Part shown: one piece after another, positions 1 through 64,000 of the stretch
How positions within the stretch are numbered: position 1 is the first letter of the stretch
Layout: each line of letters starts with the position of its first letter
From: Azospirillum sp. CAG:239
Lineage (GTDB): Bacteria; Pseudomonadota; Alphaproteobacteria; RF32; CAG-239
Length of the DNA: 64,000 bases
Reading direction: 5' to 3'
Assembly: GCA_000436375.1 (NCBI GenBank)
Contig: FR885511.1
Location: 62,001-126,000, forward strand
Position numbers and translations under genes: made by a program
Notes under the pieces: generated by a model
The model's database searches: none
What the model saw: only the letters and a program-made list of their open reading frames with translations
What the model was told of the DNA's origin: nothing

Positions 1-5
1 CGAAA

Positions 6-1289
6 TCATATTTGCCGGGGGTATTTTCTCATCAGATAAATCAGAAGAACCAAACCGGGAATAACCATCAGGGCGGTAATGAAAAAGAAAACGTCCCAGG
101 AAACGCGGTCAGCCAGAAAACCGCTGGTGGCGGCAAAAACGTCGCGGGCAAAACTCATCAGAGATGACAGCAGGGCATATTGCGTTGCCGTATAGGCAAC
201 GTTGCACAGAGAAGAAAGGTAAGCGACCAAAGCCGTGGCGCCCATGCCGGCCGAAACGTTGTCCAGAGAAATGGAAACGGTAAGCAGCCAGATGTTGTGG
301 CCTGCGTAAGACTGGGCAACAAACATAAGATTGGTAATTCCCTGTAGTATGCCGAACCACAAAAGGGAACGCATAATGCCGAAGCGGTTGATTATCAGAC
401 CGCCGGCAATGCCGCCGGCAATGGTGGCAATCATGCCGTAAATTTTGCTGACATAGGCAATTTCAACCTTGCTGAATCCCATGTCGTCGTAAAAGGGATA
501 AGCCATCGGTCCCATATAGGCGTCGCTCATCCGGTAAAGGAAGATAAACAACAGAATCAGCGCCCAATCTGCCCGGCGGGTAAAATCCCTGAACGGATCG
601 TAAACGGCGGTAAGCAGGAATTTTTTGATGCGTTTGCGAAAGGAGCCGGTATAGCATATTTCGGCTTTTTTTTCGTTTTTGGCCGGTTCACGGGAGCAGA
701 GAACGGCAAGCATGCCGACAATCGTGCCAAGCGCCATTATCTTATATACGTCGTTCCAGTTCATGGCGGAAGCCATCCAAATGGCACCGGCACCGGAAAA
801 AACCAATCCGAAACGATAGCCCAAAACAAAGACAGCAACGCCGGCGCCCTGTTCCTTGCTGTTGAAGCTTTCAATGCGGTAAGCATCGAGGACGATGTCC
901 TGCGAAGCGGAAGCCACCGTAACCAGAACCGCGAAAAAAGCCATGGTAAACGGTGTTGCCGCAGGTTCAACGGTAGACATGCCGAGAATGGAAAACAGCA
1001 GGATTATCTGGATAAAAAACGCCCAGCCGCGGCGGCGTCCCAAACGACAGAACAACGGCAGCCGAATGCGATCGATTATCGGCGACCAGGCCCATTTGAA
1101 GCTGTAAGGCGTTTTGACCAGAGAAAACAGGCCGATGGCCGCGTAGGATATTCCCGCGTCCTTGAGCCAGAGGTTCAGGGTGCCGAAAACCAGCAGCAGC
1201 GGAAAGCCGCTGGAGAAACCGAGGGCAATCATGGTAAGCATTCGCTTATCCATGTAAATTTGTGCCGCTTTCCACCATTTTTTCAACAT
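6..1289 (-). CDS. ampG: AmpG-type muropeptide permease (MFS)
   Basis: Predicted inner-membrane major-facilitator permease of the AmpG type, which imports anhydro-muropeptides released by lytic transglycosylases for cell-wall recycling. The 427-residue protein is almost entirely hydrophobic segments, about 12. The N-terminal stretch at residues 23-32 (GFSSGFPLLL), the following WL pair, the PYSFKWAWSPIIDR run and the LGRRRGW loop are the family signature. The ATG at 1287-1289 is preceded by a purine-rich GGCGGGAA. It fits an mltA product encoded 5 kb away, which would generate its substrates. A related acetyl-CoA or peptide-conjugate transporter cannot be fully excluded. Confidence 0.85.
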   Translation of the reverse strand: MLKKWWKAAQIYMDKRMLTMIALGFSSGFPLLLVFGTLNLWLKDAGISYAAIGLFSLVKTPYSFKWAWSPIIDRIRLPLFCRLGRRRGWAFFIQIILLFSILGMSTVEPAATPFTMAFFAVLVTVASASQDIVLDAYRIESFNSKEQGAGVAVFVLGYRFGLVFSGAGAIWMASAMNWNDVYKIMALGTIVGMLAVLCSREPAKNEKKAEICYTGSFRKRIKKFLLTAVYDPFRDFTRRADWALILLFIFLYRMSDAYMGPMAYPFYDDMGFSKVEIAYVSKIYGMIATIAGGIAGGLIINRFGIMRSLLWFGILQGITNLMFVAQSYAGHNIWLLTVSISLDNVSAGMGATALVAYLSSLCNVAYTATQYALLSSLMSFARDVFAATSGFLADRVSWDVFFFITALMVIPGLVLLIYLMRKYPRQI

Positions 1290-1432
1290 TGATTATTCCC
1301 GCCTGATGATGTTGCAAGCATAAGCCAAATAAGTTAACTTTTTTATAATATGCACAATGATTTTTAAGGAAAATCAGACCACTGAAAAAAAGCGTTTCGT
1401 ATTAACCAAATTTTTATTTACTTGCTCTAAAT

Positions 1433-1479
1433 CTACCATATATTGTTATTTATTCTTTTATCAGCACAATATATAGTAG
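1433..1479 (+). promoter_or_regulatory. Tandem NrdR boxes upstream of nrdA
   Basis: Two NrdR-type palindromes lie in the nrdA leader. Box 1 core CCATATATTG is at 1436-1445 and box 2 core CAATATATAG at 1467-1476. Box 2 matches the 10-base core of the published NrdR consensus fully; box 1 has one mismatch. The cores are 31 bp apart, three helical turns, as is usual for NrdR pairs. NrdR should repress nrdAB when dATP/ATP is sufficient. A weak -35-like TTGCTC at 1422-1427 puts the boxes over or just after the promoter. No nrdR gene is in the window. Confidence 0.8.
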
Positions 1480-1496
1480 GGAGGTCAAGGCAGATA

Positions 1497-3779
1497 ATGG
1501 AGAAAAAACAGGTAGTTAAGCGCGGCGGAAACCGAGAGGACTTCAGTCCGGCCAAAATAAGGAAAACAATTGAACGGGCTGCCGCCGGTTTTGAGCTGGA
1601 TTTGCAGCCGCTGGAAGAAAAGATGGCCGATTTTGCCAAGGACGGCGTTTCGACTGCGGAGATTGCCAAATATCTGACCCTGAGTGCGCTGAGCCTGACG
1701 ACGGTTACCGATCCGGACTGGAAAAATGCGGCCGGCCGGCTGAAACTGTTTGAACTTTATAAACAGATGTCGGAAACCCGCCAAACCGGGAAAAACTACA
1801 ATAATTTGTACGATTATCCGCAATTCCTGAAATTTGCCGAAGAGAACGGCATTTATTCAAAACGAATCAGCGAAGTTTACAGCGAAGAGGAAATCAAGCT
1901 GGCGGCAGGCTTTATCGAGCCGAAATTTGATCTGGTATATGACTATGCCGGAATTAATCTGCTGATTAAGCGTTATTTATGTGAATATGGCGACCGGATT
2001 GTCGAACTGCCTCAGGACATGTTTCTGTCGATTGCCCTGCTGATTGAACAGAATGCCGACAAGGACATTCGCCTGGGGCTGGTCAAAGATACCTATGAAA
2101 AGCTGGCGAATCGCAAGATTTCTCTGGCAACGCCGCTGTTGATGAATCTGCGGCGTCCGAACGGCAATCTCAGTTCCTGTTTTATTACGGTCATGGACGA
2201 CAGCCGGGATTCTATCTTTTACGTGATTGACCAGATTTCGGCGATTTCAAAGTTCGGCGGCGGGGTCGGCTGCAATTTGTCGCGGGTTCGCTGCAAGGGA
2301 GCGCGGATTAAGGGCATCAAAAATTCCTCCGGCGGCGTTATTCCGTGGATACGCATTATCAACGATACGGCCGTCGCCGTCAATCAGCAGGGTAAGCGCA
2401 AGGGCGCGGTAACGGTGTCTTTGGACATGTGGCATCTGGATATTGAAGATTTTCTGGAGCTGCGTACCGAAAACGGCGATCAGCGGATGAAGGCCTATGA
2501 CATTTTTCCGCAGGTGGTTATTCCCGATTTGTTTATGAAAAAGGTTGAGAGCAACGAAAACTGGTTACTGGTCGATCCGTCGGAAGTGCGCCGCGTTTAC
2601 GGCAAGGAAATAGCCGACCTGTGGGGAGATGAATTTGAAAAGCTGTATAATCAGCTGTATTTGGACGCGCAGTTCGGCAAGCTGGAAATGTTCAAATTCG
2701 TGCCGGCCAAGGAATTGCTGAAAAGAGTCATGAAATCGCAGGTCGAAACGGGTATGCCGTATATTGCCTTCAAGGATACGTTGAACCGGATGAATCCGAA
2801 CAAGCATGACGGCGTGATTGTCGGAACCAATCTGTGCACGGAATCGCACAGCAACGTTCGTCCGACGCAGTTTGAGAAAAAACGCCTGGAAGGCGGCCGG
2901 ATTGTTTCGGAAGCGCGTGACGGTCTGGTGCATGTGTGCAATCTGGTATCGATTAACCTGGCGAATGTTGACAGCGACGAAGAACTGGAAAGCATCTGCA
3001 ACACGTCGGTGCGGATTTTGGATAACGCGATTGATTTTACCGAGGTGCCGATTTTGGAGGGTTCGCTGCATAATCGGCGTTATCGGACCATCGGTGTCGG
3101 TGCGATGGGACTGGCCGACCATCTGGCCAAGCGGAATATTCCCTATAACGCTTCGGCCGACTATGTGGACGATTTGTTTGAAAAGTTTGCTCTTTACAAT
3201 ATTCAGGCCAGCATCAATCTGGCAAAGGAAAAAGGCATGTTTGGCGCTTATGAGGGTTCCGACTGGTCAAAAGGGCTGATTTTGGGTCGTCGACAGCTGA
3301 TGTATGCCGGTTCAAAATATGCGTGCCGCTGGAATCAGGTTTTTGCCGACCTTGCCAAATACGGCATTCGCAATTCGCAGATTACGGCGATTGCGCCGAA
3401 CACGAGTTCGTCGCTGATTCAGGGGTGTACGGCTTCGGTGCTGCCGATTTACAGCAAATTTTTTGTTGAGAACCACAGCAAGGGCAGCGTGCCGAACTGT
3501 CCGCCGTTTATCAAGGACAAATTCTGGTTCTATCAGGAAAACCGCAATCTCAGCCAGCAGCTGATTATTGAGGTAATGTCGCGGATTAACAAGTGGATTG
3601 ACACCGGCATTTCGATTGAGCTGATGTATAATCTGAACCGCAACATCAAAGCCCGCGACATTTACGATACGATTATGGACGCCTGGAAAAAAGGCATTAA
3701 AACTTTGTATTATACCCGCACGATTCAGAAAGACGGCTCGTCCGCCGAAAAAGAAGAATGTGTCAGCTGTGCGGGATAG
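1497..3779 (+). CDS. nrdA: Class I ribonucleoside-diphosphate reductase, alpha subunit
   Basis: Large catalytic subunit of class I ribonucleotide reductase, reducing ribonucleoside diphosphates to deoxyribonucleotides for DNA synthesis. It has an N-terminal ATP-cone (about residues 4-92, beginning VVKRGGNRE) and then the ten-stranded barrel. Active-site residues are visible: redox Cys228 (SSCF), the NLCTE motif with Asn445, Cys447 and Glu449, a VCNLVSIN cysteine strand, the radical-transfer pair Tyr738-Tyr739 (LYYTR), and the C-terminal shuttle Cys755/Cys758 (CVSC). The ATG at 1497 is preferred over an upstream TTG at 1443 because GGGAGG precedes it and the earlier start would translate the NrdR boxes. 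nrdB follows 17 nt downstream. Confidence 0.95.
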   Translation: MEKKQVVKRGGNREDFSPAKIRKTIERAAAGFELDLQPLEEKMADFAKDGVSTAEIAKYLTLSALSLTTVTDPDWKNAAGRLKLFELYKQMSETRQTGKNYNNLYDYPQFLKFAEENGIYSKRISEVYSEEEIKLAAGFIEPKFDLVYDYAGINLLIKRYLCEYGDRIVELPQDMFLSIALLIEQNADKDIRLGLVKDTYEKLANRKISLATPLLMNLRRPNGNLSSCFITVMDDSRDSIFYVIDQISAISKFGGGVGCNLSRVRCKGARIKGIKNSSGGVIPWIRIINDTAVAVNQQGKRKGAVTVSLDMWHLDIEDFLELRTENGDQRMKAYDIFPQVVIPDLFMKKVESNENWLLVDPSEVRRVYGKEIADLWGDEFEKLYNQLYLDAQFGKLEMFKFVPAKELLKRVMKSQVETGMPYIAFKDTLNRMNPNKHDGVIVGTNLCTESHSNVRPTQFEKKRLEGGRIVSEARDGLVHVCNLVSINLANVDSDEELESICNTSVRILDNAIDFTEVPILEGSLHNRRYRTIGVGAMGLADHLAKRNIPYNASADYVDDLFEKFALYNIQASINLAKEKGMFGAYEGSDWSKGLILGRRQLMYAGSKYACRWNQVFADLAKYGIRNSQITAIAPNTSSSLIQGCTASVLPIYSKFFVENHSKGSVPNCPPFIKDKFWFYQENRNLSQQLIIEVMSRINKWIDTGISIELMYNLNRNIKARDIYDTIMDAWKKGIKTLYYTRTIQKDGSSAEKEECVSCAG

Positions 3780-3796
3780 ATTGGGAGAATTGAATA

Positions 3797-4831
3797 ATGC
3801 AGCGCAAAAAACTGTTTAACGTCGACGGCGACGATACCCTGATAAACCGCAGAATGATTAAGGGAAACGTTACCAATTTATTTAACCTCAACAATGTGAA
3901 ATATCAGTGGGCAAACAAACTGTACCGCCTGATGATGGAAAATTTCTGGATTCCGGAAAAGGTTTCGCTTTTTGACGACAAGCGCGCCTATAACGAACTG
4001 ACGCCGGCGGAACAAAACGCTTATGACGGCATACTGTCGTTTCTGGTTTTTCTGGATTCAATCCAGACCAACAATCTGCCGAACATCAGCGATTATATCA
4101 CGGCGCCGGAAGTTAATCTGATTCTGGCTATTCAGACTTATCAGGAAGCCGTTCATTCGCAGAGCTATGCTTACATTATCGAAAGCATCATTCCGGCCGA
4201 AAAGCGCGCCTATATTTATGACCGCTGGCGCGATGACAAGGTTTTGCTGGAGCGCAACAAATATATTGCCGAGATTTATCAGGATTTTGTCGATGAGCGC
4301 AACGACAAAAACTTTGCCCGGGTGTTGATGGCCAACTATCTGCTGGAAGGCGTCTATTTTTACAACGGATTTAATTTCTTTTATAATCTGTCGGCGCGTT
4401 CGCTGATGGTCGGCACCGCCGATGAAATCAAATATATTAACCGCGACGAGTTGACGCACTGCGTAATTTTTGCCAATATCATCAAGGAAATCAGGGCCGA
4501 AAACACGACGTTTTTTTCCGAAGACGAGATTTATGAAATGTTTGCCAAGGCCGTGGAGCAGGAAATTAACTGGAGCAATCACATTATCGGCGATCAGGTT
4601 TTGGGAATTACGCCGGAGAGTATTGAAAAGTATACCAAGTTTATTGCCAACAAGCGTTTGAAAGATATCGGCATGAAACCGATGTATGACGGATTTGACG
4701 AGAATCCGTACGCGCATCTGGACAAGATTTCGGATACAAACGGCGAAGGCAATGTCAAAGGAAATTTCTTTGAGGCCAACGTATCCTCCTACAATCAAAG
4801 TACTGCCGTGGAAGGTTGGGACGAAATATAA
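3797..4831 (+). CDS. nrdB: Class I ribonucleotide reductase, beta (radical) subunit
   Basis: Ferritin-like small subunit that houses the dinuclear metal site and tyrosyl radical for NrdA. At 344 residues it is of normal length. All metal ligands can be placed by motif: Asp87 (LDSIQ), Glu117 and His120 (YQEAVHS), Glu184 (LLEGVYF), Glu218 and His221 (DELTH). The radical tyrosine is Tyr124 (SQSYAYI). A conventional tyrosyl-radical enzyme of this type normally needs oxygen for activation, which is notable beside an [FeFe] hydrogenase at 27.6-31.5 kb. It is co-transcribed with nrdA. A repeat element starts 6 nt after its stop codon. Confidence 0.95.
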   Translation: MQRKKLFNVDGDDTLINRRMIKGNVTNLFNLNNVKYQWANKLYRLMMENFWIPEKVSLFDDKRAYNELTPAEQNAYDGILSFLVFLDSIQTNNLPNISDYITAPEVNLILAIQTYQEAVHSQSYAYIIESIIPAEKRAYIYDRWRDDKVLLERNKYIAEIYQDFVDERNDKNFARVLMANYLLEGVYFYNGFNFFYNLSARSLMVGTADEIKYINRDELTHCVIFANIIKEIRAENTTFFSEDEIYEMFAKAVEQEINWSNHIIGDQVLGITPESIEKYTKFIANKRLKDIGMKPMYDGFDENPYAHLDKISDTNGEGNVKGNFFEANVSSYNQSTAVEGWDEI

Positions 4832-4836
4832 AACTC

Positions 4837-4978
4837 TCGTATAGCGGTCAACTAGTACAGAAACGTCGGGGTAAAATTTTTAGTCATGTACTATTATGTA
4901 CACTCAAAAAATTTTCCCCTTGTTTCTTACTATTTGACTCACTCTCCGAGCTTTTTGTAAAACTTCGTATAGCGGTCA
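4837..4978. repeat. Palindromic element bounded by 14-bp direct repeats
   Basis: The 14-mer TCGTATAGCGGTCA occurs at 4837-4850 and again at 4965-4978. Between them is a long imperfect inverted repeat: GGGGTAAAATTTTT with CAAAAAATTTTCCCC at its core, and outer arms that begin TCAACTAGTACAGAAAC and end GTTTCTTACTATTTGA. The element has no coding capacity. An 18-base part of the left arm (4846-4863) recurs with one mismatch at 18424-18441, also directly after a stop codon. This looks like a small non-autonomous mobile or palindromic element, or the decayed end of one. The family is unknown to me. Confidence 0.6.
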
Positions 4979-5000
4979 GCCGGAAACATTGACCAAAAAT

Positions 5001-5023
5001 AATCCCCGCTTTTGGCGGGGATT
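5001..5023. terminator. Bidirectional terminator between nrdB and secB
   Basis: Nine-base-pair stem AATCCCCGC (5001-5009) with GCGGGGATT (5015-5023). It is flanked by A-rich sequence on the left and TTTT on the right, so it can serve both converging transcripts. Confidence 0.8.
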
Positions 5024-5030
5024 TTTGATT

Positions 5031-5507
5031 TTATTTTCCGGCTTTGCGGTTATTATACATGGTTACAAAATCAATCGGGTTAATCATAAACGGCGGGAGG
5101 CCGCCTTCAACCAGGCAATTGGTTACCACATTGCGTGCGAAGGGGAAAATCAGGCGCGGAATTTCAATCATCAACACCGGTTCCAAATGCTCAGCCGGAA
5201 CGTTCAGCGCGACAACGGCCGAGTAAGTCAGTTCGAGAATGAAAAGCTTCTGATGGTTGACGTCGCCGTCCATATTCAATTTCAGCTCAACGTTGTAAAA
5301 ATTGTTTTCCAATGTCTGATAACCGACTTCAACGTTAATCTGAACTTCCGGCGCCGATTTGATTTCCTTGAAAATTTCCGGCGCATGCGGAATTTCCAAA
5401 GACAAATCCTTGATGTACTGGGTGTTAATCAAAATTGCCGGTTGGTTTTGCCCCTCGTGTCCGGCGGGCTGTTCGTTATCGTTGCTGGTTTTGTTTTCTT
5501 CGCTCAT
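5031..5507 (-). CDS. secB: Protein-export chaperone SecB
   Basis: Cytosolic tetrameric chaperone that holds precursors unfolded and delivers them to SecA. The 158-residue product has the SecB fold hallmarks: QPAILINTQYIKDLSLEIPHAP near the N-terminus, then NVEVGYQTLENNFYNVELKL, and the conserved LFPFARN-type segment (here LIFPFARNVV). The reading frame stays open upstream, but the ATG at 5505-5507 is chosen because AGGAGA lies 7 nt before it and homology begins there. It is divergent from tim44, a neighbourhood common in alphaproteobacteria. The last residues are followed by a shared terminator. Confidence 0.93.
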   Translation of the reverse strand: MSEENKTSNDNEQPAGHEGQNQPAILINTQYIKDLSLEIPHAPEIFKEIKSAPEVQINVEVGYQTLENNFYNVELKLNMDGDVNHQKLFILELTYSAVVALNVPAEHLEPVLMIEIPRLIFPFARNVVTNCLVEGGLPPFMINPIDFVTMYNNRKAGK

Positions 5508-5544
5508 TAAAATGTCTCCTAACAGGCTGATATTAATTATCTTA

Positions 5545-5573
5545 GCAATACAATAAATAATGTCAGTCGTCAA
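5545..5573 (-). promoter_or_regulatory. Probable secB promoter
   Basis: On the minus strand TTGACG (5573-5568), a 17-nt spacer and TATTGC (5550-5545) resemble a sigma-70 promoter about 40 nt upstream of the secB start. This is pattern matching only. Confidence 0.5.
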
Positions 5574-5583
5574 ATAATTATAG

Positions 5584-5611
5584 TTGATAATAACCGGAAT
5601 TAGGCTATATA
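5584..5611 (+). promoter_or_regulatory. Probable tim44-mltA-smr promoter
   Basis: TTGATA (5584-5589), a 16-nt spacer and TATATA (5606-5611) form a good sigma-70-like promoter 40 nt before the tim44 start. No other promoter is apparent before smr, so the four genes probably form one transcription unit. Confidence 0.55.
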
Positions 5612-5651
5612 TTAAATGGTGGACAATGATTAGAATTTCAATGAGGGGAAA

Positions 5652-6320
5652 ATGGCTGCTTATTTGGATATTATAATTCTTCTGGTAGTTGTGGTGCTGG
5701 TTTTCAGCAAGCTGAAAAGCCTGCTCGGGACCCGTCCCGATAATTTTGAACAACGCAAGATTTCGGACGAAAACGCCGCAAAGATTTTTGACATGATTGT
5801 CAAGGAAGCGGAGAAGAATGCGGCGGCCGAGGCTCGGAACCGGGAAAAAGAAGAGGTTCCGGTTCCCGAAGAGGAACTCAGCGAAACCGACAAGGTTCTG
5901 GCTAAAATTCCCGGTTTTAACCGCGAGAAGTTTCTGACCGGCGCGGAAAGGGCTTTTGAAATCATTATTTCGGCTTTCAGCAAGGGCGACGTTGAAACGC
6001 TGGAAATGCTGGTCAGCAAATCGCTGTTGAAAAAGTTTCAGGAGATTATCGAAAAACGCAAGGCCGAAGGCATTATTTCGGAAACCGACTTTATCGGTTT
6101 TGACGACGTGGAAATTACCAATGCCAAAATCAGCAAAAGCGACGTGGCCAAAATTACGGTCAGGTTTGTCAGCGAACAGGTCAATATTCTTAAAAACAAG
6201 GACGGAGAAGTCATCGAAGGCGACGAGAACTTTATTCAGAATATTACCGACAGCTGGACTTTCGAGCGCGCTCTTACCTCTACCAATCCCAACTGGCTGT
6301 TAGTATCGACGAAAAAGTAA
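5652..6320 (+). CDS. Tim44-like domain protein (TimA)
   Basis: Membrane-anchored protein with a C-terminal Tim44-like domain, the family that gave rise to the mitochondrial matrix import factor. Residues 5-20 form one N-terminal transmembrane helix (IIILLVVVVLVFSKL). A charged linker follows to about residue 85, then the Tim44 domain with FLTGAERAFEIIISAFSKGD, repeated TDFIGFDDVEI-type strands and a terminal WTFERAL. The 222-residue length is usual for bacterial members. The bacterial role is uncertain; a part in envelope or inner-membrane assembly is proposed. Its TAA overlaps the mltA ATG (TAATG), indicating translational coupling. Confidence 0.88.
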   Translation: MAAYLDIIILLVVVVLVFSKLKSLLGTRPDNFEQRKISDENAAKIFDMIVKEAEKNAAAEARNREKEEVPVPEEELSETDKVLAKIPGFNREKFLTGAERAFEIIISAFSKGDVETLEMLVSKSLLKKFQEIIEKRKAEGIISETDFIGFDDVEITNAKISKSDVAKITVRFVSEQVNILKNKDGEVIEGDENFIQNITDSWTFERALTSTNPNWLLVSTKK

Positions 6321-7513
6321 TGAACCGCATTTTCTATATAGCTTTTTTCTCGCTGTTGCTGTTTTCCTGCGGCAGGGACGAAGAACCGAAAAAAGAACCG
6401 GTTGCGGAAAAGCCGGCGGCCGCGGAAACCGCTCCGAAAATCGAACTGCTGCCGACAACTTTCGGCGCGCTCGGCAACTGGAAGCATGACAACCTGAGCC
6501 AGGCGGCGCGCGCCTTTGCCGATTCATGCGCCAAAATCAGCGGCGAAAAAAACCAGTATCTGTCCAATGCCGCAATAAAGATTCCGACAGCGGATTATCA
6601 GGCCGTCTGCCGTGATTTTGCGGCGCGCGACATTCATACTTCAGCCGATTTCCGGCGCTTTGTCGAAAATAATTTTATTCCTAATCTGGTTGTAGAAAAT
6701 GGAAATGAAATCGGAAAATTCACATCATATTATGAATCTTCACTGAATGCGTCCTATCATAAAAACGACCGTTACAAATATCCGATTTACGGCCGGCCGA
6801 ACGATTTGATAGAATTTAATCTGCGTGATTTTGACGAAACCCAGGCTCCGAAAAGGTATGTCGGACGGATTGCGGGACAAAAGCTGGTACCTTATTACAC
6901 CCGGGCAGAAATTGAAGCCGGTGCGGGCGATGCCCCGGTGCTGCTGTGGGGTGACGATCCGGTTGACATTTACGTTATGCAGATTCAGGGCTCGGCGGTG
7001 GCCGACCTTGACAACGGCCGCAAAGTGCGTATCGGCTATGCCGATAACAACGGTCATGCGTTTAAGGGCATCGGCAGCATTCTGCTGAGCAAGGGGCTTA
7101 TCAAGCCCGGCGAGGCGTCGATGGGAAAAATCAAACAATGGCTGAAAAAAAACGGGCAGCTGGCTTTGGACAACATGGCCGAGAACAAGCGTTTTGTCTT
7201 TCATCGGCTGGTTGATGCCGAAGGACCTGTCGGCGCGCAGGGCGTACCGCTGCGCGCAGGGCGTTCGCTGGCGGTAGACCGCCGGTATATTCCGCTTGGT
7301 TCGCTGCTGTGGCTGGAAACGACGGGACCGGACAGGGAAAAAATCGAAAAGCTGGTTGTGGCGCAGGACATCGGCGGCGCGATTAAAGGCGCCGTGCGCG
7401 GGGATTATTTCTGGGGTTCCGGCAAGGATGACGTTTTGGACTATGCCGGACGAATGAATTCGGCAGGAAGATATTTCATTATGCTGCCGAAAAAGACGGA
7501 GACGAGGAACTAA
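6320..7513 (+). CDS. mltA: Membrane-bound lytic murein transglycosylase A
   Basis: Outer-membrane lipoprotein that cleaves the MurNAc-GlcNAc bond of peptidoglycan, forming 1,6-anhydro products. The signal peptide ends in a lipobox (LLLFSC, Cys at about residue 17). Typical MltA motifs follow: FTSYYESSLNAS, YGRPNDLI, YYTRAEIE, VMQIQGSA, and the C-terminal 3D domain with RSLAVDRRYIPLGS and AQDIGGAIKGAVRGD. Asp350 in AQDIGG is the expected catalytic acid. The product fits the ampG gene at the window start, which would import the anhydro-muropeptides. The gene is overlapped by one base at each end with its neighbours, so it is co-translated with tim44 and the following gene. Confidence 0.95.
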   Translation: MNRIFYIAFFSLLLFSCGRDEEPKKEPVAEKPAAAETAPKIELLPTTFGALGNWKHDNLSQAARAFADSCAKISGEKNQYLSNAAIKIPTADYQAVCRDFAARDIHTSADFRRFVENNFIPNLVVENGNEIGKFTSYYESSLNASYHKNDRYKYPIYGRPNDLIEFNLRDFDETQAPKRYVGRIAGQKLVPYYTRAEIEAGAGDAPVLLWGDDPVDIYVMQIQGSAVADLDNGRKVRIGYADNNGHAFKGIGSILLSKGLIKPGEASMGKIKQWLKKNGQLALDNMAENKRFVFHRLVDAEGPVGAQGVPLRAGRSLAVDRRYIPLGSLLWLETTGPDREKIEKLVVAQDIGGAIKGAVRGDYFWGSGKDDVLDYAGRMNSAGRYFIMLPKKTETRN

Positions 7514-8052
7514 TGACAGAAACGAAGAAACCGAGCAAGGCGGATATGTTGATTTACAAAGCCCTGAACCGGGCGATTGAGAACGACCGGCTGCGCATTT
7601 ATCTGGATTATGGCAAAATAAACCGGCCGGGATCGCCGGTTTATGACCCTTGGGAATGCCTGTTGCCGATACTGGTGCCGGTGCTGGTCGGCCTGTTGCT
7701 GATTTTTTCGGTCGGCGTTTTGTTCGGTCTGCTGTTTATCGTCGCGATGATTTCGGTTTACAGCACCTATTTTAAGAAAAAAATCTACCGCCGGCTGATT
7801 GAACGGACCAAACGCTATATCACTTCCGGCTACGAGAACTGCGACGGTTTGTGGAATTTCGGCGGTCTGGTGTTTGTAAACGCCGAAAACAAGAAACTCG
7901 GCTGTGTTTCCCCGGAGGGCGACTGGAAAGATTTTGTTGTCTTGAATTTTTCGGAATTTATGACCGAGCACAAAGAAGAAGAGAAAAAAGAAGAAATGCC
8001 CGATGAAGATGGAAAAGCTAAACCAAAACCGCGAGCCAAGTCCGGAAGATAA
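7513..8052 (+). CDS. Small membrane protein of unknown function
   Basis: I do not recognise this 179-residue protein. It has a hydrophilic N-terminus of about 47 residues, then a strongly hydrophobic stretch at about 48-83 that can form two helices (LLPILVPVLVGLLLIFSV and the following FGLLFIVAMISV). A basic KKKIYRRL segment, a small soluble part and a low-complexity charged tail rich in Glu and Lys follow. Its ATG overlaps the mltA stop (TAATG), and its 3' end overlaps smr by 50 nt, so it is firmly part of the operon. It resembles uncharacterised DUF3137-like membrane proteins in general shape, but I cannot show homology. Confidence 0.7.
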   Translation: MTETKKPSKADMLIYKALNRAIENDRLRIYLDYGKINRPGSPVYDPWECLLPILVPVLVGLLLIFSVGVLFGLLFIVAMISVYSTYFKKKIYRRLIERTKRYITSGYENCDGLWNFGGLVFVNAENKKLGCVSPEGDWKDFVVLNFSEFMTEHKEEEKKEEMPDEDGKAKPKPRAKSGR

Positions 8053-8557
8053 GGATTTCTGGGCGGAATTTGCCGGCGGGGTGGAAAAGACCGAACAGCC
8101 GCCCGAGCAACCGGCTAAAAGCGTGATTATCAAAGAAGTGGTGCCGACGGTGCGCCTGAACGAAGTATATCGGGGCAATGCGCTGGGCGAACTGCGGGAA
8201 GGCCGGCTGGCCGATATTGACGGTGCCACGGTGCGGCGGTTCAAGCGCGGCGATTTCTCGGTCGAGGCGACGCTTGATTTGCACGGTTATACGGAAGACA
8301 GAGCTTATACGGCGGTTGGCGATTTTATCAAAAAAGCCTATCTGGCGCAAAAGCGCTGCGTGCTGATTATTACCGGCAAGGGTTTGGCGCATGACGACAA
8401 TGACGATGTTCTGGCCTTTAAGGGATTGTTGAAGGAAAAAGTGCCGCAATGGCTGAATACCCGGGAACTGCGGCCGTTGATTCTGGCGTTTCGGCATCCA
8501 GACGTCAAACTGGGCGGCAGCGGCGCGCTGTATATTCTGCTGCGCCGCAAGAGATAA
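8003..8557 (+). CDS. smr: Smr domain protein
   Basis: Stand-alone Smr (small MutS-related) domain protein of 184 residues; the family contains DNA- or RNA-nicking endonucleases. The N-terminal 85 residues are acidic and probably disordered. The Smr domain has the LDLHG motif at about 91-95, ITGKG at about 122-126 and the C-terminal GGSGALYILLRR, all three family signatures. The start at 8003 lies inside the upstream gene; an internal ATG at 8009 is an alternative. Position after mltA in this cluster is typical of alphaproteobacteria. A promoter for structured RNA A begins ten bases after the stop. Confidence 0.9.
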   Translation: MKMEKLNQNREPSPEDKDFWAEFAGGVEKTEQPPEQPAKSVIIKEVVPTVRLNEVYRGNALGELREGRLADIDGATVRRFKRGDFSVEATLDLHGYTEDRAYTAVGDFIKKAYLAQKRCVLIITGKGLAHDDNDDVLAFKGLLKEKVPQWLNTRELRPLILAFRHPDVKLGGSGALYILLRRKR

Positions 8558-8566
8558 AAATCTTCA

Positions 8567-8594
8567 TTGAAAATTAGGATTTAGCTTTTATAAT
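8567..8594 (+). promoter_or_regulatory. Promoter of structured RNA A
   Basis: TTGAAA (8567-8572), a 16-nt spacer and a perfect TATAAT (8589-8594) form a strong sigma-70-like promoter right after smr. Copy B has the same arrangement (TTGCAA, 16 nt, TATAAT), and the GCTTTTATAAT string is conserved between them. The predicted transcription start is about 8601. Confidence 0.7.
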
Positions 8595-8600
8595 CGTTTC

Positions 8601-8777
8601 TGCCAAAGGAAATGGTTAGTCCGATGGCGGAGTGTCGAAACTCCTTATAGAGAACCAATTATAACCTCCATTCGTGGAGGATGACGCGAAATAAGCCGCT
8701 TTTGCGGACGAATAAGCGTACTGTCTCTATACAGTTTCGAACTCCTCCGCTCTCATTTTGGGAGCGGTTTTGTTTTT
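8601..8777 (+). ncRNA. Structured RNA A upstream of HTH gene (novel family)
   Basis: RNA of about 175 nt with clear long-range structure. P1 is GGAGT (8629-8633) with ACTCC (8741-8745), a bulged G, then TCGAAAC (8635-8641) with GTTTCGA (8734-8740). P2 is TATAGAGA (8646-8653) with TCTCTATA (8724-8731). Inside are hairpin P3, CCTCCA-TTCG-TGGAGG (8665-8680), and arm P4, ACGC (8684-8687) with GCGT (8716-8719) enclosing CCGC-TTTT-GCGG. A terminator hairpin closes the RNA. Comparison with copy B shows at least eight paired compensatory changes in P1, P2 and P4, strong evidence that the structure is selected. The 5' strand GGAGT can also pair locally with ACTCC at 8640-8644, so two exclusive folds exist. 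Confidence 0.8.
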
Positions 8778-8786
8778 AACAAAACC
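8747..8786 (+). terminator. Intrinsic terminator / attenuator of RNA A
   Basis: CCGCTCTC (8747-8754) pairs with GGGAGCGG (8760-8767) around loop ATTTT and is followed by TTTTGTTTTT, a textbook terminator. It overlaps a second, exclusive hairpin, GGTTTTGTT (8766-8774) with AACAAAACC (8778-8786). GCGGAG at 8627-8632 could also pair with CTCCGC at 8745-8750 and disrupt it. The HTH start codon lies 26 nt past the U-tract, so read-through would be needed for the gene unless it has its own promoter. Confidence 0.75.
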
Positions 8787-8802
8787 TTTTATGGAGGAAG
8801 TT

Positions 8803-9036
8803 ATGGAAAATAAAATCAGAAAACAGAATTTGCGGCGGCTGCGTTCGGAATACGGCGAAAGTTTTCGCCGGGCTTTGGCGGAGCAGAGGCTGACGCCGGA
8901 AGAGTTCAGCGCGCAAAGCGAGATACCGCTGAATGTCGTTGAAGAGCACTTAAACGGCCAACGGCGCTTTCTTGGCGAAATAAACAATATTTGCTTTTGC
9001 CTGAACAAGCGCATGAAAATAGAACTGGTCGATTAA
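8803..9036 (+). CDS. Small XRE-like HTH protein, copy A
   Basis: A 77-residue basic protein consisting of little more than one helix-turn-helix. Residues 21-56 (FRRALAEQRLTPEEFSAQ onward, with SEIPLNVVEEHLNGQRR) read as the XRE pattern of helix, LTPEEFS, turn, recognition helix and NGQRR. The C-terminus INNICFCLNKRMKIEL matches the closing helices. It should bind DNA, although an RNA partner is possible given the structured RNA in front. The start at 8803 follows GGAGG (8793-8797). It is about 91% identical by eye (70 of 77) to copy B at 31581-31814. A bidirectional terminator follows. Targets are unknown; autoregulation with its RNA leader is an inference. Confidence 0.75.
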   Translation: MENKIRKQNLRRLRSEYGESFRRALAEQRLTPEEFSAQSEIPLNVVEEHLNGQRRFLGEINNICFCLNKRMKIELVD

Positions 9037-9038
9037 AA

Positions 9039-9066
9039 AAACGCCGCAATTTATATTGCGGCGTTT
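9039..9066. terminator. Bidirectional terminator between HTH A and nth
   Basis: ACGCCGCAA (9041-9049) pairs perfectly with TTGCGGCGT (9056-9064) around a six-base loop, with A-tract before and TTTT after. It can stop both convergent transcripts. Confidence 0.85.
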
Positions 9067-9068
9067 TG

Positions 9069-9704
9069 CTAAATCCGTTTATCCGGACAATGGCAGTAAG
9101 CGGCAATCGGGCATTCGGCGCAATCCGGCCGCTGGGCCTTGCAGATATAGCGTCCGAACAGCACCAGCCAGTGATTGGCGTTTTTGGCATAGTTGGCGGG
9201 CAGGACTTTCAACAGGTCTTTTTCTATCTCCAGCGGGGTTTTGCCGCGGCTGAAGTCAAGCCGGTGCGAAATGCGCATGACATGTGTGTCGACGGCCAGC
9301 GTCGGTTCGCCGAACCAGACGTTTAAGACGACGTTGGCTGTTTTGCGTCCGACCCCGGCGAGGCTTTCCAAAGCTTCGCGGTTATGCGGAACTTCGCCGC
9401 CGTATTTGTCGACCAGATCTTTGCTCAGAGCCATGATGCTTTTGGCCTTGTTGTTGAACAGGCCGATTGTTTTAATGTATTCTTTGAGTTTGTCGATGCC
9501 GAGAGCAAGCATTTTCTGCGGGGTGTCGGCAACGGCAAACAGGGCTTTGGTCGCTTTGTTGACGCCTTTGTCGGTGGCCTGTGCGGACAGAACGACCGCT
9601 ACCAGCAGCGTGTAGGCGTTTTGGTAGTCGAGTTCGCAGCGCGGATTGGGATCGCGCTGATTGAAGATGTCCATAATCTCCATAATTTCTTTTTTGCTGC
9701 GCAT
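9069..9704 (-). CDS. nth: Endonuclease III
   Basis: DNA glycosylase/AP-lyase removing oxidised pyrimidines in base-excision repair. The 211-residue product has the helix-hairpin-helix ESLAGVGRKTANVVL (about 110-126) with the catalytic lysine expected in it, the catalytic aspartate in VDTHVMRISHRL, and the C-terminal [4Fe-4S] loop with four cysteines in the pattern C-x6-C-x2-C-x5-C (CKAQRPDCAECPIAAYC). The ATG overlaps the tsaD stop codon by one base (TAATG), so the two genes are translationally coupled. It converges on HTH gene A. Confidence 0.95.
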   Translation of the reverse strand: MRSKKEIMEIMDIFNQRDPNPRCELDYQNAYTLLVAVVLSAQATDKGVNKATKALFAVADTPQKMLALGIDKLKEYIKTIGLFNNKAKSIMALSKDLVDKYGGEVPHNREALESLAGVGRKTANVVLNVWFGEPTLAVDTHVMRISHRLDFSRGKTPLEIEKDLLKVLPANYAKNANHWLVLFGRYICKAQRPDCAECPIAAYCHCPDKRI

Positions 9705-10780
9705 TATGCTTTTACTCCTCCGGCTCCGGCGGCTTTGGGCGCTTTATCGTCCAGCGGCCAACGGGGACGCGGCTTGATATCAAGGTCGTTGACGTAGCCT
9801 TTGGCGAATCTTTCCAATCCGGCCCAGGCAATCATTACGCCGTTGTCAGTACAGAAACGTATCGGCGGGGCGGAAAATTCCAGACCGTTTTTGTCGGCCA
9901 GTTCTTTAAGTTTGCCGCGCAGAAACGTGTTGGCCGCTACGCCGCCGGAAACGACCAGATCTTTGCCCTGAGGATAGTTTTGTTTGAAATAGGCGATTGC
10001 CTTGGCAAGTTTGCGGGTCAGGCAGTCGGTGGCGGCAACCTGAAAGGCGGCGCAGATGTCGGCGGCTTCGCGTTTGCGCATGATGGCGTGTTCGATGCTG
10101 CCGTCTTCGGAATAGGATTCAATGATTTTGCGCACGGCGGTTTTCAAGCCGGAAAAAGAAAGGTTGCAGTCGCCGGAACCAATCAGCGGACGGGGCAGAA
10201 CAAAACGGTCGGGATTGCCGACGGCGGCCATTTTTTCAATCATCGGGCCGCCCGGATAGCCGAGCCCGAGCATTTTGGCTACTTTGTCGAAAGCTTCGCC
10301 TGCCGCGTCGTCAATGGTGGTGCCGAGACGTTCGTATTCGCCGACATCCTTAACGACCAGAATCTGACAGTGGCCGCCGGAAACCAGAAGCAGCAGGTAG
10401 GGATAGCATACGTCGCTGGTCAGGCGGGCGGCAAGCGCGTGGCCTTCCAGATGATTGACGGCGACAAACGGTTTGTTCAGAGCCAGGGCCAGAGCTTTGG
10501 CCGCCATGACGCCGACGACGACCCCCCCGATGAGGCCGGGACCGGAAGAAGCGGCAATTGCGTCGACGTCCTCCAGCTTTATGCCGGCGCGTTTGACGCA
10601 GAGTTCGATTATCTCGTCAATATGTTCAAGATGCGAACGGGCGGCAATTTCGGGAACCACGCCTCCGAAAGCCTTATGTTCTTCCTGAGAAAGCAGACTT
10701 TCGCCCAGAATTTCGCGCTTGTCGCTGACAATGGCGGCGGCGGTTTCGTCACAGCTGCTTTCTATTCCTAAAACTATCAT
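9704..10780 (-). CDS. tsaD: tRNA N6-adenosine threonylcarbamoyltransferase
   Basis: Universal enzyme that transfers the threonylcarbamoyl group from TC-AMP to A37 of ANN-decoding tRNAs, acting with TsaB and TsaE. The 358-residue protein begins with the family signature LGIESSCDETAAAIV, has the metal-binding HLEGH motif (NHLEGHALAA), the SGGH loop and the nucleotide-binding GVAANTFLR near the C-terminus. The length is normal. It is the first gene of a tsaD-nth unit on the minus strand, divergent from the Mic60 homolog with about 110 bp between them. Confidence 0.96.
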   Translation of the reverse strand: MIVLGIESSCDETAAAIVSDKREILGESLLSQEEHKAFGGVVPEIAARSHLEHIDEIIELCVKRAGIKLEDVDAIAASSGPGLIGGVVVGVMAAKALALALNKPFVAVNHLEGHALAARLTSDVCYPYLLLLVSGGHCQILVVKDVGEYERLGTTIDDAAGEAFDKVAKMLGLGYPGGPMIEKMAAVGNPDRFVLPRPLIGSGDCNLSFSGLKTAVRKIIESYSEDGSIEHAIMRKREAADICAAFQVAATDCLTRKLAKAIAYFKQNYPQGKDLVVSGGVAANTFLRGKLKELADKNGLEFSAPPIRFCTDNGVMIAWAGLERFAKGYVNDLDIKPRPRWPLDDKAPKAAGAGGVKA

Positions 10781-10891
10781 CCGAATATCCTAAAATCTGT
10801 TGCAGTTTTTGCAAATTCTTAATACATTATAGGCATAGTAATAAACTATAAATGAAAAATTGCCAAGAATTATCAGCAAAAGGATTGAGAA

Positions 10892-11923
10892 ATGGTCAAA
10901 ACCGAGGATTCCGGGACGAAAGAGAAACCTGCCGCGGAAAAAATGCCGAAGGCCGGGGTTTCCAAACTGAAACTGTTTGTCTGGCTGGTCGTTATTTTGG
11001 CCGTTATCGGAGCGGCGGCTTATCCGCAGGCGGTTAAAAAGGCCTATGTCTATCTGGAAGAACTGCACCGTCGGAATGCCGTGCAGGAGCCTGACCCGCT
11101 GGAAACGCTGCGGCAGGAAGTCGGTTCTTTGCAGCGACAGCTGGCGGATATGCAGTACAGGCTGGAGAATCAGGCGCCGACGACCGCAAACGTCATGATT
11201 GACGACGAATCGCTGGCCGAAATGAAGGACAGGCTGAACGCTATTGAAAAGCAAAATCTGAACGTGATTGATTCCAAGGCCGACGTGGCACTTGTGCTCG
11301 GGCTTCTGACCAGAATGGACAAAGCCGAAGCGCAGATGGGCAAGTTGGCGAAAATTTCCGACGACGGAGCGCTGATTTTGAGCGCAACCATGATGATTAA
11401 GGAAGCGGCTGCCAAGGGCGAGCCTTTTGCATATGAGGCTGAGGTTCTTGACCTTTTGGCCAGAGGCGATGAGAAAATCAGCCAGCCGGTGGCGGAAATC
11501 GTCAAATACGCGCCGCAGGGAATCAAATCAAAAAAGACGCTGACTGACGGTTTTAACAAAATTTACACCGAACTGCTCGAACAACAGAAAGAAGAGTTTG
11601 CCAAAACCTGGAAGGACCGTCTGAACAGCAAGCTGAACGAGATTATCAAGGTCAAACGGGTTAAGGAAGAGGCTCCGGAATTTGAAGAAGACAAGGTTCT
11701 CGAAAAGGCCAAAAAACTGGTTGATGCAGGCAAAATCGCCAAGGCCGTCAGCCTGCTTGACGAAGCGCAGCACAAAGATGCCGCGGCCGATGCCGCCTTG
11801 AGCGGCTGGATGTCCGAAGCACGGGCAAGAATTGAATTTGACAGAGCGGTGAGCCGGATTTCCACTCATTCGCTGGCTTTGATGAAAGTGAACTATCTTA
11901 AAGGAGAGACCAACCATGACTAG
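10892..11923 (+). CDS. Mic60/mitofilin-like inner-membrane protein
   Basis: Candidate alphaproteobacterial Mic60, the family related to the mitochondrial cristae-junction protein mitofilin, which deforms the inner membrane and can tether it to the outer membrane. The layout fits: cytoplasmic N-terminus, one transmembrane helix (about 27-46, LFVWLVVILAVIGAAAY), a coiled coil around 66-105 and 115-150, and a mostly helical C-terminal mitofilin-like region. Sequence alone is weakly conserved, so the call leans on layout and on the directly following HemY-like gene, its usual partner. hemC and hemD, which often precede it, are absent here. It overlaps hemY by 8 nt. Confidence 0.7.
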   Translation: MVKTEDSGTKEKPAAEKMPKAGVSKLKLFVWLVVILAVIGAAAYPQAVKKAYVYLEELHRRNAVQEPDPLETLRQEVGSLQRQLADMQYRLENQAPTTANVMIDDESLAEMKDRLNAIEKQNLNVIDSKADVALVLGLLTRMDKAEAQMGKLAKISDDGALILSATMMIKEAAAKGEPFAYEAEVLDLLARGDEKISQPVAEIVKYAPQGIKSKKTLTDGFNKIYTELLEQQKEEFAKTWKDRLNSKLNEIIKVKRVKEEAPEFEEDKVLEKAKKLVDAGKIAKAVSLLDEAQHKDAAADAALSGWMSEARARIEFDRAVSRISTHSLALMKVNYLKGETNHD

Positions 11924-13343
11924 AAAAATTTCGTCTTTTATTTTTATTGGTCTGATTTTTACATTAGCCGTGTGGATGTCGGATAAAAACAGCGTGATTA
12001 CCGTGGACTGGCGCGGTTATGTCAACCGCTTTTCCATTCCGGAAGCGATGCTGCTGGTATTGGTTTTTGTGGCAGTAGTTGATTTCCTGAACCGGATTTT
12101 GCGCAAGCTGGTCATGGCTCAGGTAAAGGAAACCTACCGCTATAATTTGGGCAATACGGTCAACGAAGGCGAGGCGATTAACGTGCTGGCAGACAAAATC
12201 AGCGAAAAAATCGTCATCAACCGCCATGATTTTGACAATTCGCTGCTGTTGGTGCTGCGGACGATGACAAGCATTACCGCCGGCGACATGAAAGAAGCCC
12301 GCATGAATTTGCGCGCGCTGAAAAAACTTATCGGCAACGACCCGATAATCGATTTGCTGAAGATGAAGATTTACAAGGGCGAAAAAGATTTTGACAAGAT
12401 GGAAAAACTCTCCGCCAAAATCATGAAAAACGAAGATATCCGGCTGGTCGGCATGAAAGCCGCGGTTGAAGCGCAGATGCAGAAAAAAGAGTTTGCCGAG
12501 GCGCTGGCAACGGCAAACAAGGCTTTCGAACTTCGCCAGGATCTGTACTGGGTCATTGAAAGCGCTTTTGAACTTCGCGCCAAAGCCGGAGATTGGGACG
12601 GCGCTTTGCAAGTGCTCTCTTCGGGGATTAAGAAAAAAATTATTCCGCAGGACAAGTTTAAACGCCTGAAAGCCATTGTGCTGTTTGAAATGGCGCTGGA
12701 AGCTCAGAAAAAAGGCGACGACGTCAATTTCTTCAGGCTTTGTTCGCAGGCGATTGAATGTGACGAAACGCTGGTTCCGGCCGCGGTGGCCATGGCCCGC
12801 TATTATGTGGCGAACGACAATCAGTTCCGCAAGGCGGCAAAGGTTCTGTTGAATGCCTGGGCAAAAAATCCGACTGCTGACGTGGCTTACGAATATCTGA
12901 AGCTGTATCCGAAAGATGACATTACCGCCAAAATCCAGCGGATGGAAACTTTGTCGCAGACTAACGTTCTGCGTCCGTCGCTGAACAACATTATTCTGGC
13001 CGAGCTGGCGACCGAAGCGGGATTGTGGGGCAAGGCCAAAGCCGAAATAGAAATGTTCCTGATTAACAATCCGGCAACCAAGAAGCTGGCGGGAATGATT
13101 TCGAAATATGAGAAATTCAGCAACAATGACAAGAAGGAAGCGGCCAAATGGAAAGAAAAAGAAGCCAGCTGTGCCGATGACGCGATGTGGGTTTGCGACG
13201 AATGCGGTCATGCTTCCGCGGAATGGGAAGCCGTTTGTCCGCACTGTAACGCTTTTGGCCAGAGCCATTGGCGGCTCTATGTCGAAAAAGCCAAAAATGA
13301 GCCGGTTGTCGAGGTTCAGGCTGCGGACGACGACGACGAATAG
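11916..13343 (+). CDS. HemY-like TPR membrane protein
   Basis: Protein of the HemY N-terminal/COG3898 family found with tetrapyrrole or Mic60 genes; despite the name, no catalytic role in haem synthesis is established. Two N-terminal transmembrane helices (about 6-22 and 42-60) are followed by helical repeat units of TPR character (FAEALATANKAFELR, DGALQVLSSGI, KAAKVLLNAWAKNP). The C-terminus carries an additional zinc-ribbon-like CDECG-CPHC cluster at about 428-446 and an acidic tail. The start overlaps the Mic60 gene (ATGACTAG), so expression is coupled. A strong terminator follows the stop. Confidence 0.75.
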   Translation: MTRKISSFIFIGLIFTLAVWMSDKNSVITVDWRGYVNRFSIPEAMLLVLVFVAVVDFLNRILRKLVMAQVKETYRYNLGNTVNEGEAINVLADKISEKIVINRHDFDNSLLLVLRTMTSITAGDMKEARMNLRALKKLIGNDPIIDLLKMKIYKGEKDFDKMEKLSAKIMKNEDIRLVGMKAAVEAQMQKKEFAEALATANKAFELRQDLYWVIESAFELRAKAGDWDGALQVLSSGIKKKIIPQDKFKRLKAIVLFEMALEAQKKGDDVNFFRLCSQAIECDETLVPAAVAMARYYVANDNQFRKAAKVLLNAWAKNPTADVAYEYLKLYPKDDITAKIQRMETLSQTNVLRPSLNNIILAELATEAGLWGKAKAEIEMFLINNPATKKLAGMISKYEKFSNNDKKEAAKWKEKEASCADDAMWVCDECGHASAEWEAVCPHCNAFGQSHWRLYVEKAKNEPVVEVQAADDDDE

Positions 13344-13357
13344 CTTTTATCTGGTCA

Positions 13358-13391
13358 CAGCCGGCAGGTGTTTTCCGCCGGCTGTTTTTTT
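13358..13391 (+). terminator. Terminator after hemY-like gene
   Basis: CAGCCGGC (13358-13365) pairs with GCCGGCTG (13377-13384) and is followed by seven T. The next gene begins 14 nt further on, so its promoter must lie within or before this hairpin, or it depends on read-through. Confidence 0.8.
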
Positions 13392-13404
13392 AACGGGGTT
13401 AACA

Positions 13405-14802
13405 ATGAAAAACGAAGAACTGAAAAAAATCTGGGCCGAAAAGTTTAAGCAGGTTCCCGGCATTCTGGAAAACGTCAGGCAGGTAAAATCAGCGGCAACG
13501 GCTTTTAATACCAATGTTGATGCGGTGCTGAAACTGAAGGGCGCCGATTTGGAAAAACTGATTGCTGCGGAAAAGCTTTCGCTTCGGGATCTGACAAATA
13601 TTGAAAGAACCAAGCTGCTGGCGCCGTCAGACGTCGTTAAGGGTATTTTCAAATGTTTTAAAAGCGGCATTGCCGAGGAATGGCTGACCGAAGATAAGAC
13701 CGTTTATGACTGGATGGTTAAAAATCTGGGGTATGACCGTTTGCAAATGGGCGGTCAGGGCGGCATTGTCGCCAATGCGCTGGCGGTGGCCGGCGTCGGC
13801 AAAGTCATTGCCCATACCAATTCGCTGCCGAAGCTGCAGGCCGACCAGTTTTTGAAACTGGATAATCTGGTTTCCTATGACGAAAGAGGCGTTGAAAAAC
13901 CGGCCTGCAAGATTGATCGTCAGACCGATATTCCGCTGATTCACTGGATTATTGAGTTTGACAAGGACGACAGCGTAAGCGTTGACGGCGAAAAGTTCGT
14001 GTGCCCGAAGTCAAATCGTTTTATTGCAACTTATGATCCGTTGAATCTGCATTTGGTGGTTGACGAGAACTTTATCCGTGCGCTGAGCAAAGATAAGGCG
14101 GAATATATCGTTCTTTCCGGTTTTCATGCCCTTACGGAGCAAAATAACGGCGTTAAGCTGCAAGACGATATTCTGCCGATTATCAATGCCTGGAAAGTCC
14201 AGGGAAGCCTGATTCATCTGGAAATAGCCTCGACGCAGGACATTGCGGTTCGCCGGGCGCTGATTAGGAAGATTGCGCCGCTGGCTGATTCCATCGGCAT
14301 TAACGAGAGGGAAGCGATAGACATTCTGGAAGTTATCGGCGAGGAGAAACTGGCGGAAGAATGCAATGTCCATACGACGAGCGTCAATATGTTCAAGGCG
14401 CTGCTGAAAATCAAACATCGTATCGGGGCGCCGCGAATCCAACTGCATATGTTCGGGTTATATATAACGCTGACTGACAAAGGGTTCAGAATTTCACCGG
14501 AAGCCAATCTGCGCGGCATGATGCTGGCGGCAACCGTCGCTGCGGGCAAAGCCGGTACCGGCAATATCAACAAAGCTGAAAATCTGCTCTGGGCCTGCGG
14601 CCGCGAAGTTTCCGACGTCGGTTTGCGCGAACTGGCTGATTTGGCAGATTTTATCGGCAATGAGAAGCTGGTTGAAACCGGTATCGGTTCTTATGACGGT
14701 TTTGACGTCATTGCCCTGCCGACGATAATCATCGAAAAGCCGCTGACGCTGGTCGGCATGGGCGACACGATTTCTTCGCTGTCGCTTTTGGCCGCCAGAT
14801 AA
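13405..14802 (+). CDS. ADP-dependent glucokinase/phosphofructokinase family kinase
   Basis: Ribokinase-fold sugar kinase of the ADP-dependent family, using ADP instead of ATP to phosphorylate glucose or fructose 6-phosphate. The family is best known from euryarchaea and animals and is rare in bacteria. Evidence in the 465 residues: FNTNVDAV near residue 33 for the sugar-binding start, GGQGGIVAN at about 116-124, the NERE motif at about 300, and the C-terminal GMGDTISS (about 451-458), in which Asp is the catalytic base. The ATG at 13405 has no strong ribosome site; the long upstream open frame is a shadow of hemY. Whether the substrate is glucose or fructose 6-phosphate cannot be decided by eye. 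Confidence 0.8.
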   Translation: MKNEELKKIWAEKFKQVPGILENVRQVKSAATAFNTNVDAVLKLKGADLEKLIAAEKLSLRDLTNIERTKLLAPSDVVKGIFKCFKSGIAEEWLTEDKTVYDWMVKNLGYDRLQMGGQGGIVANALAVAGVGKVIAHTNSLPKLQADQFLKLDNLVSYDERGVEKPACKIDRQTDIPLIHWIIEFDKDDSVSVDGEKFVCPKSNRFIATYDPLNLHLVVDENFIRALSKDKAEYIVLSGFHALTEQNNGVKLQDDILPIINAWKVQGSLIHLEIASTQDIAVRRALIRKIAPLADSIGINEREAIDILEVIGEEKLAEECNVHTTSVNMFKALLKIKHRIGAPRIQLHMFGLYITLTDKGFRISPEANLRGMMLAATVAAGKAGTGNINKAENLLWACGREVSDVGLRELADLADFIGNEKLVETGIGSYDGFDVIALPTIIIEKPLTLVGMGDTISSLSLLAAR

Positions 14803-14820
14803 AGGCAACCGGGACAAGGC

Positions 14821-15453
14821 ATGCTGGCAAAACTGTCGGAATTAAACCGGAAATATGTTCAGAATAACGGCTTTGGTGCCGGCAAGGACGCATTTGTCTT
14901 TACCGACCGTTGTTCAAAACTGGTGTTGTCGGCGCCGCATGCCGTCAAAACGCAGCTTAACGGACAGGTCAAGGCCGCTGACTTGTTTACCGGTGCGCTG
15001 GCAGAGCTGGTCGGCGAAAACCGCGGTATCTCTACGCTTATCCGCACGGCTTATCTGGAGCGGGAATATCTGGCCGACGAATTTGTGAAGGAGAGAGATT
15101 TGTCCGGTCATTTCTTTCTGGATTTGCACGGCATGGTTGATCATGAGAATTTTGAATTGGCGGCCGGTACCGGGTTGTTGGAAGCCGACGCCTATGCCAA
15201 GGCACTCAAAGCCGTTGAAAAACTGGGTAAAAGCTATGGGCTGCGAATGGCGCTTAACCATCCCCATTATAGCGGAATCGCCGGAATGAAAGCCTTTACG
15301 GCGCGAATGCAGATACAGACCGGCAAACCGCAGGTATTGCAACTGGAAATCGGCCGCGCGTACAGGGATTTTTATGAAAGGCCGGAAAACGTAACGGCCA
15401 AAACGCTGCCGTTTTTGGCGGAACTGGCCGAAACGCTGGAAAACTGCCTTTAA
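14821..15453 (+). CDS. N-formylglutamate amidohydrolase-like hydrolase
   Basis: Probable zinc hydrolase resembling N-formylglutamate amidohydrolase. The 210-residue product has LSAPHAV (about 37-43), LDLHGM (about 101-106) and LQLEIGRAYRDF (about 174-185). These correspond to the PHAG, DxH and E-containing motifs that hold the metal in that family. The real substrate is unknown, and the pairing with an ADP-dependent kinase 18 nt upstream suggests co-expression rather than histidine degradation. Its TAA is shared with the stop of the convergent gene: the four bases TTAA at 15450-15453 end both. Confidence 0.6.
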   Translation: MLAKLSELNRKYVQNNGFGAGKDAFVFTDRCSKLVLSAPHAVKTQLNGQVKAADLFTGALAELVGENRGISTLIRTAYLEREYLADEFVKERDLSGHFFLDLHGMVDHENFELAAGTGLLEADAYAKALKAVEKLGKSYGLRMALNHPHYSGIAGMKAFTARMQIQTGKPQVLQLEIGRAYRDFYERPENVTAKTLPFLAELAETLENCL

Positions 15454-16742
15454 TCGGATTTCTTTTCGGCTGCGGCGCTTTCATCCGTCTGCGGCGTGAT
15501 TTTTATCAGGCGAAGCTGGTTCTTGTTGCGTTTGACAATTTCAAACAACAGGCCGCCGAAGACGAATTTTTGTCCCGGTTCGGGAATCGACTGAGTCATT
15601 TCCAGCAAATAGCCGGCAACGGTAACGGCGCATTCATCGTCGATGTTCCAACCGAATTTGCGGTTGATGTCGCGGATGGGAACCTGTCCGTCAACCAGCC
15701 AGCTGTTTTCGCCGTTTTTGCGAATGCCCATGGTATCGAGATTCTGAATGTCGGTTTCGTCGTTGATGTCACCGACGATTTCTTCAAGGATGTCTTCCAG
15801 CGTGACAACGCCTTGCAGGGTGCCGTATTCGTCGACGACGATGGCGAAATGCTCCCGGCGTTTGCGGAACATTTGCAGCTGTTGCAGCAGAGTTGTGTTT
15901 TCGGGAATGAACCATGGTGCCGACATCAGTTTGCGAACGTCGATTTTGGAGAAATCGTTTTTCTTATCGACGCATTCTTTCAACAGATGTTTGACTCTGA
16001 TGACGCCGACGATGTTTTCCGGTTTGTCCTGATAAAGCGGAATACGCGAGAACGGCGAATTTTTGACTTTGTCGACCATTTTTTTTACCGGCATGTCGAT
16101 GTTGAGCGCAAACAGGTTGCGGCGATGGTTCATAACGTCGTAAACTTCGACGTCGTCCAAATCGAGAATGCTTTTAAGCATTTCGCTTTCTTCCTTGATT
16201 TCTTCGCCCTTATACATGTCTATCGCGCCGCGGATTTCGGAAATGGCGGCGTCTTCGCTGTTTTCGCCCGAGGACTGAAGTTTGAACAGGCGGAAAGTAA
16301 GATTGACGATTTTCTGGAGTACGTAAGTCAGCGGCGAAAAGACGGCAACCCAGAAATTGACCATCGGCGCGACGACCAGAGCAACGGCGTTGGCGTGTTT
16401 TACCGAATAGCTTTTGGGCAGCATGTCGGTATAAATAAGAATCAAAACAGTCATAATAACCGTAGCGTAAGCGACGCCTTCGCTGCCAAACAGGCTGATG
16501 AGGACGCTGGTTGCCAGCGAGGTGGCCATGGTGTTGAACAGGTTGGAACCGAGCAGGGTTGTGATAATAAGTTTGTCGCGGTGTTTGAACAGGCGGTTGA
16601 TGGTTTTGGCTTTGGGATTATGCTCGTTTTTTTCCTGGTCGAGCATAAAAGCCTGCGACGCTCCGGTCAAGGCGGTTTCCGATCCAGAAAAGAAAGCTGA
16701 GAGGAGGAGAAAGGCGATGACCGCGGCGATTGAAATTATCAT
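15450..16742 (-). CDS. CNNM/CorC family membrane protein with CBS pair
   Basis: Member of the HlyC/CorC (CNNM) family, inner-membrane proteins linked to magnesium or cobalt transport. The 430 residues comprise an N-terminal DUF21/CNNM transmembrane domain with the FFSGSETALTGAS signature (about 16-29), a CBS-domain pair (about 200-335, including VVDEYGTLQGVVTLEDILE) and a C-terminal CorC_HlyC domain (about 345-425). The distance and order are those of the YfjD/YtfL type. Start ATG overlaps the aroK stop (ATGA), so it is coupled to aroK; this order is common in alphaproteobacteria, usually with aroB between them, which is missing here. Confidence 0.88.
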   Translation of the reverse strand: MIISIAAVIAFLLLSAFFSGSETALTGASQAFMLDQEKNEHNPKAKTINRLFKHRDKLIITTLLGSNLFNTMATSLATSVLISLFGSEGVAYATVIMTVLILIYTDMLPKSYSVKHANAVALVVAPMVNFWVAVFSPLTYVLQKIVNLTFRLFKLQSSGENSEDAAISEIRGAIDMYKGEEIKEESEMLKSILDLDDVEVYDVMNHRRNLFALNIDMPVKKMVDKVKNSPFSRIPLYQDKPENIVGVIRVKHLLKECVDKKNDFSKIDVRKLMSAPWFIPENTTLLQQLQMFRKRREHFAIVVDEYGTLQGVVTLEDILEEIVGDINDETDIQNLDTMGIRKNGENSWLVDGQVPIRDINRKFGWNIDDECAVTVAGYLLEMTQSIPEPGQKFVFGGLLFEIVKRNKNQLRLIKITPQTDESAAAEKKSD

Positions 16743-17278
16743 TTTTTATCCTTCAGAAAGTCGGTTATGGCTTCAACAACCCGTTGGACGGTGTTGTCAA
16801 CCTGTTCTTCGCGGGTTTCGACGACAATGTCGGCCTGCGAATAATAGGGGTATTCTTCACTGATGTATTTTTCCAGCTTGTTTTTCAGATGTTCGTCGTT
16901 GCCTTTTAGAAACGGACGGTGTTTGCGGCCGGCCGTGCGGTGATAGAGGACGTCGACGTCGGCTTTGAGCCAGACGGTAATGGCGTGGTCTTTAGCCAAT
17001 GCCCGGGTTTGTTCGGCCACGAAAGAACCGCCACCCGACGCCAGAACGCAGGGCGTTCCCTGCAGAAGGCGCTTCATAACCCGCTGTTCGCCGGCGCGGT
17101 ATTCTTCTTCGCCGAAACATTTCAGAACGTCTACCAAAGAAAGCCCCGCGGCTTTTTCAATTTCCTGGTCTCCGTCGACAAACGGAAGATCAAGTTTTTT
17201 TGCCAGTCTTTTGCCAACGCTGGTTTTACCGCTGCCCATCAGGCCGACCAGCAAAATTATTTTATCAAACTGTTGCAT
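16739..17278 (-). CDS. aroK: Shikimate kinase
   Basis: Cytosolic kinase converting shikimate to shikimate 3-phosphate in aromatic amino acid synthesis. The 179-residue protein has Walker A GLMGSGKT (about 13-20), the shikimate-binding DGDQEIE (about 36-42), GEEEYRAGE, the ASGGGS loop and the lid with GRKHRPFLKG, all expected. It is first in a two-gene minus-strand unit with the CNNM protein and divergent from the small membrane protein and xerD. aroB, the usual companion, is not in the window. Confidence 0.93.
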   Translation of the reverse strand: MQQFDKIILLVGLMGSGKTSVGKRLAKKLDLPFVDGDQEIEKAAGLSLVDVLKCFGEEEYRAGEQRVMKRLLQGTPCVLASGGGSFVAEQTRALAKDHAITVWLKADVDVLYHRTAGRKHRPFLKGNDEHLKNKLEKYISEEYPYYSQADIVVETREEQVDNTVQRVVEAITDFLKDKK

Positions 17279-17364
17279 TTTTTCTTAATTTTTCTTTCAA
17301 TCTCTTTTGATAAATAATATAGTGAATTAAGCAATTATCAATATTTTTTATAAGGTTATATAAC

Positions 17365-17508
17365 ATGAGACAGAAAAAATCAAACGCTATATTTTACGTT
17401 TTGGGCGCTGTTGTGCTGGCCGGAATCCTGTTTGTGGTTTCACGCGAAGTCAGCGTAAAGACGGAGCATGTCGAACAGCCTTTGGAAAATACGTTTTTGA
17501 ACAAATAA
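17365..17508 (+). CDS. 47-residue single-pass membrane protein
   Basis: Short open frame of 47 codons directly before xerD. It starts with a basic MRQKKSN, continues with one hydrophobic helix (about 8-26, IFYVLGAVVLAGILFVVS) and ends with a polar C-terminus. It is followed by xerD after only 8 nt. The coding bias (GC-rich third positions) matches neighbours. I do not know its function; its size, topology and tight spacing support a real small membrane protein. A TAAGG lies about 10 nt before the start. Confidence 0.6.
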   Translation: MRQKKSNAIFYVLGAVVLAGILFVVSREVSVKTEHVEQPLENTFLNK

Positions 17509-17516
17509 GGCTTTTT

Positions 17517-18422
17517 ATGGAAAATTTAGGCATTGACGATTTTCTGGAAATGATGGCGGCGGAAAAAGGCGCGGCGCAAAATACGCTGGCGGCTTATCGG
17601 CGCGATGTAGAACAGTTTGCCGCGTTTGCAAGGGTTTCCGGCGTGTCGGCTTTTCGTCAGAGCCACGTTTCCGCATTTGTACAGAAACTGAGTGAGGACA
17701 AGCTGGCGCCGAAAACGATTGCACGGAAAATTTCGGCATTGCGCGAATATTTCAAGTTTCTTTATTCCGAAAGAGAAATCAAAGACAATCCGGCCGCCAA
17801 TGTTTTGTCGCCGAAACAGAAAAAGCCGTTGCCGAAATTTCTGACCGAAGAAGAAATCAGGCGGTTGATTGCAGCGGCCAAAGCGCACGACGACTGCCGA
17901 CACCGTCGTACCGCGGTAATGATGGAACTGATGTATGCCTGCGGTTTGCGCGTATCTGAACTGGTCAGTTTGCCGGAAAACTGTCTGAATTATGACAAAC
18001 GGCAGATTATGGTAAAAGGCAAGGGCAGCAAGGAGCGAATCGTGCCGGTTGCGCCGGCGGCTCTGAATGCCGTTTCCGAATATATGGGGTATCGGGATTT
18101 CTTTTTGAAAGCAGGGCGGAAATCCGTCTGGCTTTTCCCGTCAAAAGTTTCTTCCTCCGGACATGTTACCCGTGACGCTTTTTTTAAGAATATTCAGGCG
18201 GCGGCGATTGAGGCGGGACTGCCGCGCGAAAGGGTTACCCCGCATGTTTTGCGTCATTCTTTTGCGACCCATTTGCTTAATCATGACGTTGATTTGCGTT
18301 CGGTACAAAAAATGCTCGGCCATGAAGATATTGGTACGACCGAAATTTATACGCATATCATTTCAGAAGCGTTGATTAAGAAGGTGCAGAGCAAGCATCC
18401 TCTGGCTAAAAAGTTTGTATAA
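17517..18422 (+). CDS. xerD: Tyrosine recombinase XerD
   Basis: Site-specific tyrosine recombinase that with XerC resolves chromosome dimers at dif under FtsK control. The 301-residue protein has an N-terminal SAM-like core-binding domain and a catalytic domain with the complete set: Arg145 (CGLRVSEL), Lys169 (KGKGSKER), His243 and Arg246 (HVLRHSFA), His269 (LGHED) and Tyr278 (TTEIYTH). XerD rather than XerC is preferred because of the aroK neighbourhood in alphaproteobacteria; XerC cannot be ruled out. Its last codon and stop are part of a sequence that recurs at 4837-4863. Confidence 0.85.
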   Translation: MENLGIDDFLEMMAAEKGAAQNTLAAYRRDVEQFAAFARVSGVSAFRQSHVSAFVQKLSEDKLAPKTIARKISALREYFKFLYSEREIKDNPAANVLSPKQKKPLPKFLTEEEIRRLIAAAKAHDDCRHRRTAVMMELMYACGLRVSELVSLPENCLNYDKRQIMVKGKGSKERIVPVAPAALNAVSEYMGYRDFFLKAGRKSVWLFPSKVSSSGHVTRDAFFKNIQAAAIEAGLPRERVTPHVLRHSFATHLLNHDVDLRSVQKMLGHEDIGTTEIYTHIISEALIKKVQSKHPLAKKFV

Positions 18423-18723
18423 TGGTCATCTAGTACAGAAATTTATTTGTACCAATTCCGACTAAGCGTTTCCGTTTTTCCGGATTTAGTCCTAACTTTT
18501 TTGTCATTTCCGCACTTGATACGAGCATTTATGGATGTCCGGGACAAGCCCGAACATGACGGTTTTTCTTTCGTCATTCCTGAGGCACAACGAGGTAAGC
18601 CGCACCAGTGAAGTGCAAGGCGGCTGCGGTGCAGTTCTGTTGATGAGCGGTTTTTGCGGTTGTTTTAAAAAAATTTAAGGGAGGTGCGGTTGAGCAACTC
18701 CTCCCAAAGGTTAAACATAATTT
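18423..18723. repeat. Intergenic region with repeat fragments and hairpins
   Basis: This 301-bp gap holds no gene. It begins with GGTCATCTAGTACAGAAA (18424-18441), one base different from 4846-4863. A stem GACTAA (18460-18465) with TTAGTC (18486-18491), followed by six T at 18497-18502, may terminate xerD. A REP-like palindrome follows: GTCAT (18503-18507) and ATGAC (18556-18560) as outer ends, with GCACTTGATACGAGCATTT and GTCCGGGACAAGCCC inside, resembling the dispersed GTCATTCCCG repeats of many alphaproteobacteria. A further GTCATTCC starts at about 18573. The inverted repeat GGGAGG/CCTCCC (18679-18705) is a weak terminator for the minus-strand gene. Confidence 0.5.
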
Positions 18724-19596
18724 TTATTTTAATTTCTGCTCATAGCTCTTACAGAAGAGGTCGAGCAGATCTCTGACCGTGCTGTCGTCGGAGATTTCAG
18801 CCGACAGTCGGTGGAAAACCTGAACGTCGAGTTCGTCTTCGGTCCAGGCAACGGCCAAATCCCATTCCTGAGGGCCAAAGCCGACCGGATGCAGTTGTTT
18901 TACTTTCTTCTTCAGAAAGTCCTCATCCAGTTTTTTACCAACCTGCTGAGAAAAGATAACAGCGGTCTTGGTGCGGAACCGCTCAATCAGCTGTTCTTTG
19001 GTCGGCGGCAAGGATTTCAGAATCCGGGCACGGATATCGTTGACCTTGTTGCTGCCGGCGCTGAAATATTCGGCAATGTCGGCAAAAGTGGCTTCCGAAT
19101 CCAAGTAGGCCAAAGGCTGATTGTCTTCCGAACTCAGCGGGCGGCCGGTCAAAAATTCGAGCGCTTCAACCAGGTCGATCAGAAGAGTGCGCGGAATGAC
19201 GGGGCTGGAAACCGGACGCTCAAGATCCCGGACAAAACATCCCGACTTTTTGATAAAGAAGGTTTTGATGTCGTAAGAATCCTGAAAGTTCAACAGGTTG
19301 AGAGCTTCTCCGCAATAAAAATTGACGATTGCTTCAAAGTTCAGTTTCTTTTGGAAATATTCCAAAGCAAGCCGGCAGAACTTCTGATTGGTTTGTTTCG
19401 CAACGGCTTTTACGGCGCTGCAAAAGACTGCGGGTCTGAAAAAAGCGGGGGCTTTCATCAAAACTTCGGCAACCTGTACCTCGTCTTTGGCGTTAAATAC
19501 GACCTCTCCGTTTGCATTTGCATAAAGAGGTTTCAACTTCGGTGATCTGTTTACCAGCTCCTGAGCCAATAAAGCAGAAACTTTTTTCTTTTCCAT
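18724..19596 (-). CDS. Unknown protein, paralog of 19747-20295, ACP-like tail
   Basis: I do not recognise this 290-residue soluble protein. Its second half aligns by eye with most of the neighbouring product: FADIAEYFSAGSNKVNDIRA here against VKFAEYFCSDPQTSAEIRA there. Both end in a matching segment (STVRDLLDLF here, GTVRDLIAFF there). The tail, a helix followed by TVRDLLDLF, resembles the last helices of acyl carrier proteins, but no DSL phosphopantetheine site is evident. The first 140 residues are helical with several cysteines and have no counterpart next door. The ATG has no clear ribosome site and lies in AT-rich DNA. Its function is unknown. Confidence 0.65.
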   Translation of the reverse strand: MEKKKVSALLAQELVNRSPKLKPLYANANGEVVFNAKDEVQVAEVLMKAPAFFRPAVFCSAVKAVAKQTNQKFCRLALEYFQKKLNFEAIVNFYCGEALNLLNFQDSYDIKTFFIKKSGCFVRDLERPVSSPVIPRTLLIDLVEALEFLTGRPLSSEDNQPLAYLDSEATFADIAEYFSAGSNKVNDIRARILKSLPPTKEQLIERFRTKTAVIFSQQVGKKLDEDFLKKKVKQLHPVGFGPQEWDLAVAWTEDELDVQVFHRLSAEISDDSTVRDLLDLFCKSYEQKLK

Positions 19597-19703
19597 AATT
19601 TATATAAATTTATAGGGTTTTAATGAAGACAAAGTAACATCATCGGACAAAAAAATCAAGCTTTATTTAGGCGGAATGGACAAAAACCTGTTGGCATAAA
19701 AAA

Positions 19704-19726
19704 AGAGAGCCGTTTGGCGGCTCTCT
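19704..19726 (-). terminator. Terminator of the 202-codon unknown gene
   Basis: On the minus strand AGAGAGCCG and CGGCTCTCT form a nine-base-pair stem (19718-19726 with 19704-19712), followed by a run of seven T. It is a strong intrinsic terminator just after the stop at 19747. Confidence 0.85.
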
Positions 19727-19746
19727 GGAAAGGAAGTTAAGTTTTT

Positions 19747-20295
19747 CTATTCATCAGAAAAAAATGCGATTAAATCCCTGACGGTGCCTTTGGAAATAAG
19801 GTCTTTGTCCGGGAATTTTCCAAACCTCTGCCTACACCAGTTCAGGACGGTCAGATAAAAATTGTAATCTTTGAAATCAGCCGGAAGCATTAAATCTATC
19901 CGGGTGTTTTCATCCAACTGTTCGGCTTTGATGTTCAGACAATCGGCCAAAAACTGTTTTACCTGTGCGGCCGTGGTTTTCGGCTTCATCAGTTCGGCGC
20001 GGATTTCGGCCGAAGTCTGTGGGTCTGAGCAAAAATATTCGGCAAATTTGACTGCCGGGAGATCAGAATCACGCAAACGGCGCTCGACATATTTCCATTC
20101 GGCCTGATTGTTAAGAGCGAATGAGGAACGGCCGGCACGACAGCGTATCAGTTCGACTATTTCCTTAAAATAAGGGTAAGACACCTTTCCGTTGTTTAAG
20201 GAAATCATAAGACCTTCAACCTGTTCTTTGGAGAAGGCTGTTTTGCGACGGATAATGTTTACTGCTTCTTTCCGTCTTAATGTTGCTGTTGCCAT
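19747..20295 (-). CDS. Unknown protein with acyl-carrier-like C-terminus
   Basis: Soluble 182-residue protein I cannot name. Its C-terminal 80 residues (VKQFLADCLNIKAEQLDENT onward to GTVRDLIAFFSDE) read like a degenerate acyl-carrier-protein domain: helix, long loop, DLMLPADF in the place of the DSL site, then the TVRDL helix. The serine that would carry phosphopantetheine is missing. The N-terminal part starts with basic RRKEAVNIIRRK. The start at 20295 is preferred to an in-frame ATG at 20355 by coding character; neither has a good ribosome site. It is related to the next gene downstream (18724-19596), giving a local paralogous pair. Confidence 0.6.
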   Translation of the reverse strand: MATATLRRKEAVNIIRRKTAFSKEQVEGLMISLNNGKVSYPYFKEIVELIRCRAGRSSFALNNQAEWKYVERRLRDSDLPAVKFAEYFCSDPQTSAEIRAELMKPKTTAAQVKQFLADCLNIKAEQLDENTRIDLMLPADFKDYNFYLTVLNWCRQRFGKFPDKDLISKGTVRDLIAFFSDE

Positions 20296-20419
20296 AATCT
20301 TTCTGTTTTTGAGGTTTAACTTATGTATAATAGTTAATGCTGCATCATAATTCAAAGTTTTCGAACCTATCTTATACTACAGCTTTAAACATAAATCAAC
20401 AAAAATCGACAAAATTTCC

Positions 20420-21274
20420 TTAAAGGCGCCGAGCAAGGGCAAGGAACTGATTTGGCGTAATTTGTTCTGCTCGGGAAGTCAGCGGAATTTGCAGTTCGCA
20501 GCATATTTTTTCCAGGCCGGGAATCGATTTAAGGCTTTGACGAATCATTTTGCGGCGCTGTCCGAATGCCAAAGCGCTCAGCTTTTCGATGCCGGCGATG
20601 TCTTTGGCGGAAAGTCCGCTGCGAAGCGGCGTGAAGAGGAGAACCGAAGACCAGATTTTCGGTGCGGGTACGAAACACTCGGGATTGAGATCAAAGAGTT
20701 TTTCGACTTTGCAAAGCAACTGGGACAAAATGGATATGCGGCCATAGTCTTTGCTGCCGACCGGCGCCATAATGCGATCGGCGACTTCTTTTTGGAACAT
20801 CAGGGTCAGGCTGGCAAAATTTTCCATTTCTTTCAGCCAACCGACCAGCAGCGGGACAGAAATGTTATAGGGCAGGTTGCTGACGATATGACGCGGAGTC
20901 TGCTTAAATTCGGCAAAGTTCTGCTTCAGGGCGTCGCCGTTGACGATTTGCAGACGTTCTCCGACTTTGGCTTTGATTTCTTCCATAATGGCAATGCAGC
21001 GTTCGTCCATTTCAACCACGATCAGTTTGTCCGGTTCGGCGCGGAGGATTTCACGGGTCAGGCCGCCCGGGCCGGGGCCGACTTCGTACACGGCGGCGCC
21101 GCGGTAATCGGAGAGGTTTTGCGCATTCAGCGAAAGCCTGATTATTTTGCCGGTAATGTTGCGGTCGAGGAGAAAATTCTGTCCGAGAGCCTTTTTAGCT
21201 AGCAATCCGTGCGCTTCGACCGTAGCGCGAAGCGAGGGAAGCATATTTATTTTTTCTTCAAGACTGAGACTCAT
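20420..21274 (-). CDS. rsmA: 16S rRNA dimethyladenosine transferase
   Basis: Methyltransferase (KsgA) that dimethylates two adjacent adenines in helix 45 of 16S rRNA during small-subunit maturation. The 284-residue protein has the KKALGQNFLLDRN start (about 27-39), SAM-binding motif I EVGPGPGGLT (about 64-73), the acidic VVEMDERC, NGDAL and the catalytic NLPYNIS (about 133-139). It starts 1 nt after surA ends, in the lptF-lptD-surA-rsmA order usual in alphaproteobacteria. pdxA, commonly between surA and rsmA, is missing. Confidence 0.95.
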   Translation of the reverse strand: MSLSLEEKINMLPSLRATVEAHGLLAKKALGQNFLLDRNITGKIIRLSLNAQNLSDYRGAAVYEVGPGPGGLTREILRAEPDKLIVVEMDERCIAIMEEIKAKVGERLQIVNGDALKQNFAEFKQTPRHIVSNLPYNISVPLLVGWLKEMENFASLTLMFQKEVADRIMAPVGSKDYGRISILSQLLCKVEKLFDLNPECFVPAPKIWSSVLLFTPLRSGLSAKDIAGIEKLSALAFGQRRKMIRQSLKSIPGLEKICCELQIPLTSRAEQITPNQFLALARRL

Positions 21275-21275
21275 T

Positions 21276-22364
21276 TTACATTCTGACCTCTATAACCGCC
21301 GCCTGACGCAGTTCCTGCAGATGGCGGGCGGCGATTTCTTCCATGCGGCGTTCTTCAAGAAATTTTTTGATGTTTTCCTGGGTGGGGGTTTCGGCTTTAT
21401 CGCGTTTGGGGTCGAATATCTTGTCAAGCTTGAGGATATAGTAATCCTGTCCGACTTTGACCGGATCAGAAACTTCGCCGGGTTTCAGTTTACCGAGGGC
21501 GTTTTTGAGCGGAGTTATAAGACGTTCCCGGTTAATCCAGCCAAGGCTGCCGCCCTTGGAAGAACTCGGAGCTTCCGAAAACTGCATGGCATAGAGTTCA
21601 AAACGGGGATCCTGCCGCAGGTTGGCAACCAGACCGTCCAGATTTTTGGCGTTTTTGCGTTTGATGAGAATTTCGGAAACCATATATTTGGCGGTACTGA
21701 GGTCACGGTCGGCTTCGGCCTGGGCTTCTTCAATTTCTTTCTGGGTCAGTTCTCCTTCGGCCATTGACAGTTTGCGGATAACGCGTATCCAGGCCAAATC
21801 GGATTTCATCTGTTGCAGAAACACCTGATAGCTGACGCCGCTGTCTTTGAGAATCTGCCGGAGTTTGCCCTGAGGGATTTTGTTGCTGGTTTCAAAAAAA
21901 CGAACGGATTGGTCAATGTCTTTGTCGGTTATGACAATGCCGTTTTTTTCGGCGTCCTGGAGTTTAAGCTTTTCGTCAATGGCAGCCTGCAGCGTGCGCT
22001 GGATAATCATGTTGCGGGTCTGGTCGTTGACGGGGATGCGGGTGTTCATGACGAAAGCATTGACCCTGTTTTCCAAATCTTCGGTCGTCAAAATTTTGCC
22101 GTTGACGACGGCGACGATTTTAACGGCGCCGGGAAAAAGCTTCTGCGGTTTCGGCGCGGCGGGCGCTGTTGCCGGTGCGGTCGGTTCGGCAGGCTGCTGA
22201 CGGACAACGGAGGTTTCGTTTTCTTCATTTTCGCCGTCGTTTTGAAACATGACCGAGTTGCCGGCCGGTTTGGTGCTTTGGCCGATAGAGGAAAGGTCGA
22301 GCGCCTGAGCCGGAAAAACTGAGGTTATACCAAGCAGGAAAGCCGTCGCAAAAATTTTTCTCAT
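21276..22364 (-). CDS. surA: Periplasmic chaperone/peptidyl-prolyl isomerase SurA
   Basis: Periplasmic chaperone for outer-membrane protein biogenesis. It has a signal peptide (about residues 1-21, cleaved near AQA), then a low-complexity Ala/Pro linker, an N-terminal SurA helical domain (residues about 75-215, from VKIVAVVNGKILTTEDLE) and one parvulin domain (about 225-325, KYMVSEILIKRKN to YYILKLDKIF). Many SurA proteins have two parvulin domains; this one shows a single domain, as is common in alphaproteobacteria. Between lptD, one of its clients, and rsmA. Confidence 0.88.
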   Translation of the reverse strand: MRKIFATAFLLGITSVFPAQALDLSSIGQSTKPAGNSVMFQNDGENEENETSVVRQQPAEPTAPATAPAAPKPQKLFPGAVKIVAVVNGKILTTEDLENRVNAFVMNTRIPVNDQTRNMIIQRTLQAAIDEKLKLQDAEKNGIVITDKDIDQSVRFFETSNKIPQGKLRQILKDSGVSYQVFLQQMKSDLAWIRVIRKLSMAEGELTQKEIEEAQAEADRDLSTAKYMVSEILIKRKNAKNLDGLVANLRQDPRFELYAMQFSEAPSSSKGGSLGWINRERLITPLKNALGKLKPGEVSDPVKVGQDYYILKLDKIFDPKRDKAETPTQENIKKFLEERRMEEIAARHLQELRQAAVIEVRM

Positions 22365-22390
22365 TAACTTTCTCCTTATCTTAAAAAAAC

Positions 22391-24676
22391 TTATTTGGAA
22401 CCGAAGCCGCCAAGCGTTTTCAGCAGGAAGGAAACGCTGAATTCGTAATTTCCTTCATATTCCGGATCGTTGGAATGGTAGCGGTGGATGTCGGTTATCA
22501 GTTTCAGACATTCGTCTTCATAAATTATTTCGGCACCGTGTTCGATGGAGCCGCCTTTGGGCGCCAAGTCCTGACGGTTGTAAATGGTCAGGCTCCAGTC
22601 GCGCGTCAGTTTGGCGGTCAGTGACGTATAGAGTTCTTTGCGTTCGCGGGCATCATAGGCATAAGCTGCCGAATCGTTTCTTTGCAGATAGATGTAAGAG
22701 ATGTAGCCGCGCAGCATACTGGGACCGAAAGACGTGCCCAGTTCACTGTAGTTAATGTCGAAGGTGTCTTTGTCCAGGCGGAAACGATAGGTTAAATCCA
22801 GATAATCGGCCGGTGCGGCGTAAATACGGCCGACGTAGTCGGTAAAGTTGCTGTCTTCGTCGATGCCCTGTGTAAAGCTTTCGTCTTTGTTGAATTTGTA
22901 ACTTTGGGCGATAAAGGCTGAAGTGCGGCCGAGAATGTTTCCATAGGAGCTCCAGTTGATGCCGTAGCTGATACGGCTGCCCGTGTCATTGCGGTCGTAA
23001 CCGGGATAACGGTCGAGGTCGAGGACGTTAGAATCGGAAAGTTCAATATCCTGACTGTCTTCGTTGGGAATTTTATCGGCTTTGTTGCCGCCGTTCGGCG
23101 CGGCGACGGCGACAATGACCGGTTCCAGAATCTGACGGGAGGTTTCGGTTGCGCGGACAAAGGGCAGGCGCCATTCCAAACCGACCTGCGGGAAAACGCG
23201 GGCAACGCCGCCGGTAAAGTTTTGGTCATCTTCGTTGGTATAATTGTCAACGTAGTAAAGGTCAGACTTTACCGAAGCGACCATGCGGTATTTTTCGCCG
23301 TAGGGGCTGGTGTAGGGCAGCACCCATGAATTTATCATTGATGCGCGCTGGGTGGAGACGTCGTCTTCGCGGTAAACGGAAGCAAAGTCGAGATTGGTTT
23401 TGGTGTAGGCGCCGTAAGTGCCGACATCGCTGATGTTTTCGTAAGAAATCAGCGGGGCGACGAAAGGTTTGTTGAGATTGCGGCGGTTAAACTCGTTTTT
23501 GTCCGCTTCGCGCAGATTGTAGCTGACCAGTTTGTAATAGTAAGCTTCGGCCGAAGCATAGTTGCGGTTGTCAAATCCCTGTAAGCGAATCCGCGAGGTC
23601 AACCAGGCATTGTCCTTATATGGGAGAGAGAGGTCTTTCAGATACAGGCTGTCGGAGGCGTAATTAATGTCTGTGTCGGCCAGCCAGAAGTCGTTGATTT
23701 CATAACGGGCTTTTAAAAACAGGTTGCCGCGGTTCTTGTCTTTGTCTTCGTCCGTGAGGAAGGAACCCTGCGCCTCAATGTCGCCCTTATAGAAATATTT
23801 GCGATATTTGCCGTTCCAGACGATGCCTTTGTCCGAGCTTAACATCGGTGCAAACAGCAAGTCTTCATGATCCGAAATGTTCCAAAAATAACGAGGCTGG
23901 AAGTAGCCGCCCAAATAAGAGGAGCTTCCGATTGTCGGGGCGATAAAACCGGAACGGCGTTTGACGGAAGGATCGGGGTGTGAGAGAAACGGTGTGTAGA
24001 AAACCGGCACGCCCTTGACTTCAATGAACGCGTCATTGTAGTAAACATCCTGATTTTTTGCGTCGTGCTTTACCTTTCGCGCCTTAATCTGCCAGAGCGG
24101 GTCTTTGCTGCGGCAGACGTCGCAGGGCGAGTAGACGACGTTTTCCATAACCTTGTTGTCGTTGGCCATTTTGCGGAATTTGCTGGCCGCGATGCGGGTT
24201 TCGTCTTTCATGATGATGCGGACGTCGGTCATGTGGCCTTTGGTCATTTTGTCGTCAAGTTCTACATAGTCGGAAAAAACGACGGTTCCGTCGGCCTGAA
24301 CAATGCTGACGTTGCCGACGGCCGTGACAATATCATCTTTCTGGTTGTAAATGACCTTGTCGGCCTTCAGCGTCTGGTCTTTACGGATAATATTGACGTC
24401 GCCGACGGCGGTAATGGTCTGCATGTCTTTATTGTCAATCATTTCGTCGGCACTGAAATAAATATCGTCGGTTTCTTTTTCAACCCCGGCGGCCGGCTGC
24501 GGTTTGGCGTCCATGAAAGAGGTAATGTTGTAGCTCGGTTCCAGTTCGGCATAGGGTTTGGCCTTACCTGGCTTTTTGCCGAAGGGATCAGGTTCAAACG
24601 CGGCGGCAGAAACAGCCGAAGCGACCCAAAGAGCCGTTGCCGTCCAAAGGATTTTTTTGCCGAAAACTTTATTCAT
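22391..24676 (-). CDS. lptD: LPS-assembly outer-membrane protein LptD
   Basis: Outer-membrane beta-barrel that inserts lipopolysaccharide into the outer leaflet together with LptE. The 761-residue product has a signal peptide ending near SAAAF, an N-terminal LptA/OstA-like periplasmic domain (about 65-190, with repeated DIYFSADEM, TAVGDVNI and VTAVGNVSIVQ strands) and the LptD barrel with the PVFYTPFLSHPDPSVKRRSG segment (about 214-235). Two cysteines in PCDVC lie near residues 182-187. It overlaps lptF by 8 nt. The presence of this gene supports an LPS-containing outer membrane. Confidence 0.93.
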   Translation of the reverse strand: MNKVFGKKILWTATALWVASAVSAAAFEPDPFGKKPGKAKPYAELEPSYNITSFMDAKPQPAAGVEKETDDIYFSADEMIDNKDMQTITAVGDVNIIRKDQTLKADKVIYNQKDDIVTAVGNVSIVQADGTVVFSDYVELDDKMTKGHMTDVRIIMKDETRIAASKFRKMANDNKVMENVVYSPCDVCRSKDPLWQIKARKVKHDAKNQDVYYNDAFIEVKGVPVFYTPFLSHPDPSVKRRSGFIAPTIGSSSYLGGYFQPRYFWNISDHEDLLFAPMLSSDKGIVWNGKYRKYFYKGDIEAQGSFLTDEDKDKNRGNLFLKARYEINDFWLADTDINYASDSLYLKDLSLPYKDNAWLTSRIRLQGFDNRNYASAEAYYYKLVSYNLREADKNEFNRRNLNKPFVAPLISYENISDVGTYGAYTKTNLDFASVYREDDVSTQRASMINSWVLPYTSPYGEKYRMVASVKSDLYYVDNYTNEDDQNFTGGVARVFPQVGLEWRLPFVRATETSRQILEPVIVAVAAPNGGNKADKIPNEDSQDIELSDSNVLDLDRYPGYDRNDTGSRISYGINWSSYGNILGRTSAFIAQSYKFNKDESFTQGIDEDSNFTDYVGRIYAAPADYLDLTYRFRLDKDTFDINYSELGTSFGPSMLRGYISYIYLQRNDSAAYAYDARERKELYTSLTAKLTRDWSLTIYNRQDLAPKGGSIEHGAEIIYEDECLKLITDIHRYHSNDPEYEGNYEFSVSFLLKTLGGFGSK

Positions 24677-25796
24677 CCGTACTTTCCCTGAGTTTTTTCT
24701 TCCGCGTAAAGAAAGCCGGATTATAGAACAATAAGAGATAAATGCAAGTCATCAGCGGAACCAGAAAATTTGCGTACAAAAGCGGCAGAAAATAAAGATT
24801 TTTGGTCGAAAGGTTGGTAAAGGCCAGATCGCCCGCCTGGATAAGAACCATAATAAAGATAGATACGGAAATGATTTTGGTTTGGCCGCGGCGGTTAAAG
24901 TTGCCGACCAGCAACCCGGTGCAGGCCAGCAGTGCAAAGGCCAGGTTGTACAAAGGCGTCAACAGGCGTTTGTTGCCTTCGGTAATGTAACGGTTTGCCT
25001 CGGCAGGAGTCAGGCTTGGATCGCTGCGGGCGTTGAAAAGTTCCATCAGCGTTTTTTCGCGGACACCCTCTTCCTTTTCCTTTTTGGGGCCGGTCGTGCC
25101 AAAATCGACCGAATAACGGTCGAAGGCCAATGACGAGAACTGCGAACTGTTCCGGTTAATTTCCTGTCGTACGCCGTTGACGAGGATAATCCGCGGGCCT
25201 TTGTCGGTATAAACAATGCGTCCGCGCTCGGCAGACAGCGTCGTTTTGGTTTTCGGGTTGCGCTCGTCGTTGACGAGAATGCCGGTCAGAGAGCCGTCTT
25301 TTTCGTGCGTGGTAACGAAAACGGTCAGATTGAACTGCAAAGTGGTAAATTCGCCTTCCCGGAACATCAGATGCGAAACGTCATTTTTGACTTTCCACTC
25401 CAATTCGTTAAAAGCCTTTTCGGCCTGCGGGATGCCGATATTGTTGACATACAGTCCGAAGACGGAAAGGGCGATACCCATGAACAGCGCGGGTTTGGCG
25501 TTTTGCCAGGGACTGATGCCGGCGGATTTCATTACAACCAGTTCGCGGTCGGAAAGCATGCGGTTGTAAACGAAAAGGACGGCGACGAACAAGGCTATCG
25601 GCGACAGAATGATATACAGTCTCGGCATCAAGAGCGACGTCATTTCGATAAACAGGCTGAGCGGCAGCCCTTTGTTGGTAATCAGTTCGACAAAGCGCAG
25701 CGACTGGGTAAGCCAAAGGATGGACAGCAGCGAAAAAGTTACCAGCAGGAAGCCGACAAAAATCTGTTTGGCGATGTAGACGTTTAATTTTTTCAT
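24669..25796 (-). CDS. lptF: LPS export permease, LptF/LptG family
   Basis: Inner-membrane permease of the LptB2FG LPS extractor. The 375-residue protein has three N-terminal and three C-terminal helices around a periplasmic domain. The stretch ILSPIALFVAVLFVYNRMLSDRELVVMKSAGISP (about 60-93, shown here by its ends ILSPIALF and MKSAGISP) fits LptF rather than LptG. Only one permease gene is in this cluster, while most relatives carry lptF and lptG in tandem; the partner must be elsewhere or lost. It is the first gene of lptF-lptD-surA-rsmA. Confidence 0.82.
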   Translation of the reverse strand: MKKLNVYIAKQIFVGFLLVTFSLLSILWLTQSLRFVELITNKGLPLSLFIEMTSLLMPRLYIILSPIALFVAVLFVYNRMLSDRELVVMKSAGISPWQNAKPALFMGIALSVFGLYVNNIGIPQAEKAFNELEWKVKNDVSHLMFREGEFTTLQFNLTVFVTTHEKDGSLTGILVNDERNPKTKTTLSAERGRIVYTDKGPRIILVNGVRQEINRNSSQFSSLAFDRYSVDFGTTGPKKEKEEGVREKTLMELFNARSDPSLTPAEANRYITEGNKRLLTPLYNLAFALLACTGLLVGNFNRRGQTKIISVSIFIMVLIQAGDLAFTNLSTKNLYFLPLLYANFLVPLMTCIYLLLFYNPAFFTRKKKLRESTDE

Positions 25797-25947
25797 ATCA
25801 TCAGAGTTTTATTTGTACAAATCGTTATGGATTATAACCAAAATATCTTATAAAAAAACTAATATTTTTAAAAATTTGCAGATTTTATTTTGCCGTGCGC
25901 AGAATCGGTGTTATAATAGACAAAAAATAACCGGGCGGAGACAGCCG

Positions 25948-27369
25948 ATGGCTCAGGACAAAGAAGAAAAAAAGACCGAGGATGAGACGTACAAGGCGGA
26001 AGCCTTGCATCGTCTGGAGTTGGCCAAGGCTGACGAAAAGCGGATCAGGGAAGAAATCGAGGCCCTGAAAAAGGAAATCGAGAAAGCCAAAGAAGCCAAG
26101 GAAGGTAAGGTTATCGACATTCAATGGGCGGAAGAGGAGCTGGCCGACTGCCGCCTGCTGGAAGAGATTGCCGGACGAAAAAAGGAACGTCTGGAAAAAA
26201 TCATCAGTTCCGACAGCCGCGAAGAACTGCCTGACTTAATCGGTTTCAGTCCGAAACAAAGGGTTTATGCCGATAAGGACGGAGAGAGCGGCAGCGACGG
26301 AAAAAAAGAAGACAAGGGCAAAAAGGAAGAAAAAACGCCGGAAGAAAAAGCCCGGCTGCGCCCGTCTCCGGAAGCCGCGGCAGCGGCAATGACGGCGGCC
26401 GGCGTGGCTTCGGCTCTCAAACGCAGCGAAAACACCAAATTGAAAGAAGTGGCGCGCGGGGTCAGCGCAGTTTCGGCCATTCAGGCGGAAAGGAGCAGCC
26501 GAGCGCAGATTAACGGGCGCGACAAAGGTTTGCGGCTGGCCGGAACCGGTTTGAGCCGCGCGGCGGAAAAGAGGCTGATGAAAGAAGAGCGCCGACAGGA
26601 ACGCGCGTTTAAAAAACTTCAGAAAGATAACGAGAAAGGCGTCACGGCTGTCCGTACGGAAAGCCGGTTTGTGACCAAAGACGGCGAAAAAGCCGATAAA
26701 AATAAAAGCATGCCGCCAAAAACCGCCGGCGAAGACAAGAAGAAGTCCGACGAGCTGCGCCGTGCCGAACTGGAGCGGAAAATTGAAAAACTGCGCGAGA
26801 AACTTGAAACCTTGCAACGCCGAAGAATACGGCAGGCTGGAAAGGTTGCGGACGGCAGCGCCAACGAAGTCAGATTCAGCGCCGAAGAAGCAAAGGCATT
26901 GCCGAGCGTAAAAGCCGGCCGGGCAATGGAGGAGGCTTATAAGGCCAAAGAACTTCCGGCGGCGGAAAAAGGCGGCGCGGTTAACGAGGCAAGCCTGACA
27001 AAAATGGAACATACGGCGGCAAAGGCCGAAGAAAATCTTAAAACGGCGACGCTGGTTCCGGATTATGCCACGCCGGAATTTAAACGGAAAGCTGCCGAGC
27101 AGGGGATTGATCCGAACAAAGGAAAAAGCAGGGAGGAAAAGAAAACCGACCGGCAGAAACTTCTGGCTCTGAGCGGCCGGCCGGGAACGGGCGAGGCCTT
27201 TCGGAACGAAGAAAAACCGGCGACGGAAGATCGTCAGGGCGAAAGACCGGAACTGCGAATCGATCCGGAAAAAAGCCGGGCGGCGTCCGCGGAGAAAAGC
27301 GGCAAGGAAATCAATATGCAGCAGTATCGTCTGACCAAAGAGCTGCAGGGAGGCCGGCAGGCCGGCTGA
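25948..27369 (+). CDS. Charged coiled-coil protein of unknown function
   Basis: A 473-residue protein composed mostly of Glu, Lys, Ala and Arg, without signal peptide or membrane segment. Heptad-like segments occur at about 10-75 (LELAKADEKRIREEIEALKK) and again near 275-305 (ELRRAELERKIEKLREKLE). The rest is low complexity and probably disordered. The ATG at 25948 follows GGGCGGAG; the frame is open upstream without coding character. I recognise no family. It stands alone between lptF (divergent) and the hydrogenase operon and has its own terminator. It may be a structural or scaffold protein; that is only a guess. Confidence 0.6.
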   Translation: MAQDKEEKKTEDETYKAEALHRLELAKADEKRIREEIEALKKEIEKAKEAKEGKVIDIQWAEEELADCRLLEEIAGRKKERLEKIISSDSREELPDLIGFSPKQRVYADKDGESGSDGKKEDKGKKEEKTPEEKARLRPSPEAAAAAMTAAGVASALKRSENTKLKEVARGVSAVSAIQAERSSRAQINGRDKGLRLAGTGLSRAAEKRLMKEERRQERAFKKLQKDNEKGVTAVRTESRFVTKDGEKADKNKSMPPKTAGEDKKKSDELRRAELERKIEKLREKLETLQRRRIRQAGKVADGSANEVRFSAEEAKALPSVKAGRAMEEAYKAKELPAAEKGGAVNEASLTKMEHTAAKAEENLKTATLVPDYATPEFKRKAAEQGIDPNKGKSREEKKTDRQKLLALSGRPGTGEAFRNEEKPATEDRQGERPELRIDPEKSRAASAEKSGKEINMQQYRLTKELQGGRQAG

Positions 27370-27389
27370 TTTATGTCAAAAGGCGCATC

Positions 27390-27416
27390 AGGAGGGCGGA
27401 AGGCTCTCCTTTTTTA
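27390..27416 (+). terminator. Terminator after coiled-coil gene
   Basis: AGGAGGGC (27390-27397) pairs with GCTCTCCT plus one flanking G (27403-27410, one G-T pair) and is followed by six T. Confidence 0.7.
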
Positions 27417-27573
27417 TTAAATCTTTCAATTTACATACGTTTTTTTCCGATAAGTCTTTTTTGTGCTTGAATAAGGTTTTGTTTACGAATAGTCTGATAG
27501 CATAACGTTATTGTCCGGAAAAGCTGACAAGCGGCGTTTGCGGACTGAACTCAATCTTTCGAAAGGTAAAATT

Positions 27574-28053
27574 ATGACCGACGCTTCAGCTGCCTCGCAG
27601 GTTGCCGCCAAATGGCGCAAAAAAAGAGGGTCTCTGATTATGGCCCTGCACGAAATTCAGAGTGTGAAGGGTTATGTGCCTTGGGAAGACGCCGTTGACA
27701 TTGCCAACGGAATGGGAATTCCCCTGGCGCGGATTTATGAAGTTCTGACCTTCTACAATTTTTTCAAGTTAGATGCCCCCGGCAAAGCGGTTATCTCAGT
27801 TTGTACTGGAACCGCTTGTTATTTAAAAGGCAACGACAAAGTGTTGGAAGAGTTTAAAAAGGAACTCGGAATCAACGAGGGCGAAAGCACTGCCGACCGG
27901 ATGTTCCATCTGCAGGTGGTTCGCTGCGTGGGCTGCTGCGGCCTGGCTCCGGTCTGCGTGGTCAACGGCAAAACCTACGGCCGCGTTTCTCCCAACGACG
28001 TCAGAAACATTCTTGACGAATGGCGCACCAAATTAGCCGATGATAAGGAGTAA
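27574..28053 (+). CDS. hydC: NuoE-like [2Fe-2S] subunit of NADH-linked hydrogenase (HydC)
   Basis: Small electron-transfer subunit of a multimeric [FeFe] hydrogenase, homologous to NuoE and HndA. The thioredoxin-like fold binds a [2Fe-2S] cluster through Cys77, Cys82, Cys118 and Cys122, visible in VCTGTAC and RCVGCCGLAP. The 159-residue length is usual. The ATG at 27574 follows GAAAGG; the open frame upstream is ignored. It is first in a three-gene operon with hydB (5 nt downstream) and hydA. In this context it is a hydrogenase subunit and not part of respiratory complex I, no other nuo gene being present. Confidence 0.85.
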   Translation: MTDASAASQVAAKWRKKRGSLIMALHEIQSVKGYVPWEDAVDIANGMGIPLARIYEVLTFYNFFKLDAPGKAVISVCTGTACYLKGNDKVLEEFKKELGINEGESTADRMFHLQVVRCVGCCGLAPVCVVNGKTYGRVSPNDVRNILDEWRTKLADDKE

Positions 28054-28058
28054 GGACG

Positions 28059-29738
28059 ATGGCCGATATCGATATTGACAAAAGATTTGACATCCATGAG
28101 ATTGCCAAGAACAAAAACGCCGATTTGGATCGTTTTCGCTGTACGATTTACTGTTGTCATTCCACCGGCTGCAAGTCTTCGGGCAGCGACGACATCATTT
28201 CCCTGTTGCAGGACGCGATTGAAGAGTATGACCTGAAGGACAAGGTTCGCATCGTGGCGGCCGGCTGTATGGGATTATGCGCCCAGGGGCCACTGATGCG
28301 CGTGGAAATCAAAGGTCAGAAAGACGTTCTTTACAAACGTCTGGAACCGCTGATTGCCCGTCTGGTCGTTGCGGAGCACGTGGTGCCGGCGCTGAAACTG
28401 GAAGACGGCGAAACTTTCGAGATACCGGAATTTTTGCAGCAGCATGTTCTGTCGCTGGATTTGCCTTTCTTTACGAAGCAGGAAAAAGTTGTGTTGAAAC
28501 TGGCCGGACACATGGATCCGGAAGACATTCACGAATATATTGCCCACGGCGGTTATCTGGCGCTGGAAAAAGTGCTGAAAACCATGACGCCGGCGCAGGT
28601 TGTGGACGAGATTAAAAAATCCGGCCTGCGGGGTCGCGGCGGCGGCGGTTTTTCAACTGGCATGAAATGGGAACTGGCGGCAAAAGTGCCGACGGTCGAC
28701 GAAAAGTTTATTATCTGCAACGGTGACGAGGGGGATCCGGGAGCCTATATGGACCGCAGTATTCTGGAAGCAAATCCGCACGCGGTTATCGAGGGTATGA
28801 TGATTGCCGCCTATGCCATCGGGGCGACGGAAGGCTGGTTTTATATCCGTGCTGAATATCCGCTGGCGGTCGAACGGTTGGAAAAAGCCATCAAGGCCTG
28901 CAAGAAAAACCGTTTGCTCGGCAATAACATCATGGGTACGGATTTCTGTTTTAACATTGACATTCGTCTTGGTGCCGGCGCTTTTGTCTGCGGCGAGGAA
29001 ACGGCACTGATTCATTCAATTGAAGGCAAGCGCGGCACGCCGCGTCCGCGGCCGCCGTATCCGACCGACAAGGGTCTGTGGGGCAAGCCGAGCTGCGTCA
29101 ACAACGTGGAAACGCTGGGCAATGTGGCGTCGATTATTCTGAAGGGCGCCGACTGGTTTGCTTCTTTCGGAACCGAAACCTCGAAAGGGACGAAAGTTTT
29201 TGCCCTGACCGGACAGGTCGAGCATTCCGGACTGATTGAAGTGCCGATGGGAACGACAATTAATGAAATCGTCAACGAAATCGGCGGCGGCGTGCCAAAC
29301 GGCAAAAAACTGAAAGCGGTACAGACCGGCGGTCCGTCCGGCGGCGTTATTCCGCTTGAATATCTGGATTTGCCGGTATGTTACGAAGAACTCAAAAAAG
29401 TCGGTTCGATTATGGGATCCGGCGGTATGATTGTTATTGACGACACGCAGGATATGGTAAGTCTGGCCAATTTCTATCTGGATTTTACGGTTGACGAATC
29501 CTGCGGCAAATGCGCGCCTTGTCGTATCGGCGGTAAGCAGATGCTTTTGCTGTTGGAGAAAATAAACAAAGGCAAGGGAACCAGAGCCGATATTGAGGAA
29601 CTGCGCAAAATTGCCCACGCAATGCAGAAAGCTTCGCTCTGCGGTTTGGGTCAGACGGCGCCGAACCCGGTTCTGTCTACCCTGAAGTTCTATGAGAACG
29701 AATATCTGGCCAAAGTTGAGCCGAATGAGAAGAAATAG
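28059..29738 (+). CDS. hydB: NuoF-like NADH-binding subunit of hydrogenase (HydB)
   Basis: FMN- and NADH-binding subunit of the hydrogenase complex. Domains in order: an N-terminal thioredoxin-like [2Fe-2S] region (cysteines near 32-38, about 69 and 73), the NuoF core with FMN loop GRGGGGFSTG (about 191-200) and NADH loop GDEGDPGAYMDRS (about 223-235), a SLBB region, and the C-terminal [4Fe-4S] site Cys482, Cys485, Cys488 and Cys528. At 559 residues it lacks the extra two-[4Fe-4S] ferredoxin domain that many bifurcating HydB/HndC proteins have. Whether the enzyme bifurcates with ferredoxin is therefore open. Confidence 0.88.
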   Translation: MADIDIDKRFDIHEIAKNKNADLDRFRCTIYCCHSTGCKSSGSDDIISLLQDAIEEYDLKDKVRIVAAGCMGLCAQGPLMRVEIKGQKDVLYKRLEPLIARLVVAEHVVPALKLEDGETFEIPEFLQQHVLSLDLPFFTKQEKVVLKLAGHMDPEDIHEYIAHGGYLALEKVLKTMTPAQVVDEIKKSGLRGRGGGGFSTGMKWELAAKVPTVDEKFIICNGDEGDPGAYMDRSILEANPHAVIEGMMIAAYAIGATEGWFYIRAEYPLAVERLEKAIKACKKNRLLGNNIMGTDFCFNIDIRLGAGAFVCGEETALIHSIEGKRGTPRPRPPYPTDKGLWGKPSCVNNVETLGNVASIILKGADWFASFGTETSKGTKVFALTGQVEHSGLIEVPMGTTINEIVNEIGGGVPNGKKLKAVQTGGPSGGVIPLEYLDLPVCYEELKKVGSIMGSGGMIVIDDTQDMVSLANFYLDFTVDESCGKCAPCRIGGKQMLLLLEKINKGKGTRADIEELRKIAHAMQKASLCGLGQTAPNPVLSTLKFYENEYLAKVEPNEKK

Positions 29739-29750
29739 AGGAGACTGACA

Positions 29751-31520
29751 ATGGTAAAATTGAAAATTGACAATTATGACGTCGAAGTTCCTGCCGGTAC
29801 CTCTATTTTGGACGCGGCGCGGACGGTGCAGATTGAAATTCCGACTTTGTGCAAACATCCCGACGTTGATCCGAGCGCCGGCTGCGGCATGTGTATCGTG
29901 CGGGTCAACGGCAGGGTTATGCGTTCCTGTTGTACGCCGGTCGGCGAAGGTATGGAGGTCATAACTTCCGATCCGGAACTGGTTGACGTTCGCAAGACGG
30001 TTTTGAAACTGATTTTGAGCAATCATCCGAACGAATGTCTGACCTGTATCCGTTCCGGACACTGCGAGTTGCAGGATATGGCCAATACGTTCGGTATTCG
30101 CGACAGCAAGCTGCCGAGCCTGAACAAAAAGTATGACATTGACGACTCAACCAAGGCGATTGTGCTGGACGCGTCCAAGTGCATTGTCTGCGGCCGTTGC
30201 GTCGAGGTCTGCCAGAATCAGCAAAACGTTTGGGCTCTGAGCTATCTGAACCGCGGTTTGGCCACCCGGATTACCGCCGCAGGCGGCATTAATCTGGCGG
30301 ACAGCCCCTGCATCAAATGCGGCCAGTGTTCGGCGCATTGTCCGACCGGCGCGATTGTCGAATATGACGAAACCGAAAAAGTATGGAACATGCTCAATGA
30401 CAAAGACCTGTATACCATTGTACAGATTGCGCCTGCGGTTCGCGTGGCCATCGGCGAAGAGTTCGGTTACGATTTCGGCGAGAATCTGACCGGCAAAACC
30501 TATGCCGCTCTGCGCCGCATGGGTTTCAAAAAGGTTTTTGACACCAATTTCGGCGCCGACCTGACGATTATTGAAGAAGCTTCCGAGTTTGTCGAACGCT
30601 TTACAAAGCGTCCGGAAAGCCTGCCGATGTTTACGTCCTGCTGTCCGGCCTGGGTTGATTTGCTGGAAAAATATCATCATGACATGATTCCGCATTTTTC
30701 AACCTGTAAATCGCCTCAGTCGATGGTTGGCGCGATGGCCAAAACCTATTATGCCGAGAAGATGGGTATTGATCCGGCCAAAATCCGCGTGGTTTCGGTT
30801 ATGCCCTGCACAGCCAAAAAGTGGGAAATCGTCCGCAGCGAAGATATGCGCAGTTCCGGTTTTCAGGACGTCGACGTATCGATTACGACCCGCGAACTGG
30901 CCAGAATGATTAAACAGGCCGGCATTGACTTTCGCAAGCTGCATGACGAAGAAGCGGACAGTCCGTTGGGTGAATATTCCGGTGCGGCAACGATTTTCGG
31001 CGCTACCGGCGGCGTTATGACTGCGGCGCTGCGCACGGCTTATTTCTATATTACCGGCGAAGAGCTCGGAAATCTGGACTTTAAGGAAATCGACGGTCTG
31101 GAAGGCATTAAAGCGTGCGAAGTCGACATTAAAGGAACCAAGGTTCGAATTGCGGTGGCACACGGCATCGGCAACGTTGAACAGGTTTTGGACAAGGTTC
31201 GCGCCGCCAGGGAAAACGGCGAGGAAATGCCTTATCACTTTATTGAGGTTATGGCCTGCCGCGGCGGCTGCATTGCCGGCGGCGGACAACCCCGGGTCAT
31301 GATGCCGGACCAGCCGAAACCGCGCGGCATTACCGACGATATTCGCAAAAAGCGCGCCAAAGGTTTGTTTGATGAGGATTTGAATGCCAAAAACCGGCTT
31401 TCGCATCATAACGAATCCATTAAAACACTGTATGCCGAGTATCTCGGCAAGGCCGGTTCGGAAAAGGCGCATGAGCTGCTGCATACGCATTATGTTCCGC
31501 GCGGGCTGTATAAAAAATAG
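29751..31520 (+). CDS. hydA: [FeFe] hydrogenase catalytic subunit
   Basis: Catalytic subunit producing or oxidising H2, group A [FeFe] type. N-terminal ferredoxin-like [2Fe-2S] domain (Cys34, the CGMC pair and a further Cys), the HxxxC-type [4Fe-4S] site (CIRSGHCELQD), two [4Fe-4S] clusters (CIVCGRCVEVC, CIKCGQCSAHC) and then the H-cluster domain. Its three signatures are complete: TSCCPAW (Cys297, Cys298), MPCTAKKWE (Cys353) and ACRGGC (Cys503, Cys507). C-terminal small-subunit segment is fused. The maturases HydE, HydF and HydG are not in the window but are required. The enzyme implies fermentative NADH reoxidation with H2 release. Confidence 0.95.
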   Translation: MVKLKIDNYDVEVPAGTSILDAARTVQIEIPTLCKHPDVDPSAGCGMCIVRVNGRVMRSCCTPVGEGMEVITSDPELVDVRKTVLKLILSNHPNECLTCIRSGHCELQDMANTFGIRDSKLPSLNKKYDIDDSTKAIVLDASKCIVCGRCVEVCQNQQNVWALSYLNRGLATRITAAGGINLADSPCIKCGQCSAHCPTGAIVEYDETEKVWNMLNDKDLYTIVQIAPAVRVAIGEEFGYDFGENLTGKTYAALRRMGFKKVFDTNFGADLTIIEEASEFVERFTKRPESLPMFTSCCPAWVDLLEKYHHDMIPHFSTCKSPQSMVGAMAKTYYAEKMGIDPAKIRVVSVMPCTAKKWEIVRSEDMRSSGFQDVDVSITTRELARMIKQAGIDFRKLHDEEADSPLGEYSGAATIFGATGGVMTAALRTAYFYITGEELGNLDFKEIDGLEGIKACEVDIKGTKVRIAVAHGIGNVEQVLDKVRAARENGEEMPYHFIEVMACRGGCIAGGGQPRVMMPDQPKPRGITDDIRKKRAKGLFDEDLNAKNRLSHHNESIKTLYAEYLGKAGSEKAHELLHTHYVPRGLYKK

Positions 31521-31545
31521 CGGTTTGGCGAAGAAAACGACATGT

Positions 31546-31576
31546 AAAAAACCTCCGAGGTTATCGGAGGTTTTTT
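31546..31576. terminator. Bidirectional terminator between hydA and HTH B
   Basis: CCTCCGA (31552-31558) pairs with TCGGAGG (31564-31570), with six A before and six T after. It can stop both convergent transcripts. Confidence 0.88.
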
Positions 31577-31580
31577 GTGT

Positions 31581-31814
31581 TCAGTCAACCAGTTCTATTT
31601 TCATGCGCTTGTTCAGGCAGAAACAAACGTTGTTTATCTCGCCCAGAAAGCGCCGTTGACCGTTTAAATGCTCTTCAACGACATGCAGCGGTATCTCGCT
31701 TTGCGCGCTGAACTCTTCCGGCGTCAGCTTCAGTTCCGCCAACGCCCGGCGGAAACTTTCACTGTATTCCGAGCGCAGCTGCCGCAAATTCTGTCTTCTG
31801 ATTTTGTTTTCCAT
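31581..31814 (-). CDS. Small XRE-like HTH protein, copy B
   Basis: Second copy of the 77-residue HTH protein (70 of 77 identical by eye to 8803-9036). The changes are mostly conservative (K7R, R12Q, G18S, Q28L, R29K, N44H, I63V). The substitution N44H lies in the putative recognition region SEIPLHVVEEHLNGQRR, so DNA specificity could differ. The start at 31814 is preceded by AAAGGAGG. Its upstream region is the structured RNA B with terminator. It is convergent with hydA; the function and any link to the hydrogenase are unknown. Confidence 0.75.
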   Translation of the reverse strand: MENKIRRQNLRQLRSEYSESFRRALAELKLTPEEFSAQSEIPLHVVEEHLNGQRRFLGEINNVCFCLNKRMKIELVD

Positions 31815-31831
31815 AACTTCCTCCTTTGCAA

Positions 31832-31871
31832 GGTTTTGTTAAAAACAAAACCGCCCTCAAAATGAGAGCGG
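31832..31871 (-). terminator. Intrinsic terminator / attenuator of RNA B
   Basis: On the minus strand CCGCTCTC (31871-31864) pairs with GAGGGCGG (31858-31851, one wobble) around loop ATTTT, followed by TTTTGTTTTT. The overlapping exclusive stem GGTTTTGTT/AACAAAACC (minus strand, spanning 31852 to 31832) is identical to copy A. Confidence 0.75.
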
Positions 31872-32014
31872 AGGAGCTTCAAACTGTACTTAGTCAGCGT
31901 GCTTATTCGTCCGCAAAAGCGGCTTATATCGCACCATCCTCCACAGATGGAGGTTAATAAGTTCTAAGTAAGGAGCTTGAAGGCTCCGCCATAAGTCTAA
32001 CCATTCTTATGACA
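31841..32014 (-). ncRNA. Structured RNA B upstream of HTH gene
   Basis: Homolog of RNA A with the same fold. P1: GGAGC (31987-31983) with GCTCC (31877-31873), a bulged C, then TTCAAGC (31981-31975) with GTTTGAA (31884-31878). P2: TACTTAG (31970-31964) with CTAAGTA (31893-31887). P3: CCTCCA and TGGAGG around TCTG. P4: GTGC (31934-31931) with GCAC (31902-31899). Relative to A, the pairs T-A to C-G, C-G to T-A and G-C to C-G in P1, three pairs in P2 and two in P4 change on both strands. The P4 interior (ATAAGCCGCTTTTGCGG and ACGAATAAGC) is invariant. The local GGAGC/GCTCC alternative (31987-31983 with 31976-31972) is also kept. Confidence 0.8.
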
Positions 32015-32020
32015 GGACTA

Positions 32021-32048
32021 ATTATAAAAGCAAAAAACTATTTTGCAA
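32021..32048 (-). promoter_or_regulatory. Promoter of structured RNA B
   Basis: On the minus strand TTGCAA, a 16-nt spacer and a perfect TATAAT (32026-32021). Same spacing and -10 context as in copy A. Predicted start near 32014. Confidence 0.65.
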
Positions 32049-32104
32049 TTTCTTTTTGCCGGAGGCGAAGATGTCCGTGTCTGGCTGAGGCAGATTTGTT
32101 ATTT

Positions 32105-34147
32105 TTAAAGGTGTCCTGTTTTCAGCAGGTTGAAATATTTGTAAACCGAACCGCCGGGAACATTCCAGCTGAAATCCTTCCGCATGGCGTTCTGGGTCAT
32201 CTGTCTGATTTTGTCCGGGTGGCGGTAGAAAGCTTCAAAGGCTTTTTGCAGCGTTTCGGCATAGGCGTTGATATTGTTTTTCAGGCGCTGGGCCGTCAGA
32301 TTGGAGCCGTAAACGCGGCGCTTTTCGGTAAAGAAGACTTCGGTTCGAAAACCGTCGACGCCGTCTTCAATGGTATCAACCAGACCGCCGGTGGACATGG
32401 CTATCGGCAGCGCGCCTTTGGCCATGGCTTCCATCTGCGTCAGGCCGCAGGGTTCAAAACGGCAGGGCATCAGGTAAAAGTCGGATGCCAGCTGGACGGC
32501 ATAGGCAAATTCGTCTTTGTAGCCGCGGAAAACAAACAGCCTTTTGGCCGCATTGGGGTTAATTTCGGCAATCTTGTCTTTCAGTTTGGTAAGCAGTTCA
32601 AAATAGTTGGCGTCGCCGGCACCGCCGAGAATGAAAATGGGAAATTCTTTTTTGAAATTGTTGAACTTGGTACAAAGGTTAATCATGGCCTGCGCGGCGA
32701 TGTCGTAGCCTTTTTGTTCGACCAGACGGCTGGTGGCGCAAAAGACCGGCGTTTTGGTTATATCTTTGACAACTTCGGTCAGGTCATCGAATTTATAAGT
32801 GTCAATCAGCGGGATAGTCTGATTTTTATAATTTTCGTCGGCAGCAATCTTAGAAAGCAGCCGGATAAATTCTTTTTTGTTGTGTAATTTGGCTTCCAGA
32901 TTGTTTTCATCATAGACTTTAAAATTAAAGCCTTTGAAATAGTCGTTGATATGGTCGATTTTGTTTTTGTTCGGCGAAATCAGGTTCTTGTCATAGCCGT
33001 TGACAATGCCGAAGAAATTGCGATGGTCTTTGCGGATCTTCAGAATGTCGCGGAAATCGAATCCAAACCCAAGTTCTTTGGAAACCTCTTCCATGTAGTT
33101 TTTGGAAACGGTTACCACGCGGTCGGCGAGATGAAAGTCGCAGGATGATTGATTATAGCAGTCGTGGACAATCAGGGTGTTGGTCGTGCGGGGATTGGCG
33201 TTCTTAATCGCTTTGGCGTTGCGGAAAACCAGCGAGACGGTATCTTCATATAACGAATTAAGAATTTTGGACGTGTTTTCGTAATCCCAGCCCTGATAAC
33301 CGAGGTGGTGGGCAATATGGATGACCGGAATGGACTTTATTTCCTGAGCCAGAGCGGCGTCCATGCCGCGGGTTTCGACCTTGGCGGTGGTCAGGTATTT
33401 GGTCAGGCCTGCCAGCGCGCCGCTGTGCCAGTCGTTGGCAATCAGCGCGTTGGGTTTTTCGATTTCCTTTATTTTTCTGCCGCAGATGTTTTCGATAAGT
33501 TCATAAACGGCTTTGGAAAAAAAGGCAAAGCGCTCGACTTCGTTGACGCCGTGTTCGTTCAAAACATAGCAGCCGTCCTGCGCCGAAGGATTGAATTTGT
33601 GCGGGTTAATCGAGAAAAAGCGGTCGTTGGACAGAAAAATGTAGTCGGTGTTGTCGCAGCGGCCGGTATAGGCGGTAACTTTGTGTTTGGCCAAAATGGC
33701 GCGTTCGGTGTAGAAAGGAACGCTGAACGTTTTAATCTTTTTAAGTTTGATGCTGCGATGTTCCGCGCCTTCGTAAACGTCGCCTTTCAGAGCGGTTTTT
33801 TTCTTGCCGGTGTCGCCGAGGTACAGCGGCGTGACGACCGTAAGCGAATGCCCGTCTTTGCCGAAACAGGCGTTGAAAGCTTCCGGCAGCTCGGACGCAA
33901 CCATGCCCAAGCCGCCCCATTTCATGAATGTTGCGGTTTCGGAACTTATCATCCAGGCGTGGACTTTATCGATTTCGGGCCAGAGATTTTTGCCGAGACA
34001 CTGCTTTTTGGAGAGGTTTTGAATTTCTAAAAGATTGGGGTTGGATACCACATTATAGGTGAGAGTGAATTTTTTTTTGTTAAAACCTTTCGGGAGAGGT
34101 TTTGTATTGGTCTTCTGATCGGCGTTTAGTGGAATTGCGGCATTCAT
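32105..34147 (-). CDS. Divergent GlgA-type glycogen/starch synthase
   Basis: GT5 glucosyltransferase that should extend alpha-1,4-glucan from a nucleotide sugar. The 680-residue product is about 200 longer than usual GlgA. After an unusual 70-residue N-terminus comes KWGGLGMVASELPEAF, which replaces the typical K-T/V-GGLADV loop. ANDWHSGAL, GIVNGYD, the ATSRLVEQKGYD strand and the GT-B donor site FEPCGLTQMEAMAKGALPI are well kept. An insertion lies around IAHHLGYQGWDY to DCYNQSSCDFHLADRV. The ATG at 34147 is used because GAGAG precedes it. Donor and product remain unproven. No other glg gene is nearby. Confidence 0.78.
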   Translation of the reverse strand: MNAAIPLNADQKTNTKPLPKGFNKKKFTLTYNVVSNPNLLEIQNLSKKQCLGKNLWPEIDKVHAWMISSETATFMKWGGLGMVASELPEAFNACFGKDGHSLTVVTPLYLGDTGKKKTALKGDVYEGAEHRSIKLKKIKTFSVPFYTERAILAKHKVTAYTGRCDNTDYIFLSNDRFFSINPHKFNPSAQDGCYVLNEHGVNEVERFAFFSKAVYELIENICGRKIKEIEKPNALIANDWHSGALAGLTKYLTTAKVETRGMDAALAQEIKSIPVIHIAHHLGYQGWDYENTSKILNSLYEDTVSLVFRNAKAIKNANPRTTNTLIVHDCYNQSSCDFHLADRVVTVSKNYMEEVSKELGFGFDFRDILKIRKDHRNFFGIVNGYDKNLISPNKNKIDHINDYFKGFNFKVYDENNLEAKLHNKKEFIRLLSKIAADENYKNQTIPLIDTYKFDDLTEVVKDITKTPVFCATSRLVEQKGYDIAAQAMINLCTKFNNFKKEFPIFILGGAGDANYFELLTKLKDKIAEINPNAAKRLFVFRGYKDEFAYAVQLASDFYLMPCRFEPCGLTQMEAMAKGALPIAMSTGGLVDTIEDGVDGFRTEVFFTEKRRVYGSNLTAQRLKNNINAYAETLQKAFEAFYRHPDKIRQMTQNAMRKDFSWNVPGGSVYKYFNLLKTGHL

Positions 34148-34325
34148 CTTCAGTTCTCTCAATATCCAAAAATAATTACGTTACAGTATAAACGGTTTTT
34201 TGGAAAAGTACAGAACTTTCAGCACTTTTCAGCCAAAAAAAACATCTGTACTTGACTTGTTAAGCTTTAATAACTAAGTTTCTTAATATATACATGCCGT
34301 GGTTAAAAATTTAAAGAGGAAAAAG

Positions 34326-34931
34326 ATGAAAAAATTTAAAAATCACCACAACGAAAACGATGAAAATCCGAATTCGGAAGCTGAGGAGAGCCGGGAAGAA
34401 AAGCTTGAGCAGGATGCGGAAACCGAAAATCCGGAAGAAACCTCCGCCGAGGACGACATCGTCGAGGCGCTGAAGGACGAAAACCGGAAACTCAAGGAAG
34501 ATTATCTGCGCGCTTATGCTGATGCCGAAAATACCAAAAAACGCTGTGCGCAGGAGATTGAAAAAAACAGCAAGTATGCGGTATCGGCCTTTGCGAAAAA
34601 TCTGCTGAGCGTGGCTGACAATCTGCACCGTGCTTTGGATTCCGTGCCGGAGGACAAGCGCGGCGAATGCGAAGGGCTGACCAATCTGCTCAAGGGGGTC
34701 GAGCTGACGGAAGCCGATTTGATGAAGGCTTTTGAAAAACACGGCATCAGAAAAATGGAGATTATGGGACAGGTTTTTGACCCGAATTTTCATCAGGTGG
34801 TTCAGGAAGTCGAGGATGCCTCGAAGCCGAACGGAACGATTATTGCCGAACTGCAGACCGGATATATGCTGAACGACCGTATTCTGCGCGAGGCGATGGT
34901 GGTGGTTACAAAAGGCGGAAGCCACGCCTAG
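34326..34931 (+). CDS. grpE: Nucleotide-exchange factor GrpE
   Basis: Cochaperone that releases ADP from DnaK. The 201-residue protein has an acidic disordered N-terminus (about 1-50), a long coiled coil (DENRKLKEDYLRAYADAENT at about 58-77) and the C-terminal beta domain with GQVFDPNFHQVVQEVEDAS and the closing GYMLNDRILREAMVVVTKG signature. ATG at 34326 follows AGAGGAAAAAG; a GTG 27 nt earlier is a less likely start. The gene is monocistronic with a terminator. dnaK, dnaJ and hrcA are not adjacent. Confidence 0.94.
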   Translation: MKKFKNHHNENDENPNSEAEESREEKLEQDAETENPEETSAEDDIVEALKDENRKLKEDYLRAYADAENTKKRCAQEIEKNSKYAVSAFAKNLLSVADNLHRALDSVPEDKRGECEGLTNLLKGVELTEADLMKAFEKHGIRKMEIMGQVFDPNFHQVVQEVEDASKPNGTIIAELQTGYMLNDRILREAMVVVTKGGSHA

Positions 34932-34956
34932 GATTTTGCCGTTAAAAGCCAGAAAA

Positions 34957-34982
34957 ACCGGGGTTTGTCTCCGGTTTTTTTG
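34957..34982 (+). terminator. grpE terminator
   Basis: ACCGGGG (34957-34963) pairs with CTCCGGT (34969-34975, one G-T) and is followed by seven T. Confidence 0.8.
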
Positions 34983-35025
34983 TGTATGGAGCGGCAGGTA
35001 TTTTATGCAGAAAAAAAGATTATGC

Positions 35026-35054
35026 TTGCCGAGTTTGCGGTTTTGGCGTATGTT
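35026..35054 (+). promoter_or_regulatory. Probable rph promoter
   Basis: TTGCCG (35026-35031), a 17-nt spacer and TATGTT (35049-35054) precede the rph start by about 40 nt. Confidence 0.45.
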
Positions 35055-35092
35055 GCCCGTAGGTTATTTTTTTACAGTAAAAGAGAGTTGAT

Positions 35093-35803
35093 ATGCGTCA
35101 TTCAAACCGTTTAAAAGATGAAATCAGAGAAATTGAAATTATTCCGAACTTCAACCCTTATGCCGAAGGTTCCTGTCTGATTAAGTGCGGCGGCACCCAT
35201 GTCGTCTGCACGGCCAGCGTGGAAGAAAAAGTTCCCGCCTGGCTGAAGGGGCAGAACAAGGGCTGGATTACCGCCGAATATGCCATGCTGCCGCGGGCAA
35301 CGCAGGTTCGCGTGCCCCGCGAGGCCAAAAAGCCGTCCGGCCGCACGCAGGAAATTCAGCGGCTTATCGGCCGTTCGCTGCGGGCTGTGGTAGACCTTGA
35401 GAAAATGAAAGACCTTTCCATCTGCATCGACTGCGACGTGATTCAGGCGGACGGCGGCACGCGCACGGCTTCGATTACCGGCGGGTTTGTGGCGCTGTAT
35501 CTGTGCATTCGCCGGCTGCTGCTGGAAAAGAAACTGAAGACAAATCCGATACGCGAATATGTGGCGGCGATTTCCTGCGCCATTCATGAAGGCGAGAAGA
35601 TTGTCGACGTCGATTATGAGGAGGATTCACATGCGCAGGCGGACATGAACTTTGTGCTGACCGAAAGCGGCAAAATCGTTGAAATTCAAGGTACGGCGGA
35701 AGGGAATCCGTTTGACGAAGACGCGTTCAAAGAGCTTTTGGGACTGGCGCGCGGCGGTATTGCCAAGCTGATTGAAAAACAGAGAGAAGCATTGGGAATG
35801 TGA
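35093..35803 (+). CDS. rph: Ribonuclease PH
   Basis: Phosphorolytic 3'-5' exoribonuclease that trims tRNA 3' ends. The 236-residue protein shows the family's GSCLIKCGGTHVVCTASVEE (about 24-43), the GWITAEYAMLPRAT loop, RTQEIQRLIGRSLRA (about 86-100, with the substrate-binding arginine), and the ICIDCDVIQADGGTRTAS core. GRVS-type end is replaced by FKELLGLARGGI. It heads a cluster with rdgB 2 nt downstream; the rph-rdgB pairing is widespread. Confidence 0.96.
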   Translation: MRHSNRLKDEIREIEIIPNFNPYAEGSCLIKCGGTHVVCTASVEEKVPAWLKGQNKGWITAEYAMLPRATQVRVPREAKKPSGRTQEIQRLIGRSLRAVVDLEKMKDLSICIDCDVIQADGGTRTASITGGFVALYLCIRRLLLEKKLKTNPIREYVAAISCAIHEGEKIVDVDYEEDSHAQADMNFVLTESGKIVEIQGTAEGNPFDEDAFKELLGLARGGIAKLIEKQREALGM

Positions 35804-35805
35804 GC

Positions 35806-36414
35806 ATGAAAATTGAAAAAATTGTGGTTGCCAGCCATAATCAGGGCAAAATCAAAGAAATCGGAGAAATGTTGGAGCCGCTGAATATTGCGGTTGTTTC
35901 GGCTGCTGAGCTGAAGCTTCCCGACGTAGAAGAGACAGGTGCGACCTTTGAGGAAAATGCGCGGTTAAAAGCCGATGCGCTTTCGAAACTGTGCGGTCTG
36001 CCCTGTCTGGCCGATGATTCCGGCTTATGCGTCGATGCGCTGGGCGGACGTCCGGGCGTCTATTCGGCGCGTTATGCGCCGAACCGGGATTTTGACAAGG
36101 GAATGGAAATGCTGCTCGGCGAGTTGGCCGCGACTGTCGACAAAGCGCGCAAGGCACATTTTTCCTGCGTGTTGGCTTTTGCATTTCCGGGTATGGAAAC
36201 CAAAGTTTTCGAAGGCCGGGTCGATGGCCGGATTGCAACCGAAAAACACGGAAGCGGCGGTTTCGGCTATGATCCCGTGTTTGTACCCGACGAGGGCGAC
36301 GGCCGGAGTTTCGGGGAGTTCGGCAAAGAGGAAAAAAACGCGATTTCGCACCGGGGCAGAGCCTTTAAGAAATTTTTGGACTATTTGAACCATTTGAACC
36401 ATTTGAACAACTGA
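35806..36414 (+). CDS. rdgB: Non-canonical purine NTP pyrophosphatase (RdgB/HAM1)
   Basis: Hydrolyses ITP, dITP and XTP to the monophosphates, keeping deaminated purines out of nucleic acids. Signatures in the 202 residues: VVASHNQGKIKEI (about 6-18), ADDSGLCVDALGGRPGVYSARYA region (about 66-88, key DDSG), GFGYDPVFVP (about 150-159) and the closing NAISHRGRAFKKF. The C-terminus LNHLNHLNN comes from a nine-base tandem repeat at 36383-36408. Start ATG 35806 sits 2 nt after the rph stop; GTG at 35800 is an alternative. Confidence 0.94.
   Translation: MKIEKIVVASHNQGKIKEIGEMLEPLNIAVVSAAELKLPDVEETGATFEENARLKADALSKLCGLPCLADDSGLCVDALGGRPGVYSARYAPNRDFDKGMEMLLGELAATVDKARKAHFSCVLAFAFPGMETKVFEGRVDGRIATEKHGSGGFGYDPVFVPDEGDGRSFGEFGKEEKNAISHRGRAFKKFLDYLNHLNHLNN
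36383..36408 (+). repeat. Nine-base tandem repeat in rdgB 3' end
   Basis: ATTTGAACC is repeated almost three times in the last codons of rdgB and yields LNHLNHLN. In-frame slippage would only change the tail length. Confidence 0.8.
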
Positions 36415-36432
36415 TACGCGGCGGCGGGCTAT

Positions 36433-39312
36433 ATGGGCAGCATTTATAACATTCCGGCGAGTTTATCGGCGGTCGACGTTCTGGCCGAAAAGTTTTTGGC
36501 GGAATATGCTCAAGAGCCGCTGGCTTTGGCCGACGTGCTGTTTCTGCTGCCTAACCGCCGCGCCGCCAAAGCGCTGGCCGACGCTTTCGTTCGACAGAGG
36601 GGGCTGACGCCGACGCTGCTGCCGAAAATGGTTCCCATCGGCGATGTGGAAGAAGACGAACTGTTTCTGACCGGTTTTGACTTTGCGGAAAGTTTGGCGT
36701 CGCTGGCTCCGGCAATTGAGCGCAACGAACGCCTGCTGCTGTTTACCAGAATCATACTGCATAAACCGGCCGAGTTCGGCATTGAGAAACTGACTGCCAA
36801 TCAGGCTTGTTATCTGGCGCAGGAACTGGCCGGCCTGATTGACACGGTACACAACGAAAACCTTTCTTTTGAACGGCTGGCAGATCTGGTCCCGGCGGAA
36901 TATGCCGTACACTGGCAGGAAACGCTGAAGTTTTTGGAAATCATTACCCGTTATTGGCCGGATATTTTGAAAGAACGCGGCCTGATTGACCCCGGTGAGC
37001 GCCGCAACCGGCTGATTGCTGCGCAGGCGGAGATGTGGGAGGCTGCACCGCCGGCGAAAAGGATTGTTGCCGTCGGAACGACCGCGACTTTTCCGGTTAT
37101 GAAAGCTTTGGTTAAGGTTGTTTCAAAACTGCCGCGGGGCGAAGTCTGTTTGGCCGGTCTGGATAAAAATCTGGATGACGAAAGCTGGAATGCGATTGAC
37201 GAAACGCATCCGCAGTTTGAACTGAAAGAACTGCTCGATTATCTGCAGGCCGACCGGCGGGATATCGCCGATTTGACACCGCCGGCCAATCCGCAGCGGG
37301 AAAAGTTTATTTCTGAAATCATGCGGCCGGCCAAAACCACCGACAAGTGGCGGGATATTGCCGCGGCGGGAATTCGTCATGAAGCATATGACGGCATCAG
37401 GCTGATTGATTGTGACGACGTCAGAAAGGAAGCGCTGGCGATTGCGCTGATTATGCGCGAAACGCTGGAACAGCCGGAAAAGACGGCGGCTTTGGTAACG
37501 ACCGACCGAAATCTGGCGCGGCGGGTGGCGTCCGAACTGCGGCGCTGGAAAATTAACATTGACGATTCAGCGGGTCAGCCGCTGGCTCTGACGCCGATCG
37601 GCATTTTTCTGAGGCAGATGACGGCGGCGGCGAAAAGCGATTTTGCGCCGGTGGAATTTCTGAGCCTGCTGAAACTGCCGCTGCTGACTGCCGGTCTGAC
37701 TCATGCCGAAATCCGCCGATTGGTTCGCGATTATGAAAAAAGAGTTTTGCGCGGCGGCGGTTATGACGAAATTTCGGAAGAAAAAGTCAACGCCGTAAAA
37801 GCGCAGATGCAGGCCTTTTGTGCGCTGTTGCAGCAGCCGAAGGCCGATTTTAAAACACTGCTTGAACTTCATGTCCGGACGGCGGAAAAACTGGCGGCAC
37901 AGCCCGGCGAAAGCGGCGCTTCGACATTGTGGAAAGGCGATGCCGGCGAAGCGATGGCCGGTTTTGTTGCCGATTTGTATCAGAGTGCCGGGGTTTTGGG
38001 CGAGGTTGACACGGCCGAATACGAGGGGTTGTTTGAGTCGCTGATGGCCGGCGTGACGGTGCGGCCGAAATACGGCACGCATCCGCGGTTGCGGATTTTG
38101 GGGCCGATAGAAGCGCGGCTGACGCATTTTGACACGATAATCGTCGGCGAAGTCAACGAGGGCGCTTTTCCGAAGGCGTCCGGCGCCGATCCGTGGATGT
38201 CGCGGCCGATGAAAAGGGATTTCGGTTTTCCTCTGCCGGAAAAGGTGGTTGGCGTTCTGGCGCATGATTTCTGCCAGCTGCTGGCAGCAGACCGCGTTTA
38301 TCTGACCCGGGCGGAGCGCGTGCAGGGTACGCCGATGGTCAAGTCGCGCTGGTGGATGCGTCTGGAAACGGTGCTTAAAGCTTTGGGCGCGGATATAGCC
38401 GGGTTGGAAGACGAAGCTTTCAAATCCTGGGCCGATTTTATTGACCGGGCAGAAGTCTTCAGGCGTCTGCCGCCGCCGGAGCCGCGGCCGCCGGTTGAAG
38501 CCCGGCCGCGGGTAATGTCGGCGAGCGCGGTCGAAAACTGGATGCGCGATCCGTATATCATTTATGCCAAATATATTCTGAAACTGAAAAAGCTGGACGA
38601 GCTGGAACAGGATTTGAGCCTGAAAGATTACGGAACGATTATTCACGCTGTTTTGGAAAAGTTCAACAACCGTCATCCGGCGGATTTTCCGGAGGATGCA
38701 AAAGCCGAGTTGCTGGAGCTTGGACGGGAATATTTTGCGGAAAACGAAATTGCGATGGAAACGCGGGCTTTCTGGTGGCCGATGTTTGAAAAAACGGTCG
38801 ACTGGCTGGTCGGCGCCGAGCGTAATTATCGGCCGCAGATAAGGGAAGTTCACAGCGAAGTCGAAGGAAGCTTCAGTTTCGAAGCGCCGGCCGGCAAGTT
38901 TACGATTACGGCCAAAGCCGACCGGGTGGATGAAACGACAGACGGAAAGATTAATGTCATCGATTATAAAACCGGATATGCCCGCAGCGTAAAAGAAGTG
39001 GAAGGCGGTTATGCCCCGCAGCTGCCGATAGAAGGGCTGATAGCCAAATTCGGCGGATTTCAAAATATTTCGGCGGCAGAAGTCGGCCGGCTGATATACT
39101 GGCAGCTCGGGCGGCAGGAAACGGTTATCGAGAACAATATGAATGAGCTGCTGGATAAAAGTTATGAGCGGATTGTGACACTGGCCTCGGTTTTTGATTT
39201 TGAAAAAACGGCCTATATCAGCCAGCCGAATCCTAAACAGGCGCCGAAATATTCGGATTATGAACATCTGGCCAGGGTGCGCGAGTGGTCGGTAACGGAA
39301 AACGAAGAGTGA
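36433..39312 (+). CDS. addB: Double-strand break repair protein AddB (alphaproteobacterial type)
   Basis: Subunit of the AddAB helicase-nuclease that processes DNA double-strand breaks for RecA loading, the counterpart of RecBCD. The 959-residue protein has a degenerate N-terminal helicase-like half (LFLLPNRRAAKALAD, about 36-50) and a C-terminal PD-(D/E)xK nuclease (about 725-905), with ADRVDE, INVIDYKTG and a following APQLPIEG glutamine. It lacks the FeS cysteine frame of Firmicutes AddB, as is usual for alphaproteobacteria. It starts 18 nt after rdgB; addA and trxA follow, the standard alphaproteobacterial order. Confidence 0.92.
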   Translation: MGSIYNIPASLSAVDVLAEKFLAEYAQEPLALADVLFLLPNRRAAKALADAFVRQRGLTPTLLPKMVPIGDVEEDELFLTGFDFAESLASLAPAIERNERLLLFTRIILHKPAEFGIEKLTANQACYLAQELAGLIDTVHNENLSFERLADLVPAEYAVHWQETLKFLEIITRYWPDILKERGLIDPGERRNRLIAAQAEMWEAAPPAKRIVAVGTTATFPVMKALVKVVSKLPRGEVCLAGLDKNLDDESWNAIDETHPQFELKELLDYLQADRRDIADLTPPANPQREKFISEIMRPAKTTDKWRDIAAAGIRHEAYDGIRLIDCDDVRKEALAIALIMRETLEQPEKTAALVTTDRNLARRVASELRRWKINIDDSAGQPLALTPIGIFLRQMTAAAKSDFAPVEFLSLLKLPLLTAGLTHAEIRRLVRDYEKRVLRGGGYDEISEEKVNAVKAQMQAFCALLQQPKADFKTLLELHVRTAEKLAAQPGESGASTLWKGDAGEAMAGFVADLYQSAGVLGEVDTAEYEGLFESLMAGVTVRPKYGTHPRLRILGPIEARLTHFDTIIVGEVNEGAFPKASGADPWMSRPMKRDFGFPLPEKVVGVLAHDFCQLLAADRVYLTRAERVQGTPMVKSRWWMRLETVLKALGADIAGLEDEAFKSWADFIDRAEVFRRLPPPEPRPPVEARPRVMSASAVENWMRDPYIIYAKYILKLKKLDELEQDLSLKDYGTIIHAVLEKFNNRHPADFPEDAKAELLELGREYFAENEIAMETRAFWWPMFEKTVDWLVGAERNYRPQIREVHSEVEGSFSFEAPAGKFTITAKADRVDETTDGKINVIDYKTGYARSVKEVEGGYAPQLPIEGLIAKFGGFQNISAAEVGRLIYWQLGRQETVIENNMNELLDKSYERIVTLASVFDFEKTAYISQPNPKQAPKYSDYEHLARVREWSVTENEE

Positions 39313-39321
39313 GGCCTTTTG

Positions 39322-42300
39322 ATGACTGACGATATTATCGCGATGCGAAAACAAAGGGGCGAGCTGGCGACGGCGCAACAACGGCGGGCGGCGGATCCGG
39401 CGCGCTCGGTGTGGGTAGAGGCTTCGGCGGGAACCGGCAAGACCAAAGTGCTTTCCGACCGGGTGCTGCGGCTGCTTCTGAACGGTGTGCCGCCGGGAAG
39501 AATTCTCTGTTTGACTTATACCAAAGCGGCGGCGGTGGAAATGAGTTCGCGCATTGCCGGCCGGTTGAGCCGCTGGGCGGTTGCCGGCGATGACGATTTG
39601 CATAAAGAATTGTCAAAACTTTTGGGGAGCCTGCCGGAGAAACATAAAGACTATGCCAGGTTGGAGGCTCAGGCACGAAAACTTTTTGCCGTTTTGCTGG
39701 ACACTCCCGGCGGAATGAAAATTCAGACGATACACAGCTTTTGTCAGGAAGTGTTGAAACGTTTTCCCCTGGAAGCGAAGGTATCGCCGTATTTTGAGGT
39801 TATGGACGACCGGACGGCGGCAGAGGCGATGGACGATATTAAAAGGGCGCTGCTGCAGAAAATCGAAACGGCGCCGGAAAGCCGTGCCGGGCAGGCACTG
39901 GCTTATCTGACCCGGAACGTAAGCGAGTTTCAGTTTCCGAATATTATGAACTCGATTGCGGCGGGACGGAACAAAATCGTTCGTCTGTTTGCGGCTTACG
40001 GCGACGCCGGCGCGGTAATTGACGAGTTGAGCCGACGGCTGAATGTCGGGGAGAAAGACACGGCCGAAGGTTTGACGGAAGCGTTTATGGCGCGGATTGA
40101 CCGGGCGGAAACGCTGCGGCTGATTGAGGCCTGGCGGCACGGCGGGGTAAAGGACAAGGCAAAGGCCGAGAAGCTGGCGGCGGTTTCGGAAGCCGGATTT
40201 CCCGCGGAAATGTATGAAAATTATAAAACGGCGTTTTTAACGCAAAAGGGCGAGCCTTATGCCAAAGCCGGCGACAGGGAAACGCTCAAACATTATGCGG
40301 CGCTTCCCGAGAGCGCGGCGGCGGAGGCCGAACGGATACTGGCTTTGGAAGACAAATTAAAATCGGTGCGTCTGCTGGCTTCGACAAGGGCGGTTTTGTT
40401 TTTGGCGGAAGACCTGATCAGCGGTTATACCCGTTTTAAGAAAGTCCGTTCGAAAATGGACTATGAGGATTTGATTGTGCTGACCCGCGCCCTTTTGGAA
40501 AACCGTGCAGTGGCGGACTGGGTTTTGTTTAAGCTGGACGGGGGCATTGACCATGTGCTGATTGACGAGGCGCAGGACACTTCACCGGATCAATGGGCGA
40601 TTGTCAAAGCGCTGACCGCGGATTTTTTTGCCGGCGAAGGCGCGGGTGAGGCAGTGCGGACGGTATTTGCCGTCGGAGATCGGAAACAGTCGATTTACAG
40701 TTTTCAGGGTGCGGATCCGCGCGGTTTTGACGAAATGCGAAAATATTTTGCTGCACAGTCGGCGAATTTTGACCAGATTCATCTGGATGTTTCTTTCCGT
40801 TCGACGGCAGCGGTTCTGGATACGGTTAACGAACTGTTTCGTGACGAGGCGGCTGCCAAAGGCGTGGCCGGCGAAGGCGAGGACATTACGCATATTCCGT
40901 TTCGTTTCGGCGACGGAGGCAAAGTTGAGCTTTGGCCGTTGATTGAGCCGGAAGAAGGCGAAAACAAGGATATCTGGCTGCCGCCGGTAGAACGCCGCGG
41001 CAGCGAATCGACCAGCGCCAGGCTGGCGCGGCAGATTGCCCGGCGAATAAAACAATCCGTCGAAAGCAGGGATATTCTGGTTTCACAGAATCGGCCGGTG
41101 CGTTACAAGGATTTTATGATACTGGTGCAGCGCCGCAACGCTTTTGTGGAAGAGATGGTTCGCGAATGCAAAAATGCCGGGGTAAATGTCGCGGGAATTG
41201 ATAAAATCCGGTTGCTGGAACAGATTGCCATACAGGATTTGATTGCTTTGGGGCAGTTTCTGCTGCTGCCGAATGACGATCTGACGCTGGCAACGGTTTT
41301 GAAGTCGCCGCTGTTCGGCTTGAATGACGACGATTTGTTCCGTTTGTGTTACGGCCGCGGTACGGCAACGGTTTGGGCAAGGCTCGGAAAAGATGAAAAA
41401 TACGTGGCCGTTTACGGAATTTTGCAGGATTTGCTGGACAAGGCCGACTATATTCGGCCGTTTGAACTTTACGGTTATGTGCTGAGTACGCTCGGCGGGC
41501 GCAGAAAATTCGTGGAGCGGATGGGGTATGAGGTTGAAGACGGTCTGGACGAGTTTGTCAATCTGATGCTGGCATATGAGCAGGAACACGTTCCGACGCT
41601 GCAAGGGTTCATTGCGCGGATTAAACAGGATGAAATTGAAATTAAAAGGGAACTGGAGCAGAGCGATGCCGATGTGGTGCGGATTATGACCGTGCATGGT
41701 TCCAAGGGACTGCAGGCGCCGATTGTCATTCTGCCGGATACGGTTCGGGTGGTCGGAACCAAAAAGGAGGGCGGTCTGCTGTGGGACGATATTTTTTATT
41801 ATCCGCTGACGGCCGGAGATTATGAAAAAAACTGCGCAGAAATCAAAAACAGGGAAGCCGAACTGGCGCTGGAGGAATACCGCCGCCTGCTCTATGTGGC
41901 GCTGACAAGGGCGGAGGACCGGCTTTGCATTTGCGGTTATCGCAAAAAAAACAAAGCCTCGGACGAATCCTGGTATGAACTTTGCCGTCGTTGTTTTGCC
42001 GGCATCAGCGAAAAAAAGAACGACGGAACGCTGGTTTATGAGAAGGCACAACTGCTGACGGTAAAAGAAAACGAACTTCCGGCGGAAAAAGAATTGCCGC
42101 GTCCCGTATTTTCGTGGATTTCGCAGGCGGCGCCGGAAGAGGACGCGTTGTCAAGACCCTATACGCCGTCCAGACCCGATGACGATGAACAGGCGCTGGC
42201 CTCCCCGCTTGGCGAAAACGGAAACAGCCGTTATCGCCGCGGCCGCCTTATTCATAAACTGCTGCAGTTTTTGCCGGACGTCCGTTCGGCGGATAAGAGA

Positions 42301-42693
42301 CAGGTTGTCCGCGATTTTCTGGCTAAAGAGGCTTACGGTCTTACGACGGATGAAACGGAACGGATTTGCGGCGAAGTAATGAGTTTACTTGAAAATCCCC
42401 GCTTTTCGGCGTTGTTTGGCGCAAATTCAAGGGCGGAAGTGCCGATTATGGGCGTGGTAGACGGCCGGATTGTTTCGGCACAGGTTGACCGTCTGGCGGT
42501 TTTTGACGACCGGGTTCTTGTTGTTGACTTTAAGACCAATCGTCCGGCTGCGGAAAAAGTTGCCGAGGTTCCGTCTGTTTATGTCCGGCAGCTGGGAGCA
42601 TATCGGAAGCTGCTGGCAGAAGTTTATCCGGGACGGAAAATCGAAACCTGGATTTTGTGGACCGATACGGCAAGACTGATGGAAATTGCATAA
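39322..42693 (+). CDS. addA: Double-strand break repair helicase AddA
   Basis: UvrD/Rep-type superfamily 1 helicase with a C-terminal nuclease, partner of AddB. In the 1123 residues: Walker A ASAGTGKTKVL (about 34-44), motif Ia LTYTKAAAVEM, motif II DEAQDTSPDQW (about 415), motif III GDRKQSIYSFQGAD, motif V VMTVHGSKGLQ (about 790) and motif VI VALTRAEDRL. The nuclease domain near the end shows AQVDRLAVFDDRVLVVDFK in short form (VDRL, VVDFKTN) and QLGAYRKLL. The ATG 39322 is favoured over TTG 39319; GAGTGAGG lies upstream. 9 nt separate it from addB. Confidence 0.93.
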   Translation: MTDDIIAMRKQRGELATAQQRRAADPARSVWVEASAGTGKTKVLSDRVLRLLLNGVPPGRILCLTYTKAAAVEMSSRIAGRLSRWAVAGDDDLHKELSKLLGSLPEKHKDYARLEAQARKLFAVLLDTPGGMKIQTIHSFCQEVLKRFPLEAKVSPYFEVMDDRTAAEAMDDIKRALLQKIETAPESRAGQALAYLTRNVSEFQFPNIMNSIAAGRNKIVRLFAAYGDAGAVIDELSRRLNVGEKDTAEGLTEAFMARIDRAETLRLIEAWRHGGVKDKAKAEKLAAVSEAGFPAEMYENYKTAFLTQKGEPYAKAGDRETLKHYAALPESAAAEAERILALEDKLKSVRLLASTRAVLFLAEDLISGYTRFKKVRSKMDYEDLIVLTRALLENRAVADWVLFKLDGGIDHVLIDEAQDTSPDQWAIVKALTADFFAGEGAGEAVRTVFAVGDRKQSIYSFQGADPRGFDEMRKYFAAQSANFDQIHLDVSFRSTAAVLDTVNELFRDEAAAKGVAGEGEDITHIPFRFGDGGKVELWPLIEPEEGENKDIWLPPVERRGSESTSARLARQIARRIKQSVESRDILVSQNRPVRYKDFMILVQRRNAFVEEMVRECKNAGVNVAGIDKIRLLEQIAIQDLIALGQFLLLPNDDLTLATVLKSPLFGLNDDDLFRLCYGRGTATVWARLGKDEKYVAVYGILQDLLDKADYIRPFELYGYVLSTLGGRRKFVERMGYEVEDGLDEFVNLMLAYEQEHVPTLQGFIARIKQDEIEIKRELEQSDADVVRIMTVHGSKGLQAPIVILPDTVRVVGTKKEGGLLWDDIFYYPLTAGDYEKNCAEIKNREAELALEEYRRLLYVALTRAEDRLCICGYRKKNKASDESWYELCRRCFAGISEKKNDGTLVYEKAQLLTVKENELPAEKELPRPVFSWISQAAPEEDALSRPYTPSRPDDDEQALASPLGENGNSRYRRGRLIHKLLQFLPDVRSADKRQVVRDFLAKEAYGLTTDETERICGEVMSLLENPRFSALFGANSRAEVPIMGVVDGRIVSAQVDRLAVFDDRVLVVDFKTNRPAAEKVAEVPSVYVRQLGAYRKLLAEVYPGRKIETWILWTDTARLMEIA

Positions 42694-42786
42694 ATTTTGG
42701 TTGTTTTTATTTTATTAGCCTTTAATATAAATAAATCATAACTTATATAACATTTATTGTTACCACAAAAATTGAAAGGGAATAAG

Positions 42787-43101
42787 ATGAAGCAAATTAC
42801 TGACAGTCAGTTCGAATCCGAGGTTCTTAACTCTAAAGGTCTGGTTCTGGTTGACTTCTGGGCGGAATGGTGCGGTCCCTGCCGTCAGCTCGGCCCGGTT
42901 CTGGAAGAAGTTTCCAAGGAAATGGGCGACAAGGTTACCATCTGCAAGATGAACGTCGACGAATCTCCGAACACGGCTGCCCAATACGGAATCCGCAGTA
43001 TTCCGACGATGTTCCTGTTTAAGGACGGCAAACAGGTTGACGTTAAGGTCGGGCTGAATTCGCAGGCTTCACTGGTTTCCTGGATTGAATCTCATAAATA
43101 A
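42787..43101 (+). CDS. trxA: Thioredoxin
   Basis: Small cytosolic disulfide reductase and a likely electron donor for the ribonucleotide reductase. 104 residues with the active site WCGPC (about 30-34), the cis-proline RSIPT and FKDGKQV near the C-terminus. The ATG at 42787 follows GAAAGGG; an upstream in-frame start is not needed. It lies about 95 bp after addA, the usual alphaproteobacterial order, and carries its own terminator. Confidence 0.96.
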   Translation: MKQITDSQFESEVLNSKGLVLVDFWAEWCGPCRQLGPVLEEVSKEMGDKVTICKMNVDESPNTAAQYGIRSIPTMFLFKDGKQVDVKVGLNSQASLVSWIESHK

Positions 43102-43118
43102 ACAATTAAAGTTGTTTG

Positions 43119-43147
43119 GCAGGCGGCTTGATGCTGCCTGCTTTTTT
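43119..43147 (+). terminator. trxA terminator
   Basis: GCAGGC (43119-43124) pairs with GCCTGC (43136-43141), followed by TTTTTT. Confidence 0.8.
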
Positions 43148-43200
43148 ATTGGCCTTTATTCAATCAAAAGATTAATTTGATAATTTTTGATAAATTACAG

Positions 43201-43229
43201 TTGCCATAAAAGTTTTTTTATATTATAAT
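43201..43229 (+). promoter_or_regulatory. Promoter of structured RNA C
   Basis: TTGCCA (43201-43206), a 17-nt spacer and a perfect TATAAT (43224-43229). Predicted start near 43236, about 300 nt before the HTH C start codon, which leaves an unusually long leader. Confidence 0.7.
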
Positions 43230-43235
43230 AGCGCC

Positions 43236-43538
43236 AACAAAAGGTTGCATAATAGCCGGAGATGTGTTTATATGGAAGATGTATGGAAGTTCACAGGTGA
43301 CTTCCAGTATTCTCAAACGCGAGAATCGAAGCGGTAAGAGGCTTTTACAAGCAGCGGGCGGTATTGATGACGATTTTATCGTATCAATACCGTTACTGAT
43401 ATAAACCGGTTATTTCTGCGATTTCTGTGGGAAATCGTGGTGTTTCTGTAATAAAAAGCATTTTGCTTTCTAATATCAGAACTAGCGCTGCTTAGTACTC
43501 TTACACGCCACGATTTTCCTCCTTTTACGCAGAACCCG
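43236..43538 (+). ncRNA. Structured leader RNA C upstream of HTH gene
   Basis: Long leader without coding potential but with dense pairing. Local hairpins: GGAAGT/ACTTCC (43285-43305) and ATTCTC/GAGAAT (43309-43326). A multibranch domain follows. P1: GCG-GTAAGAG (43331-43340) with CTCTTAC-A-CGC (43498-43508). P2: AAGCAGCG (43349-43356) with CGCTGCTT (43486-43493). P3: a 15-bp hairpin from CGGTATTGAT (43359) to ATCAATACCG (43392). P4: CTGATAT (43396-43402) with ATATCAG (43473-43479), holding CGATTTC/GAAATCG (43419-43437) and AAAGCA/TGCTTT (43455-43469). GGAAATCGTGG (43430-43440) can instead pair with CCACGATTTTCC (43508-43519), an exclusive fold. It shares layout, not sequence, with RNAs A and B. 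Confidence 0.6.
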
Positions 43539-43766
43539 ATGGAAATTCGCAACGAACAGACTTCAGAGATTTTCGGAATTGTTCAGCAGAACATACGTCA
43601 GTATCTTATTCGCCGCCGGTTGGAAGAACAGCTTTCTTTTCGGCAGCTGTCCGAGAAATCCGGCGTTGCCGAAGAAGTTTTGGCCGGTATTGAAAACGGC
43701 GGCAGAGAAATAAGTGTCGGCTGTCTGCTTAAAATTCTTGATTTTTACCGGCGGATTTCAGCTTAG
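43539..43766 (+). CDS. Small XRE-like HTH protein, copy C (distant)
   Basis: A 75-residue protein with a single helix-turn-helix: LIRRRLEEQLSFRQLSEKSG (about 22-41), then VAEEVLAGIENGGREISV with the typical EnG turn, and a final LLKILDFYRR helix. It has the XRE pattern and the same size as copies A and B but is not a close relative. The ATG at 43539 has no Shine-Dalgarno sequence; instead CCTCCTT, an anti-SD-like string, lies at 43518-43524. Translation may therefore depend on RNA structure, or the start may be wrong. Function unknown. Confidence 0.65.
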   Translation: MEIRNEQTSEIFGIVQQNIRQYLIRRRLEEQLSFRQLSEKSGVAEEVLAGIENGGREISVGCLLKILDFYRRISA

Positions 43767-43831
43767 CTCTCTTTTATCGGTTTAAGAAGCGACTATATAT
43801 TCCGTAGGACAATTTTACGGGAAGTTTTTGT

Positions 43832-44740
43832 ATGCTTTGGGTTATTGACAGTCTGGTTTACGGCTTCTTTACGGCGATTTATACGCTGTTTAACCAGCAT
43901 TATAAGCTGAACGGTTATGTGCTCGGAATCTGGCGCGGTTTCGGCATATCGCTGGCTTTTATGCCCTTTTTGTACTTCTTTCCGGTACCGGAAAGCGCGT
44001 ATTACTGGTTTCTGCTGATTTTTCAGGGGCTGTTAATCGGCATTTATGATTCGCATCTGTTTTTTGCCTCGGCGGATTTCGGGGCCGGGCCGACGTCGCG
44101 TTTTATGGCGATAACGGCTCTGGTAACGACTTTTTTATGGTGGTTTCTGACGCCGGAACAGTTTGAACACCTGCTTGGCAACGGAACGGTGTTTATCAGT
44201 CTGATTCTGGTTTTGTTCGGATTTACGGTCAGTTATTGGCAGATGGTGCAGAGTCCGGTGTCGCAGAAGCTGGTGCGCTATATTCTGCCGGCGGTGTTTG
44301 CCCTGGCGGGAATGAGCATTGCTACCAAAGAAATCGCCGTTCATTCACAATCGGGCGTGTGGGGCGCGATAACCTATTATCTGGCGGTGGCTTTGTTTGT
44401 AAGCGGCTGCTATAATTTGTTTTTTTATCTTCGAACTCAAAAAAAACGCGGATTTAAACAGTTTGCTGCCGATGTTTTTAACCGGCGGACCGTTTGGCCG
44501 GGCATTTATATGGTGGCGTTCAGCGCGGCGCTGATTACGGCCAAAACGCTGGCGCTGCGGGTGGCGCCGAATCCGGGATATGTGACGGCTCTGCTGCTGG
44601 TGGCGCCGATTTTTGTATATGTTTTGAATCGGACTCGCAAAATTCCCGACGACGTGTCGGTCAAAGCCGGATTTTCAATGATTTTCTTTTTGCTGCTGTT
44701 GATTTTGCTGGTTAACGGCGATTACGGAATCACCGATTAA
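43832..44740 (+). CDS. DMT/EamA-like membrane transporter
   Basis: Polytopic membrane protein of 302 residues with about ten hydrophobic helices, the size and layout of the drug/metabolite transporter (EamA) superfamily. Helix features include IWRGFGISLAFMPF, ITALVTTFLWWF, and LVAPIFVYVLN. Substrate unknown. The final TAA is shared with the stop of the convergent hemW: TTAA at 44737-44740 ends both genes, leaving no space for a terminator. An older annotation as a hypothetical membrane protein would be equally defensible. Confidence 0.65.
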   Translation: MLWVIDSLVYGFFTAIYTLFNQHYKLNGYVLGIWRGFGISLAFMPFLYFFPVPESAYYWFLLIFQGLLIGIYDSHLFFASADFGAGPTSRFMAITALVTTFLWWFLTPEQFEHLLGNGTVFISLILVLFGFTVSYWQMVQSPVSQKLVRYILPAVFALAGMSIATKEIAVHSQSGVWGAITYYLAVALFVSGCYNLFFYLRTQKKRGFKQFAADVFNRRTVWPGIYMVAFSAALITAKTLALRVAPNPGYVTALLLVAPIFVYVLNRTRKIPDDVSVKAGFSMIFFLLLLILLVNGDYGITD

Positions 44741-45972
44741 CAGCAGAGTTCCTCAATCAGCCGGTTTAAAAGCGGAAAGCCTTTGGGGGTAGCACGAATG
44801 TGTTTTTCGGTAATTTCGAGATAGCCATCTTTCTCAAGACTGCAAAGGCGGTTTTGATTTACCGCGGCGGCGAAATCAATGCCGCAGCATTCTTTGAAAT
44901 GCCGCTTGTCGATGCCGCTGTTCAGGCGCAACCCCATGATGACAAGCTCTTCGGCACGTTCGGCAGGCGTCAGTTCTTCAAGATTGCGAGGATGGGTCGA
45001 GGCATAAATTCTGTTGCCGATACGGAAACGCCCGTGCGCCGACTTGCCGATGCCGATATAGTCGTCTCCCTGCCAGTAAAGAAGGTTGTGACGGCAGGGT
45101 AAACCATAATTTGACACTTCATATTGCGGGTAGCCGTGACAATTCAGATAATCATTGGTAAAAGCGTACATTTCCGCGGCGGCGTTTTCAGCCAGCGGAC
45201 GAATGCCCTTGGCAGCAAAGACGGTGCCTTCTTCAACGGTCAGCTGATACAGTGAAATGTGGCGAAAGCCGAATTTAACCGCCTGTTCCAATTCCTGCTG
45301 CCAATCGGAAAGATTTTGTCCGGGACGGGCATAAATCAAATCAGCCGAATGGTTGTCGAAATTATGCAGTACCTTATCGACGGCCGTCAGGGCCTGCGCC
45401 AGATTGTGCGTGCGGCCGAGAAACTTCAGGTCGCGGTCGTTCAGCGCCTGTATTCCCAAAGACAGGCGGTTGATTCCGGCGCGGCGCAAGTCGGCAAATA
45501 AGTCCGGACGGTCGGTGTTCGGGTTGGCTTCCAGACTGATTTCCAAATTATCGGCAGTCGGCCAGAGCCGGCAGATGCGGCTGATTATTTTTTCGATAAG
45601 CCGCGGTTCAAGCAATGAGGGCGTACCGCCGCCGAAAAAAATGCTGGTTACGGTTTTGGTTTCGGTCAGCCGATGGTAGAACTCCAGGTCTTCCAGATAA
45701 GTGTTGACGATTTCTTCCTGCGGCACGTCTTTGCAAATCTCCTTGTAGAAATCACAATAGGGGCATTTGCTTTTGCAGAAAGGCCAATGGATATAAACGC
45801 CAAAGGGAAAAACGCGCTTAGCGGGCAACTGCTTGGATAATCCGGTGCTCGTATCCTCATGTACGTCTGTGTACACTCCGGTACTGTGCTCCGTGTTATC
45901 CGGCGCATTTCCCTCACTAAGCGCGTTTTTTGCATCTGCAACGGGCAACTGCTTCGACAATGTCGTTTTCAC
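44737..45972 (-). CDS. hemW: Radical SAM haem chaperone HemW
   Basis: Radical-SAM protein related to coproporphyrinogen dehydrogenase, now assigned as a haem chaperone (HemW). The core has the [4Fe-4S] motif CKSKCPYC (VYIHWPFC precedes it), FFGGGTPSLL, LEANPNT and NRLSLGIQALND. Most likely start is GTG at 45972-45970 with AGAAAGA upstream, giving 411 residues. About 50 extra residues at the N-terminus are coded by a palindromic insert (45808-45930) that is absent from typical HemW proteins. If a later TTG start is used, the insert is untranslated leader. It follows hslU by 10 nt. Confidence 0.82.
   Translation of the reverse strand: MKTTLSKQLPVADAKNALSEGNAPDNTEHSTGVYTDVHEDTSTGLSKQLPAKRVFPFGVYIHWPFCKSKCPYCDFYKEICKDVPQEEIVNTYLEDLEFYHRLTETKTVTSIFFGGGTPSLLEPRLIEKIISRICRLWPTADNLEISLEANPNTDRPDLFADLRRAGINRLSLGIQALNDRDLKFLGRTHNLAQALTAVDKVLHNFDNHSADLIYARPGQNLSDWQQELEQAVKFGFRHISLYQLTVEEGTVFAAKGIRPLAENAAAEMYAFTNDYLNCHGYPQYEVSNYGLPCRHNLLYWQGDDYIGIGKSAHGRFRIGNRIYASTHPRNLEELTPAERAEELVIMGLRLNSGIDKRHFKECCGIDFAAAVNQNRLCSLEKDGYLEITEKHIRATPKGFPLLNRLIEELCC
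45808..45954. repeat. Palindromic repeat element at the 5' end of hemW
   Basis: The inverted pair AAAAACGCGCTTAG (45808-45821) and CTAAGCGCGTTTTT (45917-45930) is perfect over 14 bp. Inside it GGATAA (45835-45840) pairs with TTATCC (45896-45901), and GTAC motifs lie near the centre. The 13-mer CGGGCAACTGCTT occurs at 45822-45834 and 45942-45954, 120 bp apart. The segment stays in frame with hemW. This resembles the insertion of a small palindromic element in a gene, as with Rickettsia palindromic elements. The identity of the family is unknown. Confidence 0.6.
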
Positions 45973-45982
45973 GGGTCTTTCT

Positions 45983-47293
45983 TTACAAAATGAATTTTGA
46001 CAAGTCGGAAGCTTCGGTATATTTGGCCAGTTTTTCTTCGACCATTTGTGCGGTAATGACTTCTTTTTCGCCGCTGCGGTCGGATGCCGTATAGCTGATG
46101 TCTTCAAGCAGAATTTCCAAGACCGTATGCAGCCGTCTGGCGCCGATGTTTTCGACGTTTTCATTGATGGCGACGGCAATGTCGGCAATCTTGTCAATAG
46201 CTTCCTTTTCGAATTTTAAATCGAAATTCTCGGTTTTCATCAGGGCAACATACTGCTCAATCAGATTTGCTTCCGGTTCGGTCAGAATGCGGACGAAATC
46301 TTCATGATTCAGCGCTTTGAGTTCAACGCGTATAGGCAGGCGTCCCTGCAGTTCGGGCAGCAGGTCGGAAGGTTTGGAAAGATGAAAGGCGCCGGAGCAG
46401 ATGAACAGAATATGGTCGGTTTTGACCATGCCGTACTTGGTGGTTACGGTGGTTCCTTCTATCAACGGCAGTAAATCGCGCTGGACGCCCTCGCGGGAAA
46501 CGTCGCTGCCGCGGCGGTCATCTTTGCCGGCAATCTTGTCTATCTCGTCGATGAAGACGATGCCGTCATTTTCGACCGTTCTGATCGCCTCCTGAATAAT
46601 GGTGTCATTGTCGAGAAGTTTGTCGCATTCTTCTTCCATCAGGACTTTATAGGCGTCGCCGACGGTCATTTTGCGGGTTTTGTATTTGTCGCCGAAAGGC
46701 TTGCCGAGCAAGTCGCTGAGATTCAGCATGCCCATTTGGGCGCCGGGCATGCCGGGAATGTCGATGGTCGGCATTGAGGGGTTGGTGTTGTCAATGACGG
46801 CAATTTCGATTTCACGGTCGTTCAATTGGTTTTCCCTCAGCAGTTTGCGGAACTTTTCCCTGGTTTCCTCCCGTGCCGACGGACCGACCAAGGCTTCGAG
46901 GACGCGTTCCTCGGCGCCGGTTTCGGCTTTGGCGGCAACGCTTTTGCGGAGTTCTTTCTTGGTCGAAGCGATGGCGATTTCCAACAGGTCGCGGATAATG
47001 GATTCAACGTCGCGGCCTACATAGCCGATTTCGGTAAACTTGGTCGCTTCAACCTTAATAAACGGCGCTTTGGCGAGTTTGGCCAGCCGTCGGGAAATTT
47101 CGGTTTTGCCGACGCCGGTCGGACCGACCATCAGAATGTTTTTCGGCACGATTTCTTCACGCAGGTGCTCTGAGACCTGCATGCGGCGCCAACGGTTGCG
47201 CAGAGCGACGGCCACGGCTTTTTTTGCTTCGTTCTGGCCGACAATGAAACGGTCAAGTTCGGAAACGATTTCGCGGGGGCTGAAATTGGCCAT
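45983..47293 (-). CDS. hslU: HslU ATPase of the HslUV protease
   Basis: AAA+ unfoldase that feeds proteins to the HslV peptidase. The 436-residue protein has [20 protein letters not shown] at the start, Walker A GPTGVGKT (about 57-64), the GYVGRDV pore loop (about 90), an intermediate I-domain (about 110-230), Walker [10 protein letters not shown], sensor 1 ICSGAFH and a C-terminal [11 protein letters not shown] segment. The stop is 10 nt before the hemW GTG. It starts 2 nt after hslV, the usual operon. Confidence 0.96.
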
Positions 47294-47295
47294 TT

Positions 47296-47820
47296 TTAAT
47301 CTACCTTTTCTATAGTGATGTTGTGATTTGTATAAACGTCAATGTCGCCGGCTATTTTCATGGCTTTGCGGGCGATGTCCTCAAGGCTGAGCCCTTCCGT
47401 GCCGTACAGGGCTTTTGCGGCGGCCATGGCATAATTGCCGCCGGAACCGATGCCTATGATGCCGTCGTCAGGTTCCATGACTTCTCCGGTGCCGGAGATA
47501 ACCAGCGAAACGTCACGGTCAGCGACAATCATAAAGGCTTGCAGCTGCCGCAGGTATTTGTCCATGCGCCAGTCTTTGGCCAACTCGACCGCGGCGCGCT
47601 TGAGCTGGTTGGCATGTTTTTCAAGTTTTCCTTCCAGACGTTCAATCAACGTAATGCCGTCGGCAGCCGCGCCGGCAAATCCGGCGATGATTTTGCCGTT
47701 GCCGATGCGGCGGACTTTGACCGATTTTGATTTGAAGATGACGGTTTCGCCGAGAGTTGCCTGCCCGTCTCCGGCCATAACGACCTCATTGTTTTTGCGG
47801 ATACATAAAATTGTGGTCAT
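47296..47820 (-). CDS. hslV: HslV peptidase of the HslUV protease
   Basis: Threonine peptidase forming the two-ring core of the bacterial proteasome-like HslUV. The 174-residue protein begins MTTILCIRK, so the nucleophile is the threonine exposed after Met removal. AGDGQATLG (about 16-24), [17 protein letters not shown] (about 42-58), the SGTGEVMEP loop and [14 protein letters not shown] are the family hallmarks. It is the first gene of hslV-hslU-hemW on the minus strand. Confidence 0.96.
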
Positions 47821-47897
47821 GACTGAATAATCCTGTTTGTTGTTGATTTACTTGTATGTAGTTTTTTGAAAATGCTTTTGCAAGCGGCGGCAAGAAA

Positions 47898-47919
47898 AAC
47901 CCCGCTGTCGGGCGGGGTT
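47898..47919 (-). terminator. Terminator after pseudoprotease gene
   Basis: AACCCCGC and GCGGGGTT form a stem (47898-47905 with 47912-47919) with a T-run on the minus strand (TTTTTCTT), placed 10-30 nt after the stop at 47929. Confidence 0.8.
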
Positions 47920-47928
47920 TGCTTCGGG

Positions 47929-50241
47929 TTATTTTCGTTCGTTGACGTCCATTACCGCCGGATCTTTCGGGCCGCTGTTTTTCAGAATGGCCTCGGTCAG
48001 CGGCTTGTATTTCTGCCACGGACTCTTGTCGGTGAAAGGTTTGCCGCAGATGGAAAGGCCGAGCGAGCGCAGGGCTGTTTCGGTCGGAATGAACAGGTCC
48101 GGACTGTCATCGGTTTTTTTGCCGTCGGCGGCAAAGCCGTTGATTGTTCCGTGTTCGTCAATCAGCGCACCGCCGATGGTAACGGTCTGAACAAAAGTAT
48201 CGATAATAATCTGAGCGCCTTTTTCATCGGAGTAGCGATAGCCGCTGACGGTACCGGCATTATCCAGATATCCTTCGCCGTTTTCAAAGCTGCCGTCGAT
48301 GTCAAGCAGTCCCAAAGCCAGAAAACCGTTTTGGCCGACATCGGGAAGGTCGAGGTTGAGCGACAGCGGCGTGTATTTGGTTTTTTCGTCGAGAACCAGC
48401 AGCGCGGTGTTTTTGCTCGGATTAATACGGAAAGCCGTTGCTTTCAGTTTGCCGCCGTTAATCGTTTCAAGATTGTAACGGTTGTTGTCTTTGACAATCA
48501 GGTCGGCGGAAGTCAGCACAAACTGCTCGGAAACAATAAGTCCGGCGCCCCGTTTGCCGTTGCCGTTGGTAACGCTGACGATGGAGGCTCTTACTTTATA
48601 GAGGTTTTCCGGCGTCAGCTTGTCGTAAGGATTACGGTCGATGATGCAGAGAGAGTTGCCGCTGGCAAAGAAAGCCTGTTCGGCAGCTTCGCGCCGCTCT
48701 GAGTCGATGTCAATCCATGAATCGTCGACGACGGCAACTGTGTCTTTACTGCCCGAACCGCTGTCAATAATGCCGGAAGATTCTTCAATCTGCGGTTTTT
48801 CGGGTTCAAATTCGGAAGCGGACAGGGCACCGCCGGTTTCATTGATGCCGCTGCCGTCGATAATGACTCCGGCCTCTTCTTCAATCGTGCCGGTTTCCGG
48901 CGGCATGACCAGCGTTTCGGTGCCGATTTCCGGCAGCATTTTGGTTATGCCGCCGTTGGAAATTACGCCGGAATCTTCAACGATTTCGGTTACCGGCGCT
49001 TCAACGACGTCGACCGTTTCAAGCAAAACGACGTCGCCGGGAACTTCGGCAATCTGAAGCGTGTCGTCGGCAGGAATTTCCAGAACTTCCTGCGTGACGG
49101 GAACCATTTGGCACATTGGCAGCGGCTGGCCTTTTTCGTCCAGCTGGCCGGGGGTCATGGCGCAGATGCTGTAGTTTTCGTCCGCCGGCAGAACATTTTG
49201 TTCGGTCATTTCCTGCAGGGAACTAAATTCGGAAGCTTCGGCCTTTTTGATTTCCGGCTCAAATTTGCATCTGACCGGGTCGGAAATGCGCTCGGCTTCA
49301 ATCAGCGCCTGTCTTTCGGCAGCGAGTTCGTCGGGATGAACACGGGTGGCGAGCTGTTTTTCAAAGCCGGGGAGGTTGCGCAGGTTGGATACGGCGTCGG
49401 CAAAGGCGTCTTCAACCAGACGGATTTCGGCATTGTATTCGCCGTCGCTGACTTCGCCGTAGCCGGTTGAAGTTCCTTTCCAGTAAACGTTGGTTTTGGT
49501 TATGTCCATCAGCCGCCAGGTTACGGTCATTTCCGAAGAACCGGTGCGTTTGTCTTCGGCGGCGGACTTGTCCCAGTCGTATTCATCGCACAGGTTCATG
49601 TAATAGTCGGTAATTTCCGCGGTCAGGATATATTCGGGCAACGGTGAGGGACTGGTTTCCAGACACAGGCCGGAAGGCATTTTTCTGATCGGATAGCAGT
49701 TGCCGACCATTTCGTTGAAAATGGGAATGAACTTCATATCCTTCTGCATAATCCGCCCCTGATTGAGAATGGCGTCCTTTTCAAAACGGCGGCAGCCGAA
49801 AATGCGGAAACGGTATTGTCCGAGTTTGGTGGAGTAAGGCGTGTACTGTCTGCCTTTTTTGATGCGGAAATCGACGTATTCAAGGGTTATCGGGGCAAAA
49901 TTTTTGCAATCGCGATAAACCGATTTGTAAATTTCGTCGTCATAGGCAACTTCGTAACTCCGTACGGCCGGTTTTTTGGGTTCGCAGTTGACGCATTTGG
50001 TGGTCGGGCAGTTGACGCAGCTGCCGCCGGGAAAGATACTGCCGTCTTTGTCTTTGGGGTTGCAGCTGGTGCATTCGCCGCCGGGAAAAATGCTGCCGTC
50101 CTTAGAGGAAGAAGCTGCGGTTTCAGGCTTGAAAAAGCTTTTGGCATTGCCGGCGGCAGCTGCTTTTCCGCAGGCGGAAAAGGTTCCGCAGAGCAGAACG
50201 GCCAAAAAGAGAAAAGATTTAACAGCCTGTTGATTTTTCAT
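47929..50241 (-). CDS. Large lipoprotein-like protein with inactive trypsin-like domain
   Basis: A 770-residue secreted protein I cannot name. It has a signal peptide whose end FLAVLLCGTFSAC looks like a lipobox, two Cys-rich repeats (DGSIFPGG-E/S-C-x2-C at about 48-75) and a further CVNC pair, a central domain with LTAEITDYYMN and WRLMDITKTNVYW strands (about 230-285), an acidic low-complexity linker (about 370-530), and a trypsin-like fold at about 565-715. Its catalytic sites are lost: LTSADLI puts Asp580 at the histidine, NTALL puts Asn611 at the aspartate and TIGGAL puts Ile689 at the serine. It is probably a binding or scaffold protein. It stands alone on the minus strand, with a terminator after it. 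Confidence 0.65.
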   Translation of the reverse strand: MKNQQAVKSFLFLAVLLCGTFSACGKAAAAGNAKSFFKPETAASSSKDGSIFPGGECTSCNPKDKDGSIFPGGSCVNCPTTKCVNCEPKKPAVRSYEVAYDDEIYKSVYRDCKNFAPITLEYVDFRIKKGRQYTPYSTKLGQYRFRIFGCRRFEKDAILNQGRIMQKDMKFIPIFNEMVGNCYPIRKMPSGLCLETSPSPLPEYILTAEITDYYMNLCDEYDWDKSAAEDKRTGSSEMTVTWRLMDITKTNVYWKGTSTGYGEVSDGEYNAEIRLVEDAFADAVSNLRNLPGFEKQLATRVHPDELAAERQALIEAERISDPVRCKFEPEIKKAEASEFSSLQEMTEQNVLPADENYSICAMTPGQLDEKGQPLPMCQMVPVTQEVLEIPADDTLQIAEVPGDVVLLETVDVVEAPVTEIVEDSGVISNGGITKMLPEIGTETLVMPPETGTIEEEAGVIIDGSGINETGGALSASEFEPEKPQIEESSGIIDSGSGSKDTVAVVDDSWIDIDSERREAAEQAFFASGNSLCIIDRNPYDKLTPENLYKVRASIVSVTNGNGKRGAGLIVSEQFVLTSADLIVKDNNRYNLETINGGKLKATAFRINPSKNTALLVLDEKTKYTPLSLNLDLPDVGQNGFLALGLLDIDGSFENGEGYLDNAGTVSGYRYSDEKGAQIIIDTFVQTVTIGGALIDEHGTINGFAADGKKTDDSPDLFIPTETALRSLGLSICGKPFTDKSPWQKYKPLTEAILKNSGPKDPAVMDVNERK

Positions 50242-50253
50242 TATTTTTATCTC

Positions 50254-51777
50254 CTAAACTTGTCGGCCGGGCAGACGGCTGCGCAGCGCCAAAGCCTCAG
50301 CTACGTGCATTTTAAGAACTTTCGGCGTATTTTGCAAGTCCGCAATCGTTCTTGCTAACCGCAAAGTGCGGTGATAGGCCCGGGCGGAGAGTCCGGCCTT
50401 TTCGGCAAAGCCTATCAGCAGGGCGGAAGCGTCGCCGTCGAGGGCGGCGGCAGCTTCCAGCATGTCGCCCCGCAGCTGTGAATTGGTATTGAGTTCGAGG
50501 TGCCCCATCCGGCGGAAGCGTTCAGCCTGAATTTCGCGGGCTTTGATGACTCTTTCTCTGATTGCGGCGGAACTTTCGCCCTTTTTGACGTCGTTCATTT
50601 CCCACGGGCTGACGGCCGGCACTTCAATATGGATGTCTATGCGGTCAAGAAGCGGGCCGGAAATGCGGGACTGGTACTCTTCAGCGCATTTGGGGGCGCG
50701 GCTGCAAGCCAGCGCCGGGTTGCCGAGATTGCCGCAGCGGCAGGGGTTCATAGCTGCAATCAACTGAAACCGCGCCGGGTAAACGGTATGGGCATTGACG
50801 CGCGAGATGGAAACGGAACCATTTTCGAGCGGTTGCCGCAGGGCTTCCAAAGCGGCGCGGCTGAATTCGGGTAGTTCGTCGAGAAACAGTACGCCGTTGT
50901 GCGCCAGCGAAATTTCGCCGGGCCGGGCTTTGCGACCGCCGCCGACCAGCGCCGGCGTGGAAGCGGAGTGGTGCGGATCGCGGAAAGGGCGTTCGAAACA
51001 AATTCCGCCGTTTTTAAGTTCGCCGGCAACGGAATGAATCATGCTGGTTTCCAATGCCTCGGCGGCCGTCAGCGGCGGCAGTATTGACGGCAGGCGTGCG
51101 GCCAGCATGGATTTTCCGGCGCCGGGAGGGCCAATCATAAGCAGGTTGTGTGCGCCGGCCGCGGCGATTTCAAGCGCCCGTTTGGCAGATTCCTGGCCTT
51201 TAACGTCGCTCATGTCCGGGAATAGGGTTTGGCTTTCGGTTTTTTGTACTGTAGGAAAGGGAATGAGCTGCAAGCCTTTGAAATGGTTGACGAGGGAGAG
51301 CAGACTGTCGGGAGCGACAATGCTTTGCAAACCTGACCAGGCGGCTTCGGAACCGTTGGCAGCGGGGCAGATTAGGCCTTTGCCGCTGCGGTTGGCTTTG
51401 ACGGCAGCTGGCAGGATGCCATTGACGGAAAGCAGCGAACCGTCAAGTCCGAGTTCGCCCAGGGTGATATAATCGGCCAGTTCTTCCTGCGGGATGACGC
51501 CCATGCCGGCCAGCAGGCCGAGAGCGACGGGCAGATCAAAATGCGAACCTTCCTTGAGCAGATCAGCCGGCGCAAGATTGAGCGTTATGCGTTTGGCCGG
51601 CAGGCTTAGACCCAGCGACTGCAGCGCGGCACGCACCCGTTCGCGGCTTTCGGCCACGGCCTTGTCGGGCAGGCCGACAATGGTAAAAGCCGGCAGGCCG
51701 GGAGAAATCTGCACCTGCAAATCGACATCAAGAATTTCCAATCCGTTGAAAGCGACTGTGTTGACCCGGGACAGCAT
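50254..51777 (-). CDS. comM: YifB/ComM Mg-chelatase-like AAA+ protein
   Basis: AAA+ protein of the ComM family, a branch-migration helicase that helps integrate DNA during natural transformation. The 507-residue protein has the ChlI-like N-terminal domain (VEVQISPGLPAFTIVGLPDKAV-type segment, here DVDLQVQISPGLPAFTIVGL in short), Walker A GPPGAGKSML (about 219-228), FLDELPEF Walker B, a Cys-rich insert NPCRCGNLG with a second CSRAPKC, and the C-terminal LSARAYHRTLRLARTIADL. It starts 6 nt after the small lipoprotein gene's frame ends and may be expressed with it. Confidence 0.92.
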   Translation of the reverse strand: MLSRVNTVAFNGLEILDVDLQVQISPGLPAFTIVGLPDKAVAESRERVRAALQSLGLSLPAKRITLNLAPADLLKEGSHFDLPVALGLLAGMGVIPQEELADYITLGELGLDGSLLSVNGILPAAVKANRSGKGLICPAANGSEAAWSGLQSIVAPDSLLSLVNHFKGLQLIPFPTVQKTESQTLFPDMSDVKGQESAKRALEIAAAGAHNLLMIGPPGAGKSMLAARLPSILPPLTAAEALETSMIHSVAGELKNGGICFERPFRDPHHSASTPALVGGGRKARPGEISLAHNGVLFLDELPEFSRAALEALRQPLENGSVSISRVNAHTVYPARFQLIAAMNPCRCGNLGNPALACSRAPKCAEEYQSRISGPLLDRIDIHIEVPAVSPWEMNDVKKGESSAAIRERVIKAREIQAERFRRMGHLELNTNSQLRGDMLEAAAALDGDASALLIGFAEKAGLSARAYHRTLRLARTIADLQNTPKVLKMHVAEALALRSRLPGRQV

Positions 51778-51783
51778 GAGGCC

Positions 51784-52173
51784 CTACCAGCGGGGAGTCC
51801 TTTCCCCGTTGCGCCAGCGGCGGGTGGGGAAAGTGTCTTTGGTCAGCCGGTCGTATTTGGCAACCTTGTAAGGAATGTCGGTCAGGCGGACATAGTTGTT
51901 CTTTTCATAGAATTGTGCGCAGGTTTCGGCAGTTTCGTAAAAACTTTCGCGGCAGACGACGATGATGCGCGTTTTTAGGTTTTGGAGCCTTATGTCGCCG
52001 TTGTCGTTGGCATAGGTTTCTTTGGAAAGCGGCACCGGTTTGGTCGGCCGCATCAGTGAGGGAGCGGAAGCGCAGCGCATGTCATCGGAGCAGGTCGAAA
52101 AATGCGGCAGCTTCGAGCATCCGCTTAAAAAAACGTTTAAAATCAAAGCGATGGCTGCAAATTTGTTCAACAT
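51784..52173 (-). CDS. Small lipoprotein of unknown function
   Basis: A 129-residue protein with a short signal sequence and a clear lipobox (FLSGC, Cys at about residue 19). The mature part is hydrophilic with four more cysteines (STCSDDMRC, VVCRESF, TCAQF). The C-terminus is basic (RRWRNGERTPRW). I recognise no family. It stops 6 nt before the comM start on the same strand and is probably co-transcribed. The alphaproteobacterial lineage often has small lipoproteins in this location, but I cannot verify homology. Confidence 0.65.
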   Translation of the reverse strand: MLNKFAAIALILNVFLSGCSKLPHFSTCSDDMRCASAPSLMRPTKPVPLSKETYANDNGDIRLQNLKTRIIVVCRESFYETAETCAQFYEKNNYVRLTDIPYKVAKYDRLTKDTFPTRRWRNGERTPRW

Positions 52174-52251
52174 TTAAACCTGTTCCCCCGGGCGTTTGCC
52201 GTTACTATAGCCCCAAAATGGTTAAAATTGTCTTATCGGCAAACAAAAGGC

Positions 52252-52279
52252 TTGCAAAAATAAAGTTTTAGGGTATATT
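52252..52279 (+). promoter_or_regulatory. Probable promoter of rpsF operon
   Basis: TTGCAA (52252-52257), a 16-nt spacer and TATATT (52274-52279). The leader stem begins one base later, so the exact start site is unclear. Confidence 0.5.
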
Positions 52280-52362
52280 CGCAGACGTCCCTTGCCGCAG
52301 GACACTGAGCATAAAAACGACAAAGCGTCTGCGGCTATACAAGAACCCGGCTCTCCGGAGCC
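52280..52362 (+). promoter_or_regulatory. Structured leader of rpsF operon, possible S6:S18 site
   Basis: CGCAGACG (52280-52287) pairs perfectly with CGTCTGCG (52326-52333), enclosing a 38-nt loop that includes CCGCAGGAC. A second hairpin GGCTC-TCCG-GAGCC is at 52349-52362. An S6:S18-binding mRNA leader is known in several bacterial groups upstream of rpsF. The layout here is compatible, but the motif was not matched in detail. Confidence 0.45.
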
Positions 52363-52394
52363 ATTTGTTGAGAATCCATAAGGAGATATTTTAT

Positions 52395-52727
52395 ATGTCT
52401 AATTACGAAAGCGTGCTGATTGCACGTCAGGACCTCGGCACTTCTCAGGTTAACAACATTGTTTCGGAACTGAGCGATGTTATTAAGAAAGAAGGCGGCG
52501 AGGTTGTCAAAGTCGATAACTGGGGTCTGAAAAACCTGGCTTACCGCATTAAGAAAAACCGCAAGGGCCACTATGTTCTGATGAATATCACTGCGCCGGC
52601 CAATGCCATTGCAGAATTTGAAAGAATCATGAGATTCAACGAAGATATCATCCGCTACATGACTGTCAAGGTTGAGGAATTCAACGACCTTTCTTCCGCC
52701 GAAGACAGAGAAACTGTAGAAGAATAG
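52395..52727 (+). CDS. rpsF: 30S ribosomal protein S6
   Basis: Component of the 30S platform that binds with S18. 110 residues, beginning [15 protein letters not shown] and containing [20 protein letters not shown] (about 48-67), the family signature. The start ATG at 52395 follows AGGAG at 52381; homology excludes the ten upstream codons. First gene of rpsF-rpsR-rplI, each with a ribosome site and short spacers. The acidic C-terminus ([11 protein letters not shown]) is ordinary. Confidence 0.97.
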
Positions 52728-52737
52728 GAGAAATATA

Positions 52738-52965
52738 ATGGCTAAACAAGTATTTTTCAGAAGAAAAAAAGCATGTCCGTTTTCCGGTGAAGACGGTTTG
52801 AAGATTGACTATAAGGATGTTAAGCTGCTTTCCCGTTATATTTCGGAAAAAGGCAAGATTATTCCCAGCCGTATCACGGCCGTTTCCGCCAAGAAACAGA
52901 GAGAACTGGCCCGCGCCATCAAACGCGCCCGCTATCTGGCTCTGCTTCCTTATGTTGCGGCTTAA
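52738..52965 (+). CDS. rpsR: 30S ribosomal protein S18
   Basis: Small basic platform protein of 75 residues: [33 protein letters not shown] and the strongly conserved [20 protein letters not shown] with [11 protein letters not shown]. It partners with S6 and is coded 10 nt after rpsF. The single cysteine (KKACPF) is typical of the C-plus form, but only one metal-ligand-like cysteine is present. Confidence 0.97.
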
Positions 52966-52976
52966 GGAGAAATGCG

Positions 52977-53462
52977 ATGGAAGTTATCCTTTTAGAACAT
53001 GTTGAAAAACTGGGTAAAATGGGCGACAAAGTAACCGTTAAAAACGGTTATGCCCGCAACTACCTGCTGCCTCAGAACAAAGCTCTGCGCGCTACCGAAG
53101 CCAACGTTGCCTTCTATGAAAAGAAGAAAGCCGAGCTTGAAGCCCACAACAAGGCTTTGTTTGACGAAGCATCCAAAAAGGCCGAAGCCCTTCAGGGCTA
53201 CAGTGCCGTTCTGGTTCGTCAGGCAGCCGAAACCGGTCAGCTGTACGGTTCTGTTACCATTCGTGACATTGCCGCCGCCATCAAGGCCGCCGGTTTTGAC
53301 GTTGAACGCCGCTGCGTTTATCTGGAGAAGCCGATTAAAGACCTCGGCATTTATCAGGTAAAACTGAACCTGCATCCGGAAGTATCGCAGACGATTCTGG
53401 TTAATGTTGCCAGAACCGAAGACGATGCCAAGAAACAGGAAAAGGCTTACAACAAAGAATAG
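52977..53462 (+). CDS. rplI: 50S ribosomal protein L9
   Basis: Ribosomal protein at the base of the L1 stalk. 161 residues: N-domain MEVILLEHVEKLGKMGDKVT with GYARNYLLPQNKA, a long connecting helix and a C-domain with GQLYGSVTIRDIAAAIKAAG and the ending HPEVSQTILVNVA. A short basic-acidic tail follows. Last gene of the rpsF operon, with a strong terminator after it. Confidence 0.97.
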   Translation: MEVILLEHVEKLGKMGDKVTVKNGYARNYLLPQNKALRATEANVAFYEKKKAELEAHNKALFDEASKKAEALQGYSAVLVRQAAETGQLYGSVTIRDIAAAIKAAGFDVERRCVYLEKPIKDLGIYQVKLNLHPEVSQTILVNVARTEDDAKKQEKAYNKE

Positions 53463-53486
53463 TTTTTAAGCTATGAATAAAAAAAA

Positions 53487-53513
53487 GGCCGGTTTTTTAA
53501 CCGGTCTTTTTTT
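53487..53513 (+). terminator. rpsF-rplI operon terminator
   Basis: GGCCGGTT (53487-53494) pairs with AACCGGTC (53499-53506) around a four-T loop, with A-run before and seven T after. Confidence 0.88.
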
Positions 53514-53756
53514 GTGCTTCAAAAACCTTGTTTGGCAGGATACACAGAGCAATATACAGGATTCTGACCATATGTGTCTGCTGAGCAATAAATCCTAGTT
53601 TTCCAAGATTGAAACCTTTATTCAAATAATTTTTTTATCTCTTTTTCTGTTTGTAAAATGAAAAAATCTGAAAATAAAAGTTCGTGTAACAAGCGGGAAA
53701 TGCTCTTATCTATGTGATCTTTACGGACTTGCGCAAGTAATTGACATATAAAGAAA
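53514..53756. other. AT-rich intergenic region without recognisable gene
   Basis: The gap between the rplI and ftsK terminators holds only short frames. A minus-strand frame of about 53 codons ends at 53618-53620 (its end reads LQTEKEIKKLFE) but lacks a start codon and overlaps the ftsK terminator. Base composition is much poorer in GC than the neighbours. It could be the remnant of a gene or simply spacer. Confidence 0.4.
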
Positions 53757-53775
53757 AGGTCGCTTGGGGCGACTT
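53757..53775 (-). terminator. ftsK terminator
   Basis: On the minus strand GTCGC and GCGAC pair (53773-53769 with 53763-53759), followed by CTTTTCTTT. It lies 28-44 nt after the ftsK stop. Confidence 0.7.
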
Positions 53776-53800
53776 TATCTTACATGGCGGGAATCGTTAA

Positions 53801-56095
53801 TTACAAAACTTCGCGGCGGCCGACATGGTCGGCGGCGGAGATAATGCCTTCCTCTTCCATTTTGTCAATCAGCGAAGCCGCACGATTGTAGCCGATGCGA
53901 AGCTTGCGCTGAATATAGCTGGTGGAGGCTTTTTTGTCGTTTTGGACGATGGCGACGGCCTGAGCGTACAAATCTTCGTCGGAACCGGCGGCAAAATCGC
54001 CCTTGTCGAAGACGGAGCCGCCGTCTTTTTCGGAAAGTTCGCCTTCGGTAACGCCGGAAACATATTCAGGTTCGCGCTGGACTTTCAGAAATTCGACGAC
54101 TTTTTCAACTTCGCTGTCTTTAACGAAAGAGCCGTGGACGCGAATCGGACGTTGTCCGGCCGGCATATAAAGCATATCGCCCATGCCGAGCAGCTGTTCG
54201 GCACCCTGTTCGCCCAAAATGGTACGGCTATCGATTTTGGAAGTGACCTGAAAGCTGATACGGGTCGGGAAATTGGCTTTAATCGTGCCGGTAATGACGT
54301 CGACGGACGGTCTTTGGGTGGACATGATCAGATGCAGGCCGGCGGCGCGCGCCATTTGGGCCAGGCGCTGGATTGCGGCTTCAACGTCTTTGCCGGCAAC
54401 CAGCATAAGGTCTGCCATTTCGTCAACGACAATTACAATATACGGCAACGGCGTGAGGTCAAGTTCCTGTTTTTCGAAAATCGGTTTGCCGGTTTCGGCG
54501 TCGAAGCCTGTTTGTACCGTGCGTTCGATTTTTTCGCCGCTGGCTTTCAGTTCCTGAAGTTTCTGGTTGTAACCGGCAATGTTGCGGACGTTGAGCTGAG
54601 CCATGGCGCGGTAACGGTCTTCCATTTCCTTAACCGCCCATTTGAGGCCGATAACGGCTTTGGCCGGGTCGGTAATGACCGGCGTCAGCAGATGCGGAAT
54701 GCCGTTGTACATTGAAAATTCAAGCATTTTCGGGTCAATCATGATCAGTTTGCATTCTTCGGGCCGCATGCGGTAGAGCAAAGACAAAATCATGGTGTTG
54801 ACGCCGACGGACTTACCGGAACCGGTGGTACCGGCAACCAGCAGGTGCGGCATTTTGGCAAGGTCGGCATAAACGTTGCGGCCGCCGATGTCTTTGCCGA
54901 GGACGACATTGAGCGTGTTTTTGGTTTCGCGGAAGGCCGGGTCTTCCAGCAGGTCTTTGAACCAGACGGTTTCACGGTTTTTGTTCGGCATTTCAATGCC
55001 GATGGTATTGGAACCGGGAACGACGGCAATACGCACCGAAACCGCCGACATAGAGCGGGCAATGTCGTCGGCGAGACCGATGACGCGGGCAGTTTTGGTG
55101 CCCGGAGCCGGTTCGAGTTCGTAGAGGGTAACGACAGGTCCGGGGCGGACTTTGACAATTTTGCCGTTGACGCCGAATTCCTGCAGAACGTTTTCCAAAT
55201 CGCGGGCGATGCTTTCCAGTTCTTTTTCGCTGATTTGATTGCCGCCTTTGTCTTTGGGGCGGGAAAGCAGATTGACGTCCGGGTACAGGTAACCGTCGTC
55301 AATTTCCTTTTTCTTTGGTGCGGCGGCTGTCGGAGCCCTGCGGGTTTCCGTCGCCGGTCCGGCCTCTTTGTCCGCTTTGACTTTCGGTTCTTTGCGTTCT
55401 TTGGGCGCTTTTTCCTTTTTGGTTTTGACAACCAGTCCTTCCTCTTCCGTTTTCGGGTGCCGGCGCTTGAACAGCAGAGCAACGATTCTTCCGCAGAGAC
55501 GGAGAACTTTCCAGACGCAGACAATAAAGCTGCGGAAACCGCGATACCAGGTTTTGTAAGTTATGCCGACGGCAAAGTTGAACGAAAGCAGGCTCAGGCA
55601 GAAGCTGACCAGCAGCAGGATTTCGCGTCGGTACGGGAAGTTGAAAATGTTGGCCGAGTTCATGCTGAGCGATGAAAACAGGCGGCCGATACTGCCGCCG
55701 AGGCGGTATTGCCCGAAATATTCGGAAGGCAGCAGGCCGAGAAAAACGGCAAAGAAAATCGAACCGAGAAAAAAGGCAAGTATGCGGGCGTAAGGATGCA
55801 GAAACTCGCGCAGACGCAGACAGTTGTAGCCCCATGATATTGGCGCGATAAGGAAGACGGCCAGCGAAATTCCCCAATAGGTAACGATAAAGTCGGCAAG
55901 GTTGGAGCCAAAGCTGCCGAGATAGTTGTGAATCTGCCGGGAGGTGGCTACATTGGCGGAAGCGTCTGCGGCGTCATAGCCGACGAGGCTGGCGAAAGCC
56001 GCCAGCGTAAGCGTTATGATAAAGGCGCCGAACAACCGCCACAGAACTTTGTTCAAAAAGCTTTTTTCCTTTTTGCGATTTGATTTTTTAGCCAT
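53801..56095 (-). CDS. ftsK: DNA translocase FtsK
   Basis: Membrane-anchored DNA pump that clears the division septum and activates XerCD at dif. The 764-residue protein has four N-terminal transmembrane helices (about 20-180), a short charged linker, then alpha, beta and gamma motor domains. It has Walker A VAGTTGSGKSVGVN, Walker B VIVVDEMADLM, the LIMSTQRPSVDVITG strand and the C-terminal winged-helix gamma domain with IQRKLRIGYNRAASLIDKMEE. The ATG at 56095, with AGGTGAGG upstream, is preferred over GTG at 56104. The xerD gene is 36 kb away. Confidence 0.95.
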   Translation of the reverse strand: MAKKSNRKKEKSFLNKVLWRLFGAFIITLTLAAFASLVGYDAADASANVATSRQIHNYLGSFGSNLADFIVTYWGISLAVFLIAPISWGYNCLRLREFLHPYARILAFFLGSIFFAVFLGLLPSEYFGQYRLGGSIGRLFSSLSMNSANIFNFPYRREILLLVSFCLSLLSFNFAVGITYKTWYRGFRSFIVCVWKVLRLCGRIVALLFKRRHPKTEEEGLVVKTKKEKAPKERKEPKVKADKEAGPATETRRAPTAAAPKKKEIDDGYLYPDVNLLSRPKDKGGNQISEKELESIARDLENVLQEFGVNGKIVKVRPGPVVTLYELEPAPGTKTARVIGLADDIARSMSAVSVRIAVVPGSNTIGIEMPNKNRETVWFKDLLEDPAFRETKNTLNVVLGKDIGGRNVYADLAKMPHLLVAGTTGSGKSVGVNTMILSLLYRMRPEECKLIMIDPKMLEFSMYNGIPHLLTPVITDPAKAVIGLKWAVKEMEDRYRAMAQLNVRNIAGYNQKLQELKASGEKIERTVQTGFDAETGKPIFEKQELDLTPLPYIVIVVDEMADLMLVAGKDVEAAIQRLAQMARAAGLHLIMSTQRPSVDVITGTIKANFPTRISFQVTSKIDSRTILGEQGAEQLLGMGDMLYMPAGQRPIRVHGSFVKDSEVEKVVEFLKVQREPEYVSGVTEGELSEKDGGSVFDKGDFAAGSDEDLYAQAVAIVQNDKKASTSYIQRKLRIGYNRAASLIDKMEEEGIISAADHVGRREVL

Positions 56096-56180
56096 AATCC
56101 TCACCTGAAAATCGTCCGAATTTGCGGCAATTTTAGCAGGAAATCATCAAGAAACTATTAACAATTTGTATTATAGCCTT

Positions 56181-56996
56181 TCAGCGGTTGTAACGCTGGT
56201 CAAAATTTTGCAGGATTTCCGCCGGTATACCGCCGCTTTTGCGCAGGCGCTTGGCAAAACCGTTGACGGCATAGCAGCTCCAATAATAGAAACGTTTGTG
56301 CAGCGGAATTGATTTTTCGCGGAGGTAGTTGTTGAGCATATTGAAAGCCATACGGGCTTTATTGCCGCTGAGCTGGCTGCTGCGGACGCGATACAGCATC
56401 ATAACCCGGGGAATGCCGTAGGATTTAAAACCGCGGCGCATCAGTGACATCCATGCAGCCGTATCTTCGGAAAGGGTTCTTTTTTCGGGAAAGGGCACGG
56501 TTTTGCCAATTTGCCGGCGGTCGACCATTACGGTTGACAGGCCGAGCTGAGTGGTCTTCATCAGCTTTTTGAGGTCAACCTCCCTGTCAACTTTCAGGTG
56601 TCCGCGCGGCAGAAGTTTTCCTTCGGCATTGATAAAGGCATATTCGGTATGCGAAATGGGATATTTGTTTTTGAGCATGAAGATTACCTGTGTCGAAAGC
56701 TTGTCTTTTGACCAGACGTCGTCGCCGTCCAGAAAGGCCAGAAAACGCCCTTCGGCGTGTTTGACGGCGGAAAGGCGGCTGAGACTGACGCCACGGTTTT
56801 TTTCGCTGCGGAAAAAACGGATACGGGAATCTTCCTCCGCCAGTTTACGGCAGATTTCCGGGGTTTTGTCGGTCGAACCGTCGTCCCAGAGGATAAGTTC
56901 CCAATCGGCGTAATTTTGAGCCCGGACGGAAGCGACGGTTTCTTCCAGATATTGCGCGCAGTTGTAAACCGGCGTGATGACGGAGACTTTGTGCAT
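56181..56996 (-). CDS. Family 2 glycosyltransferase
   Basis: GT-A fold transferase of family 2, 271 residues. The N-terminus VSVITPVYNCAQYLEETVAS, the nucleotide-sugar DDGSTDKT and the LAFLDGDDVW (DxD) motif are typical, and LPRGHLKVDREVDL with the later SEDTAAW acid support a TuaG/SpsA-like enzyme. The donor and acceptor are unknown; LPS or capsule assembly is likely given lptD-type genes. The start at 56996 fits homology and has GAAAAGG upstream; the preceding in-frame Met (57050) is less likely. It is divergent from fabD. Confidence 0.8.
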   Translation of the reverse strand: MHKVSVITPVYNCAQYLEETVASVRAQNYADWELILWDDGSTDKTPEICRKLAEEDSRIRFFRSEKNRGVSLSRLSAVKHAEGRFLAFLDGDDVWSKDKLSTQVIFMLKNKYPISHTEYAFINAEGKLLPRGHLKVDREVDLKKLMKTTQLGLSTVMVDRRQIGKTVPFPEKRTLSEDTAAWMSLMRRGFKSYGIPRVMMLYRVRSSQLSGNKARMAFNMLNNYLREKSIPLHKRFYYWSCYAVNGFAKRLRKSGGIPAEILQNFDQRYNR

Positions 56997-57146
56997 AACC
57001 TTTTCTTTCAAAAAACAAGCCATTGTAACAGATTGCGGGCAATTATGCAAGAGCGTGGCGTTGTGTCCGGGATTTAAAAACTTGACTTTTGAGCAATATT
57101 CTTTAAACCTGAATCCCGATATTTTAATAATTTGAAGGTTTATTCA

Positions 57147-58091
57147 ATGAAATATGCATTTGTATTTCCCGGACAAGGTTCACAGTTTGTCGGTATGGGA
57201 AAAGAACTGGCAGAGAATTTTAAAACTGCCAAGGAGGTATTTCAGGAAGTCAACGACGCCCTCTCTCAGGATTTGTTCAAACTGATGGTCGAAGGACCGG
57301 AAAACGAGCTGACGCTTACGGCCAATGCCCAGCCTGCTCTGATGGCCAATTCTATGGCGATTGTGCGCGTTCTGGAAAAAGATTTCGGCGTTAAACTGAA
57401 AGATAAGGCCGCTTTTGTTGCCGGTCATTCGCTCGGCGAATATTCGGCAGCCTGCGCAGCCGGCGTCTTTTCGCTTGAGGATACGGCCAAACTGCTGCGC
57501 ATTCGCGGCGACGCCATGCAGAAGGCGGTGCCGGTCGGCGTTGGCGGCATGGCCGCCGTTATGGGCGTTTCATTTAAGGACGTTCAGGCTCTGGCGGAAG
57601 CCTGTGCCGACGAAGACAACCTCTGTGTTGCCGCCAATGACAATGCCGATGGGCAGGTCGTTTTGTCCGGGCATCTTAAAGCCATTGAAAAAGCGGTGGA
57701 AATTGCTTCTGAATTCGGTGCCAAAAGATGTATCAAACTTCCGGTCAGTGCGCCTTTTCACAGCCCGCTGATGCAGCCGGCTGCCGAAGTTATGGCCCGC
57801 GCCCTGATGCAGGTTGAGGCTCGCGACGCCCAGATTCCGCTGATAGCCAATGTCTTGGCCAGCGCGATTACGGATCACAAGGAAATCGTCAAACGCCTGG
57901 TCGAACAGGTAACCGGTTCGGTTCGCTGGCGGGAGAGCGTTATGTATATGAAGGAGCAGGGCGTTACCGACGTGGCCGAACTCGGCGCCGGAAAAGTGCT
58001 TGCCAATATTATCAAAAGAAGCGACAAGGAAATGAATGCCTTTTCAGTCGGATCGGCCGCTGAAATCGAAGAATTAGCCAAGAATTTATAA
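57147..58091 (+). CDS. fabD: Malonyl-CoA:ACP transacylase
   Basis: Loads malonyl groups on acyl carrier protein in fatty acid synthesis. 314 residues with FPGQGSQFVGMGKEL at the start, the catalytic serine in GHSLGEYSA (about 91-99), the AAND and VSAPFHSPLM histidine motif (about 202) and the closing ELGAGKVL. The ATG at 57147 has GAAGG upstream. It is followed by fabG after 11 nt; acpP and fabF, the usual next genes, are absent. Confidence 0.96.
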   Translation: MKYAFVFPGQGSQFVGMGKELAENFKTAKEVFQEVNDALSQDLFKLMVEGPENELTLTANAQPALMANSMAIVRVLEKDFGVKLKDKAAFVAGHSLGEYSAACAAGVFSLEDTAKLLRIRGDAMQKAVPVGVGGMAAVMGVSFKDVQALAEACADEDNLCVAANDNADGQVVLSGHLKAIEKAVEIASEFGAKRCIKLPVSAPFHSPLMQPAAEVMARALMQVEARDAQIPLIANVLASAITDHKEIVKRLVEQVTGSVRWRESVMYMKEQGVTDVAELGAGKVLANIIKRSDKEMNAFSVGSAAEIEELAKNL

Positions 58092-58102
58092 AGGAGATTA
58101 AC

Positions 58103-58840
58103 ATGTTTGAATTACACGATAAAGTAGCTCTTATTACCGGCGCCGCCGGCGGTCTGGGCGACAAAATTGCCCGTACGCTGCATAAGCAGGGCGCAACGCT
58201 GGCGCTGACTGACATGCGTGCCGAACCGATGGAAAAGCTGAAGGCCGAACTCGGTGACCGCGTCGAAGTTTTTACCGCCAATCTGACTAATCCCGAAGAC
58301 GTTAAAAATCTGGTTTCTCAGGTTGAGGAAAAGCTTGGCCGCATTGATATTCTGGTTAATAATGCCGGCCTGACCCGCGACAACCTGTTTATCCGCATGA
58401 GCGACGAAGACTGGCAGCTGGTTCTGGACGTTAACCTTTCTGCCGGTTTCAAACTGGCCAAAGCTGCCGTTCGCGGCATGATGAAGCGCCGCTTCGGCCG
58501 CATTATCGGCATTGCCTCGGTTGTCGGCGTTACCGGCAATGCAGGACAGGCCAACTATTCGGCTTCCAAAGCCGGCATGATTGCCATGAACAAGTGTCTG
58601 GCGCAGGAAGTCGGTTCCCGCGGCATTACCGTCAACTCGATTGCGCCGGGCTTTATCAGAACACCGATGACCGATGTTCTGCCTGATGACGTCAAAGCGG
58701 CGCTGTTGGCCAAAATTCCGGAAGGAAAGCTCGGCGAAGCGCAGGATATTGCCAATGTTGTCGCTTTTCTGGCTTCTGACGAAGCCCAGTACATTACCGG
58801 CCAGACGATTAACATCAACGGCGGTATGGCGATGATTTAG
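58103..58840 (+). CDS. fabG: 3-oxoacyl-ACP reductase
   Basis: NADPH-dependent short-chain dehydrogenase that reduces beta-ketoacyl-ACP. 245 residues: TGAAGGLGDKIA (cofactor motif, about 11-22), NNAGLTRDNLFIRM (about 88-101), the catalytic tetrad Asn, Ser139 region (GIASVVGVTGNAGQ), YSASKAG (Tyr about 152, Lys 156) and PGFIRTPMT. It is coupled to fabD and ends with a strong terminator. The pair is cut from the rest of the usual fab cluster. Confidence 0.95.
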   Translation: MFELHDKVALITGAAGGLGDKIARTLHKQGATLALTDMRAEPMEKLKAELGDRVEVFTANLTNPEDVKNLVSQVEEKLGRIDILVNNAGLTRDNLFIRMSDEDWQLVLDVNLSAGFKLAKAAVRGMMKRRFGRIIGIASVVGVTGNAGQANYSASKAGMIAMNKCLAQEVGSRGITVNSIAPGFIRTPMTDVLPDDVKAALLAKIPEGKLGEAQDIANVVAFLASDEAQYITGQTININGGMAMI

Positions 58841-58866
58841 ACGAAAACGAAACCGTTTTTCGTAAA

Positions 58867-58896
58867 AAGCCGTCCGGTGCCGGGCGGCTTTTTTTT
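58867..58896 (+). terminator. fabDG terminator
   Basis: AAGCCGTCC (58867-58875) pairs with the complement through GGGCGGCTT (58882-58890), one T-G pair, followed by eight T in total. Confidence 0.85.
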
Positions 58897-59017
58897 GTCT
58901 GCGAAAAAGTACAACAGGATTTATACAAAATTTTTGCCAGGCATTATTTTAGTTGTTTTAAATTATAAAATCGTGTATGTGTGAATCTATTACGTAATAA
59001 TTGTAAACGGCAGGCAA

Positions 59018-60175
59018 ATGACAAAAGTAACCGATGATGAGCGTTTGATTGAAAAGTCAGGATATTTCAGGGAAAAATGGTATCTCAGAAATTATCCCGA
59101 AGCGGCCGGCAGCGGTCTGGCGCCGGCCAGACACTATTTGCAGGAAGGTTGGAAGAAAGGGTTTCGCCCGTCCATGCAGTTTGATCATGAATTTTATCTC
59201 AATACTTATCCGGAGGTCAACGAGGCCGGAATCTGCCCTTTGGTTCATTATGAGAGAGAAGGCCGGCGGAAAGGATATTTTCCCAACGCGCGCCAATTGT
59301 ACAAGAGCATTTGGAAGCAAAACCGGGCCGGGTTTGCGGACAGGCTGAAGTTTTGGGCGGCGAAGCTGGGGCTGCCGGGTGTTAAAAAACCGGCATATCT
59401 GTCGCTGGCCGCGATTATTAAGAATGAGGCGCCGTATATCAGAGAATGGGTCTGTTTCTATTATCTGAACGGCGTTGAGAAATTTTACCTTTACGACAAT
59501 GAAAGCGAAGACAATCTCAGAGAGGTTCTGTCCGATTTTGTCTCGGCGGGAATTGTGGAGATAATCAATTGTCCCGGAAAGGCAAAACAGGTGCCGGCTT
59601 ATAACGATGCGCTGAGCCGCCTGCGCTATAAAACGCAATGGCTGATGATTGTCGATGCAGACGAGTTTATGATTGTCAACGGAAACAAAAAAATTTCGGA
59701 ATTTCTGAAAGATTATGAAAAGTATGCGGCGCTTGCGGTAAACTGGGTTATGTACGACTACGGCGGTTTGCTTAAAAAGCCCGAAGGTCTGGTTCTGGAA
59801 AATTACCGTACGGTTCACGGAAAGTTTCATCCGAAAAACCTGCATGTGAAATCGGTGATTAATCCCCGAAAAGTTGCCCTTTGCGTTAATCCTCATTATT
59901 GCGAATACAAGGGCGGCAATTATGCGGTAAATGAAAATTTCGAAAAAGTTGTCGGACCGGTTACGGCTGTGCAGAGCATTGATAAAATCAGACTGAACCA
60001 TTATTACTGTAAGTCGTATGAGGAATATGAGGCAAAAGTTGCCAGAGGTTTGGCCGACTCATATTTCAAATATACCATCAAAAAAGAAGATTACGCCTTC
60101 GACGATGCGACGGAAGACTATGTTGCCGGACGTTTTGCTGGGCCGGTAAGATCGCTGATGGAGAAGGGCGTATGA
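59018..60175 (+). CDS. Glycosyltransferase of GT92/DUF23-like type
   Basis: A 385-residue cytosolic protein. Two N-terminal repeats (YFREKWYLRNYPEAAGSG and FDHEFYLNTYPEVNEAG, both ending in a HY-L/E-E-G motif) are the small repeat often found before bacterial glycosyltransferase domains. The catalytic region starts at about 130 with LSLAAIIKNEAPYIREWV and contains the VDADEFM acidic motif (about 213-219) with later YYCKSYEEY. It is a glycan-modifying enzyme of unknown specificity, probably for surface polysaccharide. It overlaps the next gene by 4 nt (ATGA). Confidence 0.75.
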   Translation: MTKVTDDERLIEKSGYFREKWYLRNYPEAAGSGLAPARHYLQEGWKKGFRPSMQFDHEFYLNTYPEVNEAGICPLVHYEREGRRKGYFPNARQLYKSIWKQNRAGFADRLKFWAAKLGLPGVKKPAYLSLAAIIKNEAPYIREWVCFYYLNGVEKFYLYDNESEDNLREVLSDFVSAGIVEIINCPGKAKQVPAYNDALSRLRYKTQWLMIVDADEFMIVNGNKKISEFLKDYEKYAALAVNWVMYDYGGLLKKPEGLVLENYRTVHGKFHPKNLHVKSVINPRKVALCVNPHYCEYKGGNYAVNENFEKVVGPVTAVQSIDKIRLNHYYCKSYEEYEAKVARGLADSYFKYTIKKEDYAFDDATEDYVAGRFAGPVRSLMEKGV

Positions 60176-60993
60176 AAATCATTTCCGTGGTCAGGGACTT
60201 TGAGATGTATGACCGGCTGGTCAGAAACAATCCGTTCAACAAAGGCGCGGACTTTTCCTGTTTTGACAACCGGCAGGAAAATCTCGGCATTGCCGCCAGA
60301 TACAATCAGTTTTTAAACGGATATGATTTTGCCGACGAAGACTGGCTGATTTTCTGCCATGAGGACTGGGAAGTCCGCGAAGCCTGGCAGCCGCTGCTGG
60401 AGCGGCTGGATAAAAACCGTCTTTACGGAGTGGCTGGCATTCGTTCCTTTCGTTTCGGACGGTCGGTGTATGAACAGTTTGCCGGGTGTATCCGCGAATC
60501 GCAGAAAGACGGTTCGGAACAGATTGTCCGGGGCGAACCGATTTTTTCGCCGCAGGAAGTTGACACTTTTGACTGCCAGTGCCTGATTGTTCACTCTTGT
60601 CTGATAAAAGAGTACAATTTGCGCTTTGACGAGAATCTGACTTTTGATCTGTATGGCGAGGAACTCTCTATCGGTGCAAGGGAAAATTACGGCATAAGGT
60701 CCTGTGTCGTGCCTTTGGTCTGTCAGCATTATTCCCGCGGCCGGCTTTCACAGCGGTTTACGGACGGAATCGAATATCTGAATCGGAAATATGCCGGGGC
60801 AAAAAGGGTTTACGCCAATGTTGTGAGTCCGTCCATGCTGGTTTACAACCGGAAAAAACATAAGCGTCTTAAACCGGTTATGTATCGCGAATCGTTTTTG
60901 AATTTTTTGTTCAGCCGCAAAATTACCAGGTCGGGCAGAATGCAGATTAAAATCTGCAAGCTTCCGGTAGCGAGCATTAAAATGTGCAAATAG
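60172..60993 (+). CDS. Glycosyltransferase-like protein
   Basis: A 273-residue protein with IISVVRDFEMYDRLV at the start, NLGIAARYNQFL (about 38-49), the acidic LIFCHEDWEV (about 59-68, in the DxD position) and a long middle segment with CIRES and VDTFDCQCLIVHS. This is the pattern of the Glyco_tranf_2_5/StrF-like group. The C-terminal 60 residues are basic. ATGA coupling to the preceding transferase supports a joint function in surface glycan assembly. Donor and acceptor are unknown. Confidence 0.68.
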   Translation: MKIISVVRDFEMYDRLVRNNPFNKGADFSCFDNRQENLGIAARYNQFLNGYDFADEDWLIFCHEDWEVREAWQPLLERLDKNRLYGVAGIRSFRFGRSVYEQFAGCIRESQKDGSEQIVRGEPIFSPQEVDTFDCQCLIVHSCLIKEYNLRFDENLTFDLYGEELSIGARENYGIRSCVVPLVCQHYSRGRLSQRFTDGIEYLNRKYAGAKRVYANVVSPSMLVYNRKKHKRLKPVMYRESFLNFLFSRKITRSGRMQIKICKLPVASIKMCK

Positions 60994-61076
60994 GTGTTTT
61001 TTTTGATAAAAAAATGCTGGATTTTTTCTGACGATGTGGTATATCTATTGACAATATCAGGAAAAATTATTGGAAA

Positions 61077-61101
61077 GTGGGGTCGAAAGCCCCGCTTTTT
61101 T
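61077..61101 (+). terminator. Terminator-like hairpin just before rimP
   Basis: GTGGGG (61077-61082) and CCCCGC (61090-61095) pair across a small loop with a GAAA cap, followed by six T. It may end the glycosyltransferase transcript or attenuate rimP; a TTGACA at 61048-61053 lies before it without a clear -10. Confidence 0.6.
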
Positions 61102-61118
61102 GTTAAGGAAAACGAAAA

Positions 61119-61622
61119 ATGCAGAGCAAACACCCTTTACAGGACATGCTGGAACCGGAGATTAACCGTCTGGGTTTTGACGTGGTCCGCATTTTAACCA
61201 TCGGACAGAAGAATCCGACCCTGCAGATTATGATTGAGCGCAAGGATCGCACCGACATCGTGGTTGAGGACTGCGCGACGGTCAGTCGTGCGGTTTCGGA
61301 AATTCTGGACGAGAAAGACCCGATCAAAGACCAGTATAATCTGGAAGTCAGCTCTCCGGGGCTTGACCGGCCGCTGACAGTTTTGGAACATTTTCAGCGT
61401 TTTGCCGGATATGACGCAAAAATCGAAACTTCGTCCGAGGTTGATGCCCGCAAACGTTTCAAAGGAAAAATCATTTCTGTCGACGACAGGGAAAACATTC
61501 ATTTTGACATGGACGGCAAAGAATGGGTTATTCCGTTTGCCGCCGTGTCGAAAGCCAAACTGCTGATAACCGACGAGCTTCTTGCCAAGTACGAGGAGAC
61601 TCATCCGGAAATCGAACTGTAA
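61119..61622 (+). CDS. rimP: Ribosome maturation factor RimP
   Basis: Assists 30S subunit maturation. 167 residues: LGFDVVRI (about 17-24), TLQIMIER, VVEDCATVSRAVSEILD (about 46-62), YNLEVSSPGLDRPL (the signature, about 76-89) and the C-terminal SH3-like domain with VDDRENIHFDMDGKEW. First gene of rimP-nusA-ylxR-infB. AAGGA lies 10 nt before the start. Confidence 0.95.
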   Translation: MQSKHPLQDMLEPEINRLGFDVVRILTIGQKNPTLQIMIERKDRTDIVVEDCATVSRAVSEILDEKDPIKDQYNLEVSSPGLDRPLTVLEHFQRFAGYDAKIETSSEVDARKRFKGKIISVDDRENIHFDMDGKEWVIPFAAVSKAKLLITDELLAKYEETHPEIEL

Positions 61623-61656
61623 CTTTATTCGTAACCGACTTAATTAAGAGGACAAA

Positions 61657-63183
61657 ATGCAAAATATCGAAAGTATGCCCAGACCCGAAATTATTCTTGT
61701 GGCCGATACCGTGGCCAGAGAAAAGAACATTGACAAGGAAGACGTGTTTACCGCCATGGAAGTGGCCATTCAAAAGGCCGGTCGTTCCAAATACGGTTTT
61801 GAACATGACATCCGTGCCAATATCGACCGCAAGACCGGGGCTATTTCGCTGGCCCGTTACCGTGAGGTTGTCGAGGGTCCGGAAAATGTTGAAAACGAAG
61901 TTACGCAGCTGACGCTGGAAGATGCCAAAATGTACGACGCCAATGCCAAAGTCGGCGATTTTATCATTGACCAGCTGCCGCCGATTGATTTCGGCCGCAT
62001 TGCCGCTCAGACCGCCAAGCAGGTAATTGTGCAGAAAGTCCGCGATGCCGAACGCAACAAGCAGTTTGAGGAATACAAGGAAAAAATCGGCACGATTGTC
62101 AACGGCACGATTAAGAGAATCGAGTTCGGCAACGTTATTTTGGACATCGGCAAAACCGAAGCCATTTTGCGCCGCGACGAAATCATTCCGCGGGAGAAGT
62201 TTAAGAACGGCGACCGCGTCCGCGCATATGTTCTGGACGTTCGCCGCGAAAACAAGGGCCCGCAGGTTTTTCTGTCCCGTACCTGTCCGGAATTTATGGC
62301 CAAGCTGTTCACGCAGGAAGTTCCGGAAATTTATGACGGCATTGTCAAAATTATGGGCGTTGCCCGCGATCCGGGGTCAAAAGCCAAAATCGCCGTTAAA
62401 ACCGACGATATGACGATTGATCCGGTCGGCGCCTGCGTCGGTTTGCGCGGTATTCGCGTACAGGCGGTGGTTACCGAACTGCAGGGCGAGAAAATCGATA
62501 TTGTTCCTTATTCCGAGGACAAGGCGCAGTACATTGTCAGCGCCTTGTCGCCGGCCGAAGTTACCAAGGTGGTTCTGGACGAGGAAAACAACCGTATTGA
62601 GGCGGTTGTTCCGCAGGAACAGTTTTCGCTGGCCATCGGCCGCCGCGGCCAGAATGTCAAGCTGGCTTCCCAGCTGCTGGGCTGCGACATTGACGTTCTG
62701 ACCGAAGAGCAGGAACAGGAACGCCGCTCCAATGAAAACAAGGTTCGTTCGCAGCGCTTTATCGAAGCTTTGGACGTTGACGAGATGATTGCGCATCTGC
62801 TGATTGCCGAAGGTTTTTCGACCGTTGACGAAATTGCGCTGGTTCCGCTGTCCGAATTAGCCGAAATCGAAGGTTTTGACGAAGACGTTGCCGCCGAGCT
62901 TCAGAAACGTGCCAAAGACTTTATTGCCAAGCGCAATGAAGAATTTGCCGAAAAGAGCAAGACGCTGGGTATTGACGAGCAGTTGAAAACTGTTGAAGGG
63001 TTGGATCAGGACATGATCCTGACGCTGGCCGGCAAAGGTGTCAAGACGCTTGACGACTTGGCCGATCTGGCTGCCGACGAACTGATGGAAATGCTCGGTG
63101 AAAACGTTCTTTCCGAAGTCGAAGCGAACAAAGTTATTATGAAGGCCAGAGAGCACTGGTTCTCGGAAGAAACGAGCTTATAA
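61657..63183 (+). CDS. nusA: Transcription termination/antitermination factor NusA
   Basis: Binds RNA polymerase and modulates pausing, termination and antitermination. 508 residues: N-terminal RNAP-binding domain with VFTAMEVAIQKAGRSKYG (about 28-45), S1 domain (about 135-200, IGTIVNGTIKRIEFGNVI), KH1-KH2 (VGACVGLRGIRVQAVV and FSLAIGRRGQNVKLAS) and two C-terminal helix-hairpin-helix acidic repeats (about 365-500), as is normal in proteobacteria. It sits 34 nt after rimP. Confidence 0.97.
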   Translation: MQNIESMPRPEIILVADTVAREKNIDKEDVFTAMEVAIQKAGRSKYGFEHDIRANIDRKTGAISLARYREVVEGPENVENEVTQLTLEDAKMYDANAKVGDFIIDQLPPIDFGRIAAQTAKQVIVQKVRDAERNKQFEEYKEKIGTIVNGTIKRIEFGNVILDIGKTEAILRRDEIIPREKFKNGDRVRAYVLDVRRENKGPQVFLSRTCPEFMAKLFTQEVPEIYDGIVKIMGVARDPGSKAKIAVKTDDMTIDPVGACVGLRGIRVQAVVTELQGEKIDIVPYSEDKAQYIVSALSPAEVTKVVLDEENNRIEAVVPQEQFSLAIGRRGQNVKLASQLLGCDIDVLTEEQEQERRSNENKVRSQRFIEALDVDEMIAHLLIAEGFSTVDEIALVPLSELAEIEGFDEDVAAELQKRAKDFIAKRNEEFAEKSKTLGIDEQLKTVEGLDQDMILTLAGKGVKTLDDLADLAADELMEMLGENVLSEVEANKVIMKAREHWFSEETSL

Positions 63184-63307
63184 GGCACCCGGAGCGATTT
63201 TACGGGGTCGGTAAAAATTCACGCGGTTTTTCCGTCCCCGGAAATTACTCCGTCAGTTCCTTTAATCTCAGTTCTTCATGCTTTTTTGTTGTTGGGTTGA
63301 AACGAAA

Positions 63308-63880
63308 ATGAAACAGGAAACGGAAAATCGCAAATGTATTGTCTGCGGCGAGGTTAAGGAAAAAGAGCTGCTTTTGCGCTTTACGCTGGCGCCGGACAAT
63401 CAGGTCGTTCCCGACTTTAAGAAAAAACTGCCGGGGAAAGGGATTTATGTTTCGGTTTCCAAAACAGCGTTGCAGAAGGCAGTGGAAAAGAATTTGTTTG
63501 CAAAAGCTGTGAAAAAAAACGCTAAAGTTAGTGCGGAATTGGTTCAAACCGTGGAAAATATCCTGAGAAAAAAAGGTTTGGAATCAATCTGTTTGGCAAA
63601 GAAAGCCGGGGATTTTGTTACCGGTTTTGAAAAAGTGGGCGAAAAAATCAGACACGGCAAGGCGGCCTTTCTGCTTGAAGCTGCGGACGCCGGCGCCGAC
63701 GGACATCAGAAAATTACGGCTTTGGCCAACGGTCTGGAAATTTTCGCTTTATACAGTGTTGAGGAGTTGGATAAGGCATTAGACAGGGTTAATACGGTTC
63801 ATGCGGCGCTGCTGAAAGGCGATATGGCGAAACTGGTTCATACCGATTTGGTTCGGCTGCAAAGGTTTTTGAATTCATAA
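63308..63880 (+). CDS. YlxR (DUF448) fused to L7Ae-like domain
   Basis: RNA-binding protein of 190 residues typical of alphaproteobacteria. N-terminal DUF448/YlxR domain with RKCIVCGEVKEKELLLRF (about 7-24) and GKGIYVSVSKTALQKAVEKN (about 44-63), then an L7Ae/YlxQ-like domain (about 100-190) starting ICLAKKAGDFVTGFEKVGEKI. YlxR/RnpM homologs can modulate RNase P or gene expression. The ATG at 63308 is chosen by homology over an in-frame upstream start. Encoded between nusA and infB, the normal place. Confidence 0.9.
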   Translation: MKQETENRKCIVCGEVKEKELLLRFTLAPDNQVVPDFKKKLPGKGIYVSVSKTALQKAVEKNLFAKAVKKNAKVSAELVQTVENILRKKGLESICLAKKAGDFVTGFEKVGEKIRHGKAAFLLEAADAGADGHQKITALANGLEIFALYSVEELDKALDRVNTVHAALLKGDMAKLVHTDLVRLQRFLNS

Positions 63881-63911
63881 ATTTTGAAAAGAGTACGGAG
63901 ATACAAACAGA

Positions 63912-64000
63912 ATGACACAAGATAATGCAAACAATAAACTCACATTATCGGGCAAATCTACACTTACACTTAAGAATATCGGCGACACTTCCAGGTCGCA
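63912..64000 (+). CDS. infB: Translation initiation factor IF-2 (5' part)
   Basis: Only the first 29 codons are present; the window end cuts the gene. The N-terminus MTQDNANNKLTLSGKSTLTL with KNIGDTSRS matches the IF2_N leader of alphaproteobacterial IF-2 (typical LTLSGKKTLTLK). Fourth gene of the rimP-nusA-ylxR-infB operon. Confidence 0.88.
   Translation, partial: MTQDNANNKLTLSGKSTLTLKNIGDTSRS

Follow-up and report, generated by a model that had tools for sequence, protein, structure and literature searches.

A structured RNA upstream of small HTH genes in gut alphaproteobacteria: a divergent relative of sRNA-Xcc1 with complementarity to the leader of the next gene

The 64-kb window analysed here (i.e., the whole stretch of DNA under study) carries two dispersed copies of a structured RNA, RNA A (8601-8777, plus strand) and RNA B (32014-31841, minus strand), which an earlier note had described as sharing a fold but not helix sequences; the coordinates, stem sequences, and invariant joins that it reported all agree with the sequence. 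To these features we add a 5' hairpin (P0), an upstream promoter-like pair, a terminator T-tract, and a small HTH gene downstream. On the plus strand, copy A is preceded by a putative promoter (8567-8594) with TTGAAA at 8567-8572, a 16 nt spacer, and TATAAT at 8589-8594. The RNA comprises P0 (8602-8628; 8602-8609 paired with 8621-8628), whose loop contains GGTTA; P1 (8629-8745), in which 8629-8633 pairs with 8741-8745 and 8635-8642 with 8733-8740; the variable stem P2 (8646-8731; 8646-8653 paired with 8724-8731); the hairpin P3 (8665-8680; CCTCCA/TGGAGG); and P4 (8684-8687 with 8716-8719) around P5 (8696-8699 with 8704-8707), with the conserved joins GAAATAAG and ACGAATAAG located inside this P4/P5 region (8684-8719). 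A local hairpin, GGAGT/ACTCC (8629-8644; 8629-8633 paired with 8640-8644), is a competitor of P1. The intrinsic terminator (8747-8777) consists of a stem (8747-8767) and a T-tract (8768-8777) and is followed by AACAAAACC (8778-8786), a complement of the T-tract, by the Shine-Dalgarno (SD) region GGAGGAAGTT (8793-8802), which is complementary to AACTCCTCC in the RNA with one bulge, and by a gene encoding a 77 aa HTH protein (8803-9036) with a weak Pfam match to HTH_26 (E 0.011). Copy B repeats this layout on the minus strand, with a putative promoter at 32021-32048 (TTGCAA, 32048-32043; TATAAT, 32026-32021), an RNA of the same structure at 31869-32015 (model match of 157.7 bits), an intrinsic terminator with T-tract at 31841-31871, the SD region GGAGGAAGTT at 31815-31824, and a gene at 31581-31814 for a 77 aa HTH protein, which is near kin of that of copy A and by itself matches nothing in Pfam at E ≤ 1.

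The claim that base pairs change on both strands while pairing is kept, and hence that the RNA is under selection for structure, is strongly supported by covariation on the eight full copies from the window's own genome and on 82 matches from a wider search. In the eight copies, 92.7% of cells in helices P0-P5 were paired, 21 of 43 pairs were double-changed, and none of 500 shuffles reached four of the five covariation measures; the fifth, a count of further pair types, was equalled by 379 of 500 shuffles. The 82 matches (80 distinct rows) were aligned by fitting to a model, and this alignment is biased towards the structure; here 97.2% of cells were paired and 36 of 43 pairs were double-changed (863 cells), no shuffle out of 500 attained even one of the five measures, and the slid controls had 40-46% of cells paired. 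P1 covaries, as do P3, P4, and P5 in the tests on both sets, and double changes affected seven of eight P0 pairs (82 matches) and all eight P2 pairs. The local GGAGT/ACTCC hairpin was paired in 96.8% of cells, with three of five pairs double-changed and 0-3 of 500 shuffles doing as well; GGAGU in the RNA has two exclusive partners, i.e., the 3' AACUCC (as P1) or the local ACUCC. Within the genus, the GGTTA loop of P0 could also pair with TAACC.

In the window's own genome, blastn identified nine copies, one of them cut by a contig end, and a covariance model gave 11 matches at E ≤ 1 (the weakest at E 0.02), eight of which were full and strong. A covariance-model search of related gut alphaproteobacteria, proposed in the earlier note as a check, yielded many further homologs: a first model, run on 152 genomes of the family, detected the RNA in 111 (E ≤ 0.01), and a second model, at E ≤ 0.001, detected it in 121 of the 153 order genomes and in 18 of 385 genomes of an even sample of the class, four of these 18 belonging to the window's own family. 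Copy numbers per genome are lower bounds, with up to 20 candidates scored per family or order genome and eight in the class sample; the highest is at least 20. A DNA-pattern search of named MAGs listed more than 114 stretches, of which nearly all those listed are labelled Alphaproteobacteria or proteobacterium; the hits under the labels Kiritimatiellae (L115) and Bacteroidetes (L180) are chance pattern matches. Carriage by known phages or plasmids was rejected: phage and plasmid collections gave zero blastn matches to the gut RNA, and the sole IMG/VR pattern match (L204) is a chance one that lies inside a phage structural gene and lacks a model match.

Among six relatives from the genus (G128-G133), the cassette comes and goes as a unit. 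The site of copy A is occupied in three (G129, G130, G133) and empty in two (G131, G132), and that of copy B is occupied in G129 and empty in four (G130, G131, G132, G133); G128 was undecided at both. At the A-site of G129 (L256), the 5' part and the HTH gene are kept, with the RNA 3' end and terminator replaced or decayed. REP-like palindromes (GTCATTCCCG..., CCCCGGG...) border several copies, as seen in the upstream flanks of L004, L008, and L009, and in L029 such a palindrome is inserted between terminator and HTH gene. Dispersed copies, together with sites that are occupied in one species and empty in another, are what one might see if the unit were a small selfish or mobile repeat, with an RNA structure used in DNA transposition, but we regard this as very improbable, since the units carry a promoter, a terminator, and leader complementarity, neither a target duplication nor an integrase was seen at the site junctions, and gain or loss by other routes fits equally well.

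The order within the cassette is promoter, RNA of ~150 nt, terminator, and then, usually, a small gene for a Cro/C1-type HTH protein. A -35/-10-like pair lies directly upstream in 81 of 82 matches (shuffled mean 9.4, maximum 18), and a terminator T-tract was found in 76 of 81. With four matches set aside as too close to a contig end, 69 of the other 78 have an SD-led ORF of 55-170 aa after them, and the 67 distinct proteins encoded most commonly match Pfam HTH_25 (41 proteins), HTH_31 (39), and HTH_3 (27); a profile built from them matches Cro/C1-fold structures, including C.BclI (5.9e-9), HipB, SinR, and the 434 repressor. Some downstream proteins (e.g., those of L083, L087, and L043) appear unrelated by eye. 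The nine units without an SD-led ORF are six inner units of tandem arrays (in L082, L047, L073, and L075) plus L019, L069, and L084. Tandem arrays (L082, 2957-3589; L047, 770-1650; L073; L075) consist of two to three units, each with its own promoter and terminator, upstream of a single HTH gene; units 1 and 3 of L082 are nearly alike except for three adjacent P1 base pairs, which are changed on both strands. We considered and rejected the possibility that stem sequence is a code for the HTH protein, as only six of 32 pairs with near-identical HTH proteins had both variable arms in common, and several of the 12 pairs with common arms had unrelated HTH proteins. Arm similarity and HTH similarity are correlated (Mantel r 0.22, 0/2000), which probably reflects descent.

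A promoter and terminator of its own and nine of 78 units lacking an HTH ORF would also suit a stand-alone, trans-acting sRNA with distant targets, for which the HTH gene is a passenger neighbour; sRNA-Xcc1, to which the RNA is related (see below), has reportedly been treated as a trans-acting sRNA, going by the title of Chen 2011. Given a small SD-led ORF after 69 of the 78 units, with an SD that is matched to the RNA, we consider this reading quite unlikely. Specifically, the SD of the HTH gene is GGAGTT, the complement of the RNA 3' arm AACUCC, in 38 of 52 distinct leaders; in a background of 484 longer genes, taken from the window and from 8-kb MAG stretches, six have this SD. In 67 of 69 cases, the duplex of the 3' P1 arm with the leader was stronger than the average for other windows of the locus (-14.0 vs. 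-8.9 kcal/mol), and the T-tract pairs with the stretch immediately ahead of the SD, with both sides co-changing (e.g., GTTTTGTT/AACAAAAC and GTTTCTT/AAGAAAT; 0 of 5000 shuffles, 70 leaders). For the variable stem arms, shuffled partners equalled the cognate leader in 1288 of 2000 (P2) and 1912 of 2000 (variable part of P1) trials; among RNA arms of the gut branch, only the constant AACUCC/GGAGUU matches the leader, and paralogous leaders share descent.

These pairings also bear on a riboswitch-like or protein-binding cis leader, in which the core GAAATAAG/ACGAATAAG around P5 would bind a ligand or a protein, possibly the HTH product, and thereby decide whether AACUCC pairs with GGAGU or with the SD. 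Such a leader would account for invariant loops that antisense pairing leaves unexplained, and it would be compatible with the two exclusive pairings supported for both GGAGU and AACUCC and with a terminator that sits between RNA and gene. However, every unit has its own terminator, the inner units of the tandem arrays (L082, L047, L073, L075) have no HTH ORF, and there is no fixed metabolic gene downstream, with different genes found in other families; we therefore consider a cis leader of this kind unlikely. A terminator-controlled riboswitch was rejected, as P1 and the terminator do not overlap and no antiterminator was found. When the read-through leaders of A and B were folded, SD exposure was predicted to be little altered by the RNA in cis, which makes an effect in trans more likely.

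The earlier note had recognised no described family for this RNA. This stands insofar as no Rfam family reaches its gathering score; it does not stand insofar as the RNA is distantly related to sRNA-Xcc1 (RF02221). In the window, RF02221 aligns end to end with copy A (8674-8758, plus strand) at 23.8 bits (E 0.034-0.041), below the gathering cut-off of 53 bits, and among nine loci of the own genome only copy B matches besides A (E 4.8 in 27 kb). An additional weak RF02221 match in this genome (G000:C47:24536-24619, minus strand; 32.8 bits) lies outside the nine copies. Of 14 loci searched, which the gut model had detected in other families, four bridge the gap, all below 53 bits: L218 (44.1 bits, E 1.1e-4), L221 (37.8 bits, E 0.0035), L220 (34.3 bits, E 0.024), and L213 (30.3 bits, E 0.21). 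In A, B, and these four, RF02221 is aligned over positions 1-87 and ends 9-10 nt past the gut model in all six. The helices of the RF02221 match differ from those of the gut RNA; its outer helix, which would join the P3 3' arm to the 3' end and was aligned in this way by cmscan and seen by eye, has P3 and P1 as competitors, and its register varies from group to group. We accept the kinship because of the bridging loci and the constant register; the case for homology rests on the bridging loci, because model R2 found just one of 30 RF02221 loci, at E 0.38. On these sequence comparisons we regard it as firm that the gut RNA is, by descent, a divergent branch of the sRNA-Xcc1 superfamily.

RF02221 itself was detected at E ≤ 0.001 in 51 of 299 genomes of the phylum (35 above the cut-off) and in none of 14 control genomes, and 30 of its loci were examined in detail. 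Upstream of the Rfam boundary, a hairpin of the form GAGG-loop-CCTC and a P2 arm resembling that of the gut RNA are seen in many of the 30; the Rfam model covers the 3' half of an RNA that is larger. The mapping of sRNA-Xcc1 as an 88-nt RNA, given in a passage of PMC2996969, fits this 3' half. Pairing of the 3' arm with the 5' half exceeded that of same-locus windows (-28.0 vs. -20.4; 23 of 29 better, p 4e-6). For pairing with the leader, between-locus shuffles gave 0/5000, a control that overstates the signal, as same-locus windows revealed: against these the excess is modest (20 of 30, p 0.015; in a second comparison 18 of 30, p 0.052, combined 0.03), so part of the leader signal is base composition. 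Of the 30 loci, just four leaders and six 5' halves had the cognate partner as the strictly best one, and no cognate excess was found in 14 distant loci of the class (3761/10000). Leader matches that are striking by eye occur in L228 (CACACAGAGG), L240 (GCAAACAG), L246 (CTTATCAGGAG), and L251 (GCAACAAGAC).

Ten proteins encoded downstream of RF02221 RNAs were picked by eye, nine from the 30 loci and one from L221. Eight of them are assigned by Pfam, above its cut-offs, to Bro-N (three), KilA-N, P22_AR_N, Rha (two), and SymE; of the remaining two, one is a sub-threshold Rha and one has no match. In phages Rac-SA53 and Aaphi23, RF02221 matches above the cut-off (78.1 and 86.1 bits, respectively), and the next annotated gene is ant, the leader of which repeats words from the RNA 5' half (TCGAAA and TACAAG in Rac-SA53, TCGAAA and ACAAACAG in Aaphi23); the contiguous leader duplex barely exceeds the control in these two phages. 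In L221 and L222, from larger alphaproteobacterial genomes, the RNA lies between integrase-like (by eye) and Rha-like genes. Neighbours of RF02221-type RNAs include tmRNA or tRNA genes (L225, 379-742; L240, 5-76 and 856-927; L221, 646-717), as expected of integrated phages or islands, two TwoAYGGAY RNA matches (L237, 2372-2494 and 2791-2857), and a sub-threshold c4-2 RNA (L232, 2890-2958; 34.8 bits, cut-off 41) ~1.3 kb from the RF02221 RNA.

The reading that we favour, and hold to be reasonably probable, is that each copy is a self-contained antisense cassette that acts like the C4-ant system of phages P1 and P7 and controls its small HTH gene. From the promoter, the structured RNA would be transcribed and mostly ended at the intrinsic terminator, both signals being present in the sequence, and the HTH gene, which starts ~50 nt past the terminator and has no evident promoter, would be carried on rare read-through transcripts. 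As the 3' arm (AACUCC) and U-tail are complementary to the HTH leader (AACAAAAC...GGAGUU), the terminated RNA, acting in trans or in cis, could mask the ribosome-binding site and so repress the gene. GGAGU in the 5' half would act as a target mimic that competes for the 3' arm; both pairings covary, and the RNA may switch between two or more mutually exclusive states. The earlier note proposed no function for the RNA; on the present reading, the compensatory stems would be an internal version of an antisense/target duplex, and the gut cassettes would represent a divergent branch of a superfamily that elsewhere stands before phage antirepressor genes and SymE. Judged from its complementarity, the gut RNA most likely holds down translation of the small DNA-binding gene downstream. 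Homology and gut leader complementarity are the firm parts of this account; the mechanism and a role of the stems as specificity code are what we infer from them. More tentatively still, sRNA-Xcc1, the gut RNAs, and C4 might form one class of phage-derived antisense switch, with the always-paired, fast-changing stems serving as an immunity code by which each element silences its own kind only; one gut alphaproteobacterial lineage might then have domesticated the switch, a genome of this lineage having as many as 20 or more paralogous RNA-HTH cassettes in which code and leader have become uncoupled.

With regard to novelty, the RNA is a variant of the sRNA-Xcc1 kind, and its gut branch is large and unnamed: an RNA common across a whole order of gut bacteria was missed by Rfam, whose RF02221 entry covers about half of the larger RNA. 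sRNA-Xcc1, so far discussed as a virulence sRNA, gains a testable mechanism (i.e., antisense control of the next gene), and this reading would link an RNA of plant pathogens that is poorly understood to the control of phage antirepressors, offer a possible reason for the fast change of paired stems, and provide a way to ask how phage immunity circuits turn into host regulators.

Among known systems, the type III toxin-antitoxin system ToxIN has an RNA, a terminator, and then the gene, with read-through setting the ratio. The gut cassette shares this order, but it has no RNA repeats cut by a toxin nuclease and its protein is an HTH protein rather than a nuclease. Structured RNA candidates of the human microbiome have been reported to adjoin HTH_XRE genes, 15 of them within 25 bp upstream, in passages of PMC8040213 that, the supplement list aside, name no alphaproteobacterial case, and an overlap with the gut RNA is possible. 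In open-access texts, supplements aside, we found none that joins sRNA-Xcc1 to C4-type control or describes the gut RNA. Compared with sRNA-Xcc1, the gut RNA has the same P4/P5 register, CUG..CAG, and 3' arm in its 3' half, and both stand before a small DNA-binding gene, have their own promoter, and occur in multiple, sometimes tandem, copies; according to passages in PMC12444791, the integron cassette most widespread in Xanthomonas has sRNA-Xcc1 upstream of symE, and passages in PMC12189769 describe five clustered homologues ~380 bp apart in a Xylella island. The gut RNA differs from sRNA-Xcc1 in falling below the gathering cut-off in all copies tested, in its lineage-specific 5' hairpin, in the small HTH gene downstream in place of an antirepressor or SymE, and in variable stems that do not match the leader.

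The C4 transcript of P1 and P7 has an a1/b1/a2/b2 layout with a second copy of the target upstream. C4 antisense RNA blocks translation of the antirepressor, according to passages in PMC12197685 and PMC8546580, the former placing the block on ant around the ribosome-binding site. The RF01695 model gave zero matches at any gut or C4 locus tested, and the sole c4-a1b1 match, a weak one (E 0.43), was in L220. The gut RNA is unlike C4 in having a different fold and a terminator at its end; as with C4 of P1 and P7 (RF01695; c4-a1b1, RF03163), the gut and RF02221 elements would combine a target mimic, an antisense RNA, and the ribosome-binding site of the controlled gene in one transcript, and in the gut set both the complementarity of the RNA 3' arm to the ribosome-binding site of the next gene and the second, upstream copy of the target (GGAGU) were found.
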